The position numbers were made by a program, and so were the translations under genes. A DNA stretch of 64,000 nucleotides. It comes from Halobacteriovorax marinus SJ. GTDB taxonomy: Bacteria > Bdellovibrionota > Bacteriovoracia > Bacteriovoracales > Bacteriovoracaceae. The number at the start of each line of letters is the position of its first letter. Position 1 is the first letter of the stretch. The notes under the pieces were generated by a model. The model was not told the DNA's origin. It did not search any database and saw only the letters and a list, made by a program, of their open reading frames with translations. Below, one piece after another: positions 1 through 64,000 of the stretch. The stretch covers positions 186,001 to 250,000 of the forward strand of contig NC_016620.1 of the NCBI RefSeq assembly GCF_000210915.2. Reading direction: 5' to 3'.

Positions 1-1
1 T

Positions 2-1285
2 GAACTTCTCGGCAAGGAAGACACTAAGAGTGTTTTCCAAACAAGAGAAGATATGAATAGAATCGTTAAGGAGATTTTGGATGAGGCCCTTGGACTTGGT
101 CCTCTGGAAGATCTACTTGCCGATAAAGAATGTTCAGAGATTATGGTCGTAGGCCCTGATAAAATATTCTATGAAAAAAGTGGTAAGGTTAAAAAATCAG
201 ATATTACTTTCACTAATGATCGTCAGGTTCTCAATGTAATTGAAAGAATCGTTGCACCTATCGGAAGAAGGATTGATGAGAAGACTCCATACGTAGATGC
301 TAGACTTAAAGATGGCTCCAGAGTTCACGCCATCATTCCACCTTCGGCCTTAGATGGTTGCTGTATTACAATTCGAAAATTTCCTGAAGAGGTTGTGACT
401 TATAAAGACTATATAAAGTGGGGATCTCTCACGCAGAATATGGCCGACTTTCTTAGGATTGCAGTTGAAGGGCATAGAAATATTGTTGTTAGTGGTGGTA
501 CTGGTTCAGGTAAGACAACTCTAATTAATATTCTTGGAGGATTTATTCCTGCCAATGAACGTATCATTACTTGTGAGGACTCTGCTGAACTTAACTTTCC
601 ACAAGATCACGTCGTTCGTCTTGAAACGAGACCACCTTCGCTAGAGGGTGATGGGGAAATTGATATTCGTTGTCTGGTTAAACAAACACTAAGAATGAGA
701 CCTGAAAGAATCGTTGTTGGAGAGTGTCGTGGTGGTGAAACCCTGGATATGCTTCAGGCAATGGGGACAGGTCACGATGGATCGATGACAACAGTTCACT
801 CTAATAATCCGAGAGAGTGTATTGGTCGTCTTGAGACATTAGTTCAATATGCAGGTGCCGGTTTAAGTCCAAAAGCAATTAGAGAGATGATCGCAAACTC
901 TGTACATATGATTATTCAGCAAAAACGTCTGGATGATGGTTCTAGAAAGATGACTCATATTTCAGAGATTGGTGGTATTCAAGGTGATGTTGTCACACTT
1001 CAAGATATCTTTCTCTTCCAACAAAGAGATATTGATAAGAATGGTAAAATAATAGGTGAGTTTCAGGCCACAGGGTTTATTCCTAAGTTTATCGAAATTC
1101 TAGAGCGTAAAGGTTACAACGTTCCTCGTGGTCTCTTTAGTAATAGTGCCGGCGGTAGTGGAGGCGGTAGTACTCCTCCTCCTGCGAGTGGAGGCTCTAA
1201 AGCACCTGGTGGTGGCGATGCTAAGCCTAGGCCAAAACAGAGGCCTAATGGACAAAATAGACCTGTAAAGAAGAGGCCTAGTTAA
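2..1285 (+). CDS. cpaF: CpaF/TadA-type secretion ATPase, 5' end cut by window edge
   Basis: This is the hexameric ATPase that powers a Tad (tight adherence, type IVc) pilus or secretion system at the inner membrane. Visible motifs are the family start motif GLGPLEDLL near 95-121, the Walker A GGTGSGKT at 494-517, an Asp/Glu box (TCEDSAEL), a Walker B-like RIVVGE and the His box HDGSMTTVH. An ATG lies at 53, but the frame is open without a stop to base 2 and the ATG has no well-spaced ribosome site. CpaF proteins normally carry about 100 or more residues before this point, so the gene almost certainly starts outside the window. The last ~45 residues are a Gly/Ser/Pro-rich basic tail unlike the conserved core. 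It shares one base with tadB. Confidence 0.9.
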   Translation, partial: ELLGKEDTKSVFQTREDMNRIVKEILDEALGLGPLEDLLADKECSEIMVVGPDKIFYEKSGKVKKSDITFTNDRQVLNVIERIVAPIGRRIDEKTPYVDARLKDGSRVHAIIPPSALDGCCITIRKFPEEVVTYKDYIKWGSLTQNMADFLRIAVEGHRNIVVSGGTGSGKTTLINILGGFIPANERIITCEDSAELNFPQDHVVRLETRPPSLEGDGEIDIRCLVKQTLRMRPERIVVGECRGGETLDMLQAMGTGHDGSMTTVHSNNPRECIGRLETLVQYAGAGLSPKAIREMIANSVHMIIQQKRLDDGSRKMTHISEIGGIQGDVVTLQDIFLFQQRDIDKNGKIIGEFQATGFIPKFIEILERKGYNVPRGLFSNSAGGSGGGSTPPPASGGSKAPGGGDAKPRPKQRPNGQNRPVKKRPS

Positions 1286-2175
1286 TGAGTTTCTTTATAG
1301 CTTTAATCGGAAAGTCAGGTGTCATTGGTCTAATAGGGTTTGCTCTATTCCTGCTGTGCTATAAGCACTCTCAAGGAATATTTGATTGGATCGAGAATCA
1401 AACTTTTGGTACTCGAAGCTATATTATGGAGAAGCTAGAACTTCTCTTTATTGAAATTCCTGAACAAAAAATTACTTACGCACTATTGGGTTGTTCTGTG
1501 GGGCTTGGGTGTTTTATGTTTCTACTCTTTGGTGTATTAGGCCAATGGGTAATAGGATTTATTCTTGGATTAATTTTTGGATTCATTGGTTTTAAAGTTC
1601 CAAAGCCATTAATTAATTATCTTGTGGATAGAAGAATAAATGCATATTCAGCACAAATGGTTGATGCGCTTACACTTCTCTCAAATGGTATTCGTGCAGG
1701 TCTCTCTGTTCCTCAGGCAATTGGGATGGTTGTAGACGAAATGCCTGCACCTGTTTCACAAGAGTTCAATATGATCTTACAGCAAAACAGGATTGGAGTA
1801 CCTCTAGAGGAGTGCTTTGATAATCTTTCAAAAAGAATTCCTACAGAAGACAATGATATGTTTGTCTCTTCTATTAATATTCTAAGGGAAACCGGTGGTA
1901 ACCTTGCCGAGGTTTTCGATACTATTGTTGACGTTATTCGAGAAAGGGTTCGCCTAAAACAAAAGATTGATACGTTTACAGCACAGGGTATGTTTCAGGG
2001 TCTAACAATCTTTCTCATGCCTTATGGTATTGGCCTCATCTACTTTGTCTCAGACCCAGAGTCTGTAAAGCCTATGTTCACACACCCTCTAGGAATAATC
2101 CTTACTTTGGCGGCGCTCGCTTTTGATTTTGCAGGGGGATTTGTGATTCTAAAGATAGTAAAAATAAAGGTTTAG
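1285..2175 (+). CDS. tadB: TadB-like inner-membrane platform protein (T2SS F domain)
   Basis: This is a 296-residue polytopic protein of the GspF/TadB family, the membrane platform on which the CpaF ATPase acts. There are hydrophobic segments near residues 8-27, 62-104, 236-256 and 268-290. Between them lies a cytoplasmic T2SSF domain (about 120-235) with the typical LLSNGIRAGLSVPQAI and RETGGNLAEVFDTI stretches. The ATG overlaps the cpaF stop by one base, so the two are translationally coupled. Tad systems usually have a second platform gene (tadC) directly after tadB. None follows here: the next gene is a YD-repeat protein 88 bp away, so tadC would have to lie elsewhere. Confidence 0.85.
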   Translation: MSFFIALIGKSGVIGLIGFALFLLCYKHSQGIFDWIENQTFGTRSYIMEKLELLFIEIPEQKITYALLGCSVGLGCFMFLLFGVLGQWVIGFILGLIFGFIGFKVPKPLINYLVDRRINAYSAQMVDALTLLSNGIRAGLSVPQAIGMVVDEMPAPVSQEFNMILQQNRIGVPLEECFDNLSKRIPTEDNDMFVSSINILRETGGNLAEVFDTIVDVIRERVRLKQKIDTFTAQGMFQGLTIFLMPYGIGLIYFVSDPESVKPMFTHPLGIILTLAALAFDFAGGFVILKIVKIKV

Positions 2176-2219
2176 CTACTTAGTGAAAATAGTTTAAAGT
2201 TCTGAACTCAATTTGCCGA

Positions 2220-2225
2220 TATAAT
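2220..2225 (+). promoter_or_regulatory. -10 box for the YD-repeat gene
   Basis: A perfect TATAAT lies 38 bp before the ATG at 2264, in the 88 bp gap after tadB. No good -35 hexamer is visible at 16-18 bp upstream. The promoter is therefore tentative, and the gene could also be read from the Tad operon. Confidence 0.35.
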
Positions 2226-2263
2226 ATACGAGAGAATTATAGTGCTCAAAAAAGGATTAATAC

Positions 2264-3892
2264 ATGAAGCTTGTTAAATTACTCCTATTATTATTTTTAA
2301 TTCCTGCTACTGCGTTTGGTGGGGTTAATCTTAAGAACGGAAACTTCTACATTTCGTACACAGACATTATCGTCCCAGGTGGGGGACACGATTTAGAGGT
2401 CGTAAGAACTTATAACTCTAAGTCGACAGAGAAGGGTTGGTTCGGTTTTGGTTGGGGTTCTGATTATGAAACCTTTCTAACTGTTTCCGCTGATGGTTCC
2501 GTGGTTATCCACGAAAACGGAAGTGGTGCCAATACTAGATTTGTTCCAAAGGAAGCAGTTGATCCAGTATCTGCGGCTCAAAGAATTATTGAGGCAATGA
2601 GAAAGAGAACAAGTGTTACAGAGCAAGTTGCAAAGTCTCTAAAAGTTAAACTTTCAAACGATGCCGAGCTTAGACAAGCTTATGCTAGAAAGTTTAATGT
2701 TAAGGCTCAGCTAGCAAACGGAACAGTACTATTCTCAAATACGAGAGGACTACAACAAGTACACAAAATCAAAGATGGTTTTAAGCGTGTTTATAATGAC
2801 GGTAAAGTTCAGTTCTTTAATAAGGACGGTAAACTTGCCAAGATTAAGGACAAGCACGGTTATACAATCTCTTTTGAGTATAAGAATGGAAACCTTTTAA
2901 AGATTAAAGATTCTCAAGCAAAGCAATTATTCTTTGAGTGGTTTCAAAATGGAAGAGTTAAGAGTATCTCTTCTACAGCGAATAAGAAAACAAGCTATAA
3001 ATTTGAAGGTGATGATCTTGTAGAGTCTAAGGACGTTGCAGGAAATGTATTTAAGTATTCATACGATGCAAATCACAATATGAAGTCGATTACTTATTCA
3101 GATGGTTCAAAAATGGAAGTGGACTACACTCCAAGAACGCAATTTGTTCAATCTGTAAAAAGTAGAAGTGGTGATTTAACAAGCTATAAGTATGACTCTA
3201 ATCCGAAGAACCCAGACTTCCATTACTGGACAACTGTGACTAAGAAGTCTCCAAATGGAAAATCTGTTTCAAATAAGTATGAGTATGAAATCAAAGCTAG
3301 ACCAGATGGTTCTCAGTACACTTATAGAATTTTAACTCAAATCAATGGGCTAAAAACTGAGACGATTTACTCTGAGTGTTGTTCACTTCCTCTTAAAATT
3401 ACGAGAGGAAATCATGTGACTTCTTTTGAGTACAACAAGAAGGGACTCTTAACTAAGAAGACTTCTACTAAAGGTGATTATATTGAGCTTTCTTACCACA
3501 AGAAGTTTAATAAGATTACAAAAGTTGTAAACAAGAAGGGATGGACTAACTTTAAGTATGATGAGAAGAGTGGAAACTTAGCTAAGGCAGAGAACAGCTT
3601 TGGGAAGTCAGTTCTTTTAATCTACGATAGAAAAGGTCGTATCACTAAGATGCATGACTATGATAAGAATACTAAGAAGAAGAGATCTCTATCATTTGTT
3701 TACAATGCTCAAGGTAAGCCAGTAGAAATCAAGATGGACTCAATTGGAAAAATTAATGTTCAGTATGATAACTATGGTGAGATTAAGAAAGTAGAATCGA
3801 AGGCCGGACATAAAATGGCACTTCAAGTAACTCAGGCGTTTCAATCATTACTTGCGATTGTTAAGCCAGCAGGAGTTAATCTTAATTTATAA
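2264..3892 (+). CDS. secreted RHS/YD-repeat protein with DUF6531-like N-terminus
   Basis: This 542-residue protein has a clear signal peptide (MKLVKLLLLLFLIPATAFG). After it comes a DUF6531-like start (NGNFYISYTDIIVPGGGHDLEVVRTYNS, then a GWFGFGWGSDYE stretch). Then follow many degenerate YD/RHS repeats of the form G.v..y.YD..Gnl..i, from about residue 165 to 520. RHS repeats build a beta-barrel cocoon in larger Rhs and Tc toxins. This protein is short for the family, and the repeat run ends within about 20 residues of the stop. It has no RHS core DPxG-type cleavage motif and no C-terminal toxin domain. It follows the Tad genes, so a cell-surface or secreted role is possible but inferred. An AAAGGA ribosome site is at 2251-2256. 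Confidence 0.8.
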   Translation: MKLVKLLLLLFLIPATAFGGVNLKNGNFYISYTDIIVPGGGHDLEVVRTYNSKSTEKGWFGFGWGSDYETFLTVSADGSVVIHENGSGANTRFVPKEAVDPVSAAQRIIEAMRKRTSVTEQVAKSLKVKLSNDAELRQAYARKFNVKAQLANGTVLFSNTRGLQQVHKIKDGFKRVYNDGKVQFFNKDGKLAKIKDKHGYTISFEYKNGNLLKIKDSQAKQLFFEWFQNGRVKSISSTANKKTSYKFEGDDLVESKDVAGNVFKYSYDANHNMKSITYSDGSKMEVDYTPRTQFVQSVKSRSGDLTSYKYDSNPKNPDFHYWTTVTKKSPNGKSVSNKYEYEIKARPDGSQYTYRILTQINGLKTETIYSECCSLPLKITRGNHVTSFEYNKKGLLTKKTSTKGDYIELSYHKKFNKITKVVNKKGWTNFKYDEKSGNLAKAENSFGKSVLLIYDRKGRITKMHDYDKNTKKKRSLSFVYNAQGKPVEIKMDSIGKINVQYDNYGEIKKVESKAGHKMALQVTQAFQSLLAIVKPAGVNLNL

Positions 3893-3942
3893 TGCCTAGT
3901 TTATAAGGCAGTAGGAGCAACGAGCTTTCAGTGACTTGCTCC
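3893..3942 (+). other. two tandem hairpins after the YD-repeat gene
   Basis: TGCCT (3893-3897) pairs with AGGCA (3906-3910), and GGAGCAA (3914-3920) pairs with TTGCTCC (3936-3942). Neither has a T-run after it, so they are weak candidates for a terminator or an mRNA 3' end. The following gap holds a TATAAT at 3971-3976, a possible -10 for the gene at 4004. Confidence 0.3.
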
Positions 3943-4003
3943 ATTAAATGAAGAGAATTGAAAAAGAGTGTATAATTAAAGTAAGTAAAGTTAGGAGTAA
4001 GAT

Positions 4004-4207
4004 ATGAAAAAAATTATTGCCATGCTTTTAGTATTAGGACTTTCATTCCCAGTGATGGCAGACGGTTCGTCAGATGGTGGCCTTGGGCAAAACACTGATG
4101 ATAACGTAGAGTGTAGCCAGATCTTTCACGGTACAGCTCCGAAGCAGGAAGATGTAAGAGAAGGGGATAGCACTGCACCTCAACCGGGTACAGATGTTGG
4201 TAAGTAA
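4004..4207 (+). CDS. short secreted protein, unknown function
   Basis: This is a 67-residue protein. It has a signal peptide ending at about VMA (residues 17-19) and a mature part of about 48 residues that is acidic and rich in Gly/Ser, with one cysteine in VECSQIFHG. It is similar in size and layout to the two paralogues at 4388 and 6233, but it lacks their NQSTQAR motif, so any kinship is weak. A TATAAT lies 28 bp upstream, an AGGAG ribosome site directly before the ATG, and a strong terminator after the stop, so it is a single-gene unit. I do not recognise a family. Confidence 0.7.
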   Translation: MKKIIAMLLVLGLSFPVMADGSSDGGLGQNTDDNVECSQIFHGTAPKQEDVREGDSTAPQPGTDVGK

Positions 4208-4234
4208 TCTTAAGTAAAATGTTTAATGATATAG

Positions 4235-4259
4235 ACCCAGGCAATGCCTGGGTTTTTTT
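4235..4259 (+). terminator. rho-independent terminator
   Basis: The stem CCCAGGC (4236-4242) pairs with GCCTGGG (4246-4252) across a 3 nt loop. Seven T residues (4253-4259) follow. It ends the single-gene unit at 4004. Confidence 0.92.
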
Positions 4260-4280
4260 GTGTCTGTAAATAAAATTGTC

Positions 4281-4301
4281 ACTGTCTAAAGAATAGACTC
4301 T
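4281..4301 (+). promoter_or_regulatory. palindromic activator site, imperfect copy
   Basis: ACTGTCTA (4281-4288), 5 nt, then TAGACTCT (4294-4301). The left arm is identical to, and the right arm 6/8 identical to, the perfect palindrome at 6098-6118. Its centre lies about 50 bp before the -24 GG of the sigma-54 promoter at 4339. This suits a binding site for a sigma-54 activator (an enhancer-binding protein). The assignment is inferred from position and repetition. Confidence 0.55.
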
Positions 4302-4338
4302 CTTCAAATGATAAGTAATTGAAATTCAAACACGTAGT

Positions 4339-4355
4339 TTGGCATGATTTGTGCT
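4339..4355 (+). promoter_or_regulatory. sigma-54 (-24/-12) promoter
   Basis: The sequence TTGGCATGATTTGTGCT matches the RpoN consensus YTGGCACGRNNNTTGCW at all but two fixed positions. The GG (4341-4342) and GC (4353-4354) are exactly 10 nt apart. It lies 32 bp before the ATG of the secreted protein at 4388. No good sigma-70 pair is seen in the same gap. Confidence 0.75.
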
Positions 4356-4387
4356 CCTTAAAGTAGTATTACATATGGGAGAAAATT

Positions 4388-4591
4388 ATGAAAAAACTAT
4401 TATCTATGACAGCTTTATTATCACTTCTAACGCTTTCTTTCTCTAGCTATGCTGGTGTGGGAGAAGGGTCTACAGAGTGTATTAGAAACCAATCTACGCA
4501 AGCGAGAGTTGCAGGCAAATCTAAAGCAGCAAAGGAAGAAACAGTAAAAGAATCTTCTGAGCAAGAGAAATCATCTTCAGTTCAAAAATAA
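4388..4591 (+). CDS. short secreted single-Cys protein, paralogue A
   Basis: This is a 67-residue protein. It has a signal peptide (cleavage likely after SYA, residue ~22), then the motif VGEGSTECIRNQSTQAR and a Lys/Glu/Ser-rich charged tail. The protein from 6233 has the same layout and the matching motif VGESDTSCIKNQSTQAR, so the two are clearly paralogues. The mature part has one cysteine, so an intermolecular disulfide or attachment is possible. A sigma-54 promoter and an upstream palindrome precede it, and GGGAG (4377-4381) is the ribosome site. Function unknown; the shared motif is the only handle. Confidence 0.8.
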   Translation: MKKLLSMTALLSLLTLSFSSYAGVGEGSTECIRNQSTQARVAGKSKAAKEETVKESSEQEKSSSVQK

Positions 4592-4605
4592 TAAGCTAAT
4601 TTTCT

Positions 4606-4624
4606 GGGCCAAGTTCCTTGGCCC
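4606..4624 (+). terminator. terminator-like hairpin
   Basis: GGGCCAAG (4606-4613) pairs perfectly with CTTGGCCC (4617-4624) over a 3 nt loop. Only a weak T-rich stretch (tatatt) follows, so termination may be partial. It sits before the true start of the aldehyde dehydrogenase at 4693. Confidence 0.6.
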
Positions 4625-4692
4625 TATATTCCATCCGTACATTCCTATTTATCAGTGCTATAATTTCTTATCTATTCAAATTGGAAGTAAGA

Positions 4693-6072
4693 ATGTTTGA
4701 CAGTATTGAAGCATTAATTAAGACACAGAGAGAGCATATTTTAAGTGGTCTGCATATAGACTATAAGAAGAGAATAGAGCTCTTGGATAAGACTAGTGAG
4801 GCCATAAGTAAGTATGAGAAAGATATTCTCGATGCCCTTTCTAAGGACTTGGGAAAGCCAAGTTACGAGTCTCAGATATCAGAAATACTCTTCGTCCAAA
4901 ACGAAATAAGACATATTAAAAAAGGTCTTAAGAAGTGGATGAAAAAAGAGAAGGTAAAAACCCCTCTTCTCCACTTTCCGGCCAAGAGTTATATTCAATC
5001 CGAAGCCTATGGGAGTGTTCTTATCATTGCTCCTTGGAATTACCCATTTCAACTTCTTTTCTCCCCTTTGGTGGGAGCAATTGCAGCAGGAAATAGGGTC
5101 ATAGCAAAACCTAGTGAGATCTCTTCCCACACTTCAGAAATTATAGCGAAGATTATTTCCGAAAGTTTTGAGAGCGAATATATTGGCTGTGTCACCGGTG
5201 GAGTTGAAGAGACGACTTATCTCCTAGATCAGAAGTTTGACTATATATTCTATACTGGAAATGGTGTCGTCGGGCGAATCGTAATGGAGAAGGCCTCGAA
5301 GAACTTAACTCCTGTGACTTTGGAGTTGGGAGGAAAGAGTCCTACTTTTGTATTTGGCGATAACGATCTTGATCTAGTTGCAAAGAGAATAATATCTGGG
5401 AAGTTCTTCAATGCTGGGCAAACGTGCATTGCTCCTGACTATATACTAGTTCAAGAGGATAAGTATGAATCCCTAGTGGATAACTTAAGGAAATATATTC
5501 TCAAGTTCTACGGAAAAGATCCAAAAAAGAGTAAAGACTATGGAAGAGTTATTAACTCTCGTCACTTGGAGAGATTGAAGTCGTATATCGAGTCTGAAGA
5601 TATTCTCTGTGGTGGTGAAGTTGATGAACAGGAGAGGTATCTCGCCCCAACATTGGTAGGGGCTTCTGGAAGTTCTTCGGTAATGAGAGAAGAAATCTTT
5701 GGTCCAATTCTTCCCATCGTAAAAATGACCAATTTAAAAAGTGCTATAGACTTTGTAATAGAGCGTGATAAGCCATTGGCAATGTATATCTTTAGTCGCG
5801 ACGAGAAGATTGTTAACTCTATTCTTAAGCGTGTAAGTGCTGGAGGGGTAACTATTAACGATACTCTTATGCATATTACAAATGATAAGTTGCCCTTTGG
5901 TGGAGTTGGTGAGAGTGGAATGGGCGGCTATCACGGAAAGAGCTCGTTTGATCTTTTCTCACATAAGAAGTCTATTTTTAGGGCCTCTACTCGAATTGAT
6001 CCGCCGCTAAAGTACCCTCCTTACTTTGGAAAGCTTAAGATTGTGAGATGGTTATTGAGGTTCTTTGGCTAG
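4693..6072 (+). CDS. aldehyde dehydrogenase, class-3/coniferyl type
   Basis: This 459-residue NAD(P)-dependent aldehyde dehydrogenase oxidises an aldehyde to its acid. It has the PWNYP cofactor motif, ELGGK with the general base E211, and the nucleophile C245 in NAGQTC. The spacing and length match the short ALDH3/fatty-aldehyde type. The C-terminal ~15 residues (IVRWLLRFF) are hydrophobic and basic, as in membrane-attached members. The ATG at 4693 was chosen because GGAAG at 4683-4687 is well placed. The frame is open further up to 4618, but that stretch runs into the terminator hairpin. Both flanking genes encode sigma-54-driven secreted paralogues. The substrate cannot be told from sequence. 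Confidence 0.92.
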   Translation: MFDSIEALIKTQREHILSGLHIDYKKRIELLDKTSEAISKYEKDILDALSKDLGKPSYESQISEILFVQNEIRHIKKGLKKWMKKEKVKTPLLHFPAKSYIQSEAYGSVLIIAPWNYPFQLLFSPLVGAIAAGNRVIAKPSEISSHTSEIIAKIISESFESEYIGCVTGGVEETTYLLDQKFDYIFYTGNGVVGRIVMEKASKNLTPVTLELGGKSPTFVFGDNDLDLVAKRIISGKFFNAGQTCIAPDYILVQEDKYESLVDNLRKYILKFYGKDPKKSKDYGRVINSRHLERLKSYIESEDILCGGEVDEQERYLAPTLVGASGSSSVMREEIFGPILPIVKMTNLKSAIDFVIERDKPLAMYIFSRDEKIVNSILKRVSAGGVTINDTLMHITNDKLPFGGVGESGMGGYHGKSSFDLFSHKKSIFRASTRIDPPLKYPPYFGKLKIVRWLLRFFG

Positions 6073-6097
6073 AAATTTCACTTTGTGGGAGCTTTAT

Positions 6098-6118
6098 ACT
6101 GTCTAAATAATAGACAGT
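6098..6118 (+). promoter_or_regulatory. perfect palindromic activator site
   Basis: ACTGTCTA (6098-6105), 5 nt, TAGACAGT (6111-6118): a perfect 8-bp inverted repeat. A copy with the same left arm and 5 nt spacer is at 4281-4301. The centre is about 70 bp before the -24 GG at 6178. The other copy sits about 50 bp before its own, a difference of about two helical turns, so both would face the same side of the helix. Probable enhancer-binding-protein site. Confidence 0.62.
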
Positions 6119-6175
6119 GTAAAAATAAATTACAGAGTAGATATAGCTAAATCACTTAAAATACATAAGATAATT

Positions 6176-6192
6176 TTGGCACGATGAATGCA
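6176..6192 (+). promoter_or_regulatory. sigma-54 (-24/-12) promoter, near perfect
   Basis: TTGGCACGATGAATGCA matches the RpoN consensus YTGGCACGRNNNTTGCW at all but one fixed position. GG (6178-6179) and GC (6190-6191) are exactly 10 nt apart. It lies 40 bp before the ATG at 6233. Confidence 0.85.
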
Positions 6193-6232
6193 TTAATATT
6201 AGTAATTAAACTATTATCCTCGGGAGGGATTT

Positions 6233-6421
6233 ATGAAAAAGCTAGTATTAATCACAGCAATCATCGCAGGTTTTTCTTCAACTTCATTTGCCGGTACAGT
6301 AGGTGAGTCTGATACAAGTTGTATTAAGAACCAATCAACTCAAGCTAGAGCAAGTAAAGAAGTGAAAGAAACAGAAGTTCAAGTTGAGCAAGAGAAGACA
6401 AGCAAAGACAAGCAATCTTAA
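6233..6421 (+). CDS. short secreted single-Cys protein, paralogue B
   Basis: This is a 62-residue protein with a signal peptide (cleavage likely after SFA, residue ~20). The mature part starts with TVGESDTSCIKNQSTQAR and continues as a Lys/Glu/Gln-rich charged tail. It is a paralogue of the product at 4388: the VGE, single Cys and NQSTQAR positions are all conserved, while the tail has drifted. It is driven by the best sigma-54 promoter in the window, has the ribosome site GGAGG (6223-6227) and ends at a strong terminator. No known family was recognised. A surface-attached or secreted structural role is possible but unproven. Confidence 0.82.
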   Translation: MKKLVLITAIIAGFSSTSFAGTVGESDTSCIKNQSTQARASKEVKETEVQVEQEKTSKDKQS

Positions 6422-6448
6422 GAATCAACCATATGTAATAATCAATGA

Positions 6449-6477
6449 AGCCGAGTTAATATGACTCGGCTTTTTTT
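6449..6477 (+). terminator. rho-independent terminator
   Basis: AGCCGAGT (6449-6456) pairs with ACTCGGCT (6464-6471) over a 7 nt loop, and the T-run extends to 6477. The stem overlaps the stop codon of the converging minus-strand gene. Confidence 0.92.
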
Positions 6478-6812
6478 AGGACTTTTTTCAGGAGTTCTTT
6501 TTCCTCTACTGTGAAATTATCATGGTGTGATTCAATTTCATTCTCGATTTGCTTCATCGACTTCTTTACAGAAGAGTACTTTGTTTTAACTTGATCGCTC
6601 TTTGATGAAGTGTTGGAAAATAACTCTTTTCCATAGTGAGTTCCCTGTTTAATTCCAGAGTTGAAATTTGATTTAACAGACTTGTAAATATTTGCAGTAT
6701 AAGGCTTTGTGAACTTATTCATGTGCTCAAAGACCGTTTTATCAGAGAGAGGAAATGAAAGTATTATAAAGCTAATAGAAAAATAGAGAAAAAACTTAAA
6801 AACAAAAAACAT
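6456..6812 (-). CDS. small membrane-anchored protein, unknown
   Basis: This is a 118-residue protein. Its N-terminal hydrophobic stretch (about residues 1-21, FFVFKFFLYFSISFIILSF) is a signal anchor or signal peptide. The rest is a charged, helical Lys/Ser/Glu-rich domain. The frame also has an ATG at 6851, inside the upstream response-regulator gene. I prefer the ATG at 6812 because AAGGAT sits about 9 nt before it and it begins one base after the upstream stop. It is probably co-transcribed with the response regulator. No family recognised. Confidence 0.6.
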   Translation of the reverse strand: MFFVFKFFLYFSISFIILSFPLSDKTVFEHMNKFTKPYTANIYKSVKSNFNSGIKQGTHYGKELFSNTSSKSDQVKTKYSSVKKSMKQIENEIESHHDNFTVEEKELLKKVLKKAESY

Positions 6813-6813
6813 C

Positions 6814-7209
6814 TTAATTATCCTTTTCCATTTCAATTTCAATTTTTTCAACCGATCTAATCAGATCTTTCTCACTAAAAGGCTTGCTTAGAAAGTCTAC
6901 AGCTCCATTGGAAATTGACTCTATAATAATGCTCTCCATATTTAGAGAGGACATCATTATTATTTTAGCCTGCTTAGAGTTTTCAGAAATAATTTTAGAG
7001 AGCTCAATTCCACTAACCTCTGGCATGACAATATCAATGAGAAAGAGATTAGCTCCAGTTCCAAGCAGTGGAACTGCTTCATTGGCACTTGATGCTTGTC
7101 CAACGACATTGAAGCCATTCTTTTCTAGTATTTCAATAAGGGAGTTTCTCGATAAATCCGAGTCATCTACTACGACAATCTTAAGATCTTCATTTCTAGT
7201 ACTGCTCAT
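6814..7209 (-). CDS. single-domain response regulator (CheY-like)
   Basis: This is a 131-residue receiver domain with no output domain. All catalytic positions are present: the acidic pair D15/D16, phospho-acceptor D59 (LIDIVMPEVSG), S87/S88 at the switch position and K109 in SKPF. It would be phosphorylated by an unlinked histidine kinase and act by protein contact, as CheY or Spo0F do. No kinase gene is nearby. An extended -10 promoter lies upstream at 7242-7250, and a small membrane protein follows directly. Confidence 0.9.
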   Translation of the reverse strand: MSSTRNEDLKIVVVDDSDLSRNSLIEILEKNGFNVVGQASSANEAVPLLGTGANLFLIDIVMPEVSGIELSKIISENSKQAKIIMMSSLNMESIIIESISNGAVDFLSKPFSEKDLIRSVEKIEIEMEKDN

Positions 7210-7241
7210 TTCTACGCTTCCATGTGTAATGATTCTTCTAA

Positions 7242-7250
7242 ATTATAGCA
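7242..7250 (-). promoter_or_regulatory. extended -10 promoter for the response regulator
   Basis: On the minus strand the sequence reads TGCTATAAT, a perfect extended -10, 33 bp before the start codon. The -35 region is weak (CTTTTA at 7265-7270), which is usual for extended -10 promoters. Confidence 0.6.
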
Positions 7251-7281
7251 CATCTTATGAGAGTTAAAAGTAGGTGGAGTA

Positions 7282-7310
7282 TTGCTTATACTCAAATATC
7301 TAGTTAAAAT
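7282..7310 (+). promoter_or_regulatory. sigma-70-type promoter
   Basis: TTGCTT (7282-7287), 17 bp, TAAAAT (7305-7310). Transcription would begin near 7317, upstream of the ribosome site AAGGA at 7336-7340. This supports an N-terminal extension of the membrane protein gene beyond the ATG at 7490. Confidence 0.5.
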
Positions 7311-7489
7311 GAGAAATATCATTTGTTTAGAATTTAAGGAATTAAGCTATCTTAAAATTTAAAAGAATTAATGCATATACTTTAGTCTTTCTTGTCTTCT
7401 TACTTACTTTTTTTACTCTAAAATTAATAGTCCACGGGGAAGTTGGTTTATTTGATTTAGAGGAAGTAAATAAGATTGAATTTATTTTC

Positions 7490-8797
7490 ATGAAGCCGGA
7501 TCTCCTTTTCTTTTTTCCTGGAGAGCATCCTGAGGGGGCATTCTTTGGGCATCCTGGCCTAAATAACTTTCTCTACTTTCTTTACTCAAGTATTTTTGGA
7601 GTTAGCCTCTTCTCTATGAGAGCTTTTTCACTAATTATCTCATGTCTCTTTGTTCTCAGCTTCTATTACTTTGTGAGTGTGACCTCGAATAGGCGAGTAG
7701 CTTTCTACTCTTCGTTGAGCTTGATGATGTTGCCGATGTTTCAGATTCAATCAATCATGTTTTTTAATGAAATGGGTTCTCTGATGTTTGCGCTGGTATC
7801 GCTTGCGCTTCTTCATCAAAAGAGACTTAAGAGTTATGCACTCTTTGGTGTTATGGCCCTCTTATTCTTAGAGAGTGCTATTGCATTCTATATTGCAATA
7901 TCTCTGATATCGATTTTTCACTTAATGAAGAAAAAGAATATGGACTATAATAAGCAAGTCCTTGGTTACAGCTTAGTTCCATCTCTTTTCCTCGTTTCAT
8001 TTTTTCTCTGTGAATATATAACCACAGGGGAGATCTCAAATCATATTACTCGCCATGTAATTTCGAATCGATTAGATAGTTCTGTCGGTTGGCTCGGTCT
8101 TATGACAGATGTCCTCCCCAGATACGCTATAACTTTCAAAGAGAACTTTTCGCCAATATTCTTATTGAGTTGTGTCTCTCTAGTGATTTATCACGTTCTC
8201 TATAAAAGAAAGAGCTGGTTTCTAATAAGTGGTGTAAAAATACTTTTTCTCCCTGCTTTGTTCTATCTACTTTTCTTTACCTTTTTCTCAGAGTTTCAAG
8301 GTGGACGTGATCTATATGTTATTTTTCTTTTTCTTATTTTCTACTTCTTTCAATATGTAGATTTGATTACATCCAGAAAACTCGTCTATGCTCTATGCCT
8401 TCTGGTTATTGCGCAAGGGTCATACTCTCGCTTGAATTCAACTGGACGATCTCACTTTCAAACATCACTTCAAGAATATCAGAGAGAAGATATATACAAA
8501 GAGTTCACAGAGAAAATTTTAGAAAAGGTGGATGATCATAAGTGTTATGTAAGTAGTAAATTCTTCTATAATAATATTTATTGTAGAAATTTCTACGGTG
8601 TACAGGAAGATATTGAACAAACAAAGAAGAAATCGACGCCCTTCTTTGTTCTTCTTTCTAAAAATGATTTAAAAAAAATTGAAGAGCTTAAAGAAATCGC
8701 CCAAAATAATAATTTAGTTTTAGAAAAGAAGGTGGTTGGGAAGCTAGAAGGAGAAACTGTAGTTGTCTACTTAGCCTCTCAGGATCAGGAGCAATAA
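7490..8797 (+). CDS. polytopic glycosyltransferase-like membrane protein
   Basis: This protein has about eight to ten hydrophobic segments and looks like the PMT/ArnT (GT-C) superfamily. The early loop HPEGAFFGHPGLNNF, where such enzymes carry a lipid-phosphosugar-handling loop, and the alternating helix pattern fit it. The residues before it would be expected to hold helix 1 and an acidic loop motif. That is exactly what the open frame upstream encodes (7346-7489: a TVFLVFLLTFFTL-like helix, then GLFDLEE). The true start is therefore probably earlier, near 7349, but that stretch has no ATG, GTG or TTG; ATC (7349) lies 8 nt after AAGGA. From the ATG at 7490 the product is 435 residues. Substrate unknown; the family call is moderate. 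Confidence 0.65.
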   Translation: MKPDLLFFFPGEHPEGAFFGHPGLNNFLYFLYSSIFGVSLFSMRAFSLIISCLFVLSFYYFVSVTSNRRVAFYSSLSLMMLPMFQIQSIMFFNEMGSLMFALVSLALLHQKRLKSYALFGVMALLFLESAIAFYIAISLISIFHLMKKKNMDYNKQVLGYSLVPSLFLVSFFLCEYITTGEISNHITRHVISNRLDSSVGWLGLMTDVLPRYAITFKENFSPIFLLSCVSLVIYHVLYKRKSWFLISGVKILFLPALFYLLFFTFFSEFQGGRDLYVIFLFLIFYFFQYVDLITSRKLVYALCLLVIAQGSYSRLNSTGRSHFQTSLQEYQREDIYKEFTEKILEKVDDHKCYVSSKFFYNNIYCRNFYGVQEDIEQTKKKSTPFFVLLSKNDLKKIEELKEIAQNNNLVLEKKVVGKLEGETVVVYLASQDQEQ

Positions 8798-8800
8798 AAA

Positions 8801-8820
8801 AGGGAGCCTAGAAGCTCCCT
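8801..8820. terminator. bidirectional terminator between converging genes
   Basis: AGGGAGC (8801-8807) pairs with GCTCCCT (8814-8820). Six A residues stand just before it, so on the minus strand the stem is followed by T6 and ends lon transcripts. On the plus strand only a short TTCT follows. Confidence 0.85.
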
Positions 8821-8825
8821 TTCTA

Positions 8826-11243
8826 TTATGCTGCTACTGGTGGTAGCGTATTTTTACTTTGTTTTCTCTTTGGCTTTTCGCTCTTCTTTTTCCATCCAAC
8901 AAGAGCAACTTCAAGTACCTCATCAATTGACTTTACAGGTACAAAGTTAAGCTTCTTTCTATATTCCTCAGGAATGTCGATAAGATCTTTCTTATTTTTC
9001 CAAGGAATAATGATTGTCTTAATATTCATTCTCATGGCCGCAAGAGCTTTTTCTTTTAGTCCACCGATTGGGAGAACTTTTCCAGTAAGAGTAATCTCTC
9101 CAGTCATGGCAACTTCTTTACTTACAGGAGTGTCTGTGAGTAGAGAAACTATTGTTGTTGCAAGCGTAATACCTGCACTCGGTCCATCTTTAGGAGTTGC
9201 TCCTGCTGGAAGGTGAATGTGAATCTCATTCTCTTCAAAAGCACTCTCACTTACACCTAGCTCACTTGCTCTACTTCTAATATAGCCAATAGCTGTTTGA
9301 GCTGACTCTTTCATCACATCGCCCAGCTGACCAGTTAGAGTAAGACCTTTTCCTTTCATCTTAGTTGACTCGATATAGAGAATCTCTCCACCATGAGCTG
9401 TCCAAGCAAGACCTGTTGCTACTCCAACTTCATCGTACTCTTTTTCATCTTCCTTCGTGTAGATTGGAGGACCAAGTAGAGTTTCAACTTCATTTGGAAT
9501 AATTTGAGTTTTAGTTACTTCGCCTTTAGCTATCTTAGTGGCCACTTTTCTACAAAGAGCACCAATTCTTCTTTCAAGATTTCTAAGACCTGCTTCTGAA
9601 GTGAAGTTCTTAATAACTGTTTGAACACCTTCATCGGTAAATTCAATGTGCTCATCAGTAATTCCATTCTCATTCATTTGCTTTGGAATAAGATATTTCT
9701 TCGTAATCGCAACCTTTTCTTCTTGAGTATATCCAGAAAGGTTTAGCACTTCCATTCTATCTCTAAGTGGCCCTGGAATATTTTCTAGGACATTTGAAGT
9801 TGCAATAAACATCACATTTGATAGATCAAATGGAACATTTAGATAGTGATCTCTAAAGTTCATATTTTGCTCTGGATCGAGAACTTCTAGAAGCGCACTC
9901 GATGGGTCTCCCTTGAAGTCTCCGCCAAGCTTATCTACTTCATCTAGTAGAATGACAGGATTATTTGTTTTTGCTTGCTTAAGTGCCTGGATAAAACGAC
10001 CTGGCATTGAACCAACATATGTTCTTCTATGTCCTCTTATCTCCGCTTCGTCTTTTACACCACCAAGAGCAATTCTTACAAACTCTCTTCCTGTGGCCTT
10101 GGCAATAGACTTCCCAAGAGACGTTTTACCAACACCTGGAGGTCCTGAAAAACATAGGATTGGTCCCTTCATCTTTCCGTCTTTTAACTTTCTAACGGCA
10201 AGGTATTCTAAAATTCTTTCTTTAACTTTATCGAGGTCAAAGTGATCCTCGTCCAAAATAGCCTGAGCTTCTTCAAGGTCATAAACCTCATCAGATGTCG
10301 CCGACCAAGGAAGGTCTGTAAGCCATTCAAGATAAGATCTAAGAATACTAGATTCTGAAGAATCTGGGTGCATCTTCTCTAATCTTTGAAGTTGCTTCAT
10401 CGCTTCTTTTTCAGCTTCTTCAGGCATTTTACAAGCGTTAATTTTATTTCTAAATTCTTCAAACTCATCTTCTGGTTGTTCTGAGTTTTCATCACCTAGT
10501 TCACTTTTAATGGCCTTGATTTGTTCTCTTAAGAAGTATTCCTTTTGAGATTTATTGATTTCATCTTTTGCAACGTGCTTAATTTTTTGTTGCATGGCCA
10601 ATATTTCTAATTCTCTTGAGAGAATGTCATTAATTTTATGTAGTCTTTCAACAGGATCAAGAACTTCAAGAATCATCTGTGCTTCACCTACGTGAAGGTT
10701 GAGATTTGAAGCAACTAAGTCTGCCAGTCTTCCCGGGTCTTGAATATCTTCAAGTACCATTAAAATATCTGGTGAGAGAACTTTACCAAGAGTAATAACT
10801 CTTTCTAGTTGTTCTCTAATATTTCTCATGAGTGCATTAACAGCAACTGCTCCAGACTCAACGGCAACGTCTTCTACTTTGGCAACTTTTGTTACGAAGA
10901 ACGGTTCCGTTTGATCAAAGTTTAGAATTCTAGCTTTAGATAAACCTTGAACTAAAATTTTAATTCTTCCATCAGGGAGCTTTCTCATTCTCATGATCAT
11001 TGCTACAGTACCCAATTCATAAATTTCAGATGGCTCAGGCATTTCTGCTGTAATATCTTTTTGACTTGCTAGAAGGATTAATCTATCCGTCTTATTTAGA
11101 GCATGTTCTACGGCCTGAATTGATGACTCTCTACCAACAAATAAAGGTAGGATCATAAATGGGTAAACAACAATATCTCTAATCGGTAGGAGGGGAAGCT
11201 CTTCTTTGAACTCAATATTTTCACCCTCGTAGTTAGTAACCAT
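8826..11243 (-). CDS. lon: ATP-dependent protease Lon
   Basis: This is an 805-residue LonA protease, which unfolds and degrades misfolded and regulatory proteins in the cytoplasm. Domains in order: the N-terminal substrate-binding domain (from about residue 14, LPLLPIRDIVVYPFM), a coiled region, an AAA+ module with Walker A GPPGVGKT (367-374) and Walker B ILLDEVDK (431-438), and the protease domain. The catalytic dyad is S689 (DGPSAG) and K732, at the same spacing as E. coli S679/K722. The ATG has AGGAGA before it. It stands alone, with its own promoter (11325-11353) and terminator. A Lys/Pro-rich tail closes the protein. Confidence 0.98.
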   Translation of the reverse strand: MVTNYEGENIEFKEELPLLPIRDIVVYPFMILPLFVGRESSIQAVEHALNKTDRLILLASQKDITAEMPEPSEIYELGTVAMIMRMRKLPDGRIKILVQGLSKARILNFDQTEPFFVTKVAKVEDVAVESGAVAVNALMRNIREQLERVITLGKVLSPDILMVLEDIQDPGRLADLVASNLNLHVGEAQMILEVLDPVERLHKINDILSRELEILAMQQKIKHVAKDEINKSQKEYFLREQIKAIKSELGDENSEQPEDEFEEFRNKINACKMPEEAEKEAMKQLQRLEKMHPDSSESSILRSYLEWLTDLPWSATSDEVYDLEEAQAILDEDHFDLDKVKERILEYLAVRKLKDGKMKGPILCFSGPPGVGKTSLGKSIAKATGREFVRIALGGVKDEAEIRGHRRTYVGSMPGRFIQALKQAKTNNPVILLDEVDKLGGDFKGDPSSALLEVLDPEQNMNFRDHYLNVPFDLSNVMFIATSNVLENIPGPLRDRMEVLNLSGYTQEEKVAITKKYLIPKQMNENGITDEHIEFTDEGVQTVIKNFTSEAGLRNLERRIGALCRKVATKIAKGEVTKTQIIPNEVETLLGPPIYTKEDEKEYDEVGVATGLAWTAHGGEILYIESTKMKGKGLTLTGQLGDVMKESAQTAIGYIRSRASELGVSESAFEENEIHIHLPAGATPKDGPSAGITLATTIVSLLTDTPVSKEVAMTGEITLTGKVLPIGGLKEKALAAMRMNIKTIIIPWKNKKDLIDIPEEYRKKLNFVPVKSIDEVLEVALVGWKKKSEKPKRKQSKNTLPPVAA

Positions 11244-11296
11244 ATATTCTCCTTCAGATGGTCTTTTTGAACCTTACTTCTTTCACTCAAATCATC

Positions 11297-11309
11297 GGGA
11301 ATAATTCCC
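11297..11309. promoter_or_regulatory. palindrome in the lon 5' leader
   Basis: GGGAAT-A-ATTCCC is a perfect 6-1-6 inverted repeat. It lies at about +10 to +22 relative to the lon start predicted from the promoter at 11325-11353, a position that suits an operator. The regulator is unknown. Confidence 0.35.
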
Positions 11310-11324
11310 TAAGTCTTTAAACTT

Positions 11325-11353
11325 TTTATAATTTTTGGTATATTTTTTTTCAA
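11325..11353 (-). promoter_or_regulatory. sigma-70 promoter of lon
   Basis: On the minus strand, TTGAAA (11353-11348), 17 bp, TATAAA (11330-11325). Transcription would start near 11318, giving a leader of about 75 nt. It is a good housekeeping match, and I saw no clear sigma-32-type promoter. The rest of the 238 bp lon-glmU gap is AT-rich; nothing convincing was seen for glmU. Confidence 0.7.
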
Positions 11354-11481
11354 TTATTTAAGTAACTTACTCAGGTACTGACCCAAAGTTGGTAACTTAG
11401 AGTGCGTACTAATGCGAATTGATCGGATGTTTCAAATATGCGATCATTTCACTCTAGTTCTATTTTAGATAAAGGATATTT

Positions 11482-12882
11482 ATGAAATATGAAGTTGGAA
11501 CGGTAATTCTTTCCGCGGGAGCAGGGACTCGTATGAATCTCAATGTTCCTAAGCCTTTAGCTCCTTTTATGGGAGATTGCTTAGTGGATTACCCTCTGAG
11601 AGCAAGTGTTGCAATGATGAATACGGTAGCACCATCTAAGAATTTAATTGGGCTCGTAACAGGTCACGGTAGGGACTTAGTTGAGAATTATATAAATAAA
11701 AACTATAAGAATGAGAATATTTCTTATGCTTTCCAGAAAGAACAATTGGGTACGGCCCATGCTCTAAGATGCTACTTTGACCAAATTGAAGACTCTAAGA
11801 ATTGTGAGTATACAATGGTCCTTTGTGCAGATACACCTCTTATTGAAGAGGCTTCTCTTTTGCACCTTTATAATGAATTAAAGAATAAGGGACTCGATGG
11901 AGTCGCCGCGACGTTTTCTGTTTCTGCGCCAAAGGGCTATGGGAGAATTATTCGCTCAGAGGATAAGGGATTCCATATTGTGGAAGAAAAGGATGCTAAT
12001 GAGCAAGAGAGAAGAGTGCAGGAAGTAAACTCTGGAGTCTACGTTCTAAAGACTTCATTTATTCTTGAGCACCTTTACTCAATCGATTCAGAGAATAAAG
12101 CGGGAGAGTTCTATTTAACTGACCTCTTCAAAGACGAATTCAATGTTGCACCTATTTTGTTTGATGATGCTTCATCTTTTCTTGGAGTAAATAACCTAGA
12201 GCAACTAGAGAAGTCAGAAACAATAATGAGAAGACGAATTGCAACAGCTCTAAGAGTAAAGGGCGTGCGCTTCGTTGATGCAAGACATACTTATATAAAT
12301 ACGCAGAAAATTGGTCGAGGAAGCTTTATACATCCCTATGTAAATATCGATGAAAAAAGTGAGATCGGCGAAAACGTAACAATAGAGCCTGGATGTATTA
12401 TTATCAATTCAAAAATTGAAGATGGTGCTCATGTAAAGGCCTACTCACACTTAGAAGAAGTAGTGCTTAGAAATAGTTCTATTGTGGGACCATATGCGCG
12501 ATTGAGACCAGGTGCAGATATTGGCCCAGAGTCTAAGATTGGAAATTTTGTAGAAATTAAAAAGTCTAAGCTAGATAGGGGCGTGAAAGTCTCTCACCTT
12601 AGTTATGTTGGTGATGCTGAAATTGGTGAAGAAACGAATATTGGTTGTGGATTTATCACATGTAATTATGACGGAGCTAATAAGCACAAAACTGTCATTG
12701 GCAAAAAAAGCTTTATCGGATCAGACTCTCAAACAGTGGCACCAGTCAATATTGGAGATGAGTGTTTTGTGGCTAGTGGGTCAACGGTAACTCACGATAT
12801 GAGTGATGGAAGTTTTGCCATTTCAAGGACAAAACAAGTTACAAAAGAGAATATGGCCAAGCGCTTCTTAAAATCGAAGTAG
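11482..12882 (+). CDS. glmU: bifunctional GlmU: GlcNAc-1-P uridylyltransferase / GlcN-1-P acetyltransferase
   Basis: This 466-residue enzyme makes UDP-GlcNAc for peptidoglycan and lipopolysaccharide. The N-terminal pyrophosphorylase domain opens with LSAGAGTRM (nucleotide binding) and VPKPLAP, and has QLGTAHA and CADTPL. From about residue 265 a left-handed beta-helix of hexapeptide repeats forms the acetyltransferase, with the conserved RLRPGADIG, NFVEIKKS and NYDGANKHKT segments. Length is normal. The ATG has AAAGGA before it. glmS follows 137 bp downstream, so two consecutive steps of amino-sugar synthesis sit side by side, separated by a hairpin at 12901-12929. Confidence 0.97.
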   Translation: MKYEVGTVILSAGAGTRMNLNVPKPLAPFMGDCLVDYPLRASVAMMNTVAPSKNLIGLVTGHGRDLVENYINKNYKNENISYAFQKEQLGTAHALRCYFDQIEDSKNCEYTMVLCADTPLIEEASLLHLYNELKNKGLDGVAATFSVSAPKGYGRIIRSEDKGFHIVEEKDANEQERRVQEVNSGVYVLKTSFILEHLYSIDSENKAGEFYLTDLFKDEFNVAPILFDDASSFLGVNNLEQLEKSETIMRRRIATALRVKGVRFVDARHTYINTQKIGRGSFIHPYVNIDEKSEIGENVTIEPGCIIINSKIEDGAHVKAYSHLEEVVLRNSSIVGPYARLRPGADIGPESKIGNFVEIKKSKLDRGVKVSHLSYVGDAEIGEETNIGCGFITCNYDGANKHKTVIGKKSFIGSDSQTVAPVNIGDECFVASGSTVTHDMSDGSFAISRTKQVTKENMAKRFLKSK

Positions 12883-12900
12883 ATATTCCTTTTTTTAGTT

Positions 12901-12929
12901 CTGTAAAGGCGATTTAGGCTCCTTTACAG
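12901..12929 (+). other. long hairpin between glmU and glmS
   Basis: CTGTAAAGG (12901-12909) pairs perfectly with CCTTTACAG (12921-12929) over an 11 nt loop. Seven T residues lie before it, not after, so it is not a classic terminator. It could be a processing or regulatory stem separating glmU from glmS. Confidence 0.45.
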
Positions 12930-13019
12930 GGCTTCATTATTGGCAAAGGGCCTTCCCGAGTGTTATCTTTCTACAGTTAGAATTTATTGAACTGTGCACT
13001 GCGCACTGAAGGAATATAT

Positions 13020-14843
13020 ATGTGTGGAATTGTAGGTCATATTGGTCCAAAAGATTCAGTTGATATTGTTTTAGAAGGTTTGAGAAGACTTGAGTATAGA
13101 GGCTATGACTCAGCAGGTGTGAGCTTTATTGATGAATCAAATAATCTTCAAATTTTTAAGAAGAGCGGAAAGTTAGATAATCTAAAATCTACTTTAGAGG
13201 GAAAGGATTACACTGCGAGAATGTGTATTGGTCATACAAGATGGGCCACTCACGGAGAAGTGAATGATACAAATTCGCATCCACATATGAAAGATCATAT
13301 TTCAATTGTTCACAATGGAATTATTGAAAATGCAGCGTCACTTAGAAAAGAGCTGGCTGCTGGCGGATATGAATTTCAATCTGATACTGACTCTGAAGTT
13401 TTCCTTTCTCTACTAACGAGAGAGCTTGCTTCCGGTAAGAGTTTCAAGCAGGCCATGTTAGATAGTTTCTCTTTAGTTGAAGGTAACTCAGCATTTGTTG
13501 TTCTTAATCAAGATGTCTTAGAAATTATGGCCATCAAAAAAGGTGCACCATTAGTTTGTGGAATTAATGAAATAGATTCAGAGGCCTTTGTATCTTCTGA
13601 TCCATACGCACTAGCTGGAATGGCGTCACAGCTCTACTTCCCGGCGGATAATGTTCTTTGTCACTTGAGTGCGAAGAATAAGAATTTAATTAACTTCTAC
13701 GACGATAAGGGTGAGCCAACTGACAAGTACATGTCTAAGAAGCAAGATATGTCTGTAGGTCCAACTGATAAAGGTGACTTTGAGCACTTCATGTTAAAAG
13801 AAATTCATGAGCAACCAGAGCTTATTAGATCTTTAACTCAATTCTATTTCCACGGAGAAGGTTTAGAGAGTCTTAAAAAAGCGGGTAGCTTCAAACCTAG
13901 TAAGTTCCATATGACAGCTTGTGGGACTGCTTACTATGCAGGACTTTTAATTAGAGACTTTCTTGAAACATATAATAAAATTCCATGTGCACCAGAGCTT
14001 GCCAGTGAGTTTAGATATAGAAACCCACTTTTAATTGAAGGTGAAAGTGGTTTATTCATCTCTCAATCAGGGGAGACAGCAGATACTTTAGCGGCTCAAG
14101 AGCTATGTACTGAAAGTAAGTTAAAAACTCTATCTATAGTAAACGTAGATGGATCAACTCTATTTAGAAATTGTGACAATAACCTCTTGATTAGAGCAGG
14201 TATTGAGATCGGTGTGGCCTCTACGAAGGCCTTTACTCAACAAGTTCTTACTGGACGACTACTTTCTCTTGCTTTAAGTGACGAACTAAGCGAAGAGTCT
14301 AAGAGAGTAAAGTTAACTTCTAAGTTCTCTCTACTTGCTGAGAAAATTGATCACCTTATTTCAAGATCAAAAGAAATCAAAGATATTGCAGAGTCTGTTT
14401 ATAATCATAAAGGTTTCTTCTATACGGGAAGAGGTATTTACTATCCAGTCGCTCTAGAAGGAGCATTAAAGTTAAAAGAAATCGCTTACGTACACGCTGA
14501 AGGTTATGCCGCTGGTGAATTGAAGCACGGGCCTATCGCGATGATTGATGAGGACATGGTTAATGTTGCTCTAGTAGGACCAGAGTTATTTGAAAAGACA
14601 GTTTCAAATATTCAAGAAATCAAAGCGAGAAAGGGCGTTATTTTAACAATCGGTCCTAAAGACCACGAAGAGTTGGAAGAGTTATCTGATTACTACTTTG
14701 GTATTGATTTTGATGGACTTGAAGAGCTCTCTCCAATTTATATAAATATTGTAAATCAATTACTTGCTTACTATATCGCCAAATATAAAGGGACAGATAT
14801 TGATAAGCCGAGAAATTTAGCAAAATCTGTAACGGTTGAATAG
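13020..14843 (+). CDS. glmS: glutamine-fructose-6-phosphate aminotransferase GlmS
   Basis: This 607-residue enzyme converts fructose-6-phosphate and glutamine to glucosamine-6-phosphate, the first step of amino-sugar synthesis. The start at 13020 is fixed by biology and sequence: it gives MCGIVG, whose Cys becomes the N-terminal glutaminase nucleophile, and GAAGGAA (13007-13013) is the ribosome site. The GATase-2 domain has RWATHG and NGIIEN. Two SIS domains follow, with TACGTAYY, SQSGETADT and GVASTKAFT, and the C-terminus DKPRNLAKSVTVE is the usual closing stretch. I see no glmS ribozyme-like core upstream, only a hairpin. Confidence 0.98.
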   Translation: MCGIVGHIGPKDSVDIVLEGLRRLEYRGYDSAGVSFIDESNNLQIFKKSGKLDNLKSTLEGKDYTARMCIGHTRWATHGEVNDTNSHPHMKDHISIVHNGIIENAASLRKELAAGGYEFQSDTDSEVFLSLLTRELASGKSFKQAMLDSFSLVEGNSAFVVLNQDVLEIMAIKKGAPLVCGINEIDSEAFVSSDPYALAGMASQLYFPADNVLCHLSAKNKNLINFYDDKGEPTDKYMSKKQDMSVGPTDKGDFEHFMLKEIHEQPELIRSLTQFYFHGEGLESLKKAGSFKPSKFHMTACGTAYYAGLLIRDFLETYNKIPCAPELASEFRYRNPLLIEGESGLFISQSGETADTLAAQELCTESKLKTLSIVNVDGSTLFRNCDNNLLIRAGIEIGVASTKAFTQQVLTGRLLSLALSDELSEESKRVKLTSKFSLLAEKIDHLISRSKEIKDIAESVYNHKGFFYTGRGIYYPVALEGALKLKEIAYVHAEGYAAGELKHGPIAMIDEDMVNVALVGPELFEKTVSNIQEIKARKGVILTIGPKDHEELEELSDYYFGIDFDGLEELSPIYINIVNQLLAYYIAKYKGTDIDKPRNLAKSVTVE

Positions 14844-14844
14844 A

Positions 14845-17094
14845 ATGGATTTAAGTGGATTAAACGAGCAACAAAGAAAAGCAGTTCTTAGAACAGACGG
14901 GCCAGTGATGATCTTGGCCGGTGCGGGTTCAGGAAAAACAAAAACTCTAGTCACAAGAATTTCTTATTTACTAGAGGAGTTGCACGTTAGTCCATATCAA
15001 GTTCTAGCGCTAACATTCTCTAATAAAGCCGCACGTGAAATGAGAGACCGAATTGGTTCTATGGTTGAAGCTGATGTTGGAGCATTACAGATCACAACTT
15101 TTCACGCATTCTGCGCAAGAATATTAAGAAGTGAAGCTAATTACCTAGGGCTATCTAGAAATTTTACTATCTATGATACTTCAGAACAAAAGGCCGTTGT
15201 AAAGGCCATACTAGGTAGACATGGAATATCAACTAAAGAAGTGTCTCCTTTTGAGGTGCTCTACTATATGGATGACCTTAAAAATCATGGTCATTATCTT
15301 GGAAGAGATATTTCAGAGTGCGATTATGAAATTGACCAGGGAGACTCGTTTTTTACTTTCTATCAAGAGTATGAGGCGGAACTTCACAAGGCCAACGCTG
15401 TTGACTTTGGGAGTCTTATCACTGGTGTTATTCAACTCTTTGAAAAATTTCCAGATGTTTTAAAACGCTATCAAGAAAGATTTAAGTATCTTCTTGTAGA
15501 TGAGTATCAAGATACAAATAGAGCGCAATTTGAATTAGTGAAAATGCTTAGTGAGCAGAATCGTAATGTCTGTGTTGTTGGAGATGAGGATCAGTCTATC
15601 TACTCATGGCGTGGAGCGGATATTAGAAATATTTTAGACTTTGAAGAAGTCTTCTCTGATGCAAAAATTTTAAAGTTAGAACAAAACTATAGATCGAGTA
15701 AGAATATTATTGAAGCGGCAACTCATGTCATCGCAAGAAATTCCCAGAGAAAGGGAAAAGATATGTGGACTAATAATCCACATGGTGAAGATATAGATAT
15801 CGTTGAATGTTTTAATGATAAAACTGAGGGCGAGTTTGTGGCCCAAAAAATTCGCGAACTCTCAAAGGAAGGTCATCCATTTAAGGAAATGGCCGTTTTT
15901 TACAGAACAAATACTCAGTCGAGACTCATAGAAGATAATTTAAGAAAGAATAATATTCCCTACCGAGTCGTTGGAGGGGTTAAGTTTTACGAACGAAAAG
16001 AAATTAAAGATCTCATCGCCTATATGAGAATTGTGGTTAATGAGAAAGACTCTCTGGCCTTGAGTCGAATCATCAATGTTCCTGCTAGAGGAATTGGCGC
16101 AACAACACTTAGAAAGCTTGAGAATGAAGCTGTTACTAATAATTGCTCATTGTGGGAAATGCTCGATACTGTCGTGGCCAATCCTGAGAATTATAAACAT
16201 ATTCGCCTCTCTGCTAAGGTTAAGTCTGCACTTAGCCACTTAGTGACTCTTATTAATGAGGTAAGAGTTTCTGTGGATAATGTTGCTCCAAGCTCTTTAT
16301 ATGAGAAATTATTGCATGAGTCTGGATACTGGGACTTTCTTAAATCGAGTAAGGACTATGAGTCTCAGGCAAGAATGGAGAACTTAGAAGAGCTTCAAAA
16401 TGCAATCGTGCAGTACGAAGAGTCTAATAAATCTCCCTCTCTACTAAATTTCTTGGAAACCATTACATTGGATACTTCTGGAGAAGGGGATAACCCTGAA
16501 AATACTGGTGAAGTTTCTTTAATGACAATTCACGGAGCGAAGGGGCTTGAATTTCTTCACGTCTTTGTGACGGGAGCTGAGGAAAATATTTTTCCAAGTT
16601 ATAAGAGTCTTGAAAATGGTGAAACAGCAATAGAAGAAGAGAGAAGACTATTCTATGTGGCCATGACAAGGGCCATGGAAAAACTATATATAACATTTGC
16701 TCAGGGAAGAATGCTCTTTGGCCAGTTAAGGTTTAATGGACCAAGTCGATTCCTACATGAAATTCCTAATAAGTACTACCAATGGCGTAAGCCTAATGGA
16801 TCTACAATGTCCTCTGGAAACTCTTGGGATAGTGAAGATGATTTTGATGACTACAATCAAGACCAATCCTACGACGAAGGTGAGGCAGTCTATCAAGTGG
16901 CTTCGTTTAAAGAAGAGAAGAGTGCTCCAAAGGCCAAGTTCCCTAAAGGTGTTAAAATTATTCACTCACTCTACGGTGAGGGAACTGTCTTAGATTCTTC
17001 TGGGTATGGTGCTGAAGAGAAGGTATCAATTAAGTTCTCAGACGGTGCCAGAAAGAAATTCTTAGTTAAATTTGCGCCATTAGTTCTTGCTTAG
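14845..17094 (+). CDS. pcrA: UvrD/PcrA-family DNA helicase
   Basis: This is a 749-residue SF1A 3'-5' helicase that acts in nucleotide-excision repair and replication-fork upkeep. Motifs: Q motif LNEQQRKAV, Walker A AGAGSGKT, motif II VDEYQDTN, GDEDQSIYSWRGAD, QNYRSS and the late MTIHGAKGLEF and VAMTRA. The C-terminal ~50 residues (KVIHSLYGEGTVL, then a VSIKFSDGARKKF stretch) form the Tudor-like domain that in PcrA/UvrD contacts RNA polymerase. I chose the ATG at 14845, two bases after the glmS stop; an in-frame TTG at 14836 overlaps glmS but is less likely. Confidence 0.95.
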   Translation: MDLSGLNEQQRKAVLRTDGPVMILAGAGSGKTKTLVTRISYLLEELHVSPYQVLALTFSNKAAREMRDRIGSMVEADVGALQITTFHAFCARILRSEANYLGLSRNFTIYDTSEQKAVVKAILGRHGISTKEVSPFEVLYYMDDLKNHGHYLGRDISECDYEIDQGDSFFTFYQEYEAELHKANAVDFGSLITGVIQLFEKFPDVLKRYQERFKYLLVDEYQDTNRAQFELVKMLSEQNRNVCVVGDEDQSIYSWRGADIRNILDFEEVFSDAKILKLEQNYRSSKNIIEAATHVIARNSQRKGKDMWTNNPHGEDIDIVECFNDKTEGEFVAQKIRELSKEGHPFKEMAVFYRTNTQSRLIEDNLRKNNIPYRVVGGVKFYERKEIKDLIAYMRIVVNEKDSLALSRIINVPARGIGATTLRKLENEAVTNNCSLWEMLDTVVANPENYKHIRLSAKVKSALSHLVTLINEVRVSVDNVAPSSLYEKLLHESGYWDFLKSSKDYESQARMENLEELQNAIVQYEESNKSPSLLNFLETITLDTSGEGDNPENTGEVSLMTIHGAKGLEFLHVFVTGAEENIFPSYKSLENGETAIEEERRLFYVAMTRAMEKLYITFAQGRMLFGQLRFNGPSRFLHEIPNKYYQWRKPNGSTMSSGNSWDSEDDFDDYNQDQSYDEGEAVYQVASFKEEKSAPKAKFPKGVKIIHSLYGEGTVLDSSGYGAEEKVSIKFSDGARKKFLVKFAPLVLA

Positions 17095-17131
17095 TAGTGG
17101 TCCTATGCACTCGGGTAAGACTCATTAGTGT

Positions 17132-17160
17132 TTGACCCAATCTCTCTAAATTGTGATAAT
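17132..17160 (+). promoter_or_regulatory. sigma-70 promoter of the AsmA-mtnA-ppx group
   Basis: TTGACC (17132-17137), 17 bp, GATAAT (17155-17160), with an extended -10 (TGT before GATAAT). It sits 32 bp before the ATG at 17193 and would read the four coupled genes to 21880. Confidence 0.72.
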
Positions 17161-17192
17161 GACTTCTAGCAATACTCAAAAGGATTTGAAGC

Positions 17193-19460
17193 ATGAAGTC
17201 AAAAAAGCTATTGATCATTAGCTCAGTTTTAGGATTATTATTTCTCGGACTATTTACTGGAGCGTACTTTTACGCGAAATCACTAGTAACTCCTAAGAAA
17301 GTTAGAGAGATATCCCTTACTTTCCTGAAAAAAACATTTCCGAAATCAAAAATCGAATTGGGAAAAACAGAAATAGACTTTGGGCTTTCTGTCGTGGTTA
17401 ACGTTGAGTCTCTTTCTATTAGCGGTCCATCACATGATCTTGCTTCACTTAAAAACCTACAAATAAATGTACCAATTTTTTCAATCCTTACTGGTGGTGG
17501 AGATCTCAGTGTTACTTTAAATTCTCCAAATATTCATTATGTTGAAACGAAGAAATCTAATAATTGGAGCTTGGCCCTTGCTAGCGAGAAAGCTAAGACG
17601 GCTTCACAAGCAAAGAAGCAGGCATCCGAAGCGGCCAATAAGGAGGAGAGTTCTGCTGCAAAATTAGCCGTTCCAACATTTCTCTTAAATAGTACTGCAA
17701 GCTTAGATGTGAAAAATCTAATCGTTCACTACGATTTAAAGGATGGTAGTAAGGGAAATGTGAATCTTGAAAAAGTCTTATTAAAGAAGATTGGAGTTCA
17801 GAATTCAAGCGCCTATGAAATAAGCTCTAATATAGATTATAAAATGAAAACAGGTGAGCTAGTTAAGTTAGATGCATTATTAATAGGTCAGTTTAATCTT
17901 ACAGAAATTATATCTAAGCAAAAAGTGGACACTGTTTCTGTTTTAAAGATTAAGAATATGATGGTACCTGGTTTGAAAAACACATTGCCAGAAATTAAGG
18001 CCGACATTAAAACCTCTGTAGAGAAGAGTGGAAAAATATTTATAGCTTCTGATATCTCGTTCTTAGATAAGAATAAAATTTCATTGGAAGTGCATATGAA
18101 TAATGGAAGTGTTGATGTGAAGAAGATCAATACGGAATTATTCTTAAAGGATCTCTTATCTATAGCAGACCTGCATATTGCCTCTCTATCTCCAAAGGGA
18201 AGTAGCATAAAATTAAATGGAGACCTTAAACTAAGCAAGAAAGGTTATATTACTCCAAACTTAAATTTCTCCCTAGGGCCAGAGCTAACGTATGTTGACA
18301 AGAATTTCACAACTAAAACGACTTTAAATGGTTCGCTAGTTAAGAAAAGTTTTAAAGCAAAGGCGGAAGCTAAGGTCTTAGACGGTACTGTCATTTTTCA
18401 AAACGTGATGACTATTGACTTGAATAATCCACCTAGTGCTAAGAATTTACCAGTCAGTAATACTCTCTTAAATGTACAGAATATTTCTATTTCAGAAGGA
18501 TTAATTCAAGAGATGCTCTACGCTAAAAGTGCAGAGGCACAAGCAGCATCAGAGTCAAGTTCAAACTCAGAGGCCAGTAAAGAAGAACCAAAACCAGGCG
18601 TCGTTCCAATTATTCCTCCTGGAAGTTTAACTATAAAGATGAACAATGTAAAAATTGGTCAAAAGCCTTTTAACTTAGAATCTAAATTAAATTTAACTCC
18701 CAATAAAGTTGAATTGAAAAATGCTGATTTTACTTTTTCAAATGGAAAGGGTGCTTCGAGTGCTGTTGTGAACTTGGCCAAGAGTGGAGTAAATGGGGTC
18801 TTTGATTTTAACTTGAGTAAATTTGACCTAGTCGCTTTGAAACCATTTCTTCCAAAGAAAGTTCTCTCTGGTGTTCATGGAGTCTTTTCAGGTAAGGCCA
18901 ATGGGAAATTCGCAACGACGAGCAAGGGTGTAAGTTATGATGTGCTCACAAATGTAAGTGCAGTCAATGGAGAGTTGAGTGGTGTTAATATCGGCGATTA
19001 TATTAAACCAATTATCAATTCAATTCCTAAGCTTGGAGAAAAATACGCAGGTAAGGAAATAGATGTAGATGGAAAGTTTTCAAGCCTATCGTTGAATGGA
19101 AGATTTAAAGAAAATCTCTATGCTATCAAGTCTTCTAAATTTGTAGACTCTAAGAAATATTTAGAAGTAACTGGTAGCGGAAATATCAGTCCTATTGCTA
19201 CAAAGAAGAGTACATTCGACGTAAACTATAAAGACCTATCAGGTAAGATATCTCCCGTACTTAAGAGAGAGATTGGAACAGAAATAGTTCCTTTAAGGCT
19301 AGTTGGAACGGGCTTCTCTCTTAAGCCAGATATTCAATACACTTTGAAGAAAGTTTCAAAGACTGCTGTTAAAGTTCAGGCAAAAAAACAAGTAGAAAAG
19401 TTTTTGAAAAAAGACGGAAAGAAGAAAATTAATAAATTATTAAAAGGACTATTCAATTGA
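17193..19460 (+). CDS. AsmA-family membrane-anchored periplasmic protein
   Basis: This 755-residue protein has one N-terminal membrane anchor (about residues 6-28) and a long periplasmic part of beta-rich repeats. The start (TPKKVREISLTFLKKTFP.SKIELGKTEIDFG) and the late AsmA-like C-terminal region (VNGVFDFNLSKFDL, SAVNGELSGVNIGDYI) match the AsmA/DUF748-type families. These are now seen as bridge-like carriers of phospholipid between the membranes. Two Ala/Lys/Ser/Glu-rich low-complexity linkers are present (about 130-155 and 448-470). It ends in a very basic Lys-rich tail. Its stop overlaps the TTG start of mtnA. Confidence 0.8.
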   Translation: MKSKKLLIISSVLGLLFLGLFTGAYFYAKSLVTPKKVREISLTFLKKTFPKSKIELGKTEIDFGLSVVVNVESLSISGPSHDLASLKNLQINVPIFSILTGGGDLSVTLNSPNIHYVETKKSNNWSLALASEKAKTASQAKKQASEAANKEESSAAKLAVPTFLLNSTASLDVKNLIVHYDLKDGSKGNVNLEKVLLKKIGVQNSSAYEISSNIDYKMKTGELVKLDALLIGQFNLTEIISKQKVDTVSVLKIKNMMVPGLKNTLPEIKADIKTSVEKSGKIFIASDISFLDKNKISLEVHMNNGSVDVKKINTELFLKDLLSIADLHIASLSPKGSSIKLNGDLKLSKKGYITPNLNFSLGPELTYVDKNFTTKTTLNGSLVKKSFKAKAEAKVLDGTVIFQNVMTIDLNNPPSAKNLPVSNTLLNVQNISISEGLIQEMLYAKSAEAQAASESSSNSEASKEEPKPGVVPIIPPGSLTIKMNNVKIGQKPFNLESKLNLTPNKVELKNADFTFSNGKGASSAVVNLAKSGVNGVFDFNLSKFDLVALKPFLPKKVLSGVHGVFSGKANGKFATTSKGVSYDVLTNVSAVNGELSGVNIGDYIKPIINSIPKLGEKYAGKEIDVDGKFSSLSLNGRFKENLYAIKSSKFVDSKKYLEVTGSGNISPIATKKSTFDVNYKDLSGKISPVLKREIGTEIVPLRLVGTGFSLKPDIQYTLKKVSKTAVKVQAKKQVEKFLKKDGKKKINKLLKGLFN

Positions 19461-20512
19461 GCAAAGTTGTAAGCCCCTTATCTTGGAAGGATGGGGTTCT
19501 TTCTCTATTAGATCAGAGAAAACTTCCATTAGAAGAAATTATTGTAGAAAATAAAACGATAGAGGATGCTTATAATTCTATCAAGGATATGGTTGTAAGA
19601 GGAGCTCCTCTCATCGGTTATACTGGCATTTTTGGGATGGCCTTATTTGCAAGAGGCAACCGAGGAGCCAGCATAGATGAGTATAAGAAAGCTGCCGAGT
19701 ATCTAAATTCATCGAGACCAACAGCAGTTAATCTTGCCTATGAATTAGACCGATGTGTTGAGTTGATTGACCAATTAATTAATGCAGGAAATTCAGAAAA
19801 AATTGAAGACGAATTAATCTCTTTTGGGCATGCTCAATTAGATCTTATTCATAGAGATAATCTAGCGATGGCCAATATTGCGATGAAAGATCTCATCGAG
19901 CGATTCGGTAAGAGAAAGTATCGAATCATGACTCTTTGTAATACAGGCTACCTTGCCTGTGGACCAATGGGAACGGCACTGGGAGTGATAAGTCACTTAT
20001 TTGAAAATGATCTTATAGAACACGTCTATGCTTCTGAAACGAGACCTTATATGCAAGGAGCAAGACTAACTTCCTATGAATTGAAGAAGCAAGGAGTTCC
20101 ACATGACATTGTTGTTGAGGGTTCTTTCTCATATTTAATGAAAAATAAACTGGTAGACGCTATTTTTATTGGAGCAGATCGAATTGTAAAAAATGGAGAT
20201 ACTGCTAATAAAATTGGATCTTCTACTTTAAGTATTGTGGCCAAACATTATGGTGTTCCATTCTTTGTCGTGGCCCCAACAAGTTCATTTGACTTCACCT
20301 CTGAAGAAGGAAGTGAGATACCAATTGAAATGAGAGATGAGAATGAGATTCTCTCTTTTAGAGATCAAAGAGTTGCCCCAGAGGGAACTTCTGCACTAAA
20401 TCCAAGCTTTGATGTTACAGATGCAAATTGTATTACAGGTATTATTTGTGAAAGTGGAATGATCGACCCTGTCACGAGAGAGAATCTTTTAAAAGTGACA
20501 GGTCAGGAATGA
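19457..20512 (+). CDS. mtnA: S-methyl-5-thioribose-1-phosphate isomerase
   Basis: This 351-residue enzyme isomerises methylthioribose-1-phosphate in methionine salvage. The family marks are the VRGAPLIG segment (47-54), the catalytic C161 in TLCNTGYLACG and D241 in GADRIVKNGD. It belongs to the eIF2B-alpha fold. It starts with TTG at 19457, overlapping the previous stop by four bases. No other methionine salvage gene (mtnP, mtnB and so on) lies in the window. Its neighbours are an AsmA-like protein and a Ppx/GppA phosphatase, so the grouping is not a pathway operon. Confidence 0.95.
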   Translation: MSKVVSPLSWKDGVLSLLDQRKLPLEEIIVENKTIEDAYNSIKDMVVRGAPLIGYTGIFGMALFARGNRGASIDEYKKAAEYLNSSRPTAVNLAYELDRCVELIDQLINAGNSEKIEDELISFGHAQLDLIHRDNLAMANIAMKDLIERFGKRKYRIMTLCNTGYLACGPMGTALGVISHLFENDLIEHVYASETRPYMQGARLTSYELKKQGVPHDIVVEGSFSYLMKNKLVDAIFIGADRIVKNGDTANKIGSSTLSIVAKHYGVPFFVVAPTSSFDFTSEEGSEIPIEMRDENEILSFRDQRVAPEGTSALNPSFDVTDANCITGIICESGMIDPVTRENLLKVTGQE

Positions 20513-21417
20513 TTCGTGCGAGCATTGATATAGGCTCTAATAGCTGCCTTCTTTGCGTCTTAGATCTGGAAGAGAGTGGCTTTAGAGTTATTGAAAGTGA
20601 ATCTAGAATAACATCACTAGGAAAAGATTTAGATGTTAACCAGGAGTTTCTAGAAGAATCTATTCAAAGAACAGTCAAAGCACTCACCGAGTACAAAGCA
20701 ATTTTAGATTCTCATGAGATCTCTGCAAGTGATGTCGTTGTGACAGCTACGGAAGCTTCTAGAGTTGCCAAAAACTTCTCAATACTAAGAGATATTGTAA
20801 AAAATCAATTAGGCTTTATCATTCAAATTATTTCTGGAGAAGGGGAAGCTTTCTATACGGCAAGAGGTGTTGTAAGCGGAGCCTCGAAAGGAAGAGATAT
20901 CGTATCTATTATGGATATTGGAGGAGCTTCCACTGAACTCATAAGAGTAAATGCAAAAACTCATGAAATAATTTCATCAGTGAGTCTTCCTATTGGCTCT
21001 GTTCGTGCAACTGACTGGCTAGAGAAGAAAGCTTTTGATGATAACTTTGAGAAAATAATAAAGGATAATAATTTATCAGAATATAGAACTGATGAATTAA
21101 TTTGTGTTGCTGGAACAATGACAACTTTAGCGGCCATGCTAAAGAACTTAGACTCTTTTAATGAAGATGATGTTGAAGGTTATGAGTTCAAATATGCAAC
21201 TCTTTCAAAAATATTAGGTGAATTGGAAAATAAGTCTGAAACAGAAATTTTAGAGGCTTATCCTATTTGTGGAAAGCGTGCCTTTAGTATCTATGGGGGC
21301 ACACTCGTAGCAAAGAAGATATCAGAAGTTATTAATTGCAATTCATTTAAGATTTCTACTCTAGGACTTCGCCATGGAGTTTTACTTTCAGGAGGAATTG
21401 ATGAACGATATATCTAA
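20509..21417 (+). CDS. Ppx/GppA-family phosphatase, short form
   Basis: This 302-residue protein is an actin-fold phosphohydrolase of the exopolyphosphatase / guanosine-pentaphosphatase family. It has DIGSNS (7-12), GEGEAFYTARG and the DIGGASTELI phosphate loop. Only the two N-terminal domains are present. The long C-terminal HD-like domain of E. coli Ppx and GppA is absent, as in Aquifex-type short members. Whether it cuts polyphosphate or pppGpp cannot be told from this. The start overlaps mtnA by four bases, and its 3' end overlaps the cyclic-nucleotide-binding gene by 17. Confidence 0.9.
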   Translation: MIRASIDIGSNSCLLCVLDLEESGFRVIESESRITSLGKDLDVNQEFLEESIQRTVKALTEYKAILDSHEISASDVVVTATEASRVAKNFSILRDIVKNQLGFIIQIISGEGEAFYTARGVVSGASKGRDIVSIMDIGGASTELIRVNAKTHEIISSVSLPIGSVRATDWLEKKAFDDNFEKIIKDNNLSEYRTDELICVAGTMTTLAAMLKNLDSFNEDDVEGYEFKYATLSKILGELENKSETEILEAYPICGKRAFSIYGGTLVAKKISEVINCNSFKISTLGLRHGVLLSGGIDERYI

Positions 21418-21880
21418 TGACGATCATTTTAAAGATGTCGTTAAAATAAAGAAAGGTTCTGTCTTATTTCATGAAGGCGAGAACTCTACCTACCTCTATG
21501 TGATCGCCAAAGGAAAGATTCAACTGATTAAGGAAGATGATAATGGAGTACATCCTCTGGCCGTTATCGGTGAGAAGAACTTCATAGGTGAGCTTTCAAT
21601 GTTTAGTGATGAGAAGAGATATGCTTCTGCTATTGCTTTGGAAGAAACTGAAGTCTATATGATTAAGAAGTCAGATATAAGAAAAGTTCTTAAAGAGTGC
21701 CCAGAGTGGGTTACTAATATTATGGTTACTTTAACAGATCGCTTGAGAGATGTTGATGAGCTTATGCGTGAGCATAGAGTTGTTCCATCAGACATGGAAG
21801 ATCAATTTAATTTAAATAGTAGTCAGCAAAAAGAAATGAAAGAGGCTTTAAAGGAATATAGAAGCAGAAGAGGAATATAG
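21401..21880 (+). CDS. cyclic-nucleotide-binding domain protein
   Basis: This 159-residue protein is a single cNMP-binding beta-barrel with a short helical, charged tail. The phosphate-binding cassette region reads FIGELSMFSDEKRYASAIA: it keeps GEL and an Arg (R in KRYAS), so ligand binding is plausible. No DNA-binding HTH follows, so it is not a CRP-type regulator on its own and would act through a partner. The ATG at 21401 was chosen because GGAGGA (21391-21396) stands before it, inside the ppx gene; an ATG at 21374 has no such site. Last gene of its unit. Confidence 0.85.
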   Translation: MNDISNDDHFKDVVKIKKGSVLFHEGENSTYLYVIAKGKIQLIKEDDNGVHPLAVIGEKNFIGELSMFSDEKRYASAIALEETEVYMIKKSDIRKVLKECPEWVTNIMVTLTDRLRDVDELMREHRVVPSDMEDQFNLNSSQQKEMKEALKEYRSRRGI

Positions 21881-21891
21881 CTCTTCTGCTT
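21862..21891. terminator. terminator hairpin between converging genes
   Basis: AAGCAGAAGAG (21862-21872) pairs perfectly with CTCTTCTGCTT (21881-21891), an 11-bp stem with an 8 nt loop. The stop codon of the plus-strand gene is inside it. The downstream T-run is short, so it is likely but not ideal as a terminator in either direction. Confidence 0.65.
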
Positions 21892-21898
21892 AAAAATA

Positions 21899-22330
21899 TT
21901 AGTTTAGATTAATTTGTTGTCTTCTACTTAATGTTGCAATCATCTGAACGACTTTTTCTCTGGCCTTAGCAATAGAGTCGTTTTCATTATTTAATCTCGC
22001 TTTCATTGCATGGTAAGACTTCTCAGCATACTCTCTTGGAAGAGATGAGAGGGCCTTCTTTTGAAACTCTAGTGAGCAGGCTCTGATGGCAACTCCAAAA
22101 ACTCCTGAGTGAATATTTCTACAAAGAGTCTTTAAATCAAATTCGTTCAATTTATAAATATCGTTAAAAGAAATACTTTTTTCTTGTAGCTCAGCTGCTA
22201 GCTGTGGATTTCTCTTTTGAATATTTCTAAAGAGAGTTGCTTTCTCTTCTTCTGGCATGATTTGGAGCATTTCGATAATTTGTGCTTTTCCATTAATGAA
22301 AACTCCACTTGCAGTATTATTCGCATCCAT
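21899..22330 (-). CDS. stand-alone FliG-like domain protein
   Basis: This 143-residue protein resembles the middle/C-terminal helical repeat of the flagellar switch protein FliG. The pattern RNPQLAAELQEKSISFNDIYKL, then LKTLCRNIHSGVFGVAIRACSLEF, then ALSSLPREYAEKSYHAMKARL follows the FliG order (RNPELA.., F-DL..L-D, ALK.., ..R-A). The charged torque-helix residues of true FliG are not obvious, and the protein is far shorter than FliG (about 330 residues). It is encoded with a coiled-coil protein, far from any flagellar gene in the window. The ribosome site GGAGAT fits the ATG. A scaffold or switch-adaptor role is inferred only. Confidence 0.6.
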   Translation of the reverse strand: MDANNTASGVFINGKAQIIEMLQIMPEEEKATLFRNIQKRNPQLAAELQEKSISFNDIYKLNEFDLKTLCRNIHSGVFGVAIRACSLEFQKKALSSLPREYAEKSYHAMKARLNNENDSIAKAREKVVQMIATLSRRQQINLN

Positions 22331-22344
22331 TGCTTATCTCCAGG

Positions 22345-22770
22345 TTAGGCTTGTTCTTCCCATTTCATTTTTTCTTTCATGAACTTTTGGCGGGCGTTGT
22401 CGATTGTATTTTGATGAGACTCTACAAGATGTTGAATCTCACTTTCTTGGCTTTCTTGAATTTCATTAACTTGGTCATCATGAGCTTTTTTAAGATTTTC
22501 AAGCTCTTCTTTTAATCTTTCATTCTCAAGCATGACCGTTTTATTTTGCTTTGATCTAACACTTGTTAATTTTTGCTCTAGTTCAATCTCTAGAGCATTA
22601 ATTTTCTTTTCATAATCATTTCTTAAGCGAGTAATTTGAGCTTCGTTCTTTCTGACTTCTTTACCAAACTCTCTCTCGTGTTCGTCACGTAGCTTTTTAA
22701 GCTCTGAATTGTAGCGCTTTTCTTCTGCTTCTCTGAATCTTGTAGCCTTGAGGTGAGTAATATTTGTCAT
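22345..22770 (-). CDS. coiled-coil protein, unknown
   Basis: This 141-residue protein is almost wholly alpha-helical with heptad patterning and very high Glu/Lys/Arg/Gln content from about residue 12 to 138. Length and look recall the FliH or FliJ class of flagellar export coiled coils, but I see no specific motif. It is the first gene of a two-gene unit with the FliG-like protein (14 bp gap), which makes a FliG/FliH-like pair an attractive guess. The start lies 92 bp from the divergent thiolase gene. Confidence 0.6.
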   Translation of the reverse strand: MTNITHLKATRFREAEEKRYNSELKKLRDEHEREFGKEVRKNEAQITRLRNDYEKKINALEIELEQKLTSVRSKQNKTVMLENERLKEELENLKKAHDDQVNEIQESQESEIQHLVESHQNTIDNARQKFMKEKMKWEEQA

Positions 22771-22793
22771 AATTCGACTCTTAAGAAAATGTT

Positions 22794-22823
22794 TTGCAGA
22801 TGTGTACTCTGCGACACTATAAT
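22794..22823 (+). promoter_or_regulatory. sigma-70 promoter of the thiolase unit
   Basis: TTGCAG (22794-22799), 18 bp, then a perfect TATAAT (22818-22823). It is followed 38 bp later by the ATG with AAGGAGG as ribosome site. It would drive the three overlapping genes to 25526. Confidence 0.68.
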
Positions 22824-22861
22824 TTTACGAGATCAGTACTAGTTGTTACAAGGAGGCAAAT

Positions 22862-24052
22862 ATGACGTCTATTGATTCGGGAAAAATTTACTTAGTAAGT
22901 GGAAAGAGAACGCCATTTGGTAAGTTTGGAGGGTCATTAAAAGACATCTCTCCTGTTGATCTTGCCGTTGTTGCCGCGAAGGCCGCTCTAGAAGATGTAG
23001 CGCTTCCTGCCTCCAAAATTCAGCATGTTATCTTTGGTAATGTTGTCACTTCAACAACTGATACTATTTATGGTGGAAGGCATTTGGCACTTAAATTAGG
23101 TTGTCCAGAGGAAGTACCTGGATACAATGTTAACCGACTGTGTGGCTCGGGTATTCAGTCAATACTTGATGGATTTAGAATGATTAAAGCCGGAGAGCAT
23201 GATTGTGTTTTGGCCGCTGGTTCAGAAAATATGTCACTAGTTCCACATCTCGTTTACGGCGGAAGATTTGGTACGAAATACGGTCCTCTTAAAAATGTAG
23301 ATATGCTTCTAGACTCTCTGACGGATAAATTTACAAATTCTCCAATGGGAATAACGGCAGAGAAATTATCTGAAAAGTTTAGCGTAACAAGAGATCAGTG
23401 CGATGAGTATTCTCTTCGTTCGCATCAAAAAGCTGCGAAGGCCTATAAAGATGGACACCTTCAAGGGGAGATTACTCCAGTTGAATTGAAGAGAGGTGTT
23501 TGTGAAAGAGACGAGCACATGAGAGAAGATGCTTCTTTAGATGATATGAAAAAGCTAAGAGATTCATTTAAAGAAGGAGGTGTGGTTACTCCTGGATCTG
23601 CTTCTGGAATTGTTGACGGTGCAGTAGCTGTTGTTTTGGCCTCAGGAAAATTTTGTATTGAGAATAATCTAACACCAATGGCCGAGATTGTTGATGGATG
23701 TGTTGTAGGTGTTGATCCAACAATAATGGGAATTGGACCAAGTCCTGCTATTAAGAAATTACTAAGTGCTAATAATATGGAGCTTAAAGATATTGATCTC
23801 GTTGAAATAAATGAAGCATTCTCAGGGCAAACACTTTCTTGTATCAAGGACCTTGAGTTGGATGAGTCTAAATTAAATATTTGGGGAGGGGCAGTAGCTC
23901 TAGGGCACCCTCTTGGGGCATCAGGAACTAGGATTACCCTAACCCTAGCTAGACAATTACATGCTCTTAAGAGAGAATTTGGAATTGCATCTGCTTGTAT
24001 AGGTGGAGGACAGGGAATTGCTGTTCTAATTAAAAGGTTTGAAAACGCTTAA
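22862..24052 (+). CDS. thiolase (acetyl-CoA C-acyltransferase)
   Basis: This 396-residue thiolase makes or cleaves beta-ketoacyl-CoA. The acyl-accepting Cys is C94 (NRLCGSG). H349 in ALGHPLGASG and C379 in CIGGGQG complete the active site, and NEAFSGQ is the third signature. Length fits both acetoacetyl-CoA thiolase and FadA types, and substrate range is not decidable here. No beta-oxidation gene lies next to it. It shares one base with the following unknown gene, and AAGGAGG stands before the ATG. Confidence 0.94.
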   Translation: MTSIDSGKIYLVSGKRTPFGKFGGSLKDISPVDLAVVAAKAALEDVALPASKIQHVIFGNVVTSTTDTIYGGRHLALKLGCPEEVPGYNVNRLCGSGIQSILDGFRMIKAGEHDCVLAAGSENMSLVPHLVYGGRFGTKYGPLKNVDMLLDSLTDKFTNSPMGITAEKLSEKFSVTRDQCDEYSLRSHQKAAKAYKDGHLQGEITPVELKRGVCERDEHMREDASLDDMKKLRDSFKEGGVVTPGSASGIVDGAVAVVLASGKFCIENNLTPMAEIVDGCVVGVDPTIMGIGPSPAIKKLLSANNMELKDIDLVEINEAFSGQTLSCIKDLELDESKLNIWGGAVALGHPLGASGTRITLTLARQLHALKREFGIASACIGGGQGIAVLIKRFENA

Positions 24053-25353
24053 TGGAAAAAGTCTTAATTTATAAAGAAGATTTTGAAGATTTTCGCTCAT
24101 GGCTTGGGCTCAATATTGAGTCCATTACATGGCAGGGGCGCTTTCGTGATGAATTTGAAGAGTTCTGGAAGTTATTTTTCTTAGATGGGCTCTCGCTTAT
24201 TCAAATATCTGCACGTTTTGAGTATGCAACAACCAACACAAAAATTGGTCCAATCATTTCATGGTTTCAGTGGGTAAGAGATAAGTTCATCAGTTATATT
24301 TTTATAAAAAAAGATATTTCAATTTTAGAATTGTCGGCACAATTAAATATTGGTGTATCTGAATTGGCTTCAACTCTTAGAGTTTTCTTTGTGGAAGTTT
24401 ACCCTCATTATGAAGATTACTTTTCCGAAACTTTTCAAGTTGGAAATAAGGCCTCTCAAAATATTTATATCAAATATTCGGATCTAAAAAATAAATACAA
24501 CTTAGAAGAAATCTATAGAGGGAGTCATGAAGAAGAGATCATGCCCGCCCTAGAAGTTACGCTCTATGATGAGTGGTCTATTTTTTTAGAAAGGATGAAG
24601 AAAGATTTATTTCATCCAGAGTTCAATCTTTCAAGAATTAGAAAGAATGCCTCGTTAAAGAAACAGGCCGTCTTTATCGCAGAGGTCTTGGTTCTCCTTG
24701 CTGTTGGTACAGGTATTTTCTATGTTTTAAAATATGGGAATCAAAGCTTTGAAAAATATTTAACTGAGAAGATATCCGTCTATGAGCCACAGTTTAAGTG
24801 GCTTGATAAGAACTTAACTTTTAAGTCAAACGAGCCGGTTGAAGAAAAATCATTCCCACTAAATGTTGCAGCTATCGATGAAGTTGATGATAGTGCCAGT
24901 CAATTAGGTGAGACTCTTGTTGAAGAAGCTCGCTTTGAAGCAGAATCTGAGGTTGTTTTGACATCAATGGATTCGCTACCTAAGGATTTTGAAATTGCAG
25001 GGCTTGAACAATCTGAGTACGAAGAATTAAGACAGAGGGGTTATAGAGACTCTCGCTATGGTAATACAAAAGTTTATCGTGTGATGATGAAGTCTGTGGA
25101 TGCCCAAAGGGTTAGAGGAAGTTTAAATCAACTCCTAGAGAAATACGAAGTCACTCAGGTCGATAATGTTAAGCCAGGGTTGGCCGTGCCTGGAGGATTT
25201 TATTATAATCTCTACGTACCAAGGGCAAAGCTTAAAGAGTTTATGGCCCAGGTTAACGAAGTTGATGACACAGTAATTTATGAAAGTAGGACTAGGACGA
25301 TACGAAATCCTCCTGGAAAGAATAAAGTATTTATATGGGTGAAAAAAATATGA
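24052..25353 (+). CDS. bitopic membrane protein, unknown
   Basis: This is a 433-residue protein I do not recognise. It has a cytoplasmic part (1-~200) with two helix-turn-helix-like stretches (about 62-85 and 97-120, the second reading ILELSAQLNIGVSEL). One membrane span (about 206-226) follows, then an acidic outer linker. A C-terminal domain (about 320-433) of alternating strands and helices reads like a small periplasmic ligand or protein-binding fold. The topology recalls membrane-spanning regulators (HTH inside, sensor outside). It is coupled to the thiolase (one-base overlap) and to a lipoprotein (four-base overlap), so the three are made together. Confidence 0.65.
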   Translation: MEKVLIYKEDFEDFRSWLGLNIESITWQGRFRDEFEEFWKLFFLDGLSLIQISARFEYATTNTKIGPIISWFQWVRDKFISYIFIKKDISILELSAQLNIGVSELASTLRVFFVEVYPHYEDYFSETFQVGNKASQNIYIKYSDLKNKYNLEEIYRGSHEEEIMPALEVTLYDEWSIFLERMKKDLFHPEFNLSRIRKNASLKKQAVFIAEVLVLLAVGTGIFYVLKYGNQSFEKYLTEKISVYEPQFKWLDKNLTFKSNEPVEEKSFPLNVAAIDEVDDSASQLGETLVEEARFEAESEVVLTSMDSLPKDFEIAGLEQSEYEELRQRGYRDSRYGNTKVYRVMMKSVDAQRVRGSLNQLLEKYEVTQVDNVKPGLAVPGGFYYNLYVPRAKLKEFMAQVNEVDDTVIYESRTRTIRNPPGKNKVFIWVKKI

Positions 25354-25526
25354 AAAAAATTCTATGTAGTTTAATGTTACTAAGTTTTATTGCTTCTTGT
25401 TCATCAAGTACGAATGAGCAAATTAAAGAAGATGTGAATGAGAAAACTGAAGAAGTTACAAATAAAGTGAAGAAGAGAAAGGGTTACTGTTCTCCACTTG
25501 ATAAGGCCATGAATAAGTGTAAGTAA
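25350..25526 (+). CDS. tiny lipoprotein
   Basis: This is a 58-residue lipoprotein. The signal sequence ends in the lipobox IASC (Cys about residue 16). The mature part is a short, highly charged helix that ends with the Cys-containing motif YCSPLDKAMNKCK. The ATG at 25350 overlaps the previous stop by four bases. Two Cys near the C-terminus could form a disulfide. It is probably a partner of the membrane protein encoded just before it; role unknown. Confidence 0.75.
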   Translation: MKKILCSLMLLSFIASCSSSTNEQIKEDVNEKTEEVTNKVKKRKGYCSPLDKAMNKCK

Positions 25527-25528
25527 GT

Positions 25529-26074
25529 TTACATTTGACCGTCTGGTATTTCGAAGAGCCCTTTTACTTTTCTAAGTAAAACGTGGCTCTTTCCTAGATA
25601 GTACCATTGTCTAAAAAAACCAATTAGCATTGATACGATAAAACCATAAATCACACCGGAGTGAGTTGTTTTTGCAACCAAGCCTGTGTCGTGTGCGCCA
25701 CCTAGTAAGAAGCCAATCATCCCCAAAATAAGCATCAGAATTGTCCAAGGAATAGTCTGCCTTTTGCAAAGGTCTGCCTCATGAACAAAGCGCTTAACTT
25801 TCTTTATATATGGGCCTAAGTCTTCTGGAGCTTCTTCGAATAGCTCTCCGAGATTATTTTCAGAGTGTAGAATTAGATCAATATTATTTACTAGCCTTGC
25901 AACGCCAATGAAATAAAACATGACAAATGCCTGAGCGAAAATGGTGTAGATGAAAACCATAATTGCTAAGTGAATGTGCGAGAGCTCGACTAGATCGTAG
26001 CCTAGAGCTTTTGAAGCAGTGAGTAAGACAGAAGCAACCATGATTAAGATCAGAGTTCTAAGTAAATTTGCCAT
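25529..26074 (-). CDS. four-helix membrane protein, unknown
   Basis: This 181-residue protein has four predicted membrane helices (about 4-24, 33-58, 108-128 and 140-160), with a cytoplasmic loop between helices 2 and 3. His residues lie at helix edges (SHIHLAIMVF, GGAHDTG, KTTHSG). These could bind haem or a quinone, but there is no recognised motif. It is divergent from the respiratory operon that begins at 26194, about 120 bp away, and may belong to it functionally. Only 2 bp separate its stop from the converging lipoprotein gene. Confidence 0.6.
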   Translation of the reverse strand: MANLLRTLILIMVASVLLTASKALGYDLVELSHIHLAIMVFIYTIFAQAFVMFYFIGVARLVNNIDLILHSENNLGELFEEAPEDLGPYIKKVKRFVHEADLCKRQTIPWTILMLILGMIGFLLGGAHDTGLVAKTTHSGVIYGFIVSMLIGFFRQWYYLGKSHVLLRKVKGLFEIPDGQM

Positions 26075-26193
26075 TTTCTATGTCCGTATAAGTTTTAATT
26101 CAATTGTCATAATAGTGTAGATTTGCTACTAAGAGCTTTATAAATCGAAATTGAACATAGTCCAATAAGAGGCAATTGAAAAGGCTCAATTCC

Positions 26194-27066
26194 ATGGCAG
26201 AAACGAACGAAGAACCAAAGAAGTTAGTACTAAAAGGTGACAAGAAGTTACTTGAGAATCCTTTTGTAGGAAGTCTTGTTGTTCCTATTGCTATTGTCCT
26301 AGTGGGAGCTTTGATTATTTTCGGTGTAACTAAAATGCTCTCTGCTGAAACATCTTATAAAGATCACGTTAGAGAACTTCAGTCTAAGGCCTTTGGGAAT
26401 AAGTGGATTGCAGCTTACGAATTAAGTAAGAAAATAGGCTCTTCGCAGATTCCTGATGAGGATATTCCTTGGTTGGTAGAAAATCTAACCGATGTCTATA
26501 ATAATTCACCAGACCCAAGAACTAGAGATTTTGTTGTAGTTGCCTTAGGTGGTTTAAGAACTGAACTTGCATTTCCTGTTCTTGAAGCGGCCCTTAAAGA
26601 TAAGAGTTCGGACGTGAGATTCCATGCTCTTGTTGCACTGGGTAACATGCCTCTGGGAATGAATTTCAACTGGGAAACGCTTAAGCCATACTTTAAAGAT
26701 GAAGATCACGCCATCAGGCAAGCGGTAGTGTTAGCGGTTGGTACTCATAGAGTTGAAGAGCTTGAGGGCGCGGTTATTGCTAGCTTGAGAGATGATAGTA
26801 TCGCAGTGAGATACTCTGCAGCAACAGCTCTTATTTACTATAAGAATGAAGCTGCACTTGGAATGATTAAACAAATTTTAGAAATTGATAAGAGTTCTTC
26901 ATTTGATGTGAATCAGGTGACTAATTTAAAATTAAATATATTGAATGCTATTGAAAAAATGAAGTGGAAGAAAGTGACGAGTCTTGTGCAAAGTGTTGTT
27001 GATGGGAATAATAATCCAAAAGTTACAACAAAAGCACAGCAAGTTTTAAATGAATTGAAAAATTAA
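26194..27066 (+). CDS. membrane-anchored HEAT-repeat protein
   Basis: This 290-residue protein has one N-terminal membrane helix (about 27-49), then HEAT/PBS-lyase-like repeats (about 85-280). A clear example reads SSDVRFHALVALGNM, followed by HAIRQAVVLAVGT and SIAVRYSAATALIYY. Such repeats make protein-docking surfaces. It opens a run that continues with Rieske, split cytochrome b and a large cytochrome c, so it is probably an assembly or accessory subunit of that complex. The ATG at 26194 has AAAAGG nine bases before it; an in-frame TTG at 26176 is worse placed. Confidence 0.8.
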   Translation: MAETNEEPKKLVLKGDKKLLENPFVGSLVVPIAIVLVGALIIFGVTKMLSAETSYKDHVRELQSKAFGNKWIAAYELSKKIGSSQIPDEDIPWLVENLTDVYNNSPDPRTRDFVVVALGGLRTELAFPVLEAALKDKSSDVRFHALVALGNMPLGMNFNWETLKPYFKDEDHAIRQAVVLAVGTHRVEELEGAVIASLRDDSIAVRYSAATALIYYKNEAALGMIKQILEIDKSSSFDVNQVTNLKLNILNAIEKMKWKKVTSLVQSVVDGNNNPKVTTKAQQVLNELKN

Positions 27067-27181
27067 GACATTGTCGGCATAATCTAACTACGTAATTTTT
27101 TAGAATTAATATTAAATAAACCCTGTTAACGAAGCCGGAGTGCTTGGTTTTCGGGGTATTAAACTTTTTAAAGGTTTGAGA

Positions 27182-27685
27182 ATGAGTACTGAAATGAAAC
27201 AAAGTTTAAACCGTAGAGAGTTCTTTAGTTATCTCTCTGTTGCTTGGATTGCTTTCTCTGCTGCGTGCGCAGGACTTGCAACTTTAGCTTTTCGTTTTTC
27301 TTATCCTAATGTGAGTTTTGACCCTGAGATGGATTTCGATGCTGGAAGACCTGGTGATTATGAAGAGGGTGTAGATGAGCGTTGGAAGAATGGATACGGT
27401 GTTTGGATGGTTAAGCAAGAAGGTAGACTTGTTGCTCTATCAAATATTTGTACTCACCTAGGTTGTATTCCAAACTGGCTTCCTGCTGAATTAAAATTTA
27501 AGTGTCCTTGTCACGGATCTGGTTACTATATGAGTGGTGTAAACTTTGAGGGACCGGCCCCAAGACCACTTGAAAGATATAAGATTTCTCTAACGGCGAA
27601 AGGAACAATCCTAGTTGATAAGACTAAGGTTTACCGCCAAGAGAAGGGACAGTGGGATAATCCAGATTCATTTTTAAGTGTATAA
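27182..27685 (+). CDS. qcrA: Rieske iron-sulfur subunit of the bc complex
   Basis: This 167-residue Rieske protein carries the [2Fe-2S] cluster that accepts the first electron from quinol. Ligands are C90 and H92 (CTHLGC) and C108 and H111 (CPCHGS), with C95-C110 as the usual disulfide. The N-terminus NRREFFSYL followed by a hydrophobic span suits a Tat signal anchor. The ATG at 27182 with AAAGG before it is preferred; the frame opens earlier with a GTG at 27140 that has no ribosome site. It stands before cytochrome b, as in most bc and b6f operons. Confidence 0.95.
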   Translation: MSTEMKQSLNRREFFSYLSVAWIAFSAACAGLATLAFRFSYPNVSFDPEMDFDAGRPGDYEEGVDERWKNGYGVWMVKQEGRLVALSNICTHLGCIPNWLPAELKFKCPCHGSGYYMSGVNFEGPAPRPLERYKISLTAKGTILVDKTKVYRQEKGQWDNPDSFLSV

Positions 27686-27726
27686 AAATATTAAAGAGAA
27701 AAAATAATTAAATAAGGTAGAAAAAG

Positions 27727-28509
27727 ATGTCAGAAAAAGGTTTGGCGCAAAAGGTTCGTGAAACACAAGTATGGAAGTCTATTTTTAGACATGGACCTCC
27801 AGACAACGCTCGTAACAGAGCTAGTGTTGTTGCGGGTAACGTGTTTCTTCATTTACACCCAATTAAATTAAAGAAGTCTGGGGTTCAACTTGGCTACACT
27901 TGGTGTATGGGTGGTTTAACATTCTTTATTTTCCTCGCGCTTACAGTGACGGGACTACTTTTAATGTTCTACTACAGACCAACTGCAGAATACGCGTATA
28001 ACGATATCATCGCTCTTAAGGAGCACGTGCCTCTCGGTATTATGAGAGAGATTCACAGATGGGGTGCTCACGCCATGGTTATTACTGTTTGGCTGCACAT
28101 GTTTAGAGTATTTATGACTGGATCATATAAACCACCTCGTGAATTTAACTGGGGTATTGGTGTTATTCTTCTCGTATTAACTTTACTTCTTTCGTTTACA
28201 GGTTATCTCCTTCCTTGGGATCAGCTTGCAATTTGGGCGATTACAGTTGGTGCGAACATGGCAAAAGCAACTCCATTTATGGGTCACGGTGGTCCAGGTG
28301 CTGCTTTAGCTCAGATTGGTGACTTTGTTATGGTTTCTGATAAGAACGATGTTCGTTTTCAGTTACTAGCAGGACGTTTTGTTGGTGAGCCAGCATTATT
28401 GAGATTCTATATTCTTCACTGTGTATTTATACCACTTGTTGTGGGTGTACTCATTGCAGTTCACTTTTGGAGAGTTAGAAAAGACGGTGGGATTTCGGCT
28501 CCACTTTAG
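27727..28509 (+). CDS. qcrB: cytochrome b, N-terminal (b6-type) subunit
   Basis: This is a 260-residue four-helix cytochrome b that holds the two haems of the quinol-oxidising complex. Haem ligands are H110/H124 in helix B (IHRWGAH..LH) and H231/H246 in helix D. The 15-residue spacing of the helix-D pair is the b6 (chloroplast, Bacillus) value rather than the mitochondrial 14. Cytochrome b is also split here, with the C-terminal part in the next gene. Both facts agree on a b6-like complex. An extra loop of ~40 residues sits before helix D (about 182-222). Confidence 0.95.
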
Positions 28510-28538
28510 TTGGTAGTTTTTAATTTTAAGGATAAGAA

Positions 28539-29615
28539 ATGAAAGAATTAATTAACTGGTTAGCTGATCCTATTAGATCGTTTCCAATCTTCACTTTTTT
28601 GTTTTTCTTGATGATCAAGTATTACAAAGTTGTGGGAACTAAGAAATTTGCTTATTGGGGTTTAGCTGTAACATTACCAATCGTTGCATGGTTTTGTGCG
28701 GATCCAAACTTTATTAAAATTATACTTTGGCCAGATAATATTCCAATCAATATCATTATCGTACTACTTACATTCTTAACTTGGTTAAGTCTTTATAAGT
28801 GTGCTGAGAACGATAAGAGAATTGAAGCAGGCGAGTGCCCTATTGAGGCCCTTCCTGAGAATAAAGAGAAAGTTTGGTGTTGGCCTAATCTTGTTTACAC
28901 TGAATTATTTGCCATTATTGCAACGACTATTTTCCTCGTTGTTTGGGCAATTATCTTTAAAGCACCTCTAGAAGAACCAGCTAACGTTACTTGGGCACCA
29001 AACCCAGCGAAGGCGCCTTGGTACTTCCTTGGTCTACAAGAAATGCTTGTTTACTTTGACCCTTGGATGGCGGGGGTTATTCTTCCAGGTATTATCGTTG
29101 TTGGTCTTATTGCAATTCCATATATTGATACGAACCCTAAGGGGAACGGGTACTACACTTTTACAGAAAGAAAGTTAGCAGTAACTTCATTTCTTTTTGG
29201 ATGGTTAGTTCTTTGGATTTATCTAATTATTGTCGGAACCTTCCTAAGGGGGCCTAACTGGACGTTCTATGGACCATTTGAGTACTGGGATTTCCACAAG
29301 GTTGTTGCTGAGTATAACGTAAATCTATCTGAATATATTTGGATTAAAATTTTAAATGTACCAATGCCTAAGAATATTATCGTAAGAGAGATCTTTGGGA
29401 TTATTGCAACTGTAGCATATATGGTTGTTCTCCCTCTTGCTTCACTGAAGTTGAAGCTGTGTAAAGACCTCTATGAGAAATCTGGCGCAATTAGATATTA
29501 CATCTTTATTTTCTTATTCATTATTATGATGAGTTTACCAATAAAGATGGTTCTAAGATGGTTAATTAACTTGAAATATATTATTGCTCTACCAGAGTGG
29601 GAATTAAACTTATAA
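28539..29615 (+). CDS. cytochrome b, C-terminal (subunit IV-like) protein
   Basis: This is a 358-residue polytopic protein that carries the C-terminal half of cytochrome b. The stretch NPAKAPWYFLGLQEML matches the Pro-Glu-Trp-Tyr-type Qo region, here as PWYF, and is followed by more helices. It is more than twice as long as subunit IV of b6f complexes (~160 residues). Extra helices lie at both ends: an N-terminal pair (about 15-85) and a C-terminal set (about 245-340). It sits between qcrB and the multihaem cytochrome c, in tight order. Confidence 0.85.
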   Translation: MKELINWLADPIRSFPIFTFLFFLMIKYYKVVGTKKFAYWGLAVTLPIVAWFCADPNFIKIILWPDNIPINIIIVLLTFLTWLSLYKCAENDKRIEAGECPIEALPENKEKVWCWPNLVYTELFAIIATTIFLVVWAIIFKAPLEEPANVTWAPNPAKAPWYFLGLQEMLVYFDPWMAGVILPGIIVVGLIAIPYIDTNPKGNGYYTFTERKLAVTSFLFGWLVLWIYLIIVGTFLRGPNWTFYGPFEYWDFHKVVAEYNVNLSEYIWIKILNVPMPKNIIVREIFGIIATVAYMVVLPLASLKLKLCKDLYEKSGAIRYYIFIFLFIIMMSLPIKMVLRWLINLKYIIALPEWELNL

Positions 29616-29645
29616 GCCCCTCGGGTGTGAAAAAAGGGAATACTG

Positions 29646-32486
29646 ATGAGTAAGAAGCAAGAGCCAGGTATGGCTTGGAACATGCAGAAACTTAATAAGA
29701 TCTTTGCATTTCTTTCTGTTGCATTTTTAGTAACTGTTGTTTGGGTTTTTCTAGATGATTACATTCGTCCTTGGAAAGCTGTGCAGTTAAAGGGAATGGA
29801 AATCAAAAAGCAAAAGCTTGCTGAAAAAATTAAAGCAGAAGGTGAGCTGATCAACCAAGAGAAGTTAGCTCAACTTGAAATGCAACTTGAAGCATCTCAA
29901 AAAACTGTTGATAGCAGAAAGAAAGATATTGAAGTAGCAGAAGAAGAGTTGAGAGTTGTTAAGAAAGACCTTAAGAATGAAACTATTGTTAAAGGTATTG
30001 CGAACTCTCAGGTTTCGGCCCTAACTTTCCAATATGGTGTAGCTCATGCAGAGCATGCATCTAATGCAGATTCTTTATATAAAAAGCTTCACGTTAAGAA
30101 GAAAGAGTTCGCTGAGTCATCAGAGAGAATGAAGATTCTTCAGGCGAAAGAAAAAGAACTTAAAAGAAAATTAAGATCTTATGAGAAAGAAGTAGCTGAT
30201 ACACAGAAGAGTATTGAGAGTATAACTGGGACAAAAGAGCTTCTAATGCAAGCTAAGTCACAGCTAGATGTGAATCCTGTATTTGTATTGAGAAACTTAC
30301 CTTTTATCGACTTTATGGATCCTACTTTAAAGATTCAGCAGGTTGTTTTAGATAATATTACTGACGATAGATACTTTAGACATGTTCCAAAAGTTGATCG
30401 TTGTATGACTTGTCACGTTTTCATTGATCAAGAAGGTTATGAAGATCAAGAAAACCCATATAAGACACACCCTAATTTAGATCTAATGGTTGGGGCTAAA
30501 GGTAAGCACCCAATGAAGCAGTTTGGTTGTACTACTTGTCACGGTGGTGAAGGTCATAGAGTTAATGACTTTAACTCAGCGGCACACATGCCTCATAGTG
30601 ATGCTCAAAAGAAAGAGTGGGAAGAGAAGTATAACTGGCATGAGCCACACAAAGTGCCAATCGTACAATTCCGTCGTGGTCAGTACGAAGCTGGTTGTGT
30701 GAAATGTCACAATAATGTTGAGTACATACCTGAGGGAACAGTTGTTAATGAAGGTAAGAGAAATATTAGAAAGTTTGGTTGTTATGCTTGTCACAAAATT
30801 GAAGGGTGGGAGCACAACAGAAAGCCAGGTCCAAGTTTAGAGAAAATTGCTTCGAAGGTAAGCAAGGAATTCTTCATGAATTGGGTTTGGTCTCCAAAAT
30901 CATTTAATAAGCATGCAAAAATGCCTCAGTTCTTCAACCAAACAAATAACAACTCACCAGAGTTCGTTAAGAAGAATATCACTGAAGTAAATGCAATCGC
31001 TGAATACGTATTTGAGAAGTCAAAGAAGTATAAGCCTTTTGCAAAGTATACTGGTGGAAATATTGAAAGAGGTAAGAAGCTAGTTCGCCAAGTTGGTTGT
31101 ATGGGTTGTCACGGTGTTGAAGACTTCGCACCAGAGTCTAAGAAAGTTGATGCTTTCGTAGGCCCTTACTTAACAGGAACTGGTTCAAAGGTTAAAAATC
31201 CTGACTGGATGGTTTCTTGGCTACTTAAGCCTTCTCACTTCCAAGAAGATACAGTAATGCCATCGTTTAGACTTTCAAATAGAGAAGCGAACGATATAAC
31301 TGCTTACTTAATGTCAAAGAAGAATGAGAAATTCGAAGAACTTAAGTTTGAAGGAATGGATAAGAATGTTAGAGACGAGCTACTTGTTGAGTACTTCTCG
31401 GCATTTGATCCTGAAGAGGTAGCAAAAGCAAGACTTGCTAAGATGAGTGACCATGAAAGAACAATGGAGCTAGGTTATAGATCTGTTGGAAAATATGGTT
31501 GTTACTCTTGTCACAGCATTGAAGGTTTTGACGGTAGAGCACCAATTGGTCCAGAACTTACGAAGCTAGGTTCAAAGCCATTAACTCAATTTGGATTTGG
31601 ACATGAGAAAGTAGAGCACCATAGAGATAAGTGGATTCACGCTCACTTACTTAACCCAAGAAGATGGGATAACGGAGCTGATAAGCCATTTAAAGATTTA
31701 CTAAGAATGCCACAGTTCTATATGACTGAGAAACAAGCGAGTGATATTACAGTTGCTCTACTTGGACAAGTTTCAGATAGAGTGCCAGTTACTGGTGTGA
31801 AGCAACTTGATAAAGACGAAGCAGTTGTTGCTGAAGGAATGAAAGTTGTTACTAAGTATAACTGTATTGGTTGTCACCAAATTGATGGAGACTTCGGAGA
31901 TATCCTTCCTCTATATGAAGATGATATTAACCAAGGACCACCAAGACTTGTTGGTCAAGGTCATAGAGTTCAATCTGATTGGTTTAACTACTTCTTAAGT
32001 AATGTTTATCCAATTAGACACTTTGACAAAGACTTTGCAGGATCGCCAATTAGAATGCCTTCATTTAACTTATCAAATGAAGAAAGAAATAAGCTAGTTG
32101 CTCTATTCCAGCATAAGTCGAAGCAGAAGACGTTTGAAAACTTACCAGCTAAAGTTGAGTGGTTACCAGGTGAGAGAAGAGGAGCGTTGAAGCTAATTGA
32201 ATCTCTTGGTTGTAATACATGTCACGCAGGACTTCCGGGAAGTATTAGTGAGCCAACAGCTCCTAACTTGAAGTATGCTAAGAGACGTTTACGTCCATCT
32301 TGGATTAAGAAGTGGTTAAGTAATCCTCAAGCGATTATGGAAGGAACACTGATGCCATCGTTCTGGGAAGATGGTGAGAGTATGGATACTGAGGTATTCG
32401 GTGGAGACGCTGATAAGCAAATGGATGCACTCGTTAAGTACTTACAAGAAATCGGTGAAGATAAGTTTTCACCAAACCAAAAGTAA
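29646..32486 (+). CDS. octahaem cytochrome c with coiled coil, bc-complex subunit
   Basis: This is a 946-residue membrane-anchored cytochrome c. One N-terminal helix (about 17-36) is followed by a long coiled coil (about 45-205). A haem-binding part with eight CxxCH motifs then begins at C253, C295, C351, C379, C485, C619, C740 and C856. Several pair with later Met-containing segments (for example KMPQF, VMPSF, LMPSF) that can give the sixth ligand. It takes the place of the small cytochrome c1 or f of usual bc complexes, next to Rieske and split cytochrome b. The final four motifs look like tandem copies of a cytochrome c domain. Confidence 0.93.
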   Translation: MSKKQEPGMAWNMQKLNKIFAFLSVAFLVTVVWVFLDDYIRPWKAVQLKGMEIKKQKLAEKIKAEGELINQEKLAQLEMQLEASQKTVDSRKKDIEVAEEELRVVKKDLKNETIVKGIANSQVSALTFQYGVAHAEHASNADSLYKKLHVKKKEFAESSERMKILQAKEKELKRKLRSYEKEVADTQKSIESITGTKELLMQAKSQLDVNPVFVLRNLPFIDFMDPTLKIQQVVLDNITDDRYFRHVPKVDRCMTCHVFIDQEGYEDQENPYKTHPNLDLMVGAKGKHPMKQFGCTTCHGGEGHRVNDFNSAAHMPHSDAQKKEWEEKYNWHEPHKVPIVQFRRGQYEAGCVKCHNNVEYIPEGTVVNEGKRNIRKFGCYACHKIEGWEHNRKPGPSLEKIASKVSKEFFMNWVWSPKSFNKHAKMPQFFNQTNNNSPEFVKKNITEVNAIAEYVFEKSKKYKPFAKYTGGNIERGKKLVRQVGCMGCHGVEDFAPESKKVDAFVGPYLTGTGSKVKNPDWMVSWLLKPSHFQEDTVMPSFRLSNREANDITAYLMSKKNEKFEELKFEGMDKNVRDELLVEYFSAFDPEEVAKARLAKMSDHERTMELGYRSVGKYGCYSCHSIEGFDGRAPIGPELTKLGSKPLTQFGFGHEKVEHHRDKWIHAHLLNPRRWDNGADKPFKDLLRMPQFYMTEKQASDITVALLGQVSDRVPVTGVKQLDKDEAVVAEGMKVVTKYNCIGCHQIDGDFGDILPLYEDDINQGPPRLVGQGHRVQSDWFNYFLSNVYPIRHFDKDFAGSPIRMPSFNLSNEERNKLVALFQHKSKQKTFENLPAKVEWLPGERRGALKLIESLGCNTCHAGLPGSISEPTAPNLKYAKRRLRPSWIKKWLSNPQAIMEGTLMPSFWEDGESMDTEVFGGDADKQMDALVKYLQEIGEDKFSPNQK

Positions 32487-32494
32487 TTAATTAA

Positions 32495-32517
32495 AAGGCC
32501 TAGAGTATCTAGGCCTT
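32495..32517 (+). other. strong hairpin within the respiratory operon
   Basis: AAGGCCTAGA (32495-32504) pairs perfectly with TCTAGGCCTT (32508-32517) over a 3 nt loop. No T-run follows, so it is probably an mRNA-processing or partial-termination site between the cytochrome c and the oxidase subunit III gene. Confidence 0.5.
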
Positions 32518-32541
32518 ATCTACAATTTGTAGGAGAAAAAA

Positions 32542-33177
32542 ATGGCCGGACATAATACGGAAGTTGTAGCTCACGATGGGATTATTGATTATCCAAATGA
32601 TCCACACTTTGCAAAAGCGAGCCCGAATAAAATTGGAATGTGGTTATTTCTTGGAACGGACGGTATGTCTTTTTCAGGTCTTTTAATTGCTTATGCAGTT
32701 TTAAGATGGACGAGACATTGGCCACATCCTGTTGAAGCCTTGGGTGGTGTTGCACTTTCTGGTTTTATGACATTCATTCTTATTTGTTCATCAGTTTCGA
32801 TGGTTCTTTGTATTGATGCTTGTAAGCAAAGAGATAGAAAGGGAATTTTAAATTGGTTAGCATTAACGATCCTTGGTGGAGTTATCTTCCTTGGAATTCA
32901 AGCTTATGAGTACATTCATTTGAGCCAAGATTTAGGAATGACTTTTTCTACTTATGCTCATGGAAATAATTTATTTGCTTCAACTTTCTTTGCTGTAACA
33001 GGTTTTCACGGACTTCACGTTTTAACAGGTGTTTGTTACCTATGTTACATGTGGAAGCTGGCCTATGACGGAAGATTTGATAAGGGTGATTATACTTTAT
33101 TAGAGCTAGCGGGACTTTTCTGGCACTTTGTTGACCTAGTTTGGATTCTCGTTTTTACATTTATCTACTTACTGTAA
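32542..33177 (+). CDS. haem-copper oxidase subunit III-like protein
   Basis: This is a 211-residue polytopic protein of the cytochrome oxidase subunit III family, with about five helices. The closing stretches FHGLHVLTGVCYL and LFWHFVDLVWILVFTFIYL are typical. It sits after the bc complex and 8 kb away from the coxBAC operon, which has its own subunit III at 42875, so the window encodes two. It may serve that oxidase, a second oxidase, or a bc/oxidase supercomplex. A GGAGA ribosome site precedes the ATG. Confidence 0.88.
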   Translation: MAGHNTEVVAHDGIIDYPNDPHFAKASPNKIGMWLFLGTDGMSFSGLLIAYAVLRWTRHWPHPVEALGGVALSGFMTFILICSSVSMVLCIDACKQRDRKGILNWLALTILGGVIFLGIQAYEYIHLSQDLGMTFSTYAHGNNLFASTFFAVTGFHGLHVLTGVCYLCYMWKLAYDGRFDKGDYTLLELAGLFWHFVDLVWILVFTFIYLL

Positions 33178-33178
33178 T

Positions 33179-33409
33179 ATGAATATAATTAGACTAGTTA
33201 CATTTACAATTCTTATGTTTTTCGTTGAGAGCTCGTACGCCTGTCCTGGGTGTGCTGGCTCAATGGGAAACCCGAAAGATAAGTATCTAGTCTACATCCT
33301 TACTGGATTTATCATACTTTGTTATATTCCATTTTACTTTCTCTATAAGACAATTATAAAGCACAAAAACTTTAACGAAACGATTGAGAATGCAGGAAAA
33401 GCAGAGTAA
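33179..33409 (+). CDS. small CxxC membrane protein
   Basis: This 76-residue protein has a signal peptide (about 1-21). The mature start carries CPGCAGSMGNPKD, then one membrane helix (about 36-56) and a short charged tail. The CxxC pair would lie in the periplasm, where it could bind copper or act as a thiol. Starting two bases after the subunit III stop and overlapping the DUF420 gene, it is an integral part of this unit. An oxidase-assembly role is inferred from place and motif only. Confidence 0.7.
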   Translation: MNIIRLVTFTILMFFVESSYACPGCAGSMGNPKDKYLVYILTGFIILCYIPFYFLYKTIIKHKNFNETIENAGKAE

Positions 33410-33926
33410 TAATACTGCCTATACTGCTATTGGAATTGTAAGCTTTATTACAATTTCATTTCTTGTTTGGTTAATCTACTTTAAGACTCCTCATCAAGCG
33501 ACAGGGGATTGGGTAGAGCAGCTTCCTGCCATTAACGCCCTTTTAAATTCAATTTCTTTTGTACTACTTTGTAGTGGATATGTTTTCATAAAGAAAGGCC
33601 TTAGGTCACTTCATATTAAGAGTATGATTGCCGCCACAATCTCTTCTTTTCTCTTTGTGGCCAGCTATATCACTTATCACCACTTTCATGGGGATACTAA
33701 ATTTCTTGCTGAAGGACCAATAAAGTATATCTACTTTACTATTTTGATTACTCATATCGTACTCTCTATTCCTTTAGTTCCTCTTGTTCTTACAACTCTT
33801 TATCATGCTTATGCTGAGAATTTTTCTTCTCATAAGAAGTTGGCGAAAATCACATTTCCAATTTGGGTTTATATCTCTGTGACAGGAGTATTAATCTATT
33901 TGATCCTGAACAACTTTAATGTTTAG
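33390..33926 (+). CDS. DUF420 (CtaM-like) membrane protein
   Basis: This 178-residue protein has five predicted helices and the DUF420 pattern: LPAINALLNSISFVLLCSGY, ITYHHFHGDTKF with paired His, YFTILITHIVLSI and FPIWVYISVTGVLIYLIL. DUF420/CtaM members help haem-copper oxidases to mature, in part through haem A or copper handling. The ATG at 33390 overlaps the preceding gene by 20 bases; a TTG at 33384 is less likely. It ends the 26194-33926 unit. Confidence 0.85.
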   Translation: MQEKQSNNTAYTAIGIVSFITISFLVWLIYFKTPHQATGDWVEQLPAINALLNSISFVLLCSGYVFIKKGLRSLHIKSMIAATISSFLFVASYITYHHFHGDTKFLAEGPIKYIYFTILITHIVLSIPLVPLVLTTLYHAYAENFSSHKKLAKITFPIWVYISVTGVLIYLILNNFNV

Positions 33927-33980
33927 TTGAATTTCTATCTTGTAAATTATAGAAGTAGCCTATTAAAAATAGGTTTACGT

Positions 33981-34985
33981 ATGAAAAAAATAGTTCTTCT
34001 TTTACTGACAATTCTAACAGTTAATACTTTTGCAAATGACTATAAAATCTTTGATCCAAAGAGAGATTCAATATGGCTTCCATACACATATGTAATCAAT
34101 GGAACATTTGATGTAATACAAAACCCATACTGGTTCTCTCAGGATGATTACTCAAAAAAGATGACTGAAGCTTGGAATAGAGTACGAGAGCCAGATAGAA
34201 ATATAAAAAGAGATGGTGGCTATAAGAAGTTAATTCAGGATGAAGTCTTCTCATCTCGAGTGGTTCCAAATATTGGCCTTCACTTCATTGGGGGATCGTA
34301 CGATACTGTCCATCTAAGAGAATATTTTGAACACCATGGCTATCCAATGCCAGATGTTTGGGCCTTCCTATTTACTTATGCCGCACATATGGGAAATGAA
34401 GCTCTTGAAACTAGCCATCATGAAATTTCAAGTCATGACCATATTGCAGATTTATATATTTTTGACTTGGCCGCTTTCATCATGTCTTACAATGAAAGTT
34501 ATATGAACTTTCTTTTGGATGACATGGAGGTGAAGGCTTGGCACTTTCAACCTATATGGTCTCTTAAGTCTGATGATTTCTTTAATGCAGGTTTGAGTTA
34601 CGTGACAAGACCTAAATTCCTACAGTTTAACGATGGAAAGATGAAGCCATTTATTTACTTTGGAATGCAAAATATTGCGGGATTAAGTTACCTGTACCAA
34701 GAAGATAGAGTGGTTTCTCTCGGTGGCGGGATGTCTCTAACTGATCCTCTTGAGCAAAAAGGACGTTTTGTTGTTTCTATTTTTCATGAAAGTAATGGAG
34801 AGTTAGACGGTTCACTTTTTATAAATGGTAGTGAAGACATGAGTTGGAGATTAAACCTCTATCCCAATTTATTAAAGTATAAAGATGTGGACCCTGGTTT
34901 TATTATCGGAAATAAAAGAGGTGGTGGAATAAGTCTAGGACTCACCGTAAATATGCCATTTGGTCTTGGTACTGATCACTTATAA
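33981..34985 (+). CDS. secreted protein, unknown function
   Basis: This is a 334-residue protein with a signal peptide cleaved after about residue 18 (TFA). There are no other membrane spans. The middle holds a His-rich helix pair (YAAHMGNEALETSHHEISSHDHIADLYIFD-like order). The second half alternates aromatic and glycine-rich strands (YFGMQNIAGLSYLY, LGGGMSL), as in an outer-membrane beta-barrel. The ATG at 33981 was chosen over an upstream TTG because it begins the signal peptide directly. It follows DUF420 but is probably not an oxidase part. I do not recognise a family. Confidence 0.65.
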   Translation: MKKIVLLLLTILTVNTFANDYKIFDPKRDSIWLPYTYVINGTFDVIQNPYWFSQDDYSKKMTEAWNRVREPDRNIKRDGGYKKLIQDEVFSSRVVPNIGLHFIGGSYDTVHLREYFEHHGYPMPDVWAFLFTYAAHMGNEALETSHHEISSHDHIADLYIFDLAAFIMSYNESYMNFLLDDMEVKAWHFQPIWSLKSDDFFNAGLSYVTRPKFLQFNDGKMKPFIYFGMQNIAGLSYLYQEDRVVSLGGGMSLTDPLEQKGRFVVSIFHESNGELDGSLFINGSEDMSWRLNLYPNLLKYKDVDPGFIIGNKRGGGISLGLTVNMPFGLGTDHL

Positions 34986-36140
34986 TGTTACGTTAAATAA
35001 CTCTGCCTTGTATTCTTTTGGATCATGGTAAATCGAAAAACCAAAACGAAGTCTATTCTTTCTAGAGTCCGTGAGCACTCCATTTAGACTCAACTTTTCT
35101 TTCAGAGATTCTACTAGACTCGCACTTTCTAATTCAAACGTGAGAAAGTGCCCATGATCTCTTTCTTCACTGTATAAGAGGTTTTCTCTATTCAAGTGAG
35201 AATGATTTAAACCATCTACCATTTTCAAAAACTCTCTTTGACAGTTTTGAACATGAGTGTGAATAAGCTCTGAATTTATTTCTTCATTCTTATATAAATT
35301 TAAAACAGATTCCATTCTATAGAGAGATGTAAAATCAAGTGTGGAGCCAGCGAAACGAAGTCCATTTGTAGGGTAGCCAACTTGGCTCTCATCGATATTA
35401 TCAAGTGTCGAAAGCTCTGCAAACCAGCCCGTATTGAGAGGACGAAGTTTACAGCTCTTTGGGATAGTCATAAAGCAACTTCCTTCACCTGAGCCAACAT
35501 ATTTATATCCACCAGCAATATAGAAAATTTTATCTCCAATTCTACTTAGGTCAATAGGAAGGGCCATGAAAGCGTGATAGCCATCAACTATAATAAACTT
35601 ATTATTTTCTTCGATCTTATTTACAAATTCTGTTAGTCCATTAATAGCGTAGCCGCTATTAAAGAAAACATGAGAAGTAAAAACTAGATCAAAACCTTTA
35701 TGTGATTCTTTGGTGAATCTCTCTTCAAAGGTATCAATCGGTTCAAGAGGGATTATTGTTGCTTCAATAGTGTTTTCTTCAATGAGTCTATTGAGCTGCC
35801 TTGAGAATGAATAAAATTCAGAATCTGTTGTAAGGAGTTTAATTTTACCGCTAAATGAGCTCATCACCCTTGTTACGAGTTCATGAGTATTGGGAGCAAA
35901 ACATATATCTTCAGCTCTATCGAAATTTAAAACTTCACTAATAAGGTTTTGAACATTTGGAATTCGCTTAGAGAAAATCTCTCCCCACTTGTCGTCAACA
36001 AGCCTTGAAGAGTCATCCCAATAATTTAGTTGTGCTTCTCTAGTACAGTCCGGCCAATAGTGATGACTGTGGCACGCGAAGTGTAGTTTTCCTGAGTTAT
36101 TGTTAATAAATGTAGAAAATAATTTCTGAAATCTATTCAT
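34980..36140 (-). CDS. kynU: kynureninase-like class V aminotransferase-fold enzyme
   Basis: This 386-residue PLP enzyme has the fold-type I pattern: D186/H189 in VDGYHA for the cofactor ring and the PLP lysine K213 in GGYKYVGSGEG. The RFAGSTLDFTSLYRM stretch matches the kynureninase G-S/T-x-x-F..SLY loop. It shares eight bases with the preceding tryptophan dioxygenase gene, which supports kynureninase (kynurenine to anthranilate). The N-terminus lacks the Asn-Ser loop I would expect in a standard KynU, so a divergent kynureninase or another class V enzyme remains possible. Its stop overlaps that of the converging gene at 34985. Confidence 0.7.
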   Translation of the reverse strand: MNRFQKLFSTFINNNSGKLHFACHSHHYWPDCTREAQLNYWDDSSRLVDDKWGEIFSKRIPNVQNLISEVLNFDRAEDICFAPNTHELVTRVMSSFSGKIKLLTTDSEFYSFSRQLNRLIEENTIEATIIPLEPIDTFEERFTKESHKGFDLVFTSHVFFNSGYAINGLTEFVNKIEENNKFIIVDGYHAFMALPIDLSRIGDKIFYIAGGYKYVGSGEGSCFMTIPKSCKLRPLNTGWFAELSTLDNIDESQVGYPTNGLRFAGSTLDFTSLYRMESVLNLYKNEEINSELIHTHVQNCQREFLKMVDGLNHSHLNRENLLYSEERDHGHFLTFELESASLVESLKEKLSLNGVLTDSRKNRLRFGFSIYHDPKEYKAELFNVTL

Positions 36141-37233
36141 TAAAGTGAAATCCTAAGTTCTTCTTTATGTCTTCTGGTAATGTTGGCAATTTTGATCTTG
36201 GAATCAGGAAAGTTGAAAGATTGAATAGGTCTAAATAGACTCGATTATTTTCAGCCGCCATCTTGAGGTAGTGGTGACCTGAAGACCCACCTGTACCAAT
36301 TTTTGTTCCGAGCATCCTCTGTGCCATTATGGCGTGTCTATATCTCCACGTTGTGAAAAGTTCATCCATATCCATTAACGTTGTTAGGAAGCGGTAAGGA
36401 AGGTGAAGAATAGGTTCGTCTCTATAGAGTAAAATGAAGAGAGCATTGAGGGTTGCTTCACGTGAAAGGGTTCGCTTTCCAATTTTTCGAAGCTGCTCAT
36501 GTCTCTTATCGTCAAGAAGAGAAGCAAAGGTTTCTCTTGTTGCATTTAAATTTTCAAGCTGTATTGCCATACTTCTCGAATCGAGAGTGGCCTGGTTTTC
36601 ATGAATAATTTTTTCATCATCATCTAAGATGATATTAATTTGTTTTTCATATTCACTCCAAAAATCAAAATCTTTATTTTTGGTAAAAGGGATTCTCTCT
36701 AGCCATGCTTGCGTTAGCTCTAAGATTGAAGGAGAGGATTCTACTTTTAGAATACGCTCTTTGTCCTCATCATTCAGTCGGCCAAGAAAATACTCTCTAT
36801 CAACTTCTTTTCTATTATTAGTTTTTAATCCCATAAGAACTTCAATTTCTCTAAATTGAACACTTTGAAATCCTGACGCAGGAACGAGAAGGTCTCTAAA
36901 CTCTAAGAAGTCCATCGGAGTCATCGTTTCCATAACAGAGAGTTGATCGACTAAGAGCCCTTGGATTTTTGTAATCCTCTCTAATCTTGCAACGACTGTT
37001 GTTAGATCTTTTTCTTGAACAGTCTTTCCAGAGAACATTTCTACGATAGATTTTAACTCGTGAATAATCTGTTTGAACCATAATTCATAAACTTGATGAA
37101 CAATAATAAATAAAGTTTCATCATGGGCTTCGTTATTTTCAAGCTCTAGTGACTTGGGGAGTTGGGTGTCTAATAACTTATTAAGTTGTAAATATTCTCC
37201 GTAGTACACAGGGTCGTGAATTTTCTTTTTCAT
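36133..37233 (-). CDS. kynA: tryptophan 2,3-dioxygenase
   Basis: This is a 366-residue haem dioxygenase that opens the indole ring of tryptophan to give N-formylkynurenine. Marks include YGEYLQLNKLLDTQ, H46 in IVHQVYELWFKQ, FRDLLVPASGFQSVQFRE and the haem-binding TTWRYRH with RMLGTKIGTGGSSGHHYL. All are close to family consensus. With the next gene it makes tryptophan, then kynurenine, then anthranilate possible, if a formamidase lies elsewhere. None is in this window. The two genes interrupt the respiratory island on the opposite strand. Confidence 0.96.
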   Translation of the reverse strand: MKKKIHDPVYYGEYLQLNKLLDTQLPKSLELENNEAHDETLFIIVHQVYELWFKQIIHELKSIVEMFSGKTVQEKDLTTVVARLERITKIQGLLVDQLSVMETMTPMDFLEFRDLLVPASGFQSVQFREIEVLMGLKTNNRKEVDREYFLGRLNDEDKERILKVESSPSILELTQAWLERIPFTKNKDFDFWSEYEKQINIILDDDEKIIHENQATLDSRSMAIQLENLNATRETFASLLDDKRHEQLRKIGKRTLSREATLNALFILLYRDEPILHLPYRFLTTLMDMDELFTTWRYRHAIMAQRMLGTKIGTGGSSGHHYLKMAAENNRVYLDLFNLSTFLIPRSKLPTLPEDIKKNLGFHFNE

Positions 37234-37381
37234 AGATAAGTCCTCATTTTTTTAAGACTATCGAAAATCACAGAAATTGAAAATATATATCAATGCAACT
37301 TTGCTAGAGTTTGACGAACTTTGATTGCTCAATGGCAATAGATTTGATAACTCTAGCTCACACCATAATTGCGGAGTCTAG

Positions 37382-38350
37382 ATGTTAGCGAGTGATCGTC
37401 ATCCTAAATATAGGAAACTCTTAAGTATTTGTATTTTCACGATTTTCTTTCTTATTTTAGTGGGAGGATTGGTACGAAGTACAGGTTCAGGTCTTGGTTG
37501 TCCGGACTGGCCAAAGTGCTTTGGACAATATATTCCCCCGACTCATATTTCTGAATTACCACTCGACTATAAAGAGAAATATAAAATTGCAGGTAAAGTC
37601 ATTGCGGACTTCAACCCTGTTAAAACGTGGATTGAATATATAAATCGCCTTGTGGGTGCAACTACAGGAATTTTAGTTTTTCTCCTCGCTTTAGCTTCTT
37701 CAAGTTATAAAAATGAAGATAAACCTATTATTTATCTCTCTTGGGCGACAGTTTTTGCAGTAGGGTTTAATGGCTGGTTAGGTTCGGTTGTTGTATCTAC
37801 TCACTTAAAGCCAGTTATCATTACACTTCACATGCTTGCTGCAGTCTTTACAGTTTTCCTATTACTTGAGGCGAGAGTTCGCTCAGACGAAAATAATCTT
37901 ATTTTTCATTTAGACAAGCAATTGGCCGGCCCACTCAAAAAGATTCTCATTGTGTTGATTCTTCTTACCTTTGGGCAAATTGTTTTGGGAACACAGGTGA
38001 GAGAAGAAATAGACCATCTATCACATGATGGAGTTCTTCGAGAGCTATGGATTTCAAAGCTTGGGCTTGAGTACTTAGTTCACAGATCCTATTCAATATT
38101 ACTCGTTTTAATTCACGGTTATTTATATTTTAAAGTCTCGAAGCTTAATGCTACTCACTCTAGGATCATTGGTTGGACAAAAGTCACTTGTGCCATTGTT
38201 GGAGTTAATATTTTATCGGGAATTGCGCTTGCTTATGGGAGTGTGCCTCCTGCTGTGCAACCAGTTCATTTATTATTTGGATTGATGCTGTCTTGTTCTC
38301 AGTATTTTTTATTCACCCTGGTAACTAAGTCCTCTGCCCTTGAAGTGTAG
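37382..38350 (+). CDS. ctaA: haem A synthase CtaA
   Basis: This 322-residue, eight-helix protein oxidises haem O to haem A. Paired cysteines GCPDWPKC are in the first outer loop, as in cysteine-bearing CtaA. Haem-ligand His residues are seen in STHLKPVIITLH, YLVHRSYSI and QPVHLLFG. The first conserved His (E-x-x-H-R in Bacillus) is Asn here (EYINR). The next gene carries a second CtaA-like half that does have His at that point. The coxB operon follows, so the haem A made here is used next door. Confidence 0.92.
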   Translation: MLASDRHPKYRKLLSICIFTIFFLILVGGLVRSTGSGLGCPDWPKCFGQYIPPTHISELPLDYKEKYKIAGKVIADFNPVKTWIEYINRLVGATTGILVFLLALASSSYKNEDKPIIYLSWATVFAVGFNGWLGSVVVSTHLKPVIITLHMLAAVFTVFLLLEARVRSDENNLIFHLDKQLAGPLKKILIVLILLTFGQIVLGTQVREEIDHLSHDGVLRELWISKLGLEYLVHRSYSILLVLIHGYLYFKVSKLNATHSRIIGWTKVTCAIVGVNILSGIALAYGSVPPAVQPVHLLFGLMLSCSQYFLFTLVTKSSALEV

Positions 38351-38377
38351 GGATATTGAGAGTATATAAACTTAATA

Positions 38378-40201
38378 ATGCACATTTTAATAAATCTCAC
38401 AATATTTCTTACCTACGTTCTTATTGTTCTTGGGGGAGTTGTTCACAACACTGGTGCGGGGCTGAGCTGTCCCGACTGGCCACTCTGTTATGGAAAACTA
38501 ATTGAAACTTCTTCGGGTCAAGGAGCACTTCTAGAGCAATTACATAGGTCATTGGCCAGCCTTATAGGGATTCTCTCTATTTGGATTTTTGTCTTAGGAA
38601 GAAAGTATAAAGAGAGCTCTCCTAAGTTTTATAAGTATACGCTAGGGTGTTTCCTGCTGGTTGCCTTTCAAGGTGCGCTTGGGGCCTCAACATTCTTTTA
38701 TAAATTACCTACATTAATCTCAACTACACACCTTTGTATTAGTTTAATTTTCTTCTGCTCATTGCAGTCGATGTACTACGAGTATCAGTCAAAAATTAAG
38801 CAGAGAAGATTTTCTCTTAACAGGGGGTCTTTAGAGAAACTACTAGATCCTTCTTTGAAGAATGGTGTATTTTACTCACTCTTGGCCGTATCAATACAGG
38901 CGTTCTTAGGAGCAGTTCTCAGACATAGTGGTGCTGGAAAAATATGTGGAAGTGGAGAGTTCTTTTTTCAATGTGCTCATCAGGCCACTGGCGAAATTTT
39001 GTATTGGTCTAGCATTTCAAAAGTTCAGCTCAATTTAGCCCATAAATACTTTTCAATTATTACTTTCTTAGTGGTGATGTGGAATTGCTCACGCGTGCTT
39101 GTTTCAAGTTTTCGATTTAGAAGTATTTCAAAGGGCTTTACATATAAACTCGCTGCTGGAGTTGTGGCAGTTATTTTTCTTATCTTGGCCCAAGCAATCT
39201 CAGGTTCATTTGTTGCAAAGACAAGTGTGAGCGTAATACCAACGACTTTGCACTTGGCCTTAGCAACTCTCTTAATTTATGGTCTTTGGAATCTTCGCAA
39301 TCTACTTCGCTATACGGAGGAAGAGATTCTTGGAGAGGTCAGACATACTTTTGTAAGTGATGTTTTAGAAATTACTAAATTGAGACTTGGTATTTTAGTC
39401 GTTATCACAATTGCTGTTGGCCTTTTTGCGGCACCAGGTGGAATTAATTTCTTTTCAGCTCTATTTGCACTCATCTTGATGACTATGGTTGTGTGTGGGT
39501 CAACTACATTGAACTGCTATATTGAACGAGACGTAGATGCTTTAATGGAGCGTACACGTAATAGGGCACTTCCCTCTGGAAGAATGAAGCCAGCAACAGC
39601 TCTTGTTATCGGTTATGGACTTATTTGTGTGGCCCTTCCGTTAATTGTTATTTTTGTAAATTGGACAACAATGATCTTATCGCTAATAGCGGCCGTTCTT
39701 TATTTGTATGCTTATACTCCAATGAAGTTGAAGAGTGAGTTGGCTCTATTTGTCGGAGCAATTCCTGGTGCAATTCCGCCAGTGATGGGTTGGACTACGG
39801 TAACCGGCAAAATTGATGCTATGGCGATCATCCTTTTTTCAATTCTTTTTATTTGGCAGATTCCACATTTTTTGGCGATAGCAATTTATTACTCCAAAGA
39901 TTATGACGCGGGTAGTATCAAGGTTTATCCAAATAAAACCGGCTTCGCAAAATCTAAACGAGATATCTTTATTTATACTATTGTATTAGTACTAACTTCG
40001 TTAGCCCCCTATTTAATAGGCTATGCGAGCCTTGGCTATTTAAATACAGCTTTAGTTTTGGGTATTTTATTTATAGTTTTATCTATTTTAGGATTTTTTA
40101 AAGAGTCAGATTTGCAGGTAGATCGTTGGGCAAGGCAGTATTTTTTAGCGTCAATCATTTATCTACCAATTCTTTTATCATCTTTGATTTTCTTTAGCTG
40201 A
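38378..40201 (+). CDS. ctaB: CtaA-CtaB fusion: haem A synthase-like plus haem O synthase
   Basis: This is a 607-residue fusion. Residues ~1-310 form a CtaA-like half with CPDWPLC, four His regions (QLHRSLAS, STTHLCIS, LAHKYFSI, TTLHLALA) and an extra Cys pair (CGSGEFFFQC). Residues ~325-607 form a protohaem IX farnesyltransferase (CtaB). Its UbiA-type Asp box is ERDVDALMERTRNRALPSGR, and YTPMKL and IWQIPHF follow. It would make haem O and may hand it to the CtaA part. It sits after a complete ctaA, so the CtaA function is duplicated. Such fusions occur in some Bdellovibrio relatives. The start has no strong ribosome site. Confidence 0.92.
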   Translation: MHILINLTIFLTYVLIVLGGVVHNTGAGLSCPDWPLCYGKLIETSSGQGALLEQLHRSLASLIGILSIWIFVLGRKYKESSPKFYKYTLGCFLLVAFQGALGASTFFYKLPTLISTTHLCISLIFFCSLQSMYYEYQSKIKQRRFSLNRGSLEKLLDPSLKNGVFYSLLAVSIQAFLGAVLRHSGAGKICGSGEFFFQCAHQATGEILYWSSISKVQLNLAHKYFSIITFLVVMWNCSRVLVSSFRFRSISKGFTYKLAAGVVAVIFLILAQAISGSFVAKTSVSVIPTTLHLALATLLIYGLWNLRNLLRYTEEEILGEVRHTFVSDVLEITKLRLGILVVITIAVGLFAAPGGINFFSALFALILMTMVVCGSTTLNCYIERDVDALMERTRNRALPSGRMKPATALVIGYGLICVALPLIVIFVNWTTMILSLIAAVLYLYAYTPMKLKSELALFVGAIPGAIPPVMGWTTVTGKIDAMAIILFSILFIWQIPHFLAIAIYYSKDYDAGSIKVYPNKTGFAKSKRDIFIYTIVLVLTSLAPYLIGYASLGYLNTALVLGILFIVLSILGFFKESDLQVDRWARQYFLASIIYLPILLSSLIFFS

Positions 40202-40311
40202 AATCTGTAGTAGAAGAATCTAGAAATATCATACTTTTATATATAGAATATAGTGACTTAGATCTCTAATTTAATAATTTTAACTTCATAGTTTATTGAA
40301 GGGTTTTATCT

Positions 40312-41106
40312 ATGACTGTTTTATCTGCTGCAGTTTCTACAACTGCAAAAACTTGGACTCTTTGGGAGAGAATGCAAACTCCTGAAGACATTTCAGTTAA
40401 TGGGCATCTTATTGATTGGCTTTTTAACTACACAACTTACCTGAACTTATTCTTTTTCTTCTTAGTATGTGCAGGTCTTTTTGGTTTCTCTTACCTCTAT
40501 AGTGCTAAGAGAAATAAGAAAGCATACTACACTTATGGGAATAAGAAAGTTCACATCATCGTTCTGACTGTAATTGGTCTATCGGTATTCTTAGGAATCG
40601 ATATGAACATTACAAGAATTTCTAATGATGACTACGTAAACGTATTTGCGAAGTGGCCAACAGAAGATGAGAAACCTCTTCGCGTAGAAGTGATGGCTCA
40701 GCAGTGGGCTTGGCACTTTAGATATGCAGGTAGAGACGGAGTTTTCAACACAGAAGACGATGTTGTACAGCTTAATGACTTAAGACTCCCTGTTGGAAGA
40801 AAAGTTATTTTCCAAGTTGTTTCTAAAGACGTTATTCACTCTCTTTACTTCCCGAATACGAGAAGAAAAGTTGATGCAATACCTGGTCGTATTACAAGGC
40901 TATGGTTCGAGTTAACTAAAGATGGTTACTACAATATCGCGTGTGCGGAAATGTGTGGAACTTATCACTATAGAATGAAAGCTTATATGACTTCATATAC
41001 TCAAGAAAACTTTGAGGAGTGGATGAAAGAAGCAGAAGACAAAGCAATTGCCCAGAACGATCGTGAAAATGCTGATCTGTACTGGGGATGGCCTTGGACT
41101 TGGTAA
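40312..41106 (+). CDS. ctaC: cytochrome c oxidase subunit II
   Basis: This 264-residue subunit has two N-terminal helices (about 38-60 and 80-100) and a periplasmic cupredoxin domain that takes electrons from cytochrome c. The CuA centre is complete: H in DVIHSLYFP, C211 and C215 in CAEMCG, E213, H219 and M222. It lacks a fused cytochrome c domain; the dihaem lipoprotein gene at 43478 in the same operon may supply that role. The gap before it (110 bp) is AT-rich, with no promoter I can call. Confidence 0.95.
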   Translation: MTVLSAAVSTTAKTWTLWERMQTPEDISVNGHLIDWLFNYTTYLNLFFFFLVCAGLFGFSYLYSAKRNKKAYYTYGNKKVHIIVLTVIGLSVFLGIDMNITRISNDDYVNVFAKWPTEDEKPLRVEVMAQQWAWHFRYAGRDGVFNTEDDVVQLNDLRLPVGRKVIFQVVSKDVIHSLYFPNTRRKVDAIPGRITRLWFELTKDGYYNIACAEMCGTYHYRMKAYMTSYTQENFEEWMKEAEDKAIAQNDRENADLYWGWPWTW

Positions 41107-41142
41107 AATTTAACGAATTAGTTATTAAGGAGATATAGAGCA

Positions 41143-42870
41143 ATGGCTTTTTACGAACAACATATCCATGATGCTCCAAAAACTTTTCTGTCGAAGTATA
41201 TTTTTTCTTACGACCATAAAGTGATTGGAAAACAATTTCTTTGGTATGGAATCTTATTCCTAGGAATCGGTGGGATGATGGCCCTTATGATTCGTTGGAC
41301 ACTAGCGTTTCCAGGTCAAGCATTTCCTGTAATTGGAAATTTCCTCTTCCCTTCAACTGGGGGAGTCGTTCCACCTGATACTTATGCAATGTTATTTACA
41401 ATGCACGGAACGATTATGATCTTCTATGCGATCACGCCAATTTTAATTGGGGCTTTCGGGAATTATCTAATCCCGTTAATGATCGGTGCTAGAGATATGG
41501 CATTTCCACTATTAAATATGCTCTCATTTCACATTGCTGTGATTTCAGGGGTACTTTTATTGGCCGGTCTATTTACGCCACTAGGTGCTGCAGCTGGGGG
41601 ATGGACATCCTATCCAACGCTCTCGACACTTATTGGATCGCCGGGAGTGGGACAAACTCTGTGGACCTTGGCGATTTTCGTTCTTGGTATCTCATCAACA
41701 ATGGGTGCAATCAACTACATTACAACAATCATTACGCTAAGAGCTCCGGGAATGGGATACTTTGATATGCCACTTTCTGTATGGGGACTTGGTTTAACAG
41801 CAATTCTAAACGCTATCTTCCTTCCAGTTTTAGGAGCAGGTTGTTTACTACTTGTATTCGATAGAGTTTTTGGAACAGCTTTCTTCCTAGCTGGAGCTGC
41901 TGCAACATCTGGAACAGGTGATCCAATTTTATTCCAACACGTATTTTGGATCTTTGGTCACCCTGAAGTTTATATCCTTATTCTTCCAGCATGGGGTATC
42001 GTTTCAGACCTTCTTTCATTCTTTGCAAGAAAGCCAGCGTTTGGTGCTAAAGCTACAGCTTTATCAATGACTACAATTACAATTCTTTCAACAATTGTTT
42101 ACGGTCACCACATGTATACAACTCAGATGTCACCACTTCTTACTCAGTCGTTTATGACTCTGACAATGACGATTTCAATTCCATCTGCAATCTTCTTTGC
42201 GAACTGGCTTGGAACAATTTGGAAAGGTTCGATTCGTTTCCATTCTCCAATGCTATTTTCTTTAGGAGTTGTATTTGTATTCGGTCTTGGTGGATTAACA
42301 GGGCTATACTTAGCAACAGTTACTACAGACCTTTACCTACACGATACTTACTTTGTAGTTGGACACTTCCACTACACAATGGCCGCTTCAGTTCTTCTTG
42401 GTGGTTTTGCTGCAACTTATTTCTGGATGCCAAAAATGTTTGGAACAATGATGAATGAGTTTTGGGCAAAGGTTCACTTTTGGATCACTATGCTAGGTCT
42501 AAACGGAATCTTCATGGGAATGATGATTGTAGGTTATGCAGGTATGCACAGAAGACTATACAATCCATTTGTCTATGAATTCATGGAAAGAATGATTCCA
42601 ATTAATACTTTCGTTACTTGGTCAGCAATCACAATGGGACTTGCGCAATTTATTTTTGTTGCAAACTTTGTTCACGCTGTTTTCTTCAAGAAAGAAAAAG
42701 CAAGTGCAAACCCTTGGGAAGTTGGGACTCTGGAGTGGACTATTCCTTCTCCGTCACCTCACTACAACTTTAAAGAAATTCCAGTTGTAAAGTGTGGACC
42801 ACATGAATTTGGAAACCCTAATCTAACAGGTGATAGAGATTTCCAATTCCAAACGGAAGAGCTTGCTTAA
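41143..42870 (+). CDS. ctaD: cytochrome c oxidase subunit I
   Basis: This 575-residue, twelve-helix catalytic subunit reduces O2 at the haem a3/CuB centre and pumps protons. Key places: TMHGTIM (haem a His), GHPEVYILILPAWG (CuB His, crosslinking Tyr and the D-channel Glu of A1-type oxidases), YGHHMY (two CuB His) and GHFHYTM (haem a3 and haem a His). The GHPEVY Glu marks it as A-type, not cbb3 or ba3. An AAGGAGA ribosome site precedes it. The next gene starts four bases after its stop. Confidence 0.97.
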   Translation: MAFYEQHIHDAPKTFLSKYIFSYDHKVIGKQFLWYGILFLGIGGMMALMIRWTLAFPGQAFPVIGNFLFPSTGGVVPPDTYAMLFTMHGTIMIFYAITPILIGAFGNYLIPLMIGARDMAFPLLNMLSFHIAVISGVLLLAGLFTPLGAAAGGWTSYPTLSTLIGSPGVGQTLWTLAIFVLGISSTMGAINYITTIITLRAPGMGYFDMPLSVWGLGLTAILNAIFLPVLGAGCLLLVFDRVFGTAFFLAGAAATSGTGDPILFQHVFWIFGHPEVYILILPAWGIVSDLLSFFARKPAFGAKATALSMTTITILSTIVYGHHMYTTQMSPLLTQSFMTLTMTISIPSAIFFANWLGTIWKGSIRFHSPMLFSLGVVFVFGLGGLTGLYLATVTTDLYLHDTYFVVGHFHYTMAASVLLGGFAATYFWMPKMFGTMMNEFWAKVHFWITMLGLNGIFMGMMIVGYAGMHRRLYNPFVYEFMERMIPINTFVTWSAITMGLAQFIFVANFVHAVFFKKEKASANPWEVGTLEWTIPSPSPHYNFKEIPVVKCGPHEFGNPNLTGDRDFQFQTEELA

Positions 42871-42874
42871 TTAA

Positions 42875-43468
42875 ATGAATACTGTAGCGACGAATCCTAC
42901 ATTGACAAAAGAAAGGCTTGGAAGACAGTTAACGTCTTCCATAGCAATGACTGTAATCTTAGTTACATTTTCAATGTTATTCGCATCGCTACTTCTGGGC
43001 TTTACTGTTTTCAGATTAACTTCTGACGTATGGCCACCAATGGGATTTGAAAGAGTGGATCTCTTTCTTCCAACGATAAGTACAATTGTTATCGCTCTTA
43101 GCAGTTTTACTTTTTGGAAGTATGAAAAACTCTTTTTACAAGAGAACTCAGAAAAAAAGCTGTGGCTTTCTTTCACTGTACTCCTTGGATTCTCATTTAT
43201 GGTTGCACAAATGTTACTTTGGAGCGACCTACATTCTAAAGGAATTTATGTTCAGGATGGAATCTTTCCTTCGATCATTTTTTCTTTTACTTGGACCCAT
43301 GCTGCTCATGTTGTTGTTGCCTGGTTCCTATTATTTTATTTGGTACCAACACTGAAAGAAAGTGCTTCTGTTGAAACTTTAGAGAATAGAGTTTTTAACA
43401 TTGGAAAGTTTTGGCACTTCTTAGGTGTTGTTTGGTTAATTATGTATATAACGATTTTTTTATTTTAG
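42875..43468 (+). CDS. ctaE: cytochrome c oxidase subunit III
   Basis: This is a 197-residue polytopic subunit III with about five helices. The SFTWTHAAHVVVAWFLL and FWHFLGVVWLIMYITIFLF stretches are as expected for the family. Subunit III has no redox centre but stabilises subunit I and its proton supply. It is divergent from the copy at 32542. It directly follows ctaD and precedes the dihaem cytochrome. Confidence 0.88.
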   Translation: MNTVATNPTLTKERLGRQLTSSIAMTVILVTFSMLFASLLLGFTVFRLTSDVWPPMGFERVDLFLPTISTIVIALSSFTFWKYEKLFLQENSEKKLWLSFTVLLGFSFMVAQMLLWSDLHSKGIYVQDGIFPSIIFSFTWTHAAHVVVAWFLLFYLVPTLKESASVETLENRVFNIGKFWHFLGVVWLIMYITIFLF

Positions 43469-43477
43469 AGGAATGAC

Positions 43478-44374
43478 ATGAAGAATATGGCTAAGCTTAC
43501 TTTAACTCTTCTTATCCTTGGTGCTTTTACTTCTTGTAGTGAAAGTCACTTTCGTGAAGACAAAATCTTCGCTGGTGGTAAGTACGTAACAGCTAAGACT
43601 TTAAACAAGGGAAAGCAGATCTATACTGAGTACTGTATGCCTTGTCACGGAGTTAAGGGTGATGGAAAAGGTGTAGCTGCTAAAGGAATGAAGGTTCCAC
43701 CAAGAGATTTTACAAAAGGTATCTTTAAATTTGGTCACGTACTATCTGGAGAGTTACCACACGATAAAGATCTTTTCGAGATTTTAGCTAAAGGTCTTCA
43801 CGGGACAGCGATGCTTCCTTGGGATCTAAAAGATGATCAAGCAGATGCTGTTGTTCAATATATTAAGACATTTGCTCCTGAAGTTTGGGAAGGTAAAGAT
43901 AAAGAACTTGGCGCTCATGTTGAACTTATTAACGATCCTTATGGGTTAGCGCACAGATCAGCAGCCATTGAAAAAGGTAGAGCGATTTACCACGGAGAAG
44001 CGAACTGCCAATCATGTCACAGAGCTTATATTGGTGTTGAAGCTCTTGGAAAGATCACAGGAGAAAGTCCAAGAGAAATTGACATGGAAGTTTATCAGCA
44101 AAAACCTCAAGAAACAGAATGGGGATTCCAAAATATCCCACCTGATTTTACTTGGGACGTTGTTAGAAGTGCTGTAACAACAGAAGAGCTCGCTCGTAGA
44201 ATTGCATACGGAATTGGTGGTACATCAATGCCAGCATGGAAAGATACAATTACTGACGACCAGATCTGGGCCGTTGCTTACTATGTAAAAAGTCTAATGG
44301 AGATGAAAGACTCTCAATTAAGAAAAGACCTAATGAATGCTATAAAAGCTGAAAATAGCAAGTACGGAAAATAG
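43478..44374 (+). CDS. dihaem cytochrome c lipoprotein
   Basis: This 298-residue lipoprotein has the lipobox FTSC near residue 20 and two CxxCH motifs (CMPCH, CQSCH) in two cytochrome c domains. The nearby Met residues in MKVPPRDF, AMLPWDL and SMPAWKD are candidate sixth ligands. It likely passes electrons from the bc complex to CuA of subunit II, replacing a soluble cytochrome c or the fused domain of caa3 oxidases. It lies between subunit III and Sco in one operon. Confidence 0.93.
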   Translation: MKNMAKLTLTLLILGAFTSCSESHFREDKIFAGGKYVTAKTLNKGKQIYTEYCMPCHGVKGDGKGVAAKGMKVPPRDFTKGIFKFGHVLSGELPHDKDLFEILAKGLHGTAMLPWDLKDDQADAVVQYIKTFAPEVWEGKDKELGAHVELINDPYGLAHRSAAIEKGRAIYHGEANCQSCHRAYIGVEALGKITGESPREIDMEVYQQKPQETEWGFQNIPPDFTWDVVRSAVTTEELARRIAYGIGGTSMPAWKDTITDDQIWAVAYYVKSLMEMKDSQLRKDLMNAIKAENSKYGK

Positions 44375-44378
44375 ACTT

Positions 44379-45062
44379 ATGACTACTGTAGTAGGTTATG
44401 TAAGAAGAAATACTTTTTTTGAAAAGCTTGTGGCCAGCAAGCTTTTTTGGTTTCTTTTTATCGCCTTTACTTTTTCATACCCTATCTACAAATCAATCAA
44501 TAGGGAACTTCCACCACCTCTTCCAAAACTTTATAAAGTTCCAGAGTACACACTACTCAATAGCTTTAATAAACCATTTGGAAGTAAAGACCTTAACGGA
44601 AAAATTTATATTGCAGGATTTGCATTTACTAGTTGTCCGACGACTTGTCCTGCTTTAATGGAAAAAATGGATCAAATCCAAAAGCGAGTCAGAGGGTTAG
44701 GAACAAATATTGCTCTAGTAACTTTCACTGTTGATCCGGAATACGATACGCCTGAAGTCCTTTTTAAGTTCGCTCGAAAGAGACATGCTAATCCTTACGT
44801 GTGGAGCTTTGTAACTGGAACTGAAGAGCAATTATCAAAAACAATAATAGATGGCTTTAAAGTCCCAATGGGCAAGCGTGAGCCTATAACAGGTAATGTT
44901 GACGGAGAAGAAGTTTCACTGATTGATATTGCCCATAGTGAGAAGTTTGTTTTGGTAGATTGGAACGGTTACGTTCGCAAATACTACGAGACAGATAAGC
45001 ACAGTATTAATCAGATGATGATTGATGTTGGCCTACTTGCTAATAGTAACGAAAATAAATAA
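44379..45062 (+). CDS. sco: Sco1/SenC copper chaperone
   Basis: This 227-residue protein has one N-terminal anchor (about 17-35) and a thioredoxin-fold domain. C86 and C90 in TSCPTTCP and a later His in DIAHSEKFVL bind copper, and VDWNG is the typical closing strand. It builds the CuA centre of subunit II and is encoded in the same operon, five bases after the dihaem cytochrome. Confidence 0.94.
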   Translation: MTTVVGYVRRNTFFEKLVASKLFWFLFIAFTFSYPIYKSINRELPPPLPKLYKVPEYTLLNSFNKPFGSKDLNGKIYIAGFAFTSCPTTCPALMEKMDQIQKRVRGLGTNIALVTFTVDPEYDTPEVLFKFARKRHANPYVWSFVTGTEEQLSKTIIDGFKVPMGKREPITGNVDGEEVSLIDIAHSEKFVLVDWNGYVRKYYETDKHSINQMMIDVGLLANSNENK

Positions 45063-45073
45063 GGAGAAATATA

Positions 45074-45355
45074 ATGTCTGAAGTTCATCACCATAGCCAC
45101 AAGAAGTTGTATATAATTATTTTCTTCGCTCTAGCGATCTTAACAGTTGTTGAAATTATCATTCCAGAACTTGATATAGCTTATTACTTAAAAGCATCTT
45201 CACTTGTTGGACTTGCTCTTGGAAAAGCTTTCTTAGTTGCATACTTCTATATGCACTTAAATGAAGAAACAAAGTGGATGAAATGGATCGCAGCAGTTCC
45301 TTTATCAGCATTTTTATATGCAGCTGTTTTGATTGCAGAATCAATGTTTAGATAA
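45074..45355 (+). CDS. cytochrome c oxidase subunit IV, bacterial type
   Basis: This 93-residue protein has three hydrophobic helices (about 12-28, 40-60 and 69-90) and the COX4_pro pattern KAFLVAYFYMHLNEETKW. The N-terminus is His-rich (HHHSH). It is the small accessory subunit of aa3/caa3-type oxidases, last in the operon. A strong terminator follows the stop. Confidence 0.88.
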   Translation: MSEVHHHSHKKLYIIIFFALAILTVVEIIIPELDIAYYLKASSLVGLALGKAFLVAYFYMHLNEETKWMKWIAAVPLSAFLYAAVLIAESMFR

Positions 45356-45380
45356 ATTAAAATACATTTAAAAAAAAGAG

Positions 45381-45407
45381 AAAGCTCCCAGAAAGGGAGC
45401 TTTTTTT
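45381..45407. terminator. bidirectional terminator after the oxidase operon
   Basis: GCTCCC (45384-45389) pairs with GGGAGC (45395-45400), with an AAA/TTT extension and seven T residues (45401-45407). A-rich sequence stands before it, so it also serves the minus-strand gene ending at 45412. Confidence 0.92.
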
Positions 45408-45411
45408 ATGT

Positions 45412-46410
45412 CTATTTGTATTGTGCTTCTTTCATTAAACGCTTGGCACTTTCTATTAAATTACCAATTGTCCCAACATTTGTACTGTCTACATTGAAGC
45501 TTCCAAAGTCTTGAAGTTGAGCAGAGATCTGTGCTTTTGGATTAACAGGATACTGGTTAAAAGCATTAGCAACAGGAGCCTGAACTTCTGCTGAAGAAAG
45601 GTACTCTAGAAGCATTGTTGCTTCTTTTAATTTTGTAGAATGCTTAACAATTCCGATTCCAACTCCATTCACATGTGCATTTGAACTTCCTTGATTTGCA
45701 AAGAATGGTCTTACAGGATAGTCAGGGTTTTCTTCAATGAATGGAACAAGATAATAAGAATTAACTAAAGCAACATCACACTTTCCGGCAGCAATCGCAC
45801 GAATCATATCACGATCACTTGATGTAACTTCCATTGATAAATTTCTTACCCATCCTTTGAAGATTTCAAGTGCTTTTTCTTCACCATTGTGAGCAACAAC
45901 AGATGCCGCGAGAGACTGAGTATAAGAGCTTCCTGAAGTTCTTACACATAATCTACCTTGCCACTTTTTACTTGCAAGTTGAGAGTAAGTAGAAAGCTCG
46001 CTTCGTGAAACAGTATTCTTGTTATACATGATAAGTCTTGATCTATAAAAAATTGTGAACCAATTCTTATTCGTTTCAATGAAGTTTGCAGGAACATTTT
46101 TTTCAACAAGCTTAGAGTTGAAAGGTTGGTAAATTCCTTCGTTAGTTGCAAGCGTATGATAAGCAAGATCTTTGTCTAAGTGAAGATCTGCTTCAGTGTT
46201 CACGCCTTCTTCTTTAATTCTTTTAATAAGATCTTTACTCTTTCCACTTACAACTTTGATTTCAATACCAGTTCTTTCTGTGAATGGTTTAAAAACAGCT
46301 TGTAGTTGGTCACCTGGGTAAACAGAGTAGATCGTTAAAGATTTAGCTGCGAATACATTTGTACTAAAAAGTACAAAAGCTAATAGAAAAGTTTTTAATG
46401 TCATGTTCAT
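45412..46410 (-). CDS. periplasmic iron-binding protein (FbpA/FutA family)
   Basis: This is a 332-residue substrate-binding protein of ferric iron ABC importers. A signal peptide (MTLKTFLLAFVLFSTNVFA) is followed by LTIYSVYPGDQLQAVFKPFTERTGI. The conserved VNSYYLVPF holds the Tyr pair that grips Fe(III). The ATG at 46410 was chosen because GGAG (46417-46420 on the complement) is 6 nt upstream; the frame is open further. No permease or ATPase gene is adjacent, so its partners must be elsewhere. No clear Fur box was seen. Confidence 0.88.
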   Translation of the reverse strand: MNMTLKTFLLAFVLFSTNVFAAKSLTIYSVYPGDQLQAVFKPFTERTGIEIKVVSGKSKDLIKRIKEEGVNTEADLHLDKDLAYHTLATNEGIYQPFNSKLVEKNVPANFIETNKNWFTIFYRSRLIMYNKNTVSRSELSTYSQLASKKWQGRLCVRTSGSSYTQSLAASVVAHNGEEKALEIFKGWVRNLSMEVTSSDRDMIRAIAAGKCDVALVNSYYLVPFIEENPDYPVRPFFANQGSSNAHVNGVGIGIVKHSTKLKEATMLLEYLSSAEVQAPVANAFNQYPVNPKAQISAQLQDFGSFNVDSTNVGTIGNLIESAKRLMKEAQYK

Positions 46411-46443
46411 TCTTTGCTCCATAGTTGTAAATTTGTTTAGAGC

Positions 46444-46473
46444 TATATATGAAATGAATGTTTGGGTTGTCAA
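46444..46473 (-). promoter_or_regulatory. sigma-70 promoter of the iron-binding protein gene
   Basis: Minus-strand TTGACA (46473-46468), 18 bp, TATATA (46449-46444). The -35 is perfect and the -10 is fair. It is 34 bp from the chosen start. Confidence 0.62.
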
Positions 46474-46484
46474 ACAAAAGCGAC

Positions 46485-46524
46485 AGGCTTAAGTAAGTAT
46501 GAATAATTTCTGCTACTTAAGCCT
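46485..46524 (-). terminator. long inverted repeat after the cyclophilin gene
   Basis: AGGCTTAAGTA (46485-46495) and TACTTAAGCCT (46514-46524) form a perfect 11-bp stem with an 18 nt loop. It lies just past the stop at 46533. The T-run after it on the minus strand is weak. Confidence 0.45.
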
Positions 46525-46532
46525 TGGTGAAG

Positions 46533-47108
46533 TTATAATTGAAGTGAGATAGTTATGATCGTATCGTTAAGATTAATCTTATCTAATACATCTAAACCAT
46601 CAACTACTTGACCAAACACTGTATAGTTTGAATCTAAATGAGTTAGCGTTGTTAAAGCTATATAGAACTGTGAATCGGCACTATCAATGTCTTCTGGCTT
46701 ACGGGCCATTGCAACTGTTCCCTTGATATGTTGAAGTTTATTAAATTCAGCCTTAAGTTTTACTCCACTTCCACCGTTACCTGTACCTGTAGGATCTCCA
46801 GCTTGAATTAAAAATTTAGGATGTACTCGATGGAACTTTAGCCCGTCGTAGAAGCCCTCTTGAACCAATTGAAGAAAGCGAGTTACGGTGTTTGGTGCAT
46901 CTTTTGGATAGAGTTTTATAACAATATTTCCCTTGGCCGTTTTTAAGATAACAGATTCGGCGGAAAGCCCGCTATCACTGACTTTAAGGTCGCTTGCAGT
47001 AATGCTTTTTGTAGCATTTATTTCGTTAGGAATGACTTGTTTTTTCTTTTCACTACATGAATTGAAAAAGATAAGGGCGAGAATTGGGAGAATTTTGATA
47101 ATTTTCAT
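46533..47108 (-). CDS. cyclophilin-type peptidyl-prolyl isomerase, lipoprotein
   Basis: This 191-residue protein has the lipobox FNSC (Cys about 18), then a cyclophilin domain of about 140 residues with FHRVHPKFLIQAGDPTGTGNGG, the family signature. It would help outer-membrane or periplasmic proteins fold. Bacterial cyclophilins of this short type are normal in length. It stands alone, facing away from the rRNA operon. Confidence 0.92.
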   Translation of the reverse strand: MKIIKILPILALIFFNSCSEKKKQVIPNEINATKSITASDLKVSDSGLSAESVILKTAKGNIVIKLYPKDAPNTVTRFLQLVQEGFYDGLKFHRVHPKFLIQAGDPTGTGNGGSGVKLKAEFNKLQHIKGTVAMARKPEDIDSADSQFYIALTTLTHLDSNYTVFGQVVDGLDVLDKINLNDTIITISLQL

Positions 47109-47253
47109 AAAACCTACAGTTTTTTAAATGTTTTTTATAGTAAATAGTAGTGCTGACTAATGGCTCCTATAATTAGGGGCTTAAGTCAATAAAATCACAC
47201 AATAGAATTATGGAAAAAAAAGTAAAAAAACACAAATATTTTTAAAATCTTTG

Positions 47254-47282
47254 TTGACAGGTGAGCAGGAAACTCATAAATT
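47254..47282 (+). promoter_or_regulatory. rRNA operon promoter with AT-rich UP element
   Basis: TTGACA (47254-47259), 17 bp, TAAATT (47277-47282). The A/T tracts from about 47213 to 47250 make a good UP element. Transcription would start near 47289, about 30 bp before tRNA-Ala. Confidence 0.78.
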
Positions 47283-47319
47283 ACGTCTCACATCGAAACA
47301 ACAAGTTTTGGAAACGCAC

Positions 47320-47395
47320 GGGGGTGTAGCTCAGTTGGGAGAGCACTTGCTTTGCACGCAAGGGGTCGCAGGTTCAACTCCTGTCATCTCCACCA
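47320..47395 (+). tRNA. tRNA-Ala (anticodon TGC)
   Basis: 76 nt. The acceptor stem GGGGGTG pairs with CATCTCC (two G-U pairs), and CCA is encoded. The D-arm (GCTCAGTTGGGAGAGC), the anticodon loop with TGC at 47353-47355 and the GGTTCAACTCC T-arm all fold. It lies before the 16S gene, not in the 16S-23S spacer. Confidence 0.95.
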
Positions 47396-47411
47396 TTACT
47401 TAAAAAGTTTC

Positions 47412-47423
47412 GGCTCTTTAAAA
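47412..47423 (+). promoter_or_regulatory. boxA-like antitermination site in the rRNA leader
   Basis: GGCTCTTTAAAA matches E. coli boxA TGCTCTTTAACA at 10 of 12 positions. It lies in the leader between tRNA-Ala and 16S. NusB/S10 loading there would keep RNA polymerase resistant to Rho. The rest of this 255 nt leader (47396-47650) shows no gene. Confidence 0.5.
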
Positions 47424-47650
47424 TTCGAATAATAGTTAAAGATATGCGGCTTCGGCCAAATATCAAGATGAGAAGATCCCAAATAAGTATAAGTGCAAAC
47501 TTAAAGACTTGGCGTAACTAAATCTTGGATGCTGTAAAAAGTTGATGTTGTTTATGTTGAATTCCAAAAGCCAAGAGCCAAATTTAATTTGGAAGATTTA
47601 GAGCACTGTATATTAATTCAATTTTTATAATGAAGACAACAGTTCATATT

Positions 47651-49207
<1,557 letters not shown>

Positions 49208-49308
49208 TAAAGGAATACGAGTATCATTGATACTCTATACCGGTCAAAGCGCTTATGCTTTGGGATCTTTTTTCATCTTATAACTTTAGTTATTTTAACC
49301 AATTTTAT

Positions 49309-49385
49309 GGGTCTATAGCTCAGCTGGTTAGAGTACGTCCCTGATAAGGACGGGGTCGCTGGTTCAAGTCCAGCTAGACCCACCA
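49309..49385 (+). tRNA. tRNA-Ile (anticodon GAT)
   Basis: 77 nt in the 16S-23S spacer. The acceptor GGGTCTA/TAGACCC is perfect, CCA is encoded and the anticodon GAT is at 49343-49345. It is the only tRNA in the spacer, where an Ile-Ala pair is common in other bacteria. Confidence 0.96.
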
Positions 49386-49391
49386 TAAATT

Positions 49392-49403
49392 TGATCTTTA
49401 ACA
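49392..49403 (+). promoter_or_regulatory. boxA-like antitermination site in the spacer
   Basis: TGATCTTTAACA differs from E. coli boxA TGCTCTTTAACA at one position. It sits just before the 23S gene, as in other rRNA operons. Confidence 0.6.
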
Positions 49404-49494
49404 TTCACATAACAGAATCAGATAGAAGACGAGAACCTAAAATAAAAATAAAATTCAAACCAAGAAACAAAAACTTGTGTAAAACTTTAGATAG

Positions 49495-52421
<2,927 letters not shown>

Positions 52422-52555
52422 TATTTTATTTTAGGTTCACTTCTATTTGGTTTTGTTTTGTGAATGCCAAAGATTGATTGATTAAATTTTCATGGTTGTA
52501 TTGACTCTGGCAGCTGTGAGTATTATAAGAGTTCATCTAAATTGAAAATTCGATT

Positions 52556-52673
52556 TGGGTGTGTCGATAGCGACGAGGAAATACCTGATCCCATCCCGAA
52601 CTCAGAAGTCAAGCTCGTCAGCGGCGAAAGTAGTGCCAGGGGGACTTGGTGTGAGGCTAGCACGATGCACCCA
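52556..52673 (+). rRNA. rrf: 5S ribosomal RNA
   Basis: About 118 nt. Helix I pairs TGGGTGTGTCG with CGATGCACCCA, and the conserved CCGAACTCAGAAGTCAAGC stretch lies near 52596. The end is followed within 14 nt by the terminator. Confidence 0.92.
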
Positions 52674-52686
52674 TTATTTTAAAAAA

Positions 52687-52713
52687 GCTCATCTTCGGAT
52701 GAGCTTTTTTTTT
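52687..52713 (+). terminator. rRNA operon terminator
   Basis: GCTCATC pairs with GATGAGC around a TTCG tetraloop (52694-52697). Nine T residues (52705-52713) follow. Strong and standard. Confidence 0.96.
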
Positions 52714-52812
52714 GCCTTTTTTTCAAATTTGATTCTTCAAATATGCCTTTAAACCTTAAGTATTTCGCAGATTTTTCTTTTAGTGCAATAACTTGCGCGA
52801 TACAATATTGAT

Positions 52813-55224
52813 ATGACTTCAAGAATCTTAAAATTACAATTAATAGGCTTTTTTGTTATTACTCTAATTGCATTTTATGCATATTACTTTTCAGACGTTT
52901 TACCAGATAATTTCTTTCTCATTTCCTCGAGTACTAGTGACGTTAACTTTTTTAGTTATTATTTAACCACTTTTGTAGCATTGGTTGGTTATTATACTGG
53001 GCCTTGGATATTTCTACCTTTCTTTTTCTTTGGTCTTCTCTATACTTTTATATTTTCTAAGAGAGACTCTGCTCTAGATTGTTTTAATGCTTTAACAATT
53101 CTAGGAACATTTCTCTTTATGACATATCTAGTTTACCCAAGCTTTATGGGTGCAGGAATTTTCTATATCTTAGAGAATAATTTTTCAGGAATGATGATTT
53201 TTCTCTTTACGACTTTTAGTCTAGTTGGCTTTTTAGCAGGCTCTTTTCGTGAATCATTTAAAGATAGTGTTATTGCTGTATTTGAGTTCATTAAAAGTTC
53301 TCCATCTAAGCTTGCAAAGGCTTCAACTCAGATCTCTCCCGCTCAGATAAATACTAAGATTCAGAATAAGGGTGATGATTTTGTTTCTAAGGTAAAAACT
53401 AAAGTTCCTCTTCTTCTTAAAGGTGAATCCAAAAGCGATGAAAAACCAAGCTTTGTTCAAAGAATGGAGCAGGCCAATAGTTCTGCCCCTAGTGAAGCAA
53501 GTACTGAAAAGAAAGAAGAAAAGTCTCCATTTTCTTTATTTAAGAAGTCTATGTCTGATGAGGATGTAGAAGATGTAACACCAATCGAAAAGTCTGAAGC
53601 TAGTGAAGCTGAATCTAAGAGTGTTATTAATGAAGAAAAACAGGCTCCAGGTGGTGGTGTTGTAAGAATGGCATCTTCACTAGGCTCGGCTAAACTTAAG
53701 AATTCAAAGGCCGGCGCAGAAGAAGAAAGCCAATACTATTCTCTAGTAAAGACAATATCTCGAAAGAAAGAAGTAAAGAGAGTAGGACACCCAGATGATA
53801 AATACTTTGATGAAATTACTGAAATTATCGAAGAGAAGTTAGCAGAATTTAAGATTGATGGGGTGATTATCAATGTCTTAAAGGGACCTGTCGTAGATAC
53901 ATTCGAATTAGAATTGGGCTCTGGGATTAAGGTTTCTAAAGTGACTGGTGTGACCGAAGATCTTTCAATGGCGTTATATGGAGCACCTATTCGAATTGTT
54001 TATCCCATGAAGGGAAGAACAACTATTGGGATTGAAGTTCCTAGAAATCCACGTGAAATTATCTACTTAGACGAAGTACTAGACTCACAAGACTTTAAAG
54101 ATTCAAAGACAATGCTTCCAGTTGCAATGGGGAAAGATGCTTTTGGTGATACATTTGTTGTCGATTTAGCGGCCATGCCTCACATGTTAGTTGCTGGTGC
54201 AACAGGTGCTGGTAAGTCGGTTTTCATTAACTCTCTTCTCGTTTCATTGCTGGTAAAGAAATCTCCAAGACAAATGAAATTGATTCTAATTGATCCAAAG
54301 CAACTTGAACTTGCTGTTTATCAGAAGCTTCCTCACCTTGTTATGCCTGTTGTAACTGACGCAAAAACTGCTTCAATTGCTCTGCTTTGGGCAGTTCAGG
54401 AGATGGAGAGAAGATATTCAATACTTAAAGAGTTTGGTGTTAGAAATATTGCTGGCTTCAATGAAAAACTTAAGACTGCAGATCCAGCAATGATTGCTAA
54501 GATTCACCACTTCTATGAAGACTCTGGAGCTGATGAGTATGAGCTTCCATGTTTAGTTGTCGTCGTTGATGAATTTGCTGATCTTATTTTAACGAAGGCC
54601 GGAAAAGAAATTGAAATGAATATTGCAAGACTCGCGGCCAAAGCAAGGGCGGCAGGTGTCCACCTCGTTCTTGCAACACAGAGACCTTCTGTTGATGTTA
54701 TCACAGGGGTTATTAAGTCTAACTTCCCGACGAGAGTCTCGTTTAGAGTGACTTCATCCACGGATTCAAGAACAATTCTTGATAAGATGGGTGCTGAAAA
54801 ACTTCTTGGTAAAGGTGATATGCTTTATAAAAGAGGCGTTGAGATGACACGTGTTCACTCATCTTTTGTTGATGAGGCCGAGATTGAAGTTCTGACTGAA
54901 GAACTGAGTAAGATCCCACAAGACTTTAATGAGAATGCTATGGAGTTCTTGGAAAATGGTGGAGAAGTTGAGACTGATGAATACACCTATGGGTCTCACG
55001 TCGTTTCTCCAGACAGTACAAGCTCTGATGATGATATGTATAATCAGGCTATTAAGATTGTGATGGAGTCTAGATCTGCCTCGGCATCGATGCTTCAGAG
55101 AAGACTTAGAATTGGTTATAATAGAGCAGCAAATCTTATTGAGGAAATGGAGACAAAAGGAATTGTTGGTCCAGCGCAAGGCTCAAAGCCTCGCAAGGTT
55201 CTCGCTGCGTCAGACTCTCTGTAA
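52813..55224 (+). CDS. ftsK: FtsK/SpoIIIE DNA translocase
   Basis: This 803-residue protein pumps DNA at the division septum and helps resolve chromosome dimers. It has four N-terminal helices, a low-complexity charged linker (about 170-300), and a RecA-like motor with Walker A GATGAGKS (about 462-469) and LVVVVDEFADL. A C-terminal winged-helix gamma domain (about 735-800, RRLRIGYNRAANLIEEME) binds polar DNA sequences. No Shine-Dalgarno is seen before the ATG. TACAAT (52801-52806) lies at the distance expected of a -10, so a leaderless mRNA is possible. Confidence 0.95.
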   Translation: MTSRILKLQLIGFFVITLIAFYAYYFSDVLPDNFFLISSSTSDVNFFSYYLTTFVALVGYYTGPWIFLPFFFFGLLYTFIFSKRDSALDCFNALTILGTFLFMTYLVYPSFMGAGIFYILENNFSGMMIFLFTTFSLVGFLAGSFRESFKDSVIAVFEFIKSSPSKLAKASTQISPAQINTKIQNKGDDFVSKVKTKVPLLLKGESKSDEKPSFVQRMEQANSSAPSEASTEKKEEKSPFSLFKKSMSDEDVEDVTPIEKSEASEAESKSVINEEKQAPGGGVVRMASSLGSAKLKNSKAGAEEESQYYSLVKTISRKKEVKRVGHPDDKYFDEITEIIEEKLAEFKIDGVIINVLKGPVVDTFELELGSGIKVSKVTGVTEDLSMALYGAPIRIVYPMKGRTTIGIEVPRNPREIIYLDEVLDSQDFKDSKTMLPVAMGKDAFGDTFVVDLAAMPHMLVAGATGAGKSVFINSLLVSLLVKKSPRQMKLILIDPKQLELAVYQKLPHLVMPVVTDAKTASIALLWAVQEMERRYSILKEFGVRNIAGFNEKLKTADPAMIAKIHHFYEDSGADEYELPCLVVVVDEFADLILTKAGKEIEMNIARLAAKARAAGVHLVLATQRPSVDVITGVIKSNFPTRVSFRVTSSTDSRTILDKMGAEKLLGKGDMLYKRGVEMTRVHSSFVDEAEIEVLTEELSKIPQDFNENAMEFLENGGEVETDEYTYGSHVVSPDSTSSDDDMYNQAIKIVMESRSASASMLQRRLRIGYNRAANLIEEMETKGIVGPAQGSKPRKVLAASDSL

Positions 55225-55341
55225 AAGATAAATTTTTACCCTGCAAATAATGCTTTTTGGTGGTCATTTACACCTTGAAGCATTATGATCTCTATGCTAT
55301 TTAAAAGCACCTAAATTATTGCAATAGTGCAAAATAACATT

Positions 55342-55380
55342 CCCTCTTGGGACGGTCTGCCATTTTTGGTAGCTAGAGGG
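55342..55380 (+). promoter_or_regulatory. structured leader of rpsB (S2-type autoregulation)
   Basis: The outer stem CCCTCT (55342-55347) pairs with AGAGGG (55375-55380). An inner stem TGCCA (55358-55362) pairs with TGGTA (55367-55371) over a TTTT loop. It lies 28 nt before the rpsB start. Ribosomal protein S2 leaders in other bacteria bind S2 and shut off rpsB-tsf. Only the position and fold support it here. Confidence 0.45.
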
Positions 55381-55407
55381 ATTAGACTAACCAACCTAGG
55401 AGTAAAC

Positions 55408-56205
55408 ATGTCTAATGAATTAAAGATCCAAGATTTATTATCTGCTGGTGCACACTTTGGTCACCAAACTCACAAGTGGAACCCAAAAATGAAGAAATAC
55501 GTTTTTGGTGAGAGAAACGGTATCTACATCGTTGATCTTGGAAAAACTATTCCAGCTGCAAAGAAAGCTTATGACTTCTTAAAGAAAGTTTCTGCTGAAG
55601 GGAAGCCAGTACTATTCGTAGGAACTAAGAGACAAGCTTCTGAAACAGTTAGAAATGCAGCGATCAGCTGTGGAGCTAACCACGTAACTTACAGATGGCT
55701 AGGTGGAATGCTTACAAACTATAAAACAATCACTCTTTCAGTAGATAAACTAAGAAAAGTTGAAAAAATGAAAGAAACTGGAGACTTCGGACTTTTAACT
55801 AAGAAAGAAAGATCTAAAATTGAAAAAGATGTAATCAAGCTTGAGAAAAACCTTGGTGGTATCAAAGATATGAGAAAGATCCCAGGTGCTCTTTTTGTTG
55901 TTGATCCAAATGCTGAGAGAATTGCTGTTCAAGAAGCTAACGTTCTAGGTATTCCTGTAGTTGCTATCACTGATACTAACTGTAGCCCAGACGGAATTGA
56001 TTATGTTGTACCAGGAAATGATGATGCAATTAAATCTGTATCTCTATTTGCTGATTACTTTGCAAGTGCTGTAAACGAAGGTCTTGGACAAGCTAAGAAA
56101 ACTGGAAAGCTTTCTAAAGATGCTAAGGGCGTTAGAGACACTTCATTAGAAAAAGAAATCATTTCTAAGTATGAAAATGATATCGATCTTAAAGAAGAAG
56201 AGTAA
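55408..56205 (+). CDS. rpsB: 30S ribosomal protein S2
   Basis: This is a 265-residue S2 protein of the small subunit body. The opening (IQDLLSAGAHFGHQTHKWNPKM) and FVGTKRQASE, YRWLGGMLTNYKT and VDPNAERIAVQEA are diagnostic. The ATG at 55408 has AGGAG (55398-55402) before it; the frame is open upstream to 55327 but without a ribosome site. The C-terminal ~25 residues are a charged tail. It begins the rpsB-tsf unit. Confidence 0.98.
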   Translation: MSNELKIQDLLSAGAHFGHQTHKWNPKMKKYVFGERNGIYIVDLGKTIPAAKKAYDFLKKVSAEGKPVLFVGTKRQASETVRNAAISCGANHVTYRWLGGMLTNYKTITLSVDKLRKVEKMKETGDFGLLTKKERSKIEKDVIKLEKNLGGIKDMRKIPGALFVVDPNAERIAVQEANVLGIPVVAITDTNCSPDGIDYVVPGNDDAIKSVSLFADYFASAVNEGLGQAKKTGKLSKDAKGVRDTSLEKEIISKYENDIDLKEEE

Positions 56206-56235
56206 TTAAAAATTATATTTTAGCGAGGAATAAAA

Positions 56236-57123
56236 ATGGCAATTTCTGCAAAAGACGTAAAAGATCTTAGAGAAAAAACTGGTGCAGGTATGATGGACTG
56301 CAAGAAGGCACTTACTGAAACAAATGGTGACCTTGAAGCAGCTGTAGATTACCTAAGAACAAAAGGTTTAGCTAAGGCAGCTAAAAAAGCTAGCCGTATC
56401 GCTGCTGAAGGTACAGTTGTAACTTTAGTAGAAGGTAACAATGGTGTAATCCTTGAAGTTAACTGTGAGACAGACTTTGTTTCTAAGGGTGATGACTTCC
56501 AAGGTTTTGCAAAGAATATGGCAGAGTATGCTCTTTCAAATAAGTCTGGTTCTGTTGACGAACTTAAGTCTGCAAATGAAGGTGCTATTACTGAATTAAC
56601 TATGAAGTGTGGAGAGAAAGTTGATCCAAGAAGACTTGTTTCTCTTTCTACAAACGGACTTTTAGGTTCATATAACCACGGTGGAAAAATCGGTGTAATC
56701 GTTGATTTAGAAACTGATAAAGCTGATGCTCCTGAGGTTGTTGAACTTGCAAAAGATATCTCTATGCACGTTGCAGCTGCAGCTCCAACTTTCCTAAGTG
56801 GAGATGATATCGACGAAGGTTATAAGACAAGAGAAGCTGATGTTTATAGAGCTCAGTTAAAAGAAGAAGGGAAACCAGAAGAAATGATTGAAAAAATCGT
56901 TCTTGGTAAACTTGGAAAACTAGCTAAGGAAGTATGTCTTCTAGAGCAAGCTTTCATCAAGAACCCTGATTTAAGCATCAAGAAGCTTGTTGCTGAAACA
57001 GCTTCAAAAGTAGGTGGAAATATTGCTGTTAAATCTTTCCACAAGATCAACTTAGGTGAAGGTATCGAGAAGAAAGAAGATAACCTTGCTGATGAAGTTG
57101 CAAAAATGACGAGCGGTCAATAA
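56236..57123 (+). CDS. tsf: elongation factor Ts
   Basis: This 295-residue factor recycles EF-Tu-GDP to EF-Tu-GTP. The N-terminal UBA-like domain starts SAKDVKDLREKTGAGMMDCKKAL. The core holds the TDFVSKGDDF stretch and the paired domains of the full-length form. A terminator follows the stop, so part of transcription ends here, before pyrH. Confidence 0.98.
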   Translation: MAISAKDVKDLREKTGAGMMDCKKALTETNGDLEAAVDYLRTKGLAKAAKKASRIAAEGTVVTLVEGNNGVILEVNCETDFVSKGDDFQGFAKNMAEYALSNKSGSVDELKSANEGAITELTMKCGEKVDPRRLVSLSTNGLLGSYNHGGKIGVIVDLETDKADAPEVVELAKDISMHVAAAAPTFLSGDDIDEGYKTREADVYRAQLKEEGKPEEMIEKIVLGKLGKLAKEVCLLEQAFIKNPDLSIKKLVAETASKVGGNIAVKSFHKINLGEGIEKKEDNLADEVAKMTSGQ

Positions 57124-57147
57124 GCGATTTAAAATTTTATATAAAAG

Positions 57148-57175
57148 AGGGGACAATTTAAGTCCCCTTTTTTTT
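57148..57175 (+). terminator. terminator between tsf and pyrH
   Basis: AGGGGAC (57148-57154) pairs with GTCCCCT (57162-57168), and T8 runs to 57175. pyrH starts only 28 bp later. Its expression therefore needs read-through or a promoter hidden in or upstream of this stretch. Confidence 0.9.
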
Positions 57176-57202
57176 GATCTACTTTAGGGCATTGGAGTGT
57201 GA

Positions 57203-57910
57203 GTGAAATATAATAGAATTCTTTTAAAGTTGTCTGGAGAAGCTTTGGCCGGGAGTCAGGGTAGCGGTGTCTGTAATGAAGTTTTGAACCAGATTTGTGA
57301 TGAGGTTAAAAACCTTCATAAAATGGGCGTAGAGGTAGCAATTGTTATCGGTGGTGGAAATATTCATAGAGGTGTTGCTGGAGCGACAAAGGGAATGGAT
57401 AGAACAACTTCTGATCATATGGGAATGCTTGCAACTGTAATTAACTCACTAGCAATTCAAGACTGTTTAGAGAGAAAAGAAGTTAAGACTCGAGTAATGA
57501 CAGCGATTGAAATGGCCGAGATAGCAGAGCCTTATATTCGCCGCCGTGCTGTGAGACATTTAGAGAAGAAAAGGGTTATAATATTTGCCGCGGGAACAGG
57601 AAATCCTTACTTTACAACTGATACTGCTGCGGCGCTTCGTGCCAATGAAATCGATGCCGACGTTATCATGAAGGCAACTAAAGTTGATGGTATTTACGAT
57701 AAAGATCCTGTGGTACACAAAGACGCTGTAAAGTTTGAAGAATTAAAGTATATTGATGTACTAAATAAAGGTATAAAGGTAATGGATTCTGCAGCAATTT
57801 CATTGTGTATGGATAATGAAATTGAGATTATTGTCTTCAATATGTTTGAGAAAGGTAATATCCAGAAGGTCGTTATCGGTGACCATGTAGGCACAGTAGT
57901 TAAGAAATAA
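57203..57910 (+). CDS. pyrH: UMP kinase
   Basis: This 235-residue kinase turns UMP into UDP and belongs to the amino-acid-kinase fold. Marks are [32 protein letters not shown] and [20 protein letters not shown]. It starts with GTG at 57203, with GGAG 5 nt before. It follows tsf and precedes frr in the common bacterial order. Confidence 0.97.
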
Positions 57911-57925
57911 AACGGAGATATATAT

Positions 57926-58483
57926 ATGATGGATGAAATTAAATTGGCGTTAAATACACAGATGACAAAGTCAATTGATTCGTTAAAGTATCAACTAACA
58001 AAAGTGAGAACTGGTAGAGCATCAGCAAGTGTTCTAGATGGAGTTCATGTTGATTATTACGGGTCTCCAACTCCAGTTGCTCAGGTAGGACAGATTAGTA
58101 CTCCTGAAGCAAGACTTCTTCAAATTCAACCATTTGATAAGACAATGATTGCTGCAATTGAGAAAGCAATTCTAGGTGCAAATCTTGGCTTAACTCCATC
58201 TAATGATGGAAATTTAATTAGAATTCCTTTTCCGGCCTTAACGGAAGAAAGAAGAAAGGAACAAGTTAAAGAGATTAAGAAAAGTGGTGAAGACGCGAAA
58301 ATTGGGATTAGAAACTCAAGACGTGACCAGAATGAAGTTGTAAAGAAAGCTGAGAAAGCAAAAGAGATTTCTGAAGATGAGTCAAAGAAATTTCAAGCTG
58401 ATATACAAACTATTACTGACAAGTACGTTGCTGAAGTAGATGTAATTATCGAAGCAAAAGAGAAAGAATTACTTTCAATTTAA
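57926..58483 (+). CDS. frr: ribosome recycling factor
   Basis: This 185-residue factor splits post-termination ribosomes together with EF-G. KVRTGRASASVLDGV, FDKTMIAAIEKAI and IRIPFPALTEERRKE are canonical. Two ATG codons in tandem (57926, 57929) both fit GGAG at 57914-57917. The next gene, uppS, starts three bases after its stop. Confidence 0.97.
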   Translation: MMDEIKLALNTQMTKSIDSLKYQLTKVRTGRASASVLDGVHVDYYGSPTPVAQVGQISTPEARLLQIQPFDKTMIAAIEKAILGANLGLTPSNDGNLIRIPFPALTEERRKEQVKEIKKSGEDAKIGIRNSRRDQNEVVKKAEKAKEISEDESKKFQADIQTITDKYVAEVDVIIEAKEKELLSI

Positions 58484-58486
58484 TCT

Positions 58487-59242
58487 ATGAAAGAAACGAA
58501 CCTCAAACATATTGCAATTATAATGGATGGCAATGGGCGCTGGGCCCAGAGTCGTTCGCATGAGCGCATTTGGGGTCATATTCGTGGTTCAAAGATTGTA
58601 TCTAATATAGTTGAAGAGGCAGATGACTTGGGAGCTAAGGCCCTAACTCTTTATGCTTTTTCAACTGAGAACTGGAGCCGACCTGTAGGAGAAGTGAAGG
58701 TTCTCTTTAAGCTGTTAAAGAAGTTTCTTTTGAAAGAGAGAAATAGAATATTAAAGAATAATATTCAATTTAAAGTAATGGGTGACATTACAAAGCTACC
58801 TGAAAAAACTCAATCACTTATAGCAGAGCTTGAGAATGACTCTAAAGATAATAAGGGTCTTAAGCTTACTTTTGCTTTTGGTTATGGTGGAAGAGATGAA
58901 ATAGTTCAGGCCGCTAATAAATTTATCAAAGAAAACCCTGGAAAAGAGTTAACGGAAGAGCTTCTCCAGTCCTATCTATTAATGCCTCACCTAGGAGATG
59001 TAGATCTTCTAATTAGAACAGGTGGGGATCAGAGAATTTCAAACTTCTTGTTATGGCAATCAGCTTATGCTGAGCTTTATTTTACGCAAACAAAGTGGCC
59101 AGACTTCACTAGAAAAGAATTTAAAGAAATATTTGAATTTGTTTCAAAGAGAGAGAGAAGATTTGGAAATGTATGCTCTTCCGATTTACAGACATCAAAA
59201 ATGATGGCCGTAGAAAACAAGGAATTAATTACTAACCTTTAA
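58487..59242 (+). CDS. uppS: undecaprenyl diphosphate synthase
   Basis: This 251-residue cis-prenyltransferase makes the C55 lipid carrier for peptidoglycan and O-antigen sugars. The catalytic-Asp motif IIMDGNGRWA, FSTENWSRP and LLIRTGGDQRISNFLLWQ are present. The GGD in place of the common SGE in that box is a known variant. It is located before cdsA, as in many bacteria. Confidence 0.97.
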   Translation: MKETNLKHIAIIMDGNGRWAQSRSHERIWGHIRGSKIVSNIVEEADDLGAKALTLYAFSTENWSRPVGEVKVLFKLLKKFLLKERNRILKNNIQFKVMGDITKLPEKTQSLIAELENDSKDNKGLKLTFAFGYGGRDEIVQAANKFIKENPGKELTEELLQSYLLMPHLGDVDLLIRTGGDQRISNFLLWQSAYAELYFTQTKWPDFTRKEFKEIFEFVSKRERRFGNVCSSDLQTSKMMAVENKELITNL

Positions 59243-59253
59243 GGTGAACTCTC

Positions 59254-60078
59254 ATGTCTAACACACAAAAAAGAATTGCTTCGGCAGTAGTCCTAGCTTT
59301 AATTGTAGCGATTTGTATTTACTTTGGTACAAAGACCGCCATGGCACTTATTTTAGTAATTGGTGTAATAAGCATTGATGAACTATTTGTTAACTTCCTT
59401 AAAGGCTCGAGAAAAACAATTACCTATCTTCTCTCACATGGTGCCTTGATTGCTCCCTATGTGTACTTAAACTTTTTAGACTCTAGTCCTCACTTGGTTG
59501 AAGCTTTTGTAAATGCGGGTCTAGTTCTAAATTTATTATTACTGATTTATTTATTTTACACACCAATGAGTTCAAAGTTTGTTGTAGGGAAGTTACAGCA
59601 ATACAGAATGAGCATTACACTATTAGTACTCCTTCCTCTCATGTCGCTGGCTTCAATCTTTCAATATAATAAATGGATCTCCCTCTTAGTTATTCTACTG
59701 CTAGTTAATTTTGGAATGGATACAGGAGCTTGGTTTTTTGGAAAAAACTTTGGAAAGCATAAGCTGTGGCCAAGTGTGAGTCCGAATAAAACAATAGAAG
59801 GGGTTGTTGGTGGAGCTCTGACTTCGGCCTTTGTTGGTGGGATCTTCTTTCACTTTCTCTTTGGAAAGATGGAAGTAAAATTGTTTATATTCTTTGCATT
59901 CCTGGGCTTGATGTCTCAAGTTGGCGATTTAATACAGTCTAAACTAAAGAGGCAATGCGAAATTAAGGATAGTTCTGCACTTATACCGGGACACGGTGGA
60001 GTTTATGATAGAATAGATAGTCTAATGTTCTTGACTCCGTTCTATGCAGCGGCGATCAAGTATTTTTATTTTGGATAG
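59254..60078 (+). CDS. cdsA: phosphatidate cytidylyltransferase
   Basis: This 274-residue polytopic enzyme converts phosphatidic acid and CTP to CDP-diacylglycerol, the precursor of phospholipids. The C-terminal signature region reads SKLKRQCEIKDSSALIPGHGGVYDRIDSL. About seven or eight helices precede it. It supplies the substrate of the PssA encoded at 62921. Confidence 0.94.
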   Translation: MSNTQKRIASAVVLALIVAICIYFGTKTAMALILVIGVISIDELFVNFLKGSRKTITYLLSHGALIAPYVYLNFLDSSPHLVEAFVNAGLVLNLLLLIYLFYTPMSSKFVVGKLQQYRMSITLLVLLPLMSLASIFQYNKWISLLVILLLVNFGMDTGAWFFGKNFGKHKLWPSVSPNKTIEGVVGGALTSAFVGGIFFHFLFGKMEVKLFIFFAFLGLMSQVGDLIQSKLKRQCEIKDSSALIPGHGGVYDRIDSLMFLTPFYAAAIKYFYFG

Positions 60079-60087
60079 GTTAAAAAG

Positions 60088-61656
60088 ATGATCGAAAAAG
60101 TACTTATATTTATTTTATTCTTAGGCCCTTTAGTTTTCTTTCACGAGCTAGGACACTTTTTATTTGCCCGTCTTTTTGGGGTTAGAGTCCAAGTCTTTTC
60201 AATCGGATTTGGTCCTAAGATTTTGAAGTTTAAAAAAGGTGATACTGAGTACGCTATCTCTTTAATACCACTTGGTGGTTATGTGAAAATGTTTGGAGAT
60301 GATCCATTCAATGGAGATGCGATTCCAGTTGAAGAGAGAAAGTATAGTTTTACTCATAAGAGTAAATGGGCAAGATTCTGGATTGTTTTTGGTGGTCCAT
60401 TGGCCAACTTTATTATGGCCTATGTTATCTTCTTCTCTCTACTTTTAGGCGGAGAGAAAATGCCTGAACTTAGAATGGGTCTAATCCCTGAAGGTACTAA
60501 GTTCTCAACTCTTGGTATTAAAACAGGAGATGTTTTAAAGAAGGTGAATGGAGAAACTATTTCGTCTGCTGCAGATATGGCCTTAACAGATGGCGGAATT
60601 CAAACGCTAACAGTTGAGCGCTTTAACAAGTTAGAGACTGTAAATATTGGAATGACTGGAGAAGAGTTCTTTGAAGAGATGGCAAATTATCAACCATTTC
60701 TTAGAAGGCCAGTTATGTCTTCAGGAAGTGGAGAGATTTTCGCACTCTCACTTAACAAAGATAAAGTAGATTGGAGTGAATCCTTAGATGAAATTGCTGA
60801 GAATGCTCAAGATCAAAGTCTCTATATTTTCAAGCTACCTAAAGGTGTAGACTTAGGGCAAGCTGAAATTAAAGAAGAAACTCCGTTTGTAAGAGAAGTT
60901 AAGCTTGGTTCAAAGGGACTAGAGAGCTTCTTCACTACTATGAGAAATGAAGATCTATATCCGAAGGATATGTTTGTTAAAAGTATCTCAATGAATTCCC
61001 CTGCAGAGAAGGCCGGAATCCTTGGTGGAAATGTTATCCTTGGTTTAAATGGTGCTGCAATATTTAGCTTCGAAAATCTTCGCGCTACACTACAGAAAAC
61101 TGACTCTAAAGATGTGATGGTAAGTATTCTTGCCAATGGTGAGGTGAAAGAGTTAAGCCTTACTCCAGATGTTAAGCCTCAAGGAGATAAGAAAGTAAAA
61201 CTTATAGGTGTATATTCTGATGGAGTATTTCAAGGAATGCGATTCGTAGATACACCTTCAAAAGGACTTGTCGGATCATTTACAGGTGCCTTTGCAAGAA
61301 CTTGGGATTCTATTGTAAAAACAGTGGCCGGCTTTAAGAAGTTAATCGTAGGTGAAGTATCTTTAAAGTCGATTGGCGGACCATTAGCAATTGGAAAAGT
61401 TGCATCTGATTCATTTCAAACTAGTTTGTCTTACTTTTTTCAATTAATGGCCCTTATCTCAATTAATTTGGGTGTCATTAATCTCTTCCCAATTCCAGTC
61501 TTGGATGGTGGACATATTTTATTTTTAGGACTTGAGTTCTTAAATAGAGGTCCTGTTTCAAGAAGAAAAATGGAAATAGCACAACAATTTGGCCTATCGA
61601 TGCTTCTAATGCTAATGATAGGTGCGATTTTTAATGATGTTGTGAGATTTTTCTAA
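60088..61656 (+). CDS. rseP: site-2 intramembrane metalloprotease RseP
   Basis: This is a 522-residue zinc protease that cuts transmembrane substrates such as anti-sigma factors. The HELGH zinc site is at residues 19-23, and the late NLFPIPVLDGGHILF stretch holds the third zinc ligand. Two PDZ-like domains lie in the loop (about 135-170 and 300-360). It is longer than E. coli RseP (450) because of an insert of about 75 residues before the second PDZ. Its stop overlaps the tsaB ATG by one base. Confidence 0.94.
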   Translation: MIEKVLIFILFLGPLVFFHELGHFLFARLFGVRVQVFSIGFGPKILKFKKGDTEYAISLIPLGGYVKMFGDDPFNGDAIPVEERKYSFTHKSKWARFWIVFGGPLANFIMAYVIFFSLLLGGEKMPELRMGLIPEGTKFSTLGIKTGDVLKKVNGETISSAADMALTDGGIQTLTVERFNKLETVNIGMTGEEFFEEMANYQPFLRRPVMSSGSGEIFALSLNKDKVDWSESLDEIAENAQDQSLYIFKLPKGVDLGQAEIKEETPFVREVKLGSKGLESFFTTMRNEDLYPKDMFVKSISMNSPAEKAGILGGNVILGLNGAAIFSFENLRATLQKTDSKDVMVSILANGEVKELSLTPDVKPQGDKKVKLIGVYSDGVFQGMRFVDTPSKGLVGSFTGAFARTWDSIVKTVAGFKKLIVGEVSLKSIGGPLAIGKVASDSFQTSLSYFFQLMALISINLGVINLFPIPVLDGGHILFLGLEFLNRGPVSRRKMEIAQQFGLSMLLMLMIGAIFNDVVRFF

Positions 61657-62270
61657 TGGCCTATTTATTTATTGATACGTCTGACCACTTGGTTCTCGGT
61701 TTATTGGATGAGAATTATAGGTGGTTGGATTTTGTGGAAACTGAGGATAAGAAGAGCTCAGCTTCCATTCATTCCCATGTCTACAGCTTACTTGAAAAGA
61801 GAAATTTAAAAATTAAAGAAGTTCAAGGTCTCTTTCAAGTTGCAGGTCCTGGATCATATACGGGGATGCGAATCTCTGAAGGGATGGCCCAAGTTCTAGA
61901 GTGGCAAGACATTCCAATTTATTCATTTTACCATTTCTCAGTTCCATTTATCTTAGGCATTGAAAGAGGCGCTTGGGTATCTAAGGCATTTAAGGGTGAG
62001 ATTTTTCTCTATGAATGGAGGGGAGAGAAGGTAGAGAAGTCACTGCATAGTGAAAAAGACCTAAGTTCTCTTCAGGAGAAATTGTCACCGGAGCTAGGAG
62101 AGTTTTGGACTCACTTTGATGGTGTCATTGATCAAATCTCTCGCTCTAGTGCTCAATTGATTAAGGAGAAACCAGAGGAGGTTTTTTCTTATGTTGCTGA
62201 GAGTCAGTTAAGGGAGAAACCCTTTTATTACAGATCTTTAGAAAATGAGTTCCACGTAAGCAATAAATGA
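61656..62270 (+). CDS. tsaB: tRNA t6A threonylcarbamoyl complex protein TsaB
   Basis: This is a 204-residue ASKHA-fold protein, the non-catalytic partner of TsaD in making t6A37 in tRNAs. FIDTSD at the start and the GPGSYTGMRIS loop (about 68-78) are the family marks. Divergence in the second half is normal for TsaB. It lies in a lipid and cell-wall cluster; tsaD, tsaC and tsaE are not in this window. Confidence 0.85.
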   Translation: MAYLFIDTSDHLVLGLLDENYRWLDFVETEDKKSSASIHSHVYSLLEKRNLKIKEVQGLFQVAGPGSYTGMRISEGMAQVLEWQDIPIYSFYHFSVPFILGIERGAWVSKAFKGEIFLYEWRGEKVEKSLHSEKDLSSLQEKLSPELGEFWTHFDGVIDQISRSSAQLIKEKPEEVFSYVAESQLREKPFYYRSLENEFHVSNK

Positions 62271-62301
62271 CATTGGCGCAATTTGTTGATAGATTTATTG
62301 T

Positions 62302-62919
62302 ATGGGATTAACTTACCTTCCTAAATGGATATATTCTTGTATCACTTTTGTGGCATTGCTCTTAATGCTAATTATTGGCGTGTGGGGATTTCTATTTGCG
62401 GCCCTTGTCTACGGAATACTCTTTGCCATTTTTAGAAAGCAGAAAGAAGACTTTAGAAAAGATTCGAATGAGAATGTAATTGTCTCACCAGTTAATGGAA
62501 GAGTTTATAAGATTGAAAAAAATGTTGATCATGAATTCTTTGGCAAAGATATGACAAGTGTCCTCATTCAAGTTCCATTTTGGAAAGAGTTTGGACTTTT
62601 CTTTCCAGTAAAATCAGAGATACATGATGTTCAAGCAAGCTGTGATTCATGCTTAGATCACTTAGTGAAATTTAGACTAGTGAATGGAATGGATATCGGT
62701 CTTGCTGTTGGACAAAATATATTGCGCTTAGCTCCTCAAATAATGGTCTTACCAGGTGATAGAGGAAAGCAGAAAGTGAATTTTGGATTTCTTCCAATGG
62801 GTGGGGAAGTGAGAGTTTTCATCCCATCTGCATTGGAAGTATTAATTAATGAAAAAGATGAAGTAGTTGCTGGGCAAGGAATCCTTGCAGGTATTCCTAC
62901 TGATATTGAGGAAAAATAA
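62302..62919 (+). CDS. phosphatidylserine decarboxylase-like protein lacking the pyruvoyl serine
   Basis: This 205-residue protein has two N-terminal helices (about 8-44) and a decarboxylase-like core that starts VIVSPVNGRVYKIE and ends with the beta-strands VNFGFLPMGGEVRVFIP and VVAGQGIL. In real short-form Psd the self-cleaving serine sits in a GS pair (FGSRVDV-like). Here the place reads MGGEV, so no pyruvoyl group can form by the usual route. The upstream His region is also divergent. Directly downstream is pssA, where psd is often found. So it is either an inactive or regulatory relative, or an enzyme with another chemistry. I leave the gene symbol open. Confidence 0.75.
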   Translation: MGLTYLPKWIYSCITFVALLLMLIIGVWGFLFAALVYGILFAIFRKQKEDFRKDSNENVIVSPVNGRVYKIEKNVDHEFFGKDMTSVLIQVPFWKEFGLFFPVKSEIHDVQASCDSCLDHLVKFRLVNGMDIGLAVGQNILRLAPQIMVLPGDRGKQKVNFGFLPMGGEVRVFIPSALEVLINEKDEVVAGQGILAGIPTDIEEK

Positions 62920-62920
62920 T

Positions 62921-63679
62921 ATGATTGATCAGCCTAAAAGGTTAGCTTTCTTTCTACCTAATACATTTACAGCTTTAAATATGGCCTGCGGTTTTGCGTC
63001 TATAATAATGGCCTGGAAGGGACAATTTTATAATGCAAGTATGATTCTATTGCTGGGGGCGATTTTTGATTCTGTTGATGGGAGAGTTGCCAGAATGACG
63101 GGGACTCAGTCTCAATTTGGTGAGCAATTTGATTCTATTAGTGATGTTGTCTCTTTTGGAATGGCTCCTGCTTTCTTGGTTTATAATTGCTTCTTTAAAG
63201 ATTTAGGGCGACTTGGAATGGTTGTTTCTTTCTTATATCTACTATGTGGTGCTTTAAGACTTGCAAGGTTTAATGCCAATATTGATAAAGTTAGTAGTGA
63301 CTACTTTCAAGGTCTACCAATTCCAACTGCGGCTCTAGGTCTTGTGGGTTATGTTCTTTTAGCGATTGAATTTCATTTAATTAAAACGCTAACGCCATTT
63401 ACTATTTTCTATGTTGTTCTCTATTCTCTTTTGATGATTTCGAATATCCCTTTCTATTCTTTTAAGAATGCGACTTGGGTTAAGACTCATAAGAAGAGAG
63501 TGCTCGCAATTATCTTTTTATTGCTGGCCCTCATCTTCACTTACGAGCAGTTAATGATAGGTGTGATTACTGGAGCATATGTTCTAGGTGGATTAGTTTA
63601 TTTTATAACTCATAAAGGCGCTTTAGAAGATGTCTTTTCATGGAAGAGCGAAAATGATGAAATCAATGAAAGTAATTAA
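62921..63679 (+). CDS. pssA: CDP-diacylglycerol-serine O-phosphatidyltransferase
   Basis: This 252-residue membrane enzyme makes phosphatidylserine from CDP-diacylglycerol and serine. The CDP-alcohol phosphotransferase motif D-G-x2-A-R-x8-G-x3-D-x3-D is complete (DGRVAR..GEQFDSISD). The ATG at 62921 with GAGG before it is chosen; an in-frame upstream start lies within the psd-like gene. The next gene starts within its last codons. Confidence 0.95.
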   Translation: MIDQPKRLAFFLPNTFTALNMACGFASIIMAWKGQFYNASMILLLGAIFDSVDGRVARMTGTQSQFGEQFDSISDVVSFGMAPAFLVYNCFFKDLGRLGMVVSFLYLLCGALRLARFNANIDKVSSDYFQGLPIPTAALGLVGYVLLAIEFHLIKTLTPFTIFYVVLYSLLMISNIPFYSFKNATWVKTHKKRVLAIIFLLLALIFTYEQLMIGVITGAYVLGGLVYFITHKGALEDVFSWKSENDEINESN

Positions 63680-64000
63680 AGTAGCATTTACAATTTTACT
63701 CATGAGCGCAAGTTTTGCGCAGGACTTTGGTCAAAGAGTAGATGGTGATATTCCAAATGCAATGGATGAAGTCGAAGGTGGAAATAGTCCTTATATACAA
63801 GGCTCTGATGAGAGGCCTATGGATAAGGTTGAGAAAGGGAAGACTTCGGCGATGGTTCCGGGTGAAAGTGATTATGGAACTAAACAGTCTGAGGGGAAAG
63901 ACGCCACTCAATTTAATATTGGAGCACCATTTAGTGGAACAGAGTCCGATCAGTATATCACTTACACAAATAAAGATATTTTAAAAGGCCTCTCTAAAAA
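63657..64000 (+). CDS. secreted protein, 3' end cut by window edge
   Basis: At least 114 residues are visible. A signal peptide (KVAFTILLMSASFA) is followed by an acidic Gly/Asp/Ser-rich mature region with repeated small motifs (for example GDIPNAMDEVEGG). The frame begins inside the pssA 3' end: ATG codons at 63654, 63657 and 63666 are in frame, and GGAAGAG (63642-63648) best fits 63657. The frame is open to base 64000. No family recognised in the visible part. Confidence 0.7.
   Translation, partial: MKSMKVIKVAFTILLMSASFAQDFGQRVDGDIPNAMDEVEGGNSPYIQGSDERPMDKVEKGKTSAMVPGESDYGTKQSEGKDATQFNIGAPFSGTESDQYITYTNKDILKGLSK

Follow-up and report, generated by a model that had tools for sequence, protein, structure and literature searches.

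A family-wide sigma-54 regulon of exported proteins in Halobacteriovorax marinus, with a candidate enhancer-binding regulator

Two sigma-54 promoters in a conserved peptide cassette

The window analysed here is a stretch of 64,000 nucleotides from Halobacteriovorax marinus SJ (G000:C1:186001-250000), the genome of which has 3,437,906 bases in two contigs (3,435,933 + 1,973). It carries two genes for short peptides on either side of an aldehyde dehydrogenase gene, each peptide gene being preceded by a palindrome and a -24/-12 site (Table 1). The peptides are paralogous (43% identity, E=4.7e-8) and both N-termini are signal-peptide-like, bearing out the preliminary description of them as secreted paralogues. 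A predicted terminator hairpin isolates the 4388 unit from the preceding gene. The same hairpin parts 4388 from a further short peptide (4004-4207), the third in this region, whose start also resembles a signal peptide; it lies just 5' of the pair and has no palindrome or sigma-54 site. Also near the cassette is a secreted 542-aa RHS-repeat/DUF6531 protein (2264-3892; Pfam E=3e-21 and 9.4e-15), its gene preceded by ATPase and membrane genes resembling a TadA/TadB-type pilus region.

Table 1. Features of the peptide cassette (positions in the window) and promoters assigned to the regulon (C1 positions in the genome).
Feature	Position	Strand	Comment
Intrinsic-terminator-like hairpin	4233..4255	+	consensus scan only
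Upstream palindrome (putative enhancer) ACTGTCTAAAGAATAGACTCT	4281..4301	+	2 mismatches to 21-mer; matrix score 19.8
IHF-like proximal element GATAAGTAATTGA	4310..4322	+	30 bp 5' of -24; presumed IHF identity
Sigma-54 -24/-12 site TGGCATGATTTGTGC	4340..4354	+	39 bp 3' of palindrome
67-aa secreted peptide, paralogue 1	4388..4591	+	signal-peptide-like start; no Pfam family
Aldehyde dehydrogenase, between both peptides	4693..6072	+	Pfam PF00171, E=3.9e-85; conserved beside the pair; no promoter of its own found
Upstream palindrome (putative enhancer) ACTGTCTAAATAATAGACAGT	6098..6118	+	perfect; matrix score 25.8
IHF-like proximal element GCTAAATCACTTA	6146..6158	+	31 bp 5' of -24; presumed IHF identity
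Sigma-54 -24/-12 site TGGCACGATGAATGC	6177..6191	+	59 bp 3' of palindrome
62-aa secreted peptide, paralogue 2	6233..6421	+	signal-peptide-like N-terminus
Terminator-like hairpin after second peptide gene	6448..6472	listed on -	TTTTTT follows on + strand
Members, window pair	C1:190281, 192098		
Other members	C1:1059231, 1068668, 1930977, 2292339, 2294948, 2370929, 2865134, 2870345, 3046659, 638818, 2492248		
Member	C1:684102		-12 reads GG instead of GC
Weaker member	C1:1790559		

GG and GC are exactly 10 nt apart in both -24/-12 sites, as had been described; the sites themselves stand, and only their limits, given earlier as 4339-4355 and 6176-6192, were off by a trivial one base at each end. 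The first palindrome is indeed imperfect and the second perfect, with no others in the window. Measured from the palindrome end to the T of TGG, their distances from the promoters (39 vs 59 bp) differ by 20 bp, in line with the earlier estimate of about 20 bp. Two palindromes compare with 0.36 expected from shuffled sequences, and at least two arise in 4/100 shuffles. By itself, the -24/-12 pattern is no more frequent in the window than expected (29 loose matches vs 28.6). When the window is scanned with matrices, a good palindrome is found 5' of a good sigma-54 site at these two places only.

The peptide pair is kept about 1.8 kb apart in six relatives (G001-G004, G008 and G010), where an aldehyde dehydrogenase 49-72% identical to that of H. 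marinus adjoins it; in G019, one 54% identical adjoins a single such peptide. In orthologues of the pair, a -24/-12 site lies 31-51 bp 5' of the start, and the palindrome, degenerate in many cases (some with 2-3 mismatches), is found at 38-40 or 56-59 bp, or at 48 bp in the more distant relative G013. The cassette of peptide, aldehyde dehydrogenase and peptide, with its paired sigma-54 promoters, is conserved across genera.

Extent and targets of the regulon

Further pairs of palindrome and -24/-12 site are found both in this genome and in its relatives, which speaks strongly for the preliminary reading; their absence would have told against it. The combined pattern, with the palindrome in phase, occurs 8 times in this genome vs 0 for a reversed-pattern control, 60 times vs 1 in 25 family genomes (counts in which related sequences are not independent), and once vs 1 outside the family. 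The strict palindrome itself is counted 51 times vs 1 for its control in 16 family genomes. About 14 promoters of this type are found in H. marinus (Table 1); they were identified by palindrome searches allowing a few mismatches and sigma-54 scans of targeted stretches, and members with degenerate palindromes may be missed. Enrichment is limited to exact or near-exact palindrome copies and to the combined pattern: by itself, the looser form TGWCTANNNNNTAGWCA (1 mismatch) occurs in the genome no more often than its control (38 vs 38). The family genomes G005, G006, G011, G012, G014 and G024 have no exact combined match, and some of them have palindromes at longer spacings. Loci L006, L008, L010, L013, L016, L021 and L023 were rejected as members, either having no sigma-54 site in phase or carrying the palindrome inside a coding region. 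The genome encodes rpoN (PF04552 at C1:2674170, E=6.1e-66).

Except for the weaker member, the products of the members start like exported proteins or lipoproteins. A simple signal-peptide rule is passed by 58/67 targets of promoters from all genomes, several of the failures being start-codon picks. Pfam matches among the tested targets are almost absent, with a weak metallopeptidase match in one lipoprotein. The targets at L067 (G015) and L164 (G003) apparently form one family of small proteins, of surface or pilus-like type (MKSLKSLLIAMLVMGANTYAATSGTLVLKGQVP / MKKTLIATAAMVIMANPIFAATQGTLLLQGQVD). The enhancer-binding protein (bEBP) layout proposed for the two window promoters is supported by the further members, the helical phasing and the family-wide pattern, and comparison of the sequences strongly supports the existence of a sigma-54 regulon of exported proteins throughout the family.

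Helical phasing of the palindrome

Spacings between the end of the palindrome and TGG fall into four groups, 38-40, 48-50, 57-59 and 67-69 bp. When each distinct downstream gene contributes a single spacing (n=63), the strongest periodicity is at 9.9 bp (R=0.70); R was never above 0.46 in 5000 uniform draws. Between orthologous promoters the palindrome shifts by about 10-30 bp with its phase kept: the spacing is 38, 39, 56 or 58 by species for the 4388 gene, 39, 55 and 57 for the gene of a 240-aa protein, 69, 59 and 59 for that of a 122-aa protein, and 39 and 69 for one lipoprotein gene. Spacing classes are swapped while phase is maintained, as a looping activator requires.

An IHF-like third element

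An element overlooked in the preliminary description lies between palindrome and -24/-12 site. A motif search of the spacers found TCTAAGTNCYTRA 29-31 bp 5' of TGG in 44/68 promoters (score 552 vs 345-358 for shuffles); it is present in the main spacing classes, and its usual position is empty in 24/68 promoters. In reverse complement the element shows a partial likeness to the IHF consensus, reverse-strand matches to WATCAANNNNTTR scoring 5.84 of 9 at the usual place vs 4.82 for shuffles. Together with the -24/-12 pattern it occurs 124 times in the family vs 8 in controls, in many places without a palindrome, and 12 times vs 4 outside. Its near-constant position, its presence without the palindrome and its YAANNNNTTGAWW shape favour IHF, and on the same grounds a second bEBP half-site was rejected. 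The element may be an IHF-like bend site that assists sigma-54 promoters generally in these bacteria. At G000:C1:296117, 2129420 and 2307756, for example, a sigma-54 promoter has the IHF-like element and no obvious palindrome match; such palindrome-free promoters presumably form a larger sigma-54 network under other bEBPs.

A candidate regulator

Seven strong sigma-54 activator domains are found in the genome. The bEBP-like proteins at G000:C1:2731385, 2930012 and 2140161 have a degenerate GAFTGA loop (e.g. DFTQA) and are probably unable to contact sigma-54. The regulator had been left open in the preliminary description; a candidate can now be proposed from the palindrome in its own promoter, namely the group C bEBP at G000:C1:3272958 (L130:2991-4562), here called EBP-C. 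This protein carries PF00158 (E=2.9e-69), a Fis-type HTH (HTH_8, E=3.6e-10) and the AAA+ loop GSFTGA. Its orthologues were fetched with one peptide pattern, the records being mostly Bacteriovoracaceae, Halobacteriovorax or Bdellovibrionales MAGs.

Among the bEBPs of the genome, only the EBP-C gene family repeatedly has the palindrome in its own promoter. With at most 2 mismatches, it lies upstream of 9/15 EBP-C orthologues vs 1/31 other bEBP genes (p=4e-5, Fisher, the sequences being phylogenetically non-independent). Scored with a matrix from target palindromes only, EBP-C upstream regions have a median of 2.95 (78 loci) vs -11 for random windows and -9.7 for shuffles, a match inflated by letters common to the palindrome and the FliA -10; the maximum for the 31 other bEBP genes is -1.7. 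A conserved TTAGACA-like stretch following the shared letters falls outside the FliA consensus. EBP-C is likely the regulator that reads the palindrome.

The EBP-C gene promoter has the form TTAAG/TAAAG/TCAAG-N15/16-GCCGAWAA, in which GCCGAWAA is a FliA-type -10. A FliA/sigma-28-type promoter score of at least 11/13 is reached in 88% of the 78 upstream regions vs 0.9% of shuffles. The palindromes here are mostly imperfect; the best site lies three bases 5' of GCCGAWAA in 43/78 loci, and over the -35 in about 11 more, where two copies, L295 and L298, are near-perfect. An activator that covered the -10/+1 or -35 of its own gene would act there as a repressor; self-limitation is therefore the most natural interpretation, and EBP-C probably limits its own synthesis. 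In freshwater Bacteriovorax-type orthologues (L325-L345), the -35 is overlaid by TGTCAAG-N6-GACA-like repeats and the -10 is followed by GTTAGACGA, an arrangement that looks like a double operator that has diverged.

The sensor part of EBP-C is modelled with confidence (AlphaFold, pLDDT 90). In this genome it scores 16.7 bits against the PocR domain (PF10114), below the curated cut-off of 23.9, and the domain is matched in 43/63 orthologue sensor parts (E<=0.01, best 2.5e-8). A fold search with the model gave weak GAF/IclR/CodY-like matches with low TM-scores, loosely supporting a small-molecule sensor fold. The confident model and the PocR matches among orthologues suggest that a small-molecule signal is likelier than phosphorylation.

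Alternative explanations

With the -24/-12 pattern at background and two palindromes arising in a few of the shuffles, the window could be read as showing a coincidental pairing of palindrome and promoter. This is already refuted by the relatives, with their family-wide count of combined patterns, the phasing, the conservation at orthologues and the uniformly exported products, and coincidence has next to no probability. The palindrome might instead serve as operator for a classical regulator, a repressor or activator outside the bEBP class, the sigma-54 promoters being driven by an unrelated bEBP. Its location over the -10 or -35 of the EBP-C promoter is that of a repressor site; however, a fixed phase 39-69 bp 5' of -24/-12, with whole turns tolerated, is characteristic of an activator that works by looping, not of a repressor, and when the spacers were searched no second conserved distal motif appeared besides the IHF-like one. 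A classical operator is accordingly very improbable.

The same regulon could also be governed by another bEBP that reads the palindrome, EBP-C being a mere target. The candidates are the response regulators of groups A (C1:2933907) and B (C1:3366340) and the FHA-type bEBP of group E (C1:503402). The small genome G009 has the motif and four strong bEBP domains, groups B, C and E all among them, and this co-occurrence therefore does not single out EBP-C; nor is HTH specificity readable from the sequence here. However, no palindrome is found upstream of any A, B or E gene, group A is absent among the bEBPs listed for G009, and the palindrome stays the same across genera, whereas the recognition-helix region of group E differs from one genus to another. 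Control by one of these proteins is considered unlikely, though clearly less so than a classical operator. If the assignment to EBP-C failed, the regulon would still stand.

Proposed circuit

It is considered probable that one bEBP controls a sigma-54 regulon including both window promoters, and that this is likeliest EBP-C, made under FliA and limiting itself. In this circuit, the palindrome TGWCTA-N5-TAGWCA would be the enhancer; at its upstream distances of about 39, 49, 58 or 68 bp, the bEBP bound to it would always be on the same helix face. The IHF-like site, usually about 30 bp 5' of the -24, would probably bend the DNA so that the bEBP reaches E-sigma54. FliA would direct EBP-C synthesis in the motile attack phase, the EBP-C start being predicted just after GCCGAAAA. 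A small-molecule signal at the PocR-like domain would then render EBP-C active, and active EBP-C with sigma-54 would give rise to the exported proteins and lipoproteins.

Relation to known systems

Classical NifA/NtrC/PrpR-type promoters consist of UAS, IHF site and -24/-12, with phase-dependent looping. The promoters described here share the distal palindrome, the intervening bend-site-like element and the -24/-12 site, but differ from the NifA, NtrC and PrpR systems in palindrome sequence, regulator and targets. In Enterobacteria, GlrR (QseF) of the glmY/glmZ system has an inverted repeat TGTC(N)10GACA 5' of the sigma-54 promoter (PMC4987338). The corresponding sequence here is TGTC-TANNNNNTA-GACA, that is TGTC(N)9GACA, a half-site likeness that may be chance. 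The half-site gap is 9 and not 10, EBP-C has a PocR-like sensor and no receiver domain, and the targets are exported proteins, whereas those of GlrR are small RNAs. Membership of the GlrR/QseF regulon was rejected on the gap and the missing receiver domain.

The usual flagellar order is sigma-54, then sigma-28, and the proposed order of FliA, bEBP and sigma-54 appears to be its reverse. While the layout is classical, what is new is the proposed wiring in H. marinus, an obligate predator of bacteria, with FliA at the top, a bEBP beneath it and sigma-54 last. The literature searched reports no sigma-54/bEBP regulon for either Halobacteriovorax or Bdellovibrio, nor a tier of this kind below FliA. 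In Bdellovibrio bacteriovorus, about two thirds of the attack-phase promoters that have been mapped carry TTAAG-N16-CCGATA, and about a third are without a FliA motif or known regulator (PMC3627812). The EBP-C promoter matches this type; unlike in the Bdellovibrio programme, FliA here seems to feed a second tier, the bEBP/sigma-54 regulon.

The FliA-type promoter of EBP-C, the organism and the analogy with Bdellovibrio (PMC3627812) are consistent with the predation- or stage-specific switch suggested in the preliminary description. A fuller scheme is put forward tentatively: a relay specific to predators of the Bacteriovoracaceae type, in which FliA, the attack-phase sigma factor, would produce a PocR-type bEBP. 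This activator would respond to a small molecule, perhaps prey-derived, would switch on exported proteins for attack or invasion by way of sigma-54 and an IHF-like bend, and would repress the FliA promoter of its own gene. The analysis provides a defined motif, some 14 genes, a candidate regulator with a name and an order in which the factors are predicted to act. Uncharacterised exported proteins of predators are thereby marked as co-regulated, and become testable as predation factors.

Follow-up and report, generated by a model that had tools for sequence, protein, structure and literature searches.

A conserved and apparently undescribed family of phosphatidylserine decarboxylase-like pseudoenzymes encoded beside pssA in Bacteriovoracaceae

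The window, a 64,000-nucleotide stretch of the Halobacteriovorax marinus SJ genome, ends in an operon with the gene order frr, uppS, cdsA, rseP, tsaB, a psd-like gene and pssA, in which frr, uppS and cdsA are named from reading of the open reading frames (ORFs), and rseP, pssA and a weak tsaB from profile matches. The psd-like gene (62302..62919, + strand) opens with ATG and encodes a 205-residue protein, characterized here through the ORF list, Pfam/NCBIfam matches, alignments, profile-profile alignment and AlphaFold2. One base past its stop codon, which ends at 62919, begins pssA (62921..63679, + strand), encoding a CDP-diacylglycerol-serine O-phosphatidyltransferase (TIGR00473, 142.5 bits against a cut-off of 107) with an intact DGRVAR...G...D...D motif. 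Upstream lies a tsaB-like gene (61656..62270, + strand; weak PF00814 match), a neighbour found in the same order in relatives and taken as context rather than part of the function. An ORF past pssA (63630-63998; DFGQRVDGDIPNAMDEVEGG...) has a signal-peptide-like start and continues beyond the window edge. The C-terminal end of uppS, GNVCSSDLQ (window 59165-59190), resembles a read-through Illumina adapter; the exact adapter sequence was not found in the window or the genome, and this end is probably natural.

Two hydrophobic helices (residues 8-25 and 27-43) form the N-terminus of the 205-residue protein, followed by a beta-rich domain of the phosphatidylserine decarboxylase (Psd) type. Pfam PS_Dcarbxylase matches only the last ~47 residues, at 22.9 bits against a cut-off of 22 (a margin of 0.9 bits), and the NCBIfam short Psd model matches two stretches (E=8e-14) at 51 bits against a curated cut-off of 225. 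The protein shares with the short phosphatidylserine/archaetidylserine decarboxylases (NCBIfam PRK05305 models, TIGR00164) its length, the two N-terminal hydrophobic helices, SPxxG, the place before pssA and a full-length profile match; unlike them, it lacks the Ser, Asp, His, HVNR, NERN and ARR and falls far below every curated NCBIfam cut-off. Alignment of the family profile with that of genuine short Psd by hhalign spans 205 columns (probability 99.7, E=3e-25), and a search with the family profile recovers genuine short Psds with E-values from about 1e-14 to 1e-28. On this profile evidence, the ORF is a full-length homologue of short Psd and belongs to the Psd superfamily by descent, which upholds the Psd likeness noted in the preliminary description.

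The AlphaFold2 model, built with 63 relatives, reaches a mean pLDDT of 93.3 and comprises two helices at the N-terminus followed by a beta domain, the same element order as in the AlphaFold2 model of a genuine short Psd. Foldseek places EIIA (duplicated hybrid motif) first, and both EIIA and M23 peptidases rank above the Psd-family PsiD, which is among the matches at a moderate query-normalised TM of 0.46-0.50 and is also found with the genuine short Psd. Profile searches for structural relatives return weak hybrid-motif matches only for the pseudoenzyme and E. coli Psd at E=0.002 for the genuine short Psd; a phmmer search of the window protein against PDB sequences gave no match.

Genuine short Psds, defined as those above the NCBIfam cut-off, are present in 29 genomes from other families of the same phylum, and 19 loci readable by a motif script were compared column by column with 89 pseudoenzyme family members. 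RFGSR occurs in 19/19 of these loci, each followed directly by pssA, consistent with the earlier view that the gene sits where psd is expected. Gly167-Gly168 of MGGEV (codons 62800..62805, + strand) align with the self-cleaving GS of RFGSR, both in this comparison and in the profile-profile alignment. The pyruvoyl-Ser column holds Ser in 19/19 genuine proteins versus Gly in 87/89 family members, with Ala and Ser in one each. The lone Ser-bearing member (L071) reads FNS instead of GS and lacks all other catalytic motifs; by eye, the G111 protein apparently has FS at this position. The triad Asp (D90 or D142 in E. coli) is represented by Asn65 (codon 62494..62496, + strand), where SPADG has its conserved Asp, and by Lys95 in the window protein; the Asp column is Asp in 18/19 genuine proteins versus N49, S13, H10 and D4 of 89. 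At the catalytic His (H144 in E. coli, the H of HVNR), 19/19 genuine proteins have His versus 5/89 members, which otherwise carry M, Y, F, K or others, with Phe97 in the window protein. The R of HVNR (19/19) is mostly replaced (Y48, F21), and the N and E of NERN and the Q and R of QxAGxxARR (19/19) give way to mixtures. The structural residues P63, G66, P102, G162 and G167 are retained in 86-89/89 members. The column losses together with these retained residues therefore indicate that catalysis is gone while the frame of the fold is kept, a loss well supported at the level of sequence. The reading of GG in place of the self-cleaving Ser, made before alignment with short Psds, is thereby borne out, with Asp and His lost as well. 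The observation as a whole lies far beyond chance.

The pseudoenzyme is present in 120/129 genomes of the window's order (Bacteriovoracaceae), 109 by single-sequence search and 11 by profile search or position before pssA (G020, G026, G040, G041, G065, G066, G067, G072, G105, G110 and G111); among the latter, the frame is interrupted in G066 and the match is weak in G072. A single-protein scan of public genomes yielded a named relative, from Bacteriovoracaceae bacterium UBA3083, that is 80% identical. pssA is the next gene in 88/88 testable loci, with a median gap of 6.5 nt (80 within 20 bases, 20 overlapping). The dead Psd form is an order-wide family rather than a one-off. No fusion of the two proteins was seen; in G102, the sole candidate (open frame 476), a stop separates the two genes. 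Four genomes (G058, G059, G060 and G064) carry tsaB directly followed by pssA, the pseudoenzyme gene being absent and pssA kept; PssA can therefore manage without its neighbour and does not strictly need it, and the gene can be lost. Within the open-access literature, we found no description of a Psd pseudoenzyme or of Psd in Bdellovibrio, Bacteriovorax or Bacteriovoracaceae, and this conserved family of Psd pseudoenzymes is real and apparently undescribed.

A six-frame search (E<=0.001) of the source genome (3.44 Mb, 2 contigs, 100% complete), for which the window protein is too diverged to be listed, revealed one PF02666 match, a long Psd (C1:321416-321970, 163.7 bits, E=7e-48). It keeps D142, H144, H147 and G253-S254-T255 of E. 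coli Psd, as do 29/29 long Psds read from the order at D142/H144/H147/GST. The window protein, a distant relative of this E. coli-type enzyme within PF02666, has none of these residues. The preliminary description had raised the possibility that, if the cell held no other psd, phosphatidylethanolamine (PE) would be made by another route; the search for a second psd found the long Psd with its residues intact, and therefore no other PE route is needed. Across the order, 126/129 genomes have a PF02666 match and nearly all a long Psd. In G069 and G121 the search listed the pseudoenzyme as the match, and it gave no match for G025, G074 or G106; these five are drafts 72-92% complete, in which an absent long Psd may be a gap. 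A second PF02666 match is absent in 29/29 genomes with genuine short Psd, and G133 and G250, from another family, have a long Psd with an unrelated gene before pssA. Three states thus emerge: active short Psd only, active long with dead short Psd, and long without short Psd. As the pseudoenzyme passes the Pfam PS_Dcarbxylase cut-off, automatic annotation may call it a decarboxylase, and genome-based lipid-gene counts would then give two psd genes where one can work.

From these sequences, the pseudoenzyme probably serves as a regulator or as a binding partner; of the regulator, scaffold or new enzyme first suggested, the former two still form the best class of explanation. We give about even chances to a scheme in which catalysis passed to a long Psd, and the inactive Psd of the operon survived as a non-catalytic subunit that binds phosphatidylserine (PS) or regulates. 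An ancestral operon would have paired a short psd with pssA, and the present gene would derive from that psd; a long-type Psd coded elsewhere would have assumed decarboxylation in the order's ancestor, and the short Psd would have lost its self-cleaving Ser, Asp, His and substrate motifs while being retained as a folded, membrane-anchored protein co-produced with PssA. We infer a single loss of function in the order's ancestor, simultaneous with or later than acquisition of the long Psd. Replacement is favoured by other families, in which genuine short Psd lies directly before pssA without a long Psd (29/29). At present, the pseudoenzyme would bind PS or dock on PssA and tune or channel the PS to PE step, its presumed role being PS binding or regulation at that step. 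A subunit of this kind, binding PS or contacting PssA, is the best supported reading. A narrower and tentative version would make the dead Psd a lipid-sensing PssA subunit that reads membrane PS (or PS/PE) to set the level of PS synthesis; if true, it would be a control point of bacterial phospholipid balance built from a retired enzyme. The bacterial balance between PS synthesis and PS decarboxylation is poorly understood, and a dead Psd that stays tied to pssA across a whole order, the active step having shifted to a different gene, is a natural experiment on PS balance.

PanZ (PanM) is not known to be related to decarboxylases, unlike the pseudoenzyme. As the activator of PanD, it is likewise a separate protein acting on a pyruvoyl decarboxylase (PMC3496974). 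A further parallel leads to the main rival, which we regard as unlikely: the pseudoenzyme might pair with the long Psd and activate or restrain it allosterically, not acting on PssA. The precedent comes from AdoMetDC, another pyruvoyl decarboxylase, whose dead paralogue in trypanosomes, the prozyme, binds and activates the active partner (PMC5201418). Both systems retain a dead pyruvoyl-decarboxylase paralogue alongside an active one; partner binding is shown for the prozyme, whereas the active enzyme of the order belongs to a different Psd class and its binding by the pseudoenzyme is hypothetical. In E. coli, Psd forms a dimer of heterodimers (PMC7952604), and pseudoenzyme and long Psd co-occur nearly always. 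Such pairing is disfavoured by the little common sequence between the two Psd classes, by linkage of the pseudoenzyme gene to pssA rather than to long psd, and by genomes with long Psd and no pseudoenzyme.

A decaying remnant, held mainly through translational coupling to pssA, would account for the close or overlapping pssA start, the absence from some genera and the faster evolution relative to pssA, with non-synonymous change ~3x that of PssA (PssA dN about a third). We consider it improbable. Comparisons inside the genus yield dN values of 0.11-0.33 and dS values exceeding 1.1, for a dN/dS of roughly 0.08-0.25, ratios that are rough because dS is near saturation; these values indicate that the pseudoenzyme is under purifying selection, and its reading frames are intact across dozens of genera. 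The family also has a conserved signature of its own (GD[RK]G...PFGG; more fully GD[RK]G, six residues, G[YF]xP[FL]GG), seen in the window protein as GDRG (152-155) and GFLPMGG (162-168) besides SPVNG (62-66), and its fold is predicted at high confidence.

The new enzyme of the earlier suggestion, built on the Psd scaffold and using other residues (D153, R/K154, R45), is more improbable still. Among 63 diverse members, P63, G152 and D153 are invariant, R45 occurs in 97% and R or K at 154 in ~90%. D153 is, however, the sole invariant polar residue, some of the genuine short Psds (S146, S150) share the GD of this loop, so that D153 may be structural, and column conservation revealed no set of conserved Ser, Cys or His residues. 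That the protein is still a decarboxylase, its cofactor formed at another residue, is scarcely credible: Thr (52 of 89 members) or Ser (10 of 89) often follows GG, but the window protein has Glu there; the alignment places no conserved Ser elsewhere, a possibility the preliminary description had allowed for, the best candidate being S62 of the SPADG motif, conserved at 63%; and His and substrate motifs are lost, with all decarboxylation abolished in E. coli H144 mutants (PMC7952604).

In all 29 long Psds read from the order (L001 1231-2130, the source-genome copy near C1:321416, and 28 within L092-L121), Glu stands where E. coli Psd has D90, a natural variant relevant to the redundancy reported for E. 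coli Psd, in which D90 and D142 are interchangeable for maturation (PMC7952604). Additional PF02666 matches lie in long open frames (517-716 aa) of g21, g22 and g6 genomes: G058:C174 (L215), G059:C11:16936-17439 (L213), G060:C11:112490-113155 (L214) and G020:C234 (L216). These are possibly fusions or another Psd type, and the g21 and g22 genomes concerned are without a pssA-linked pseudoenzyme. A second PF02666 protein of ~280-340 aa accompanies the usual long Psd in G008, G010, G016, G029, G048, G050, G051, G052, G109 and G120.
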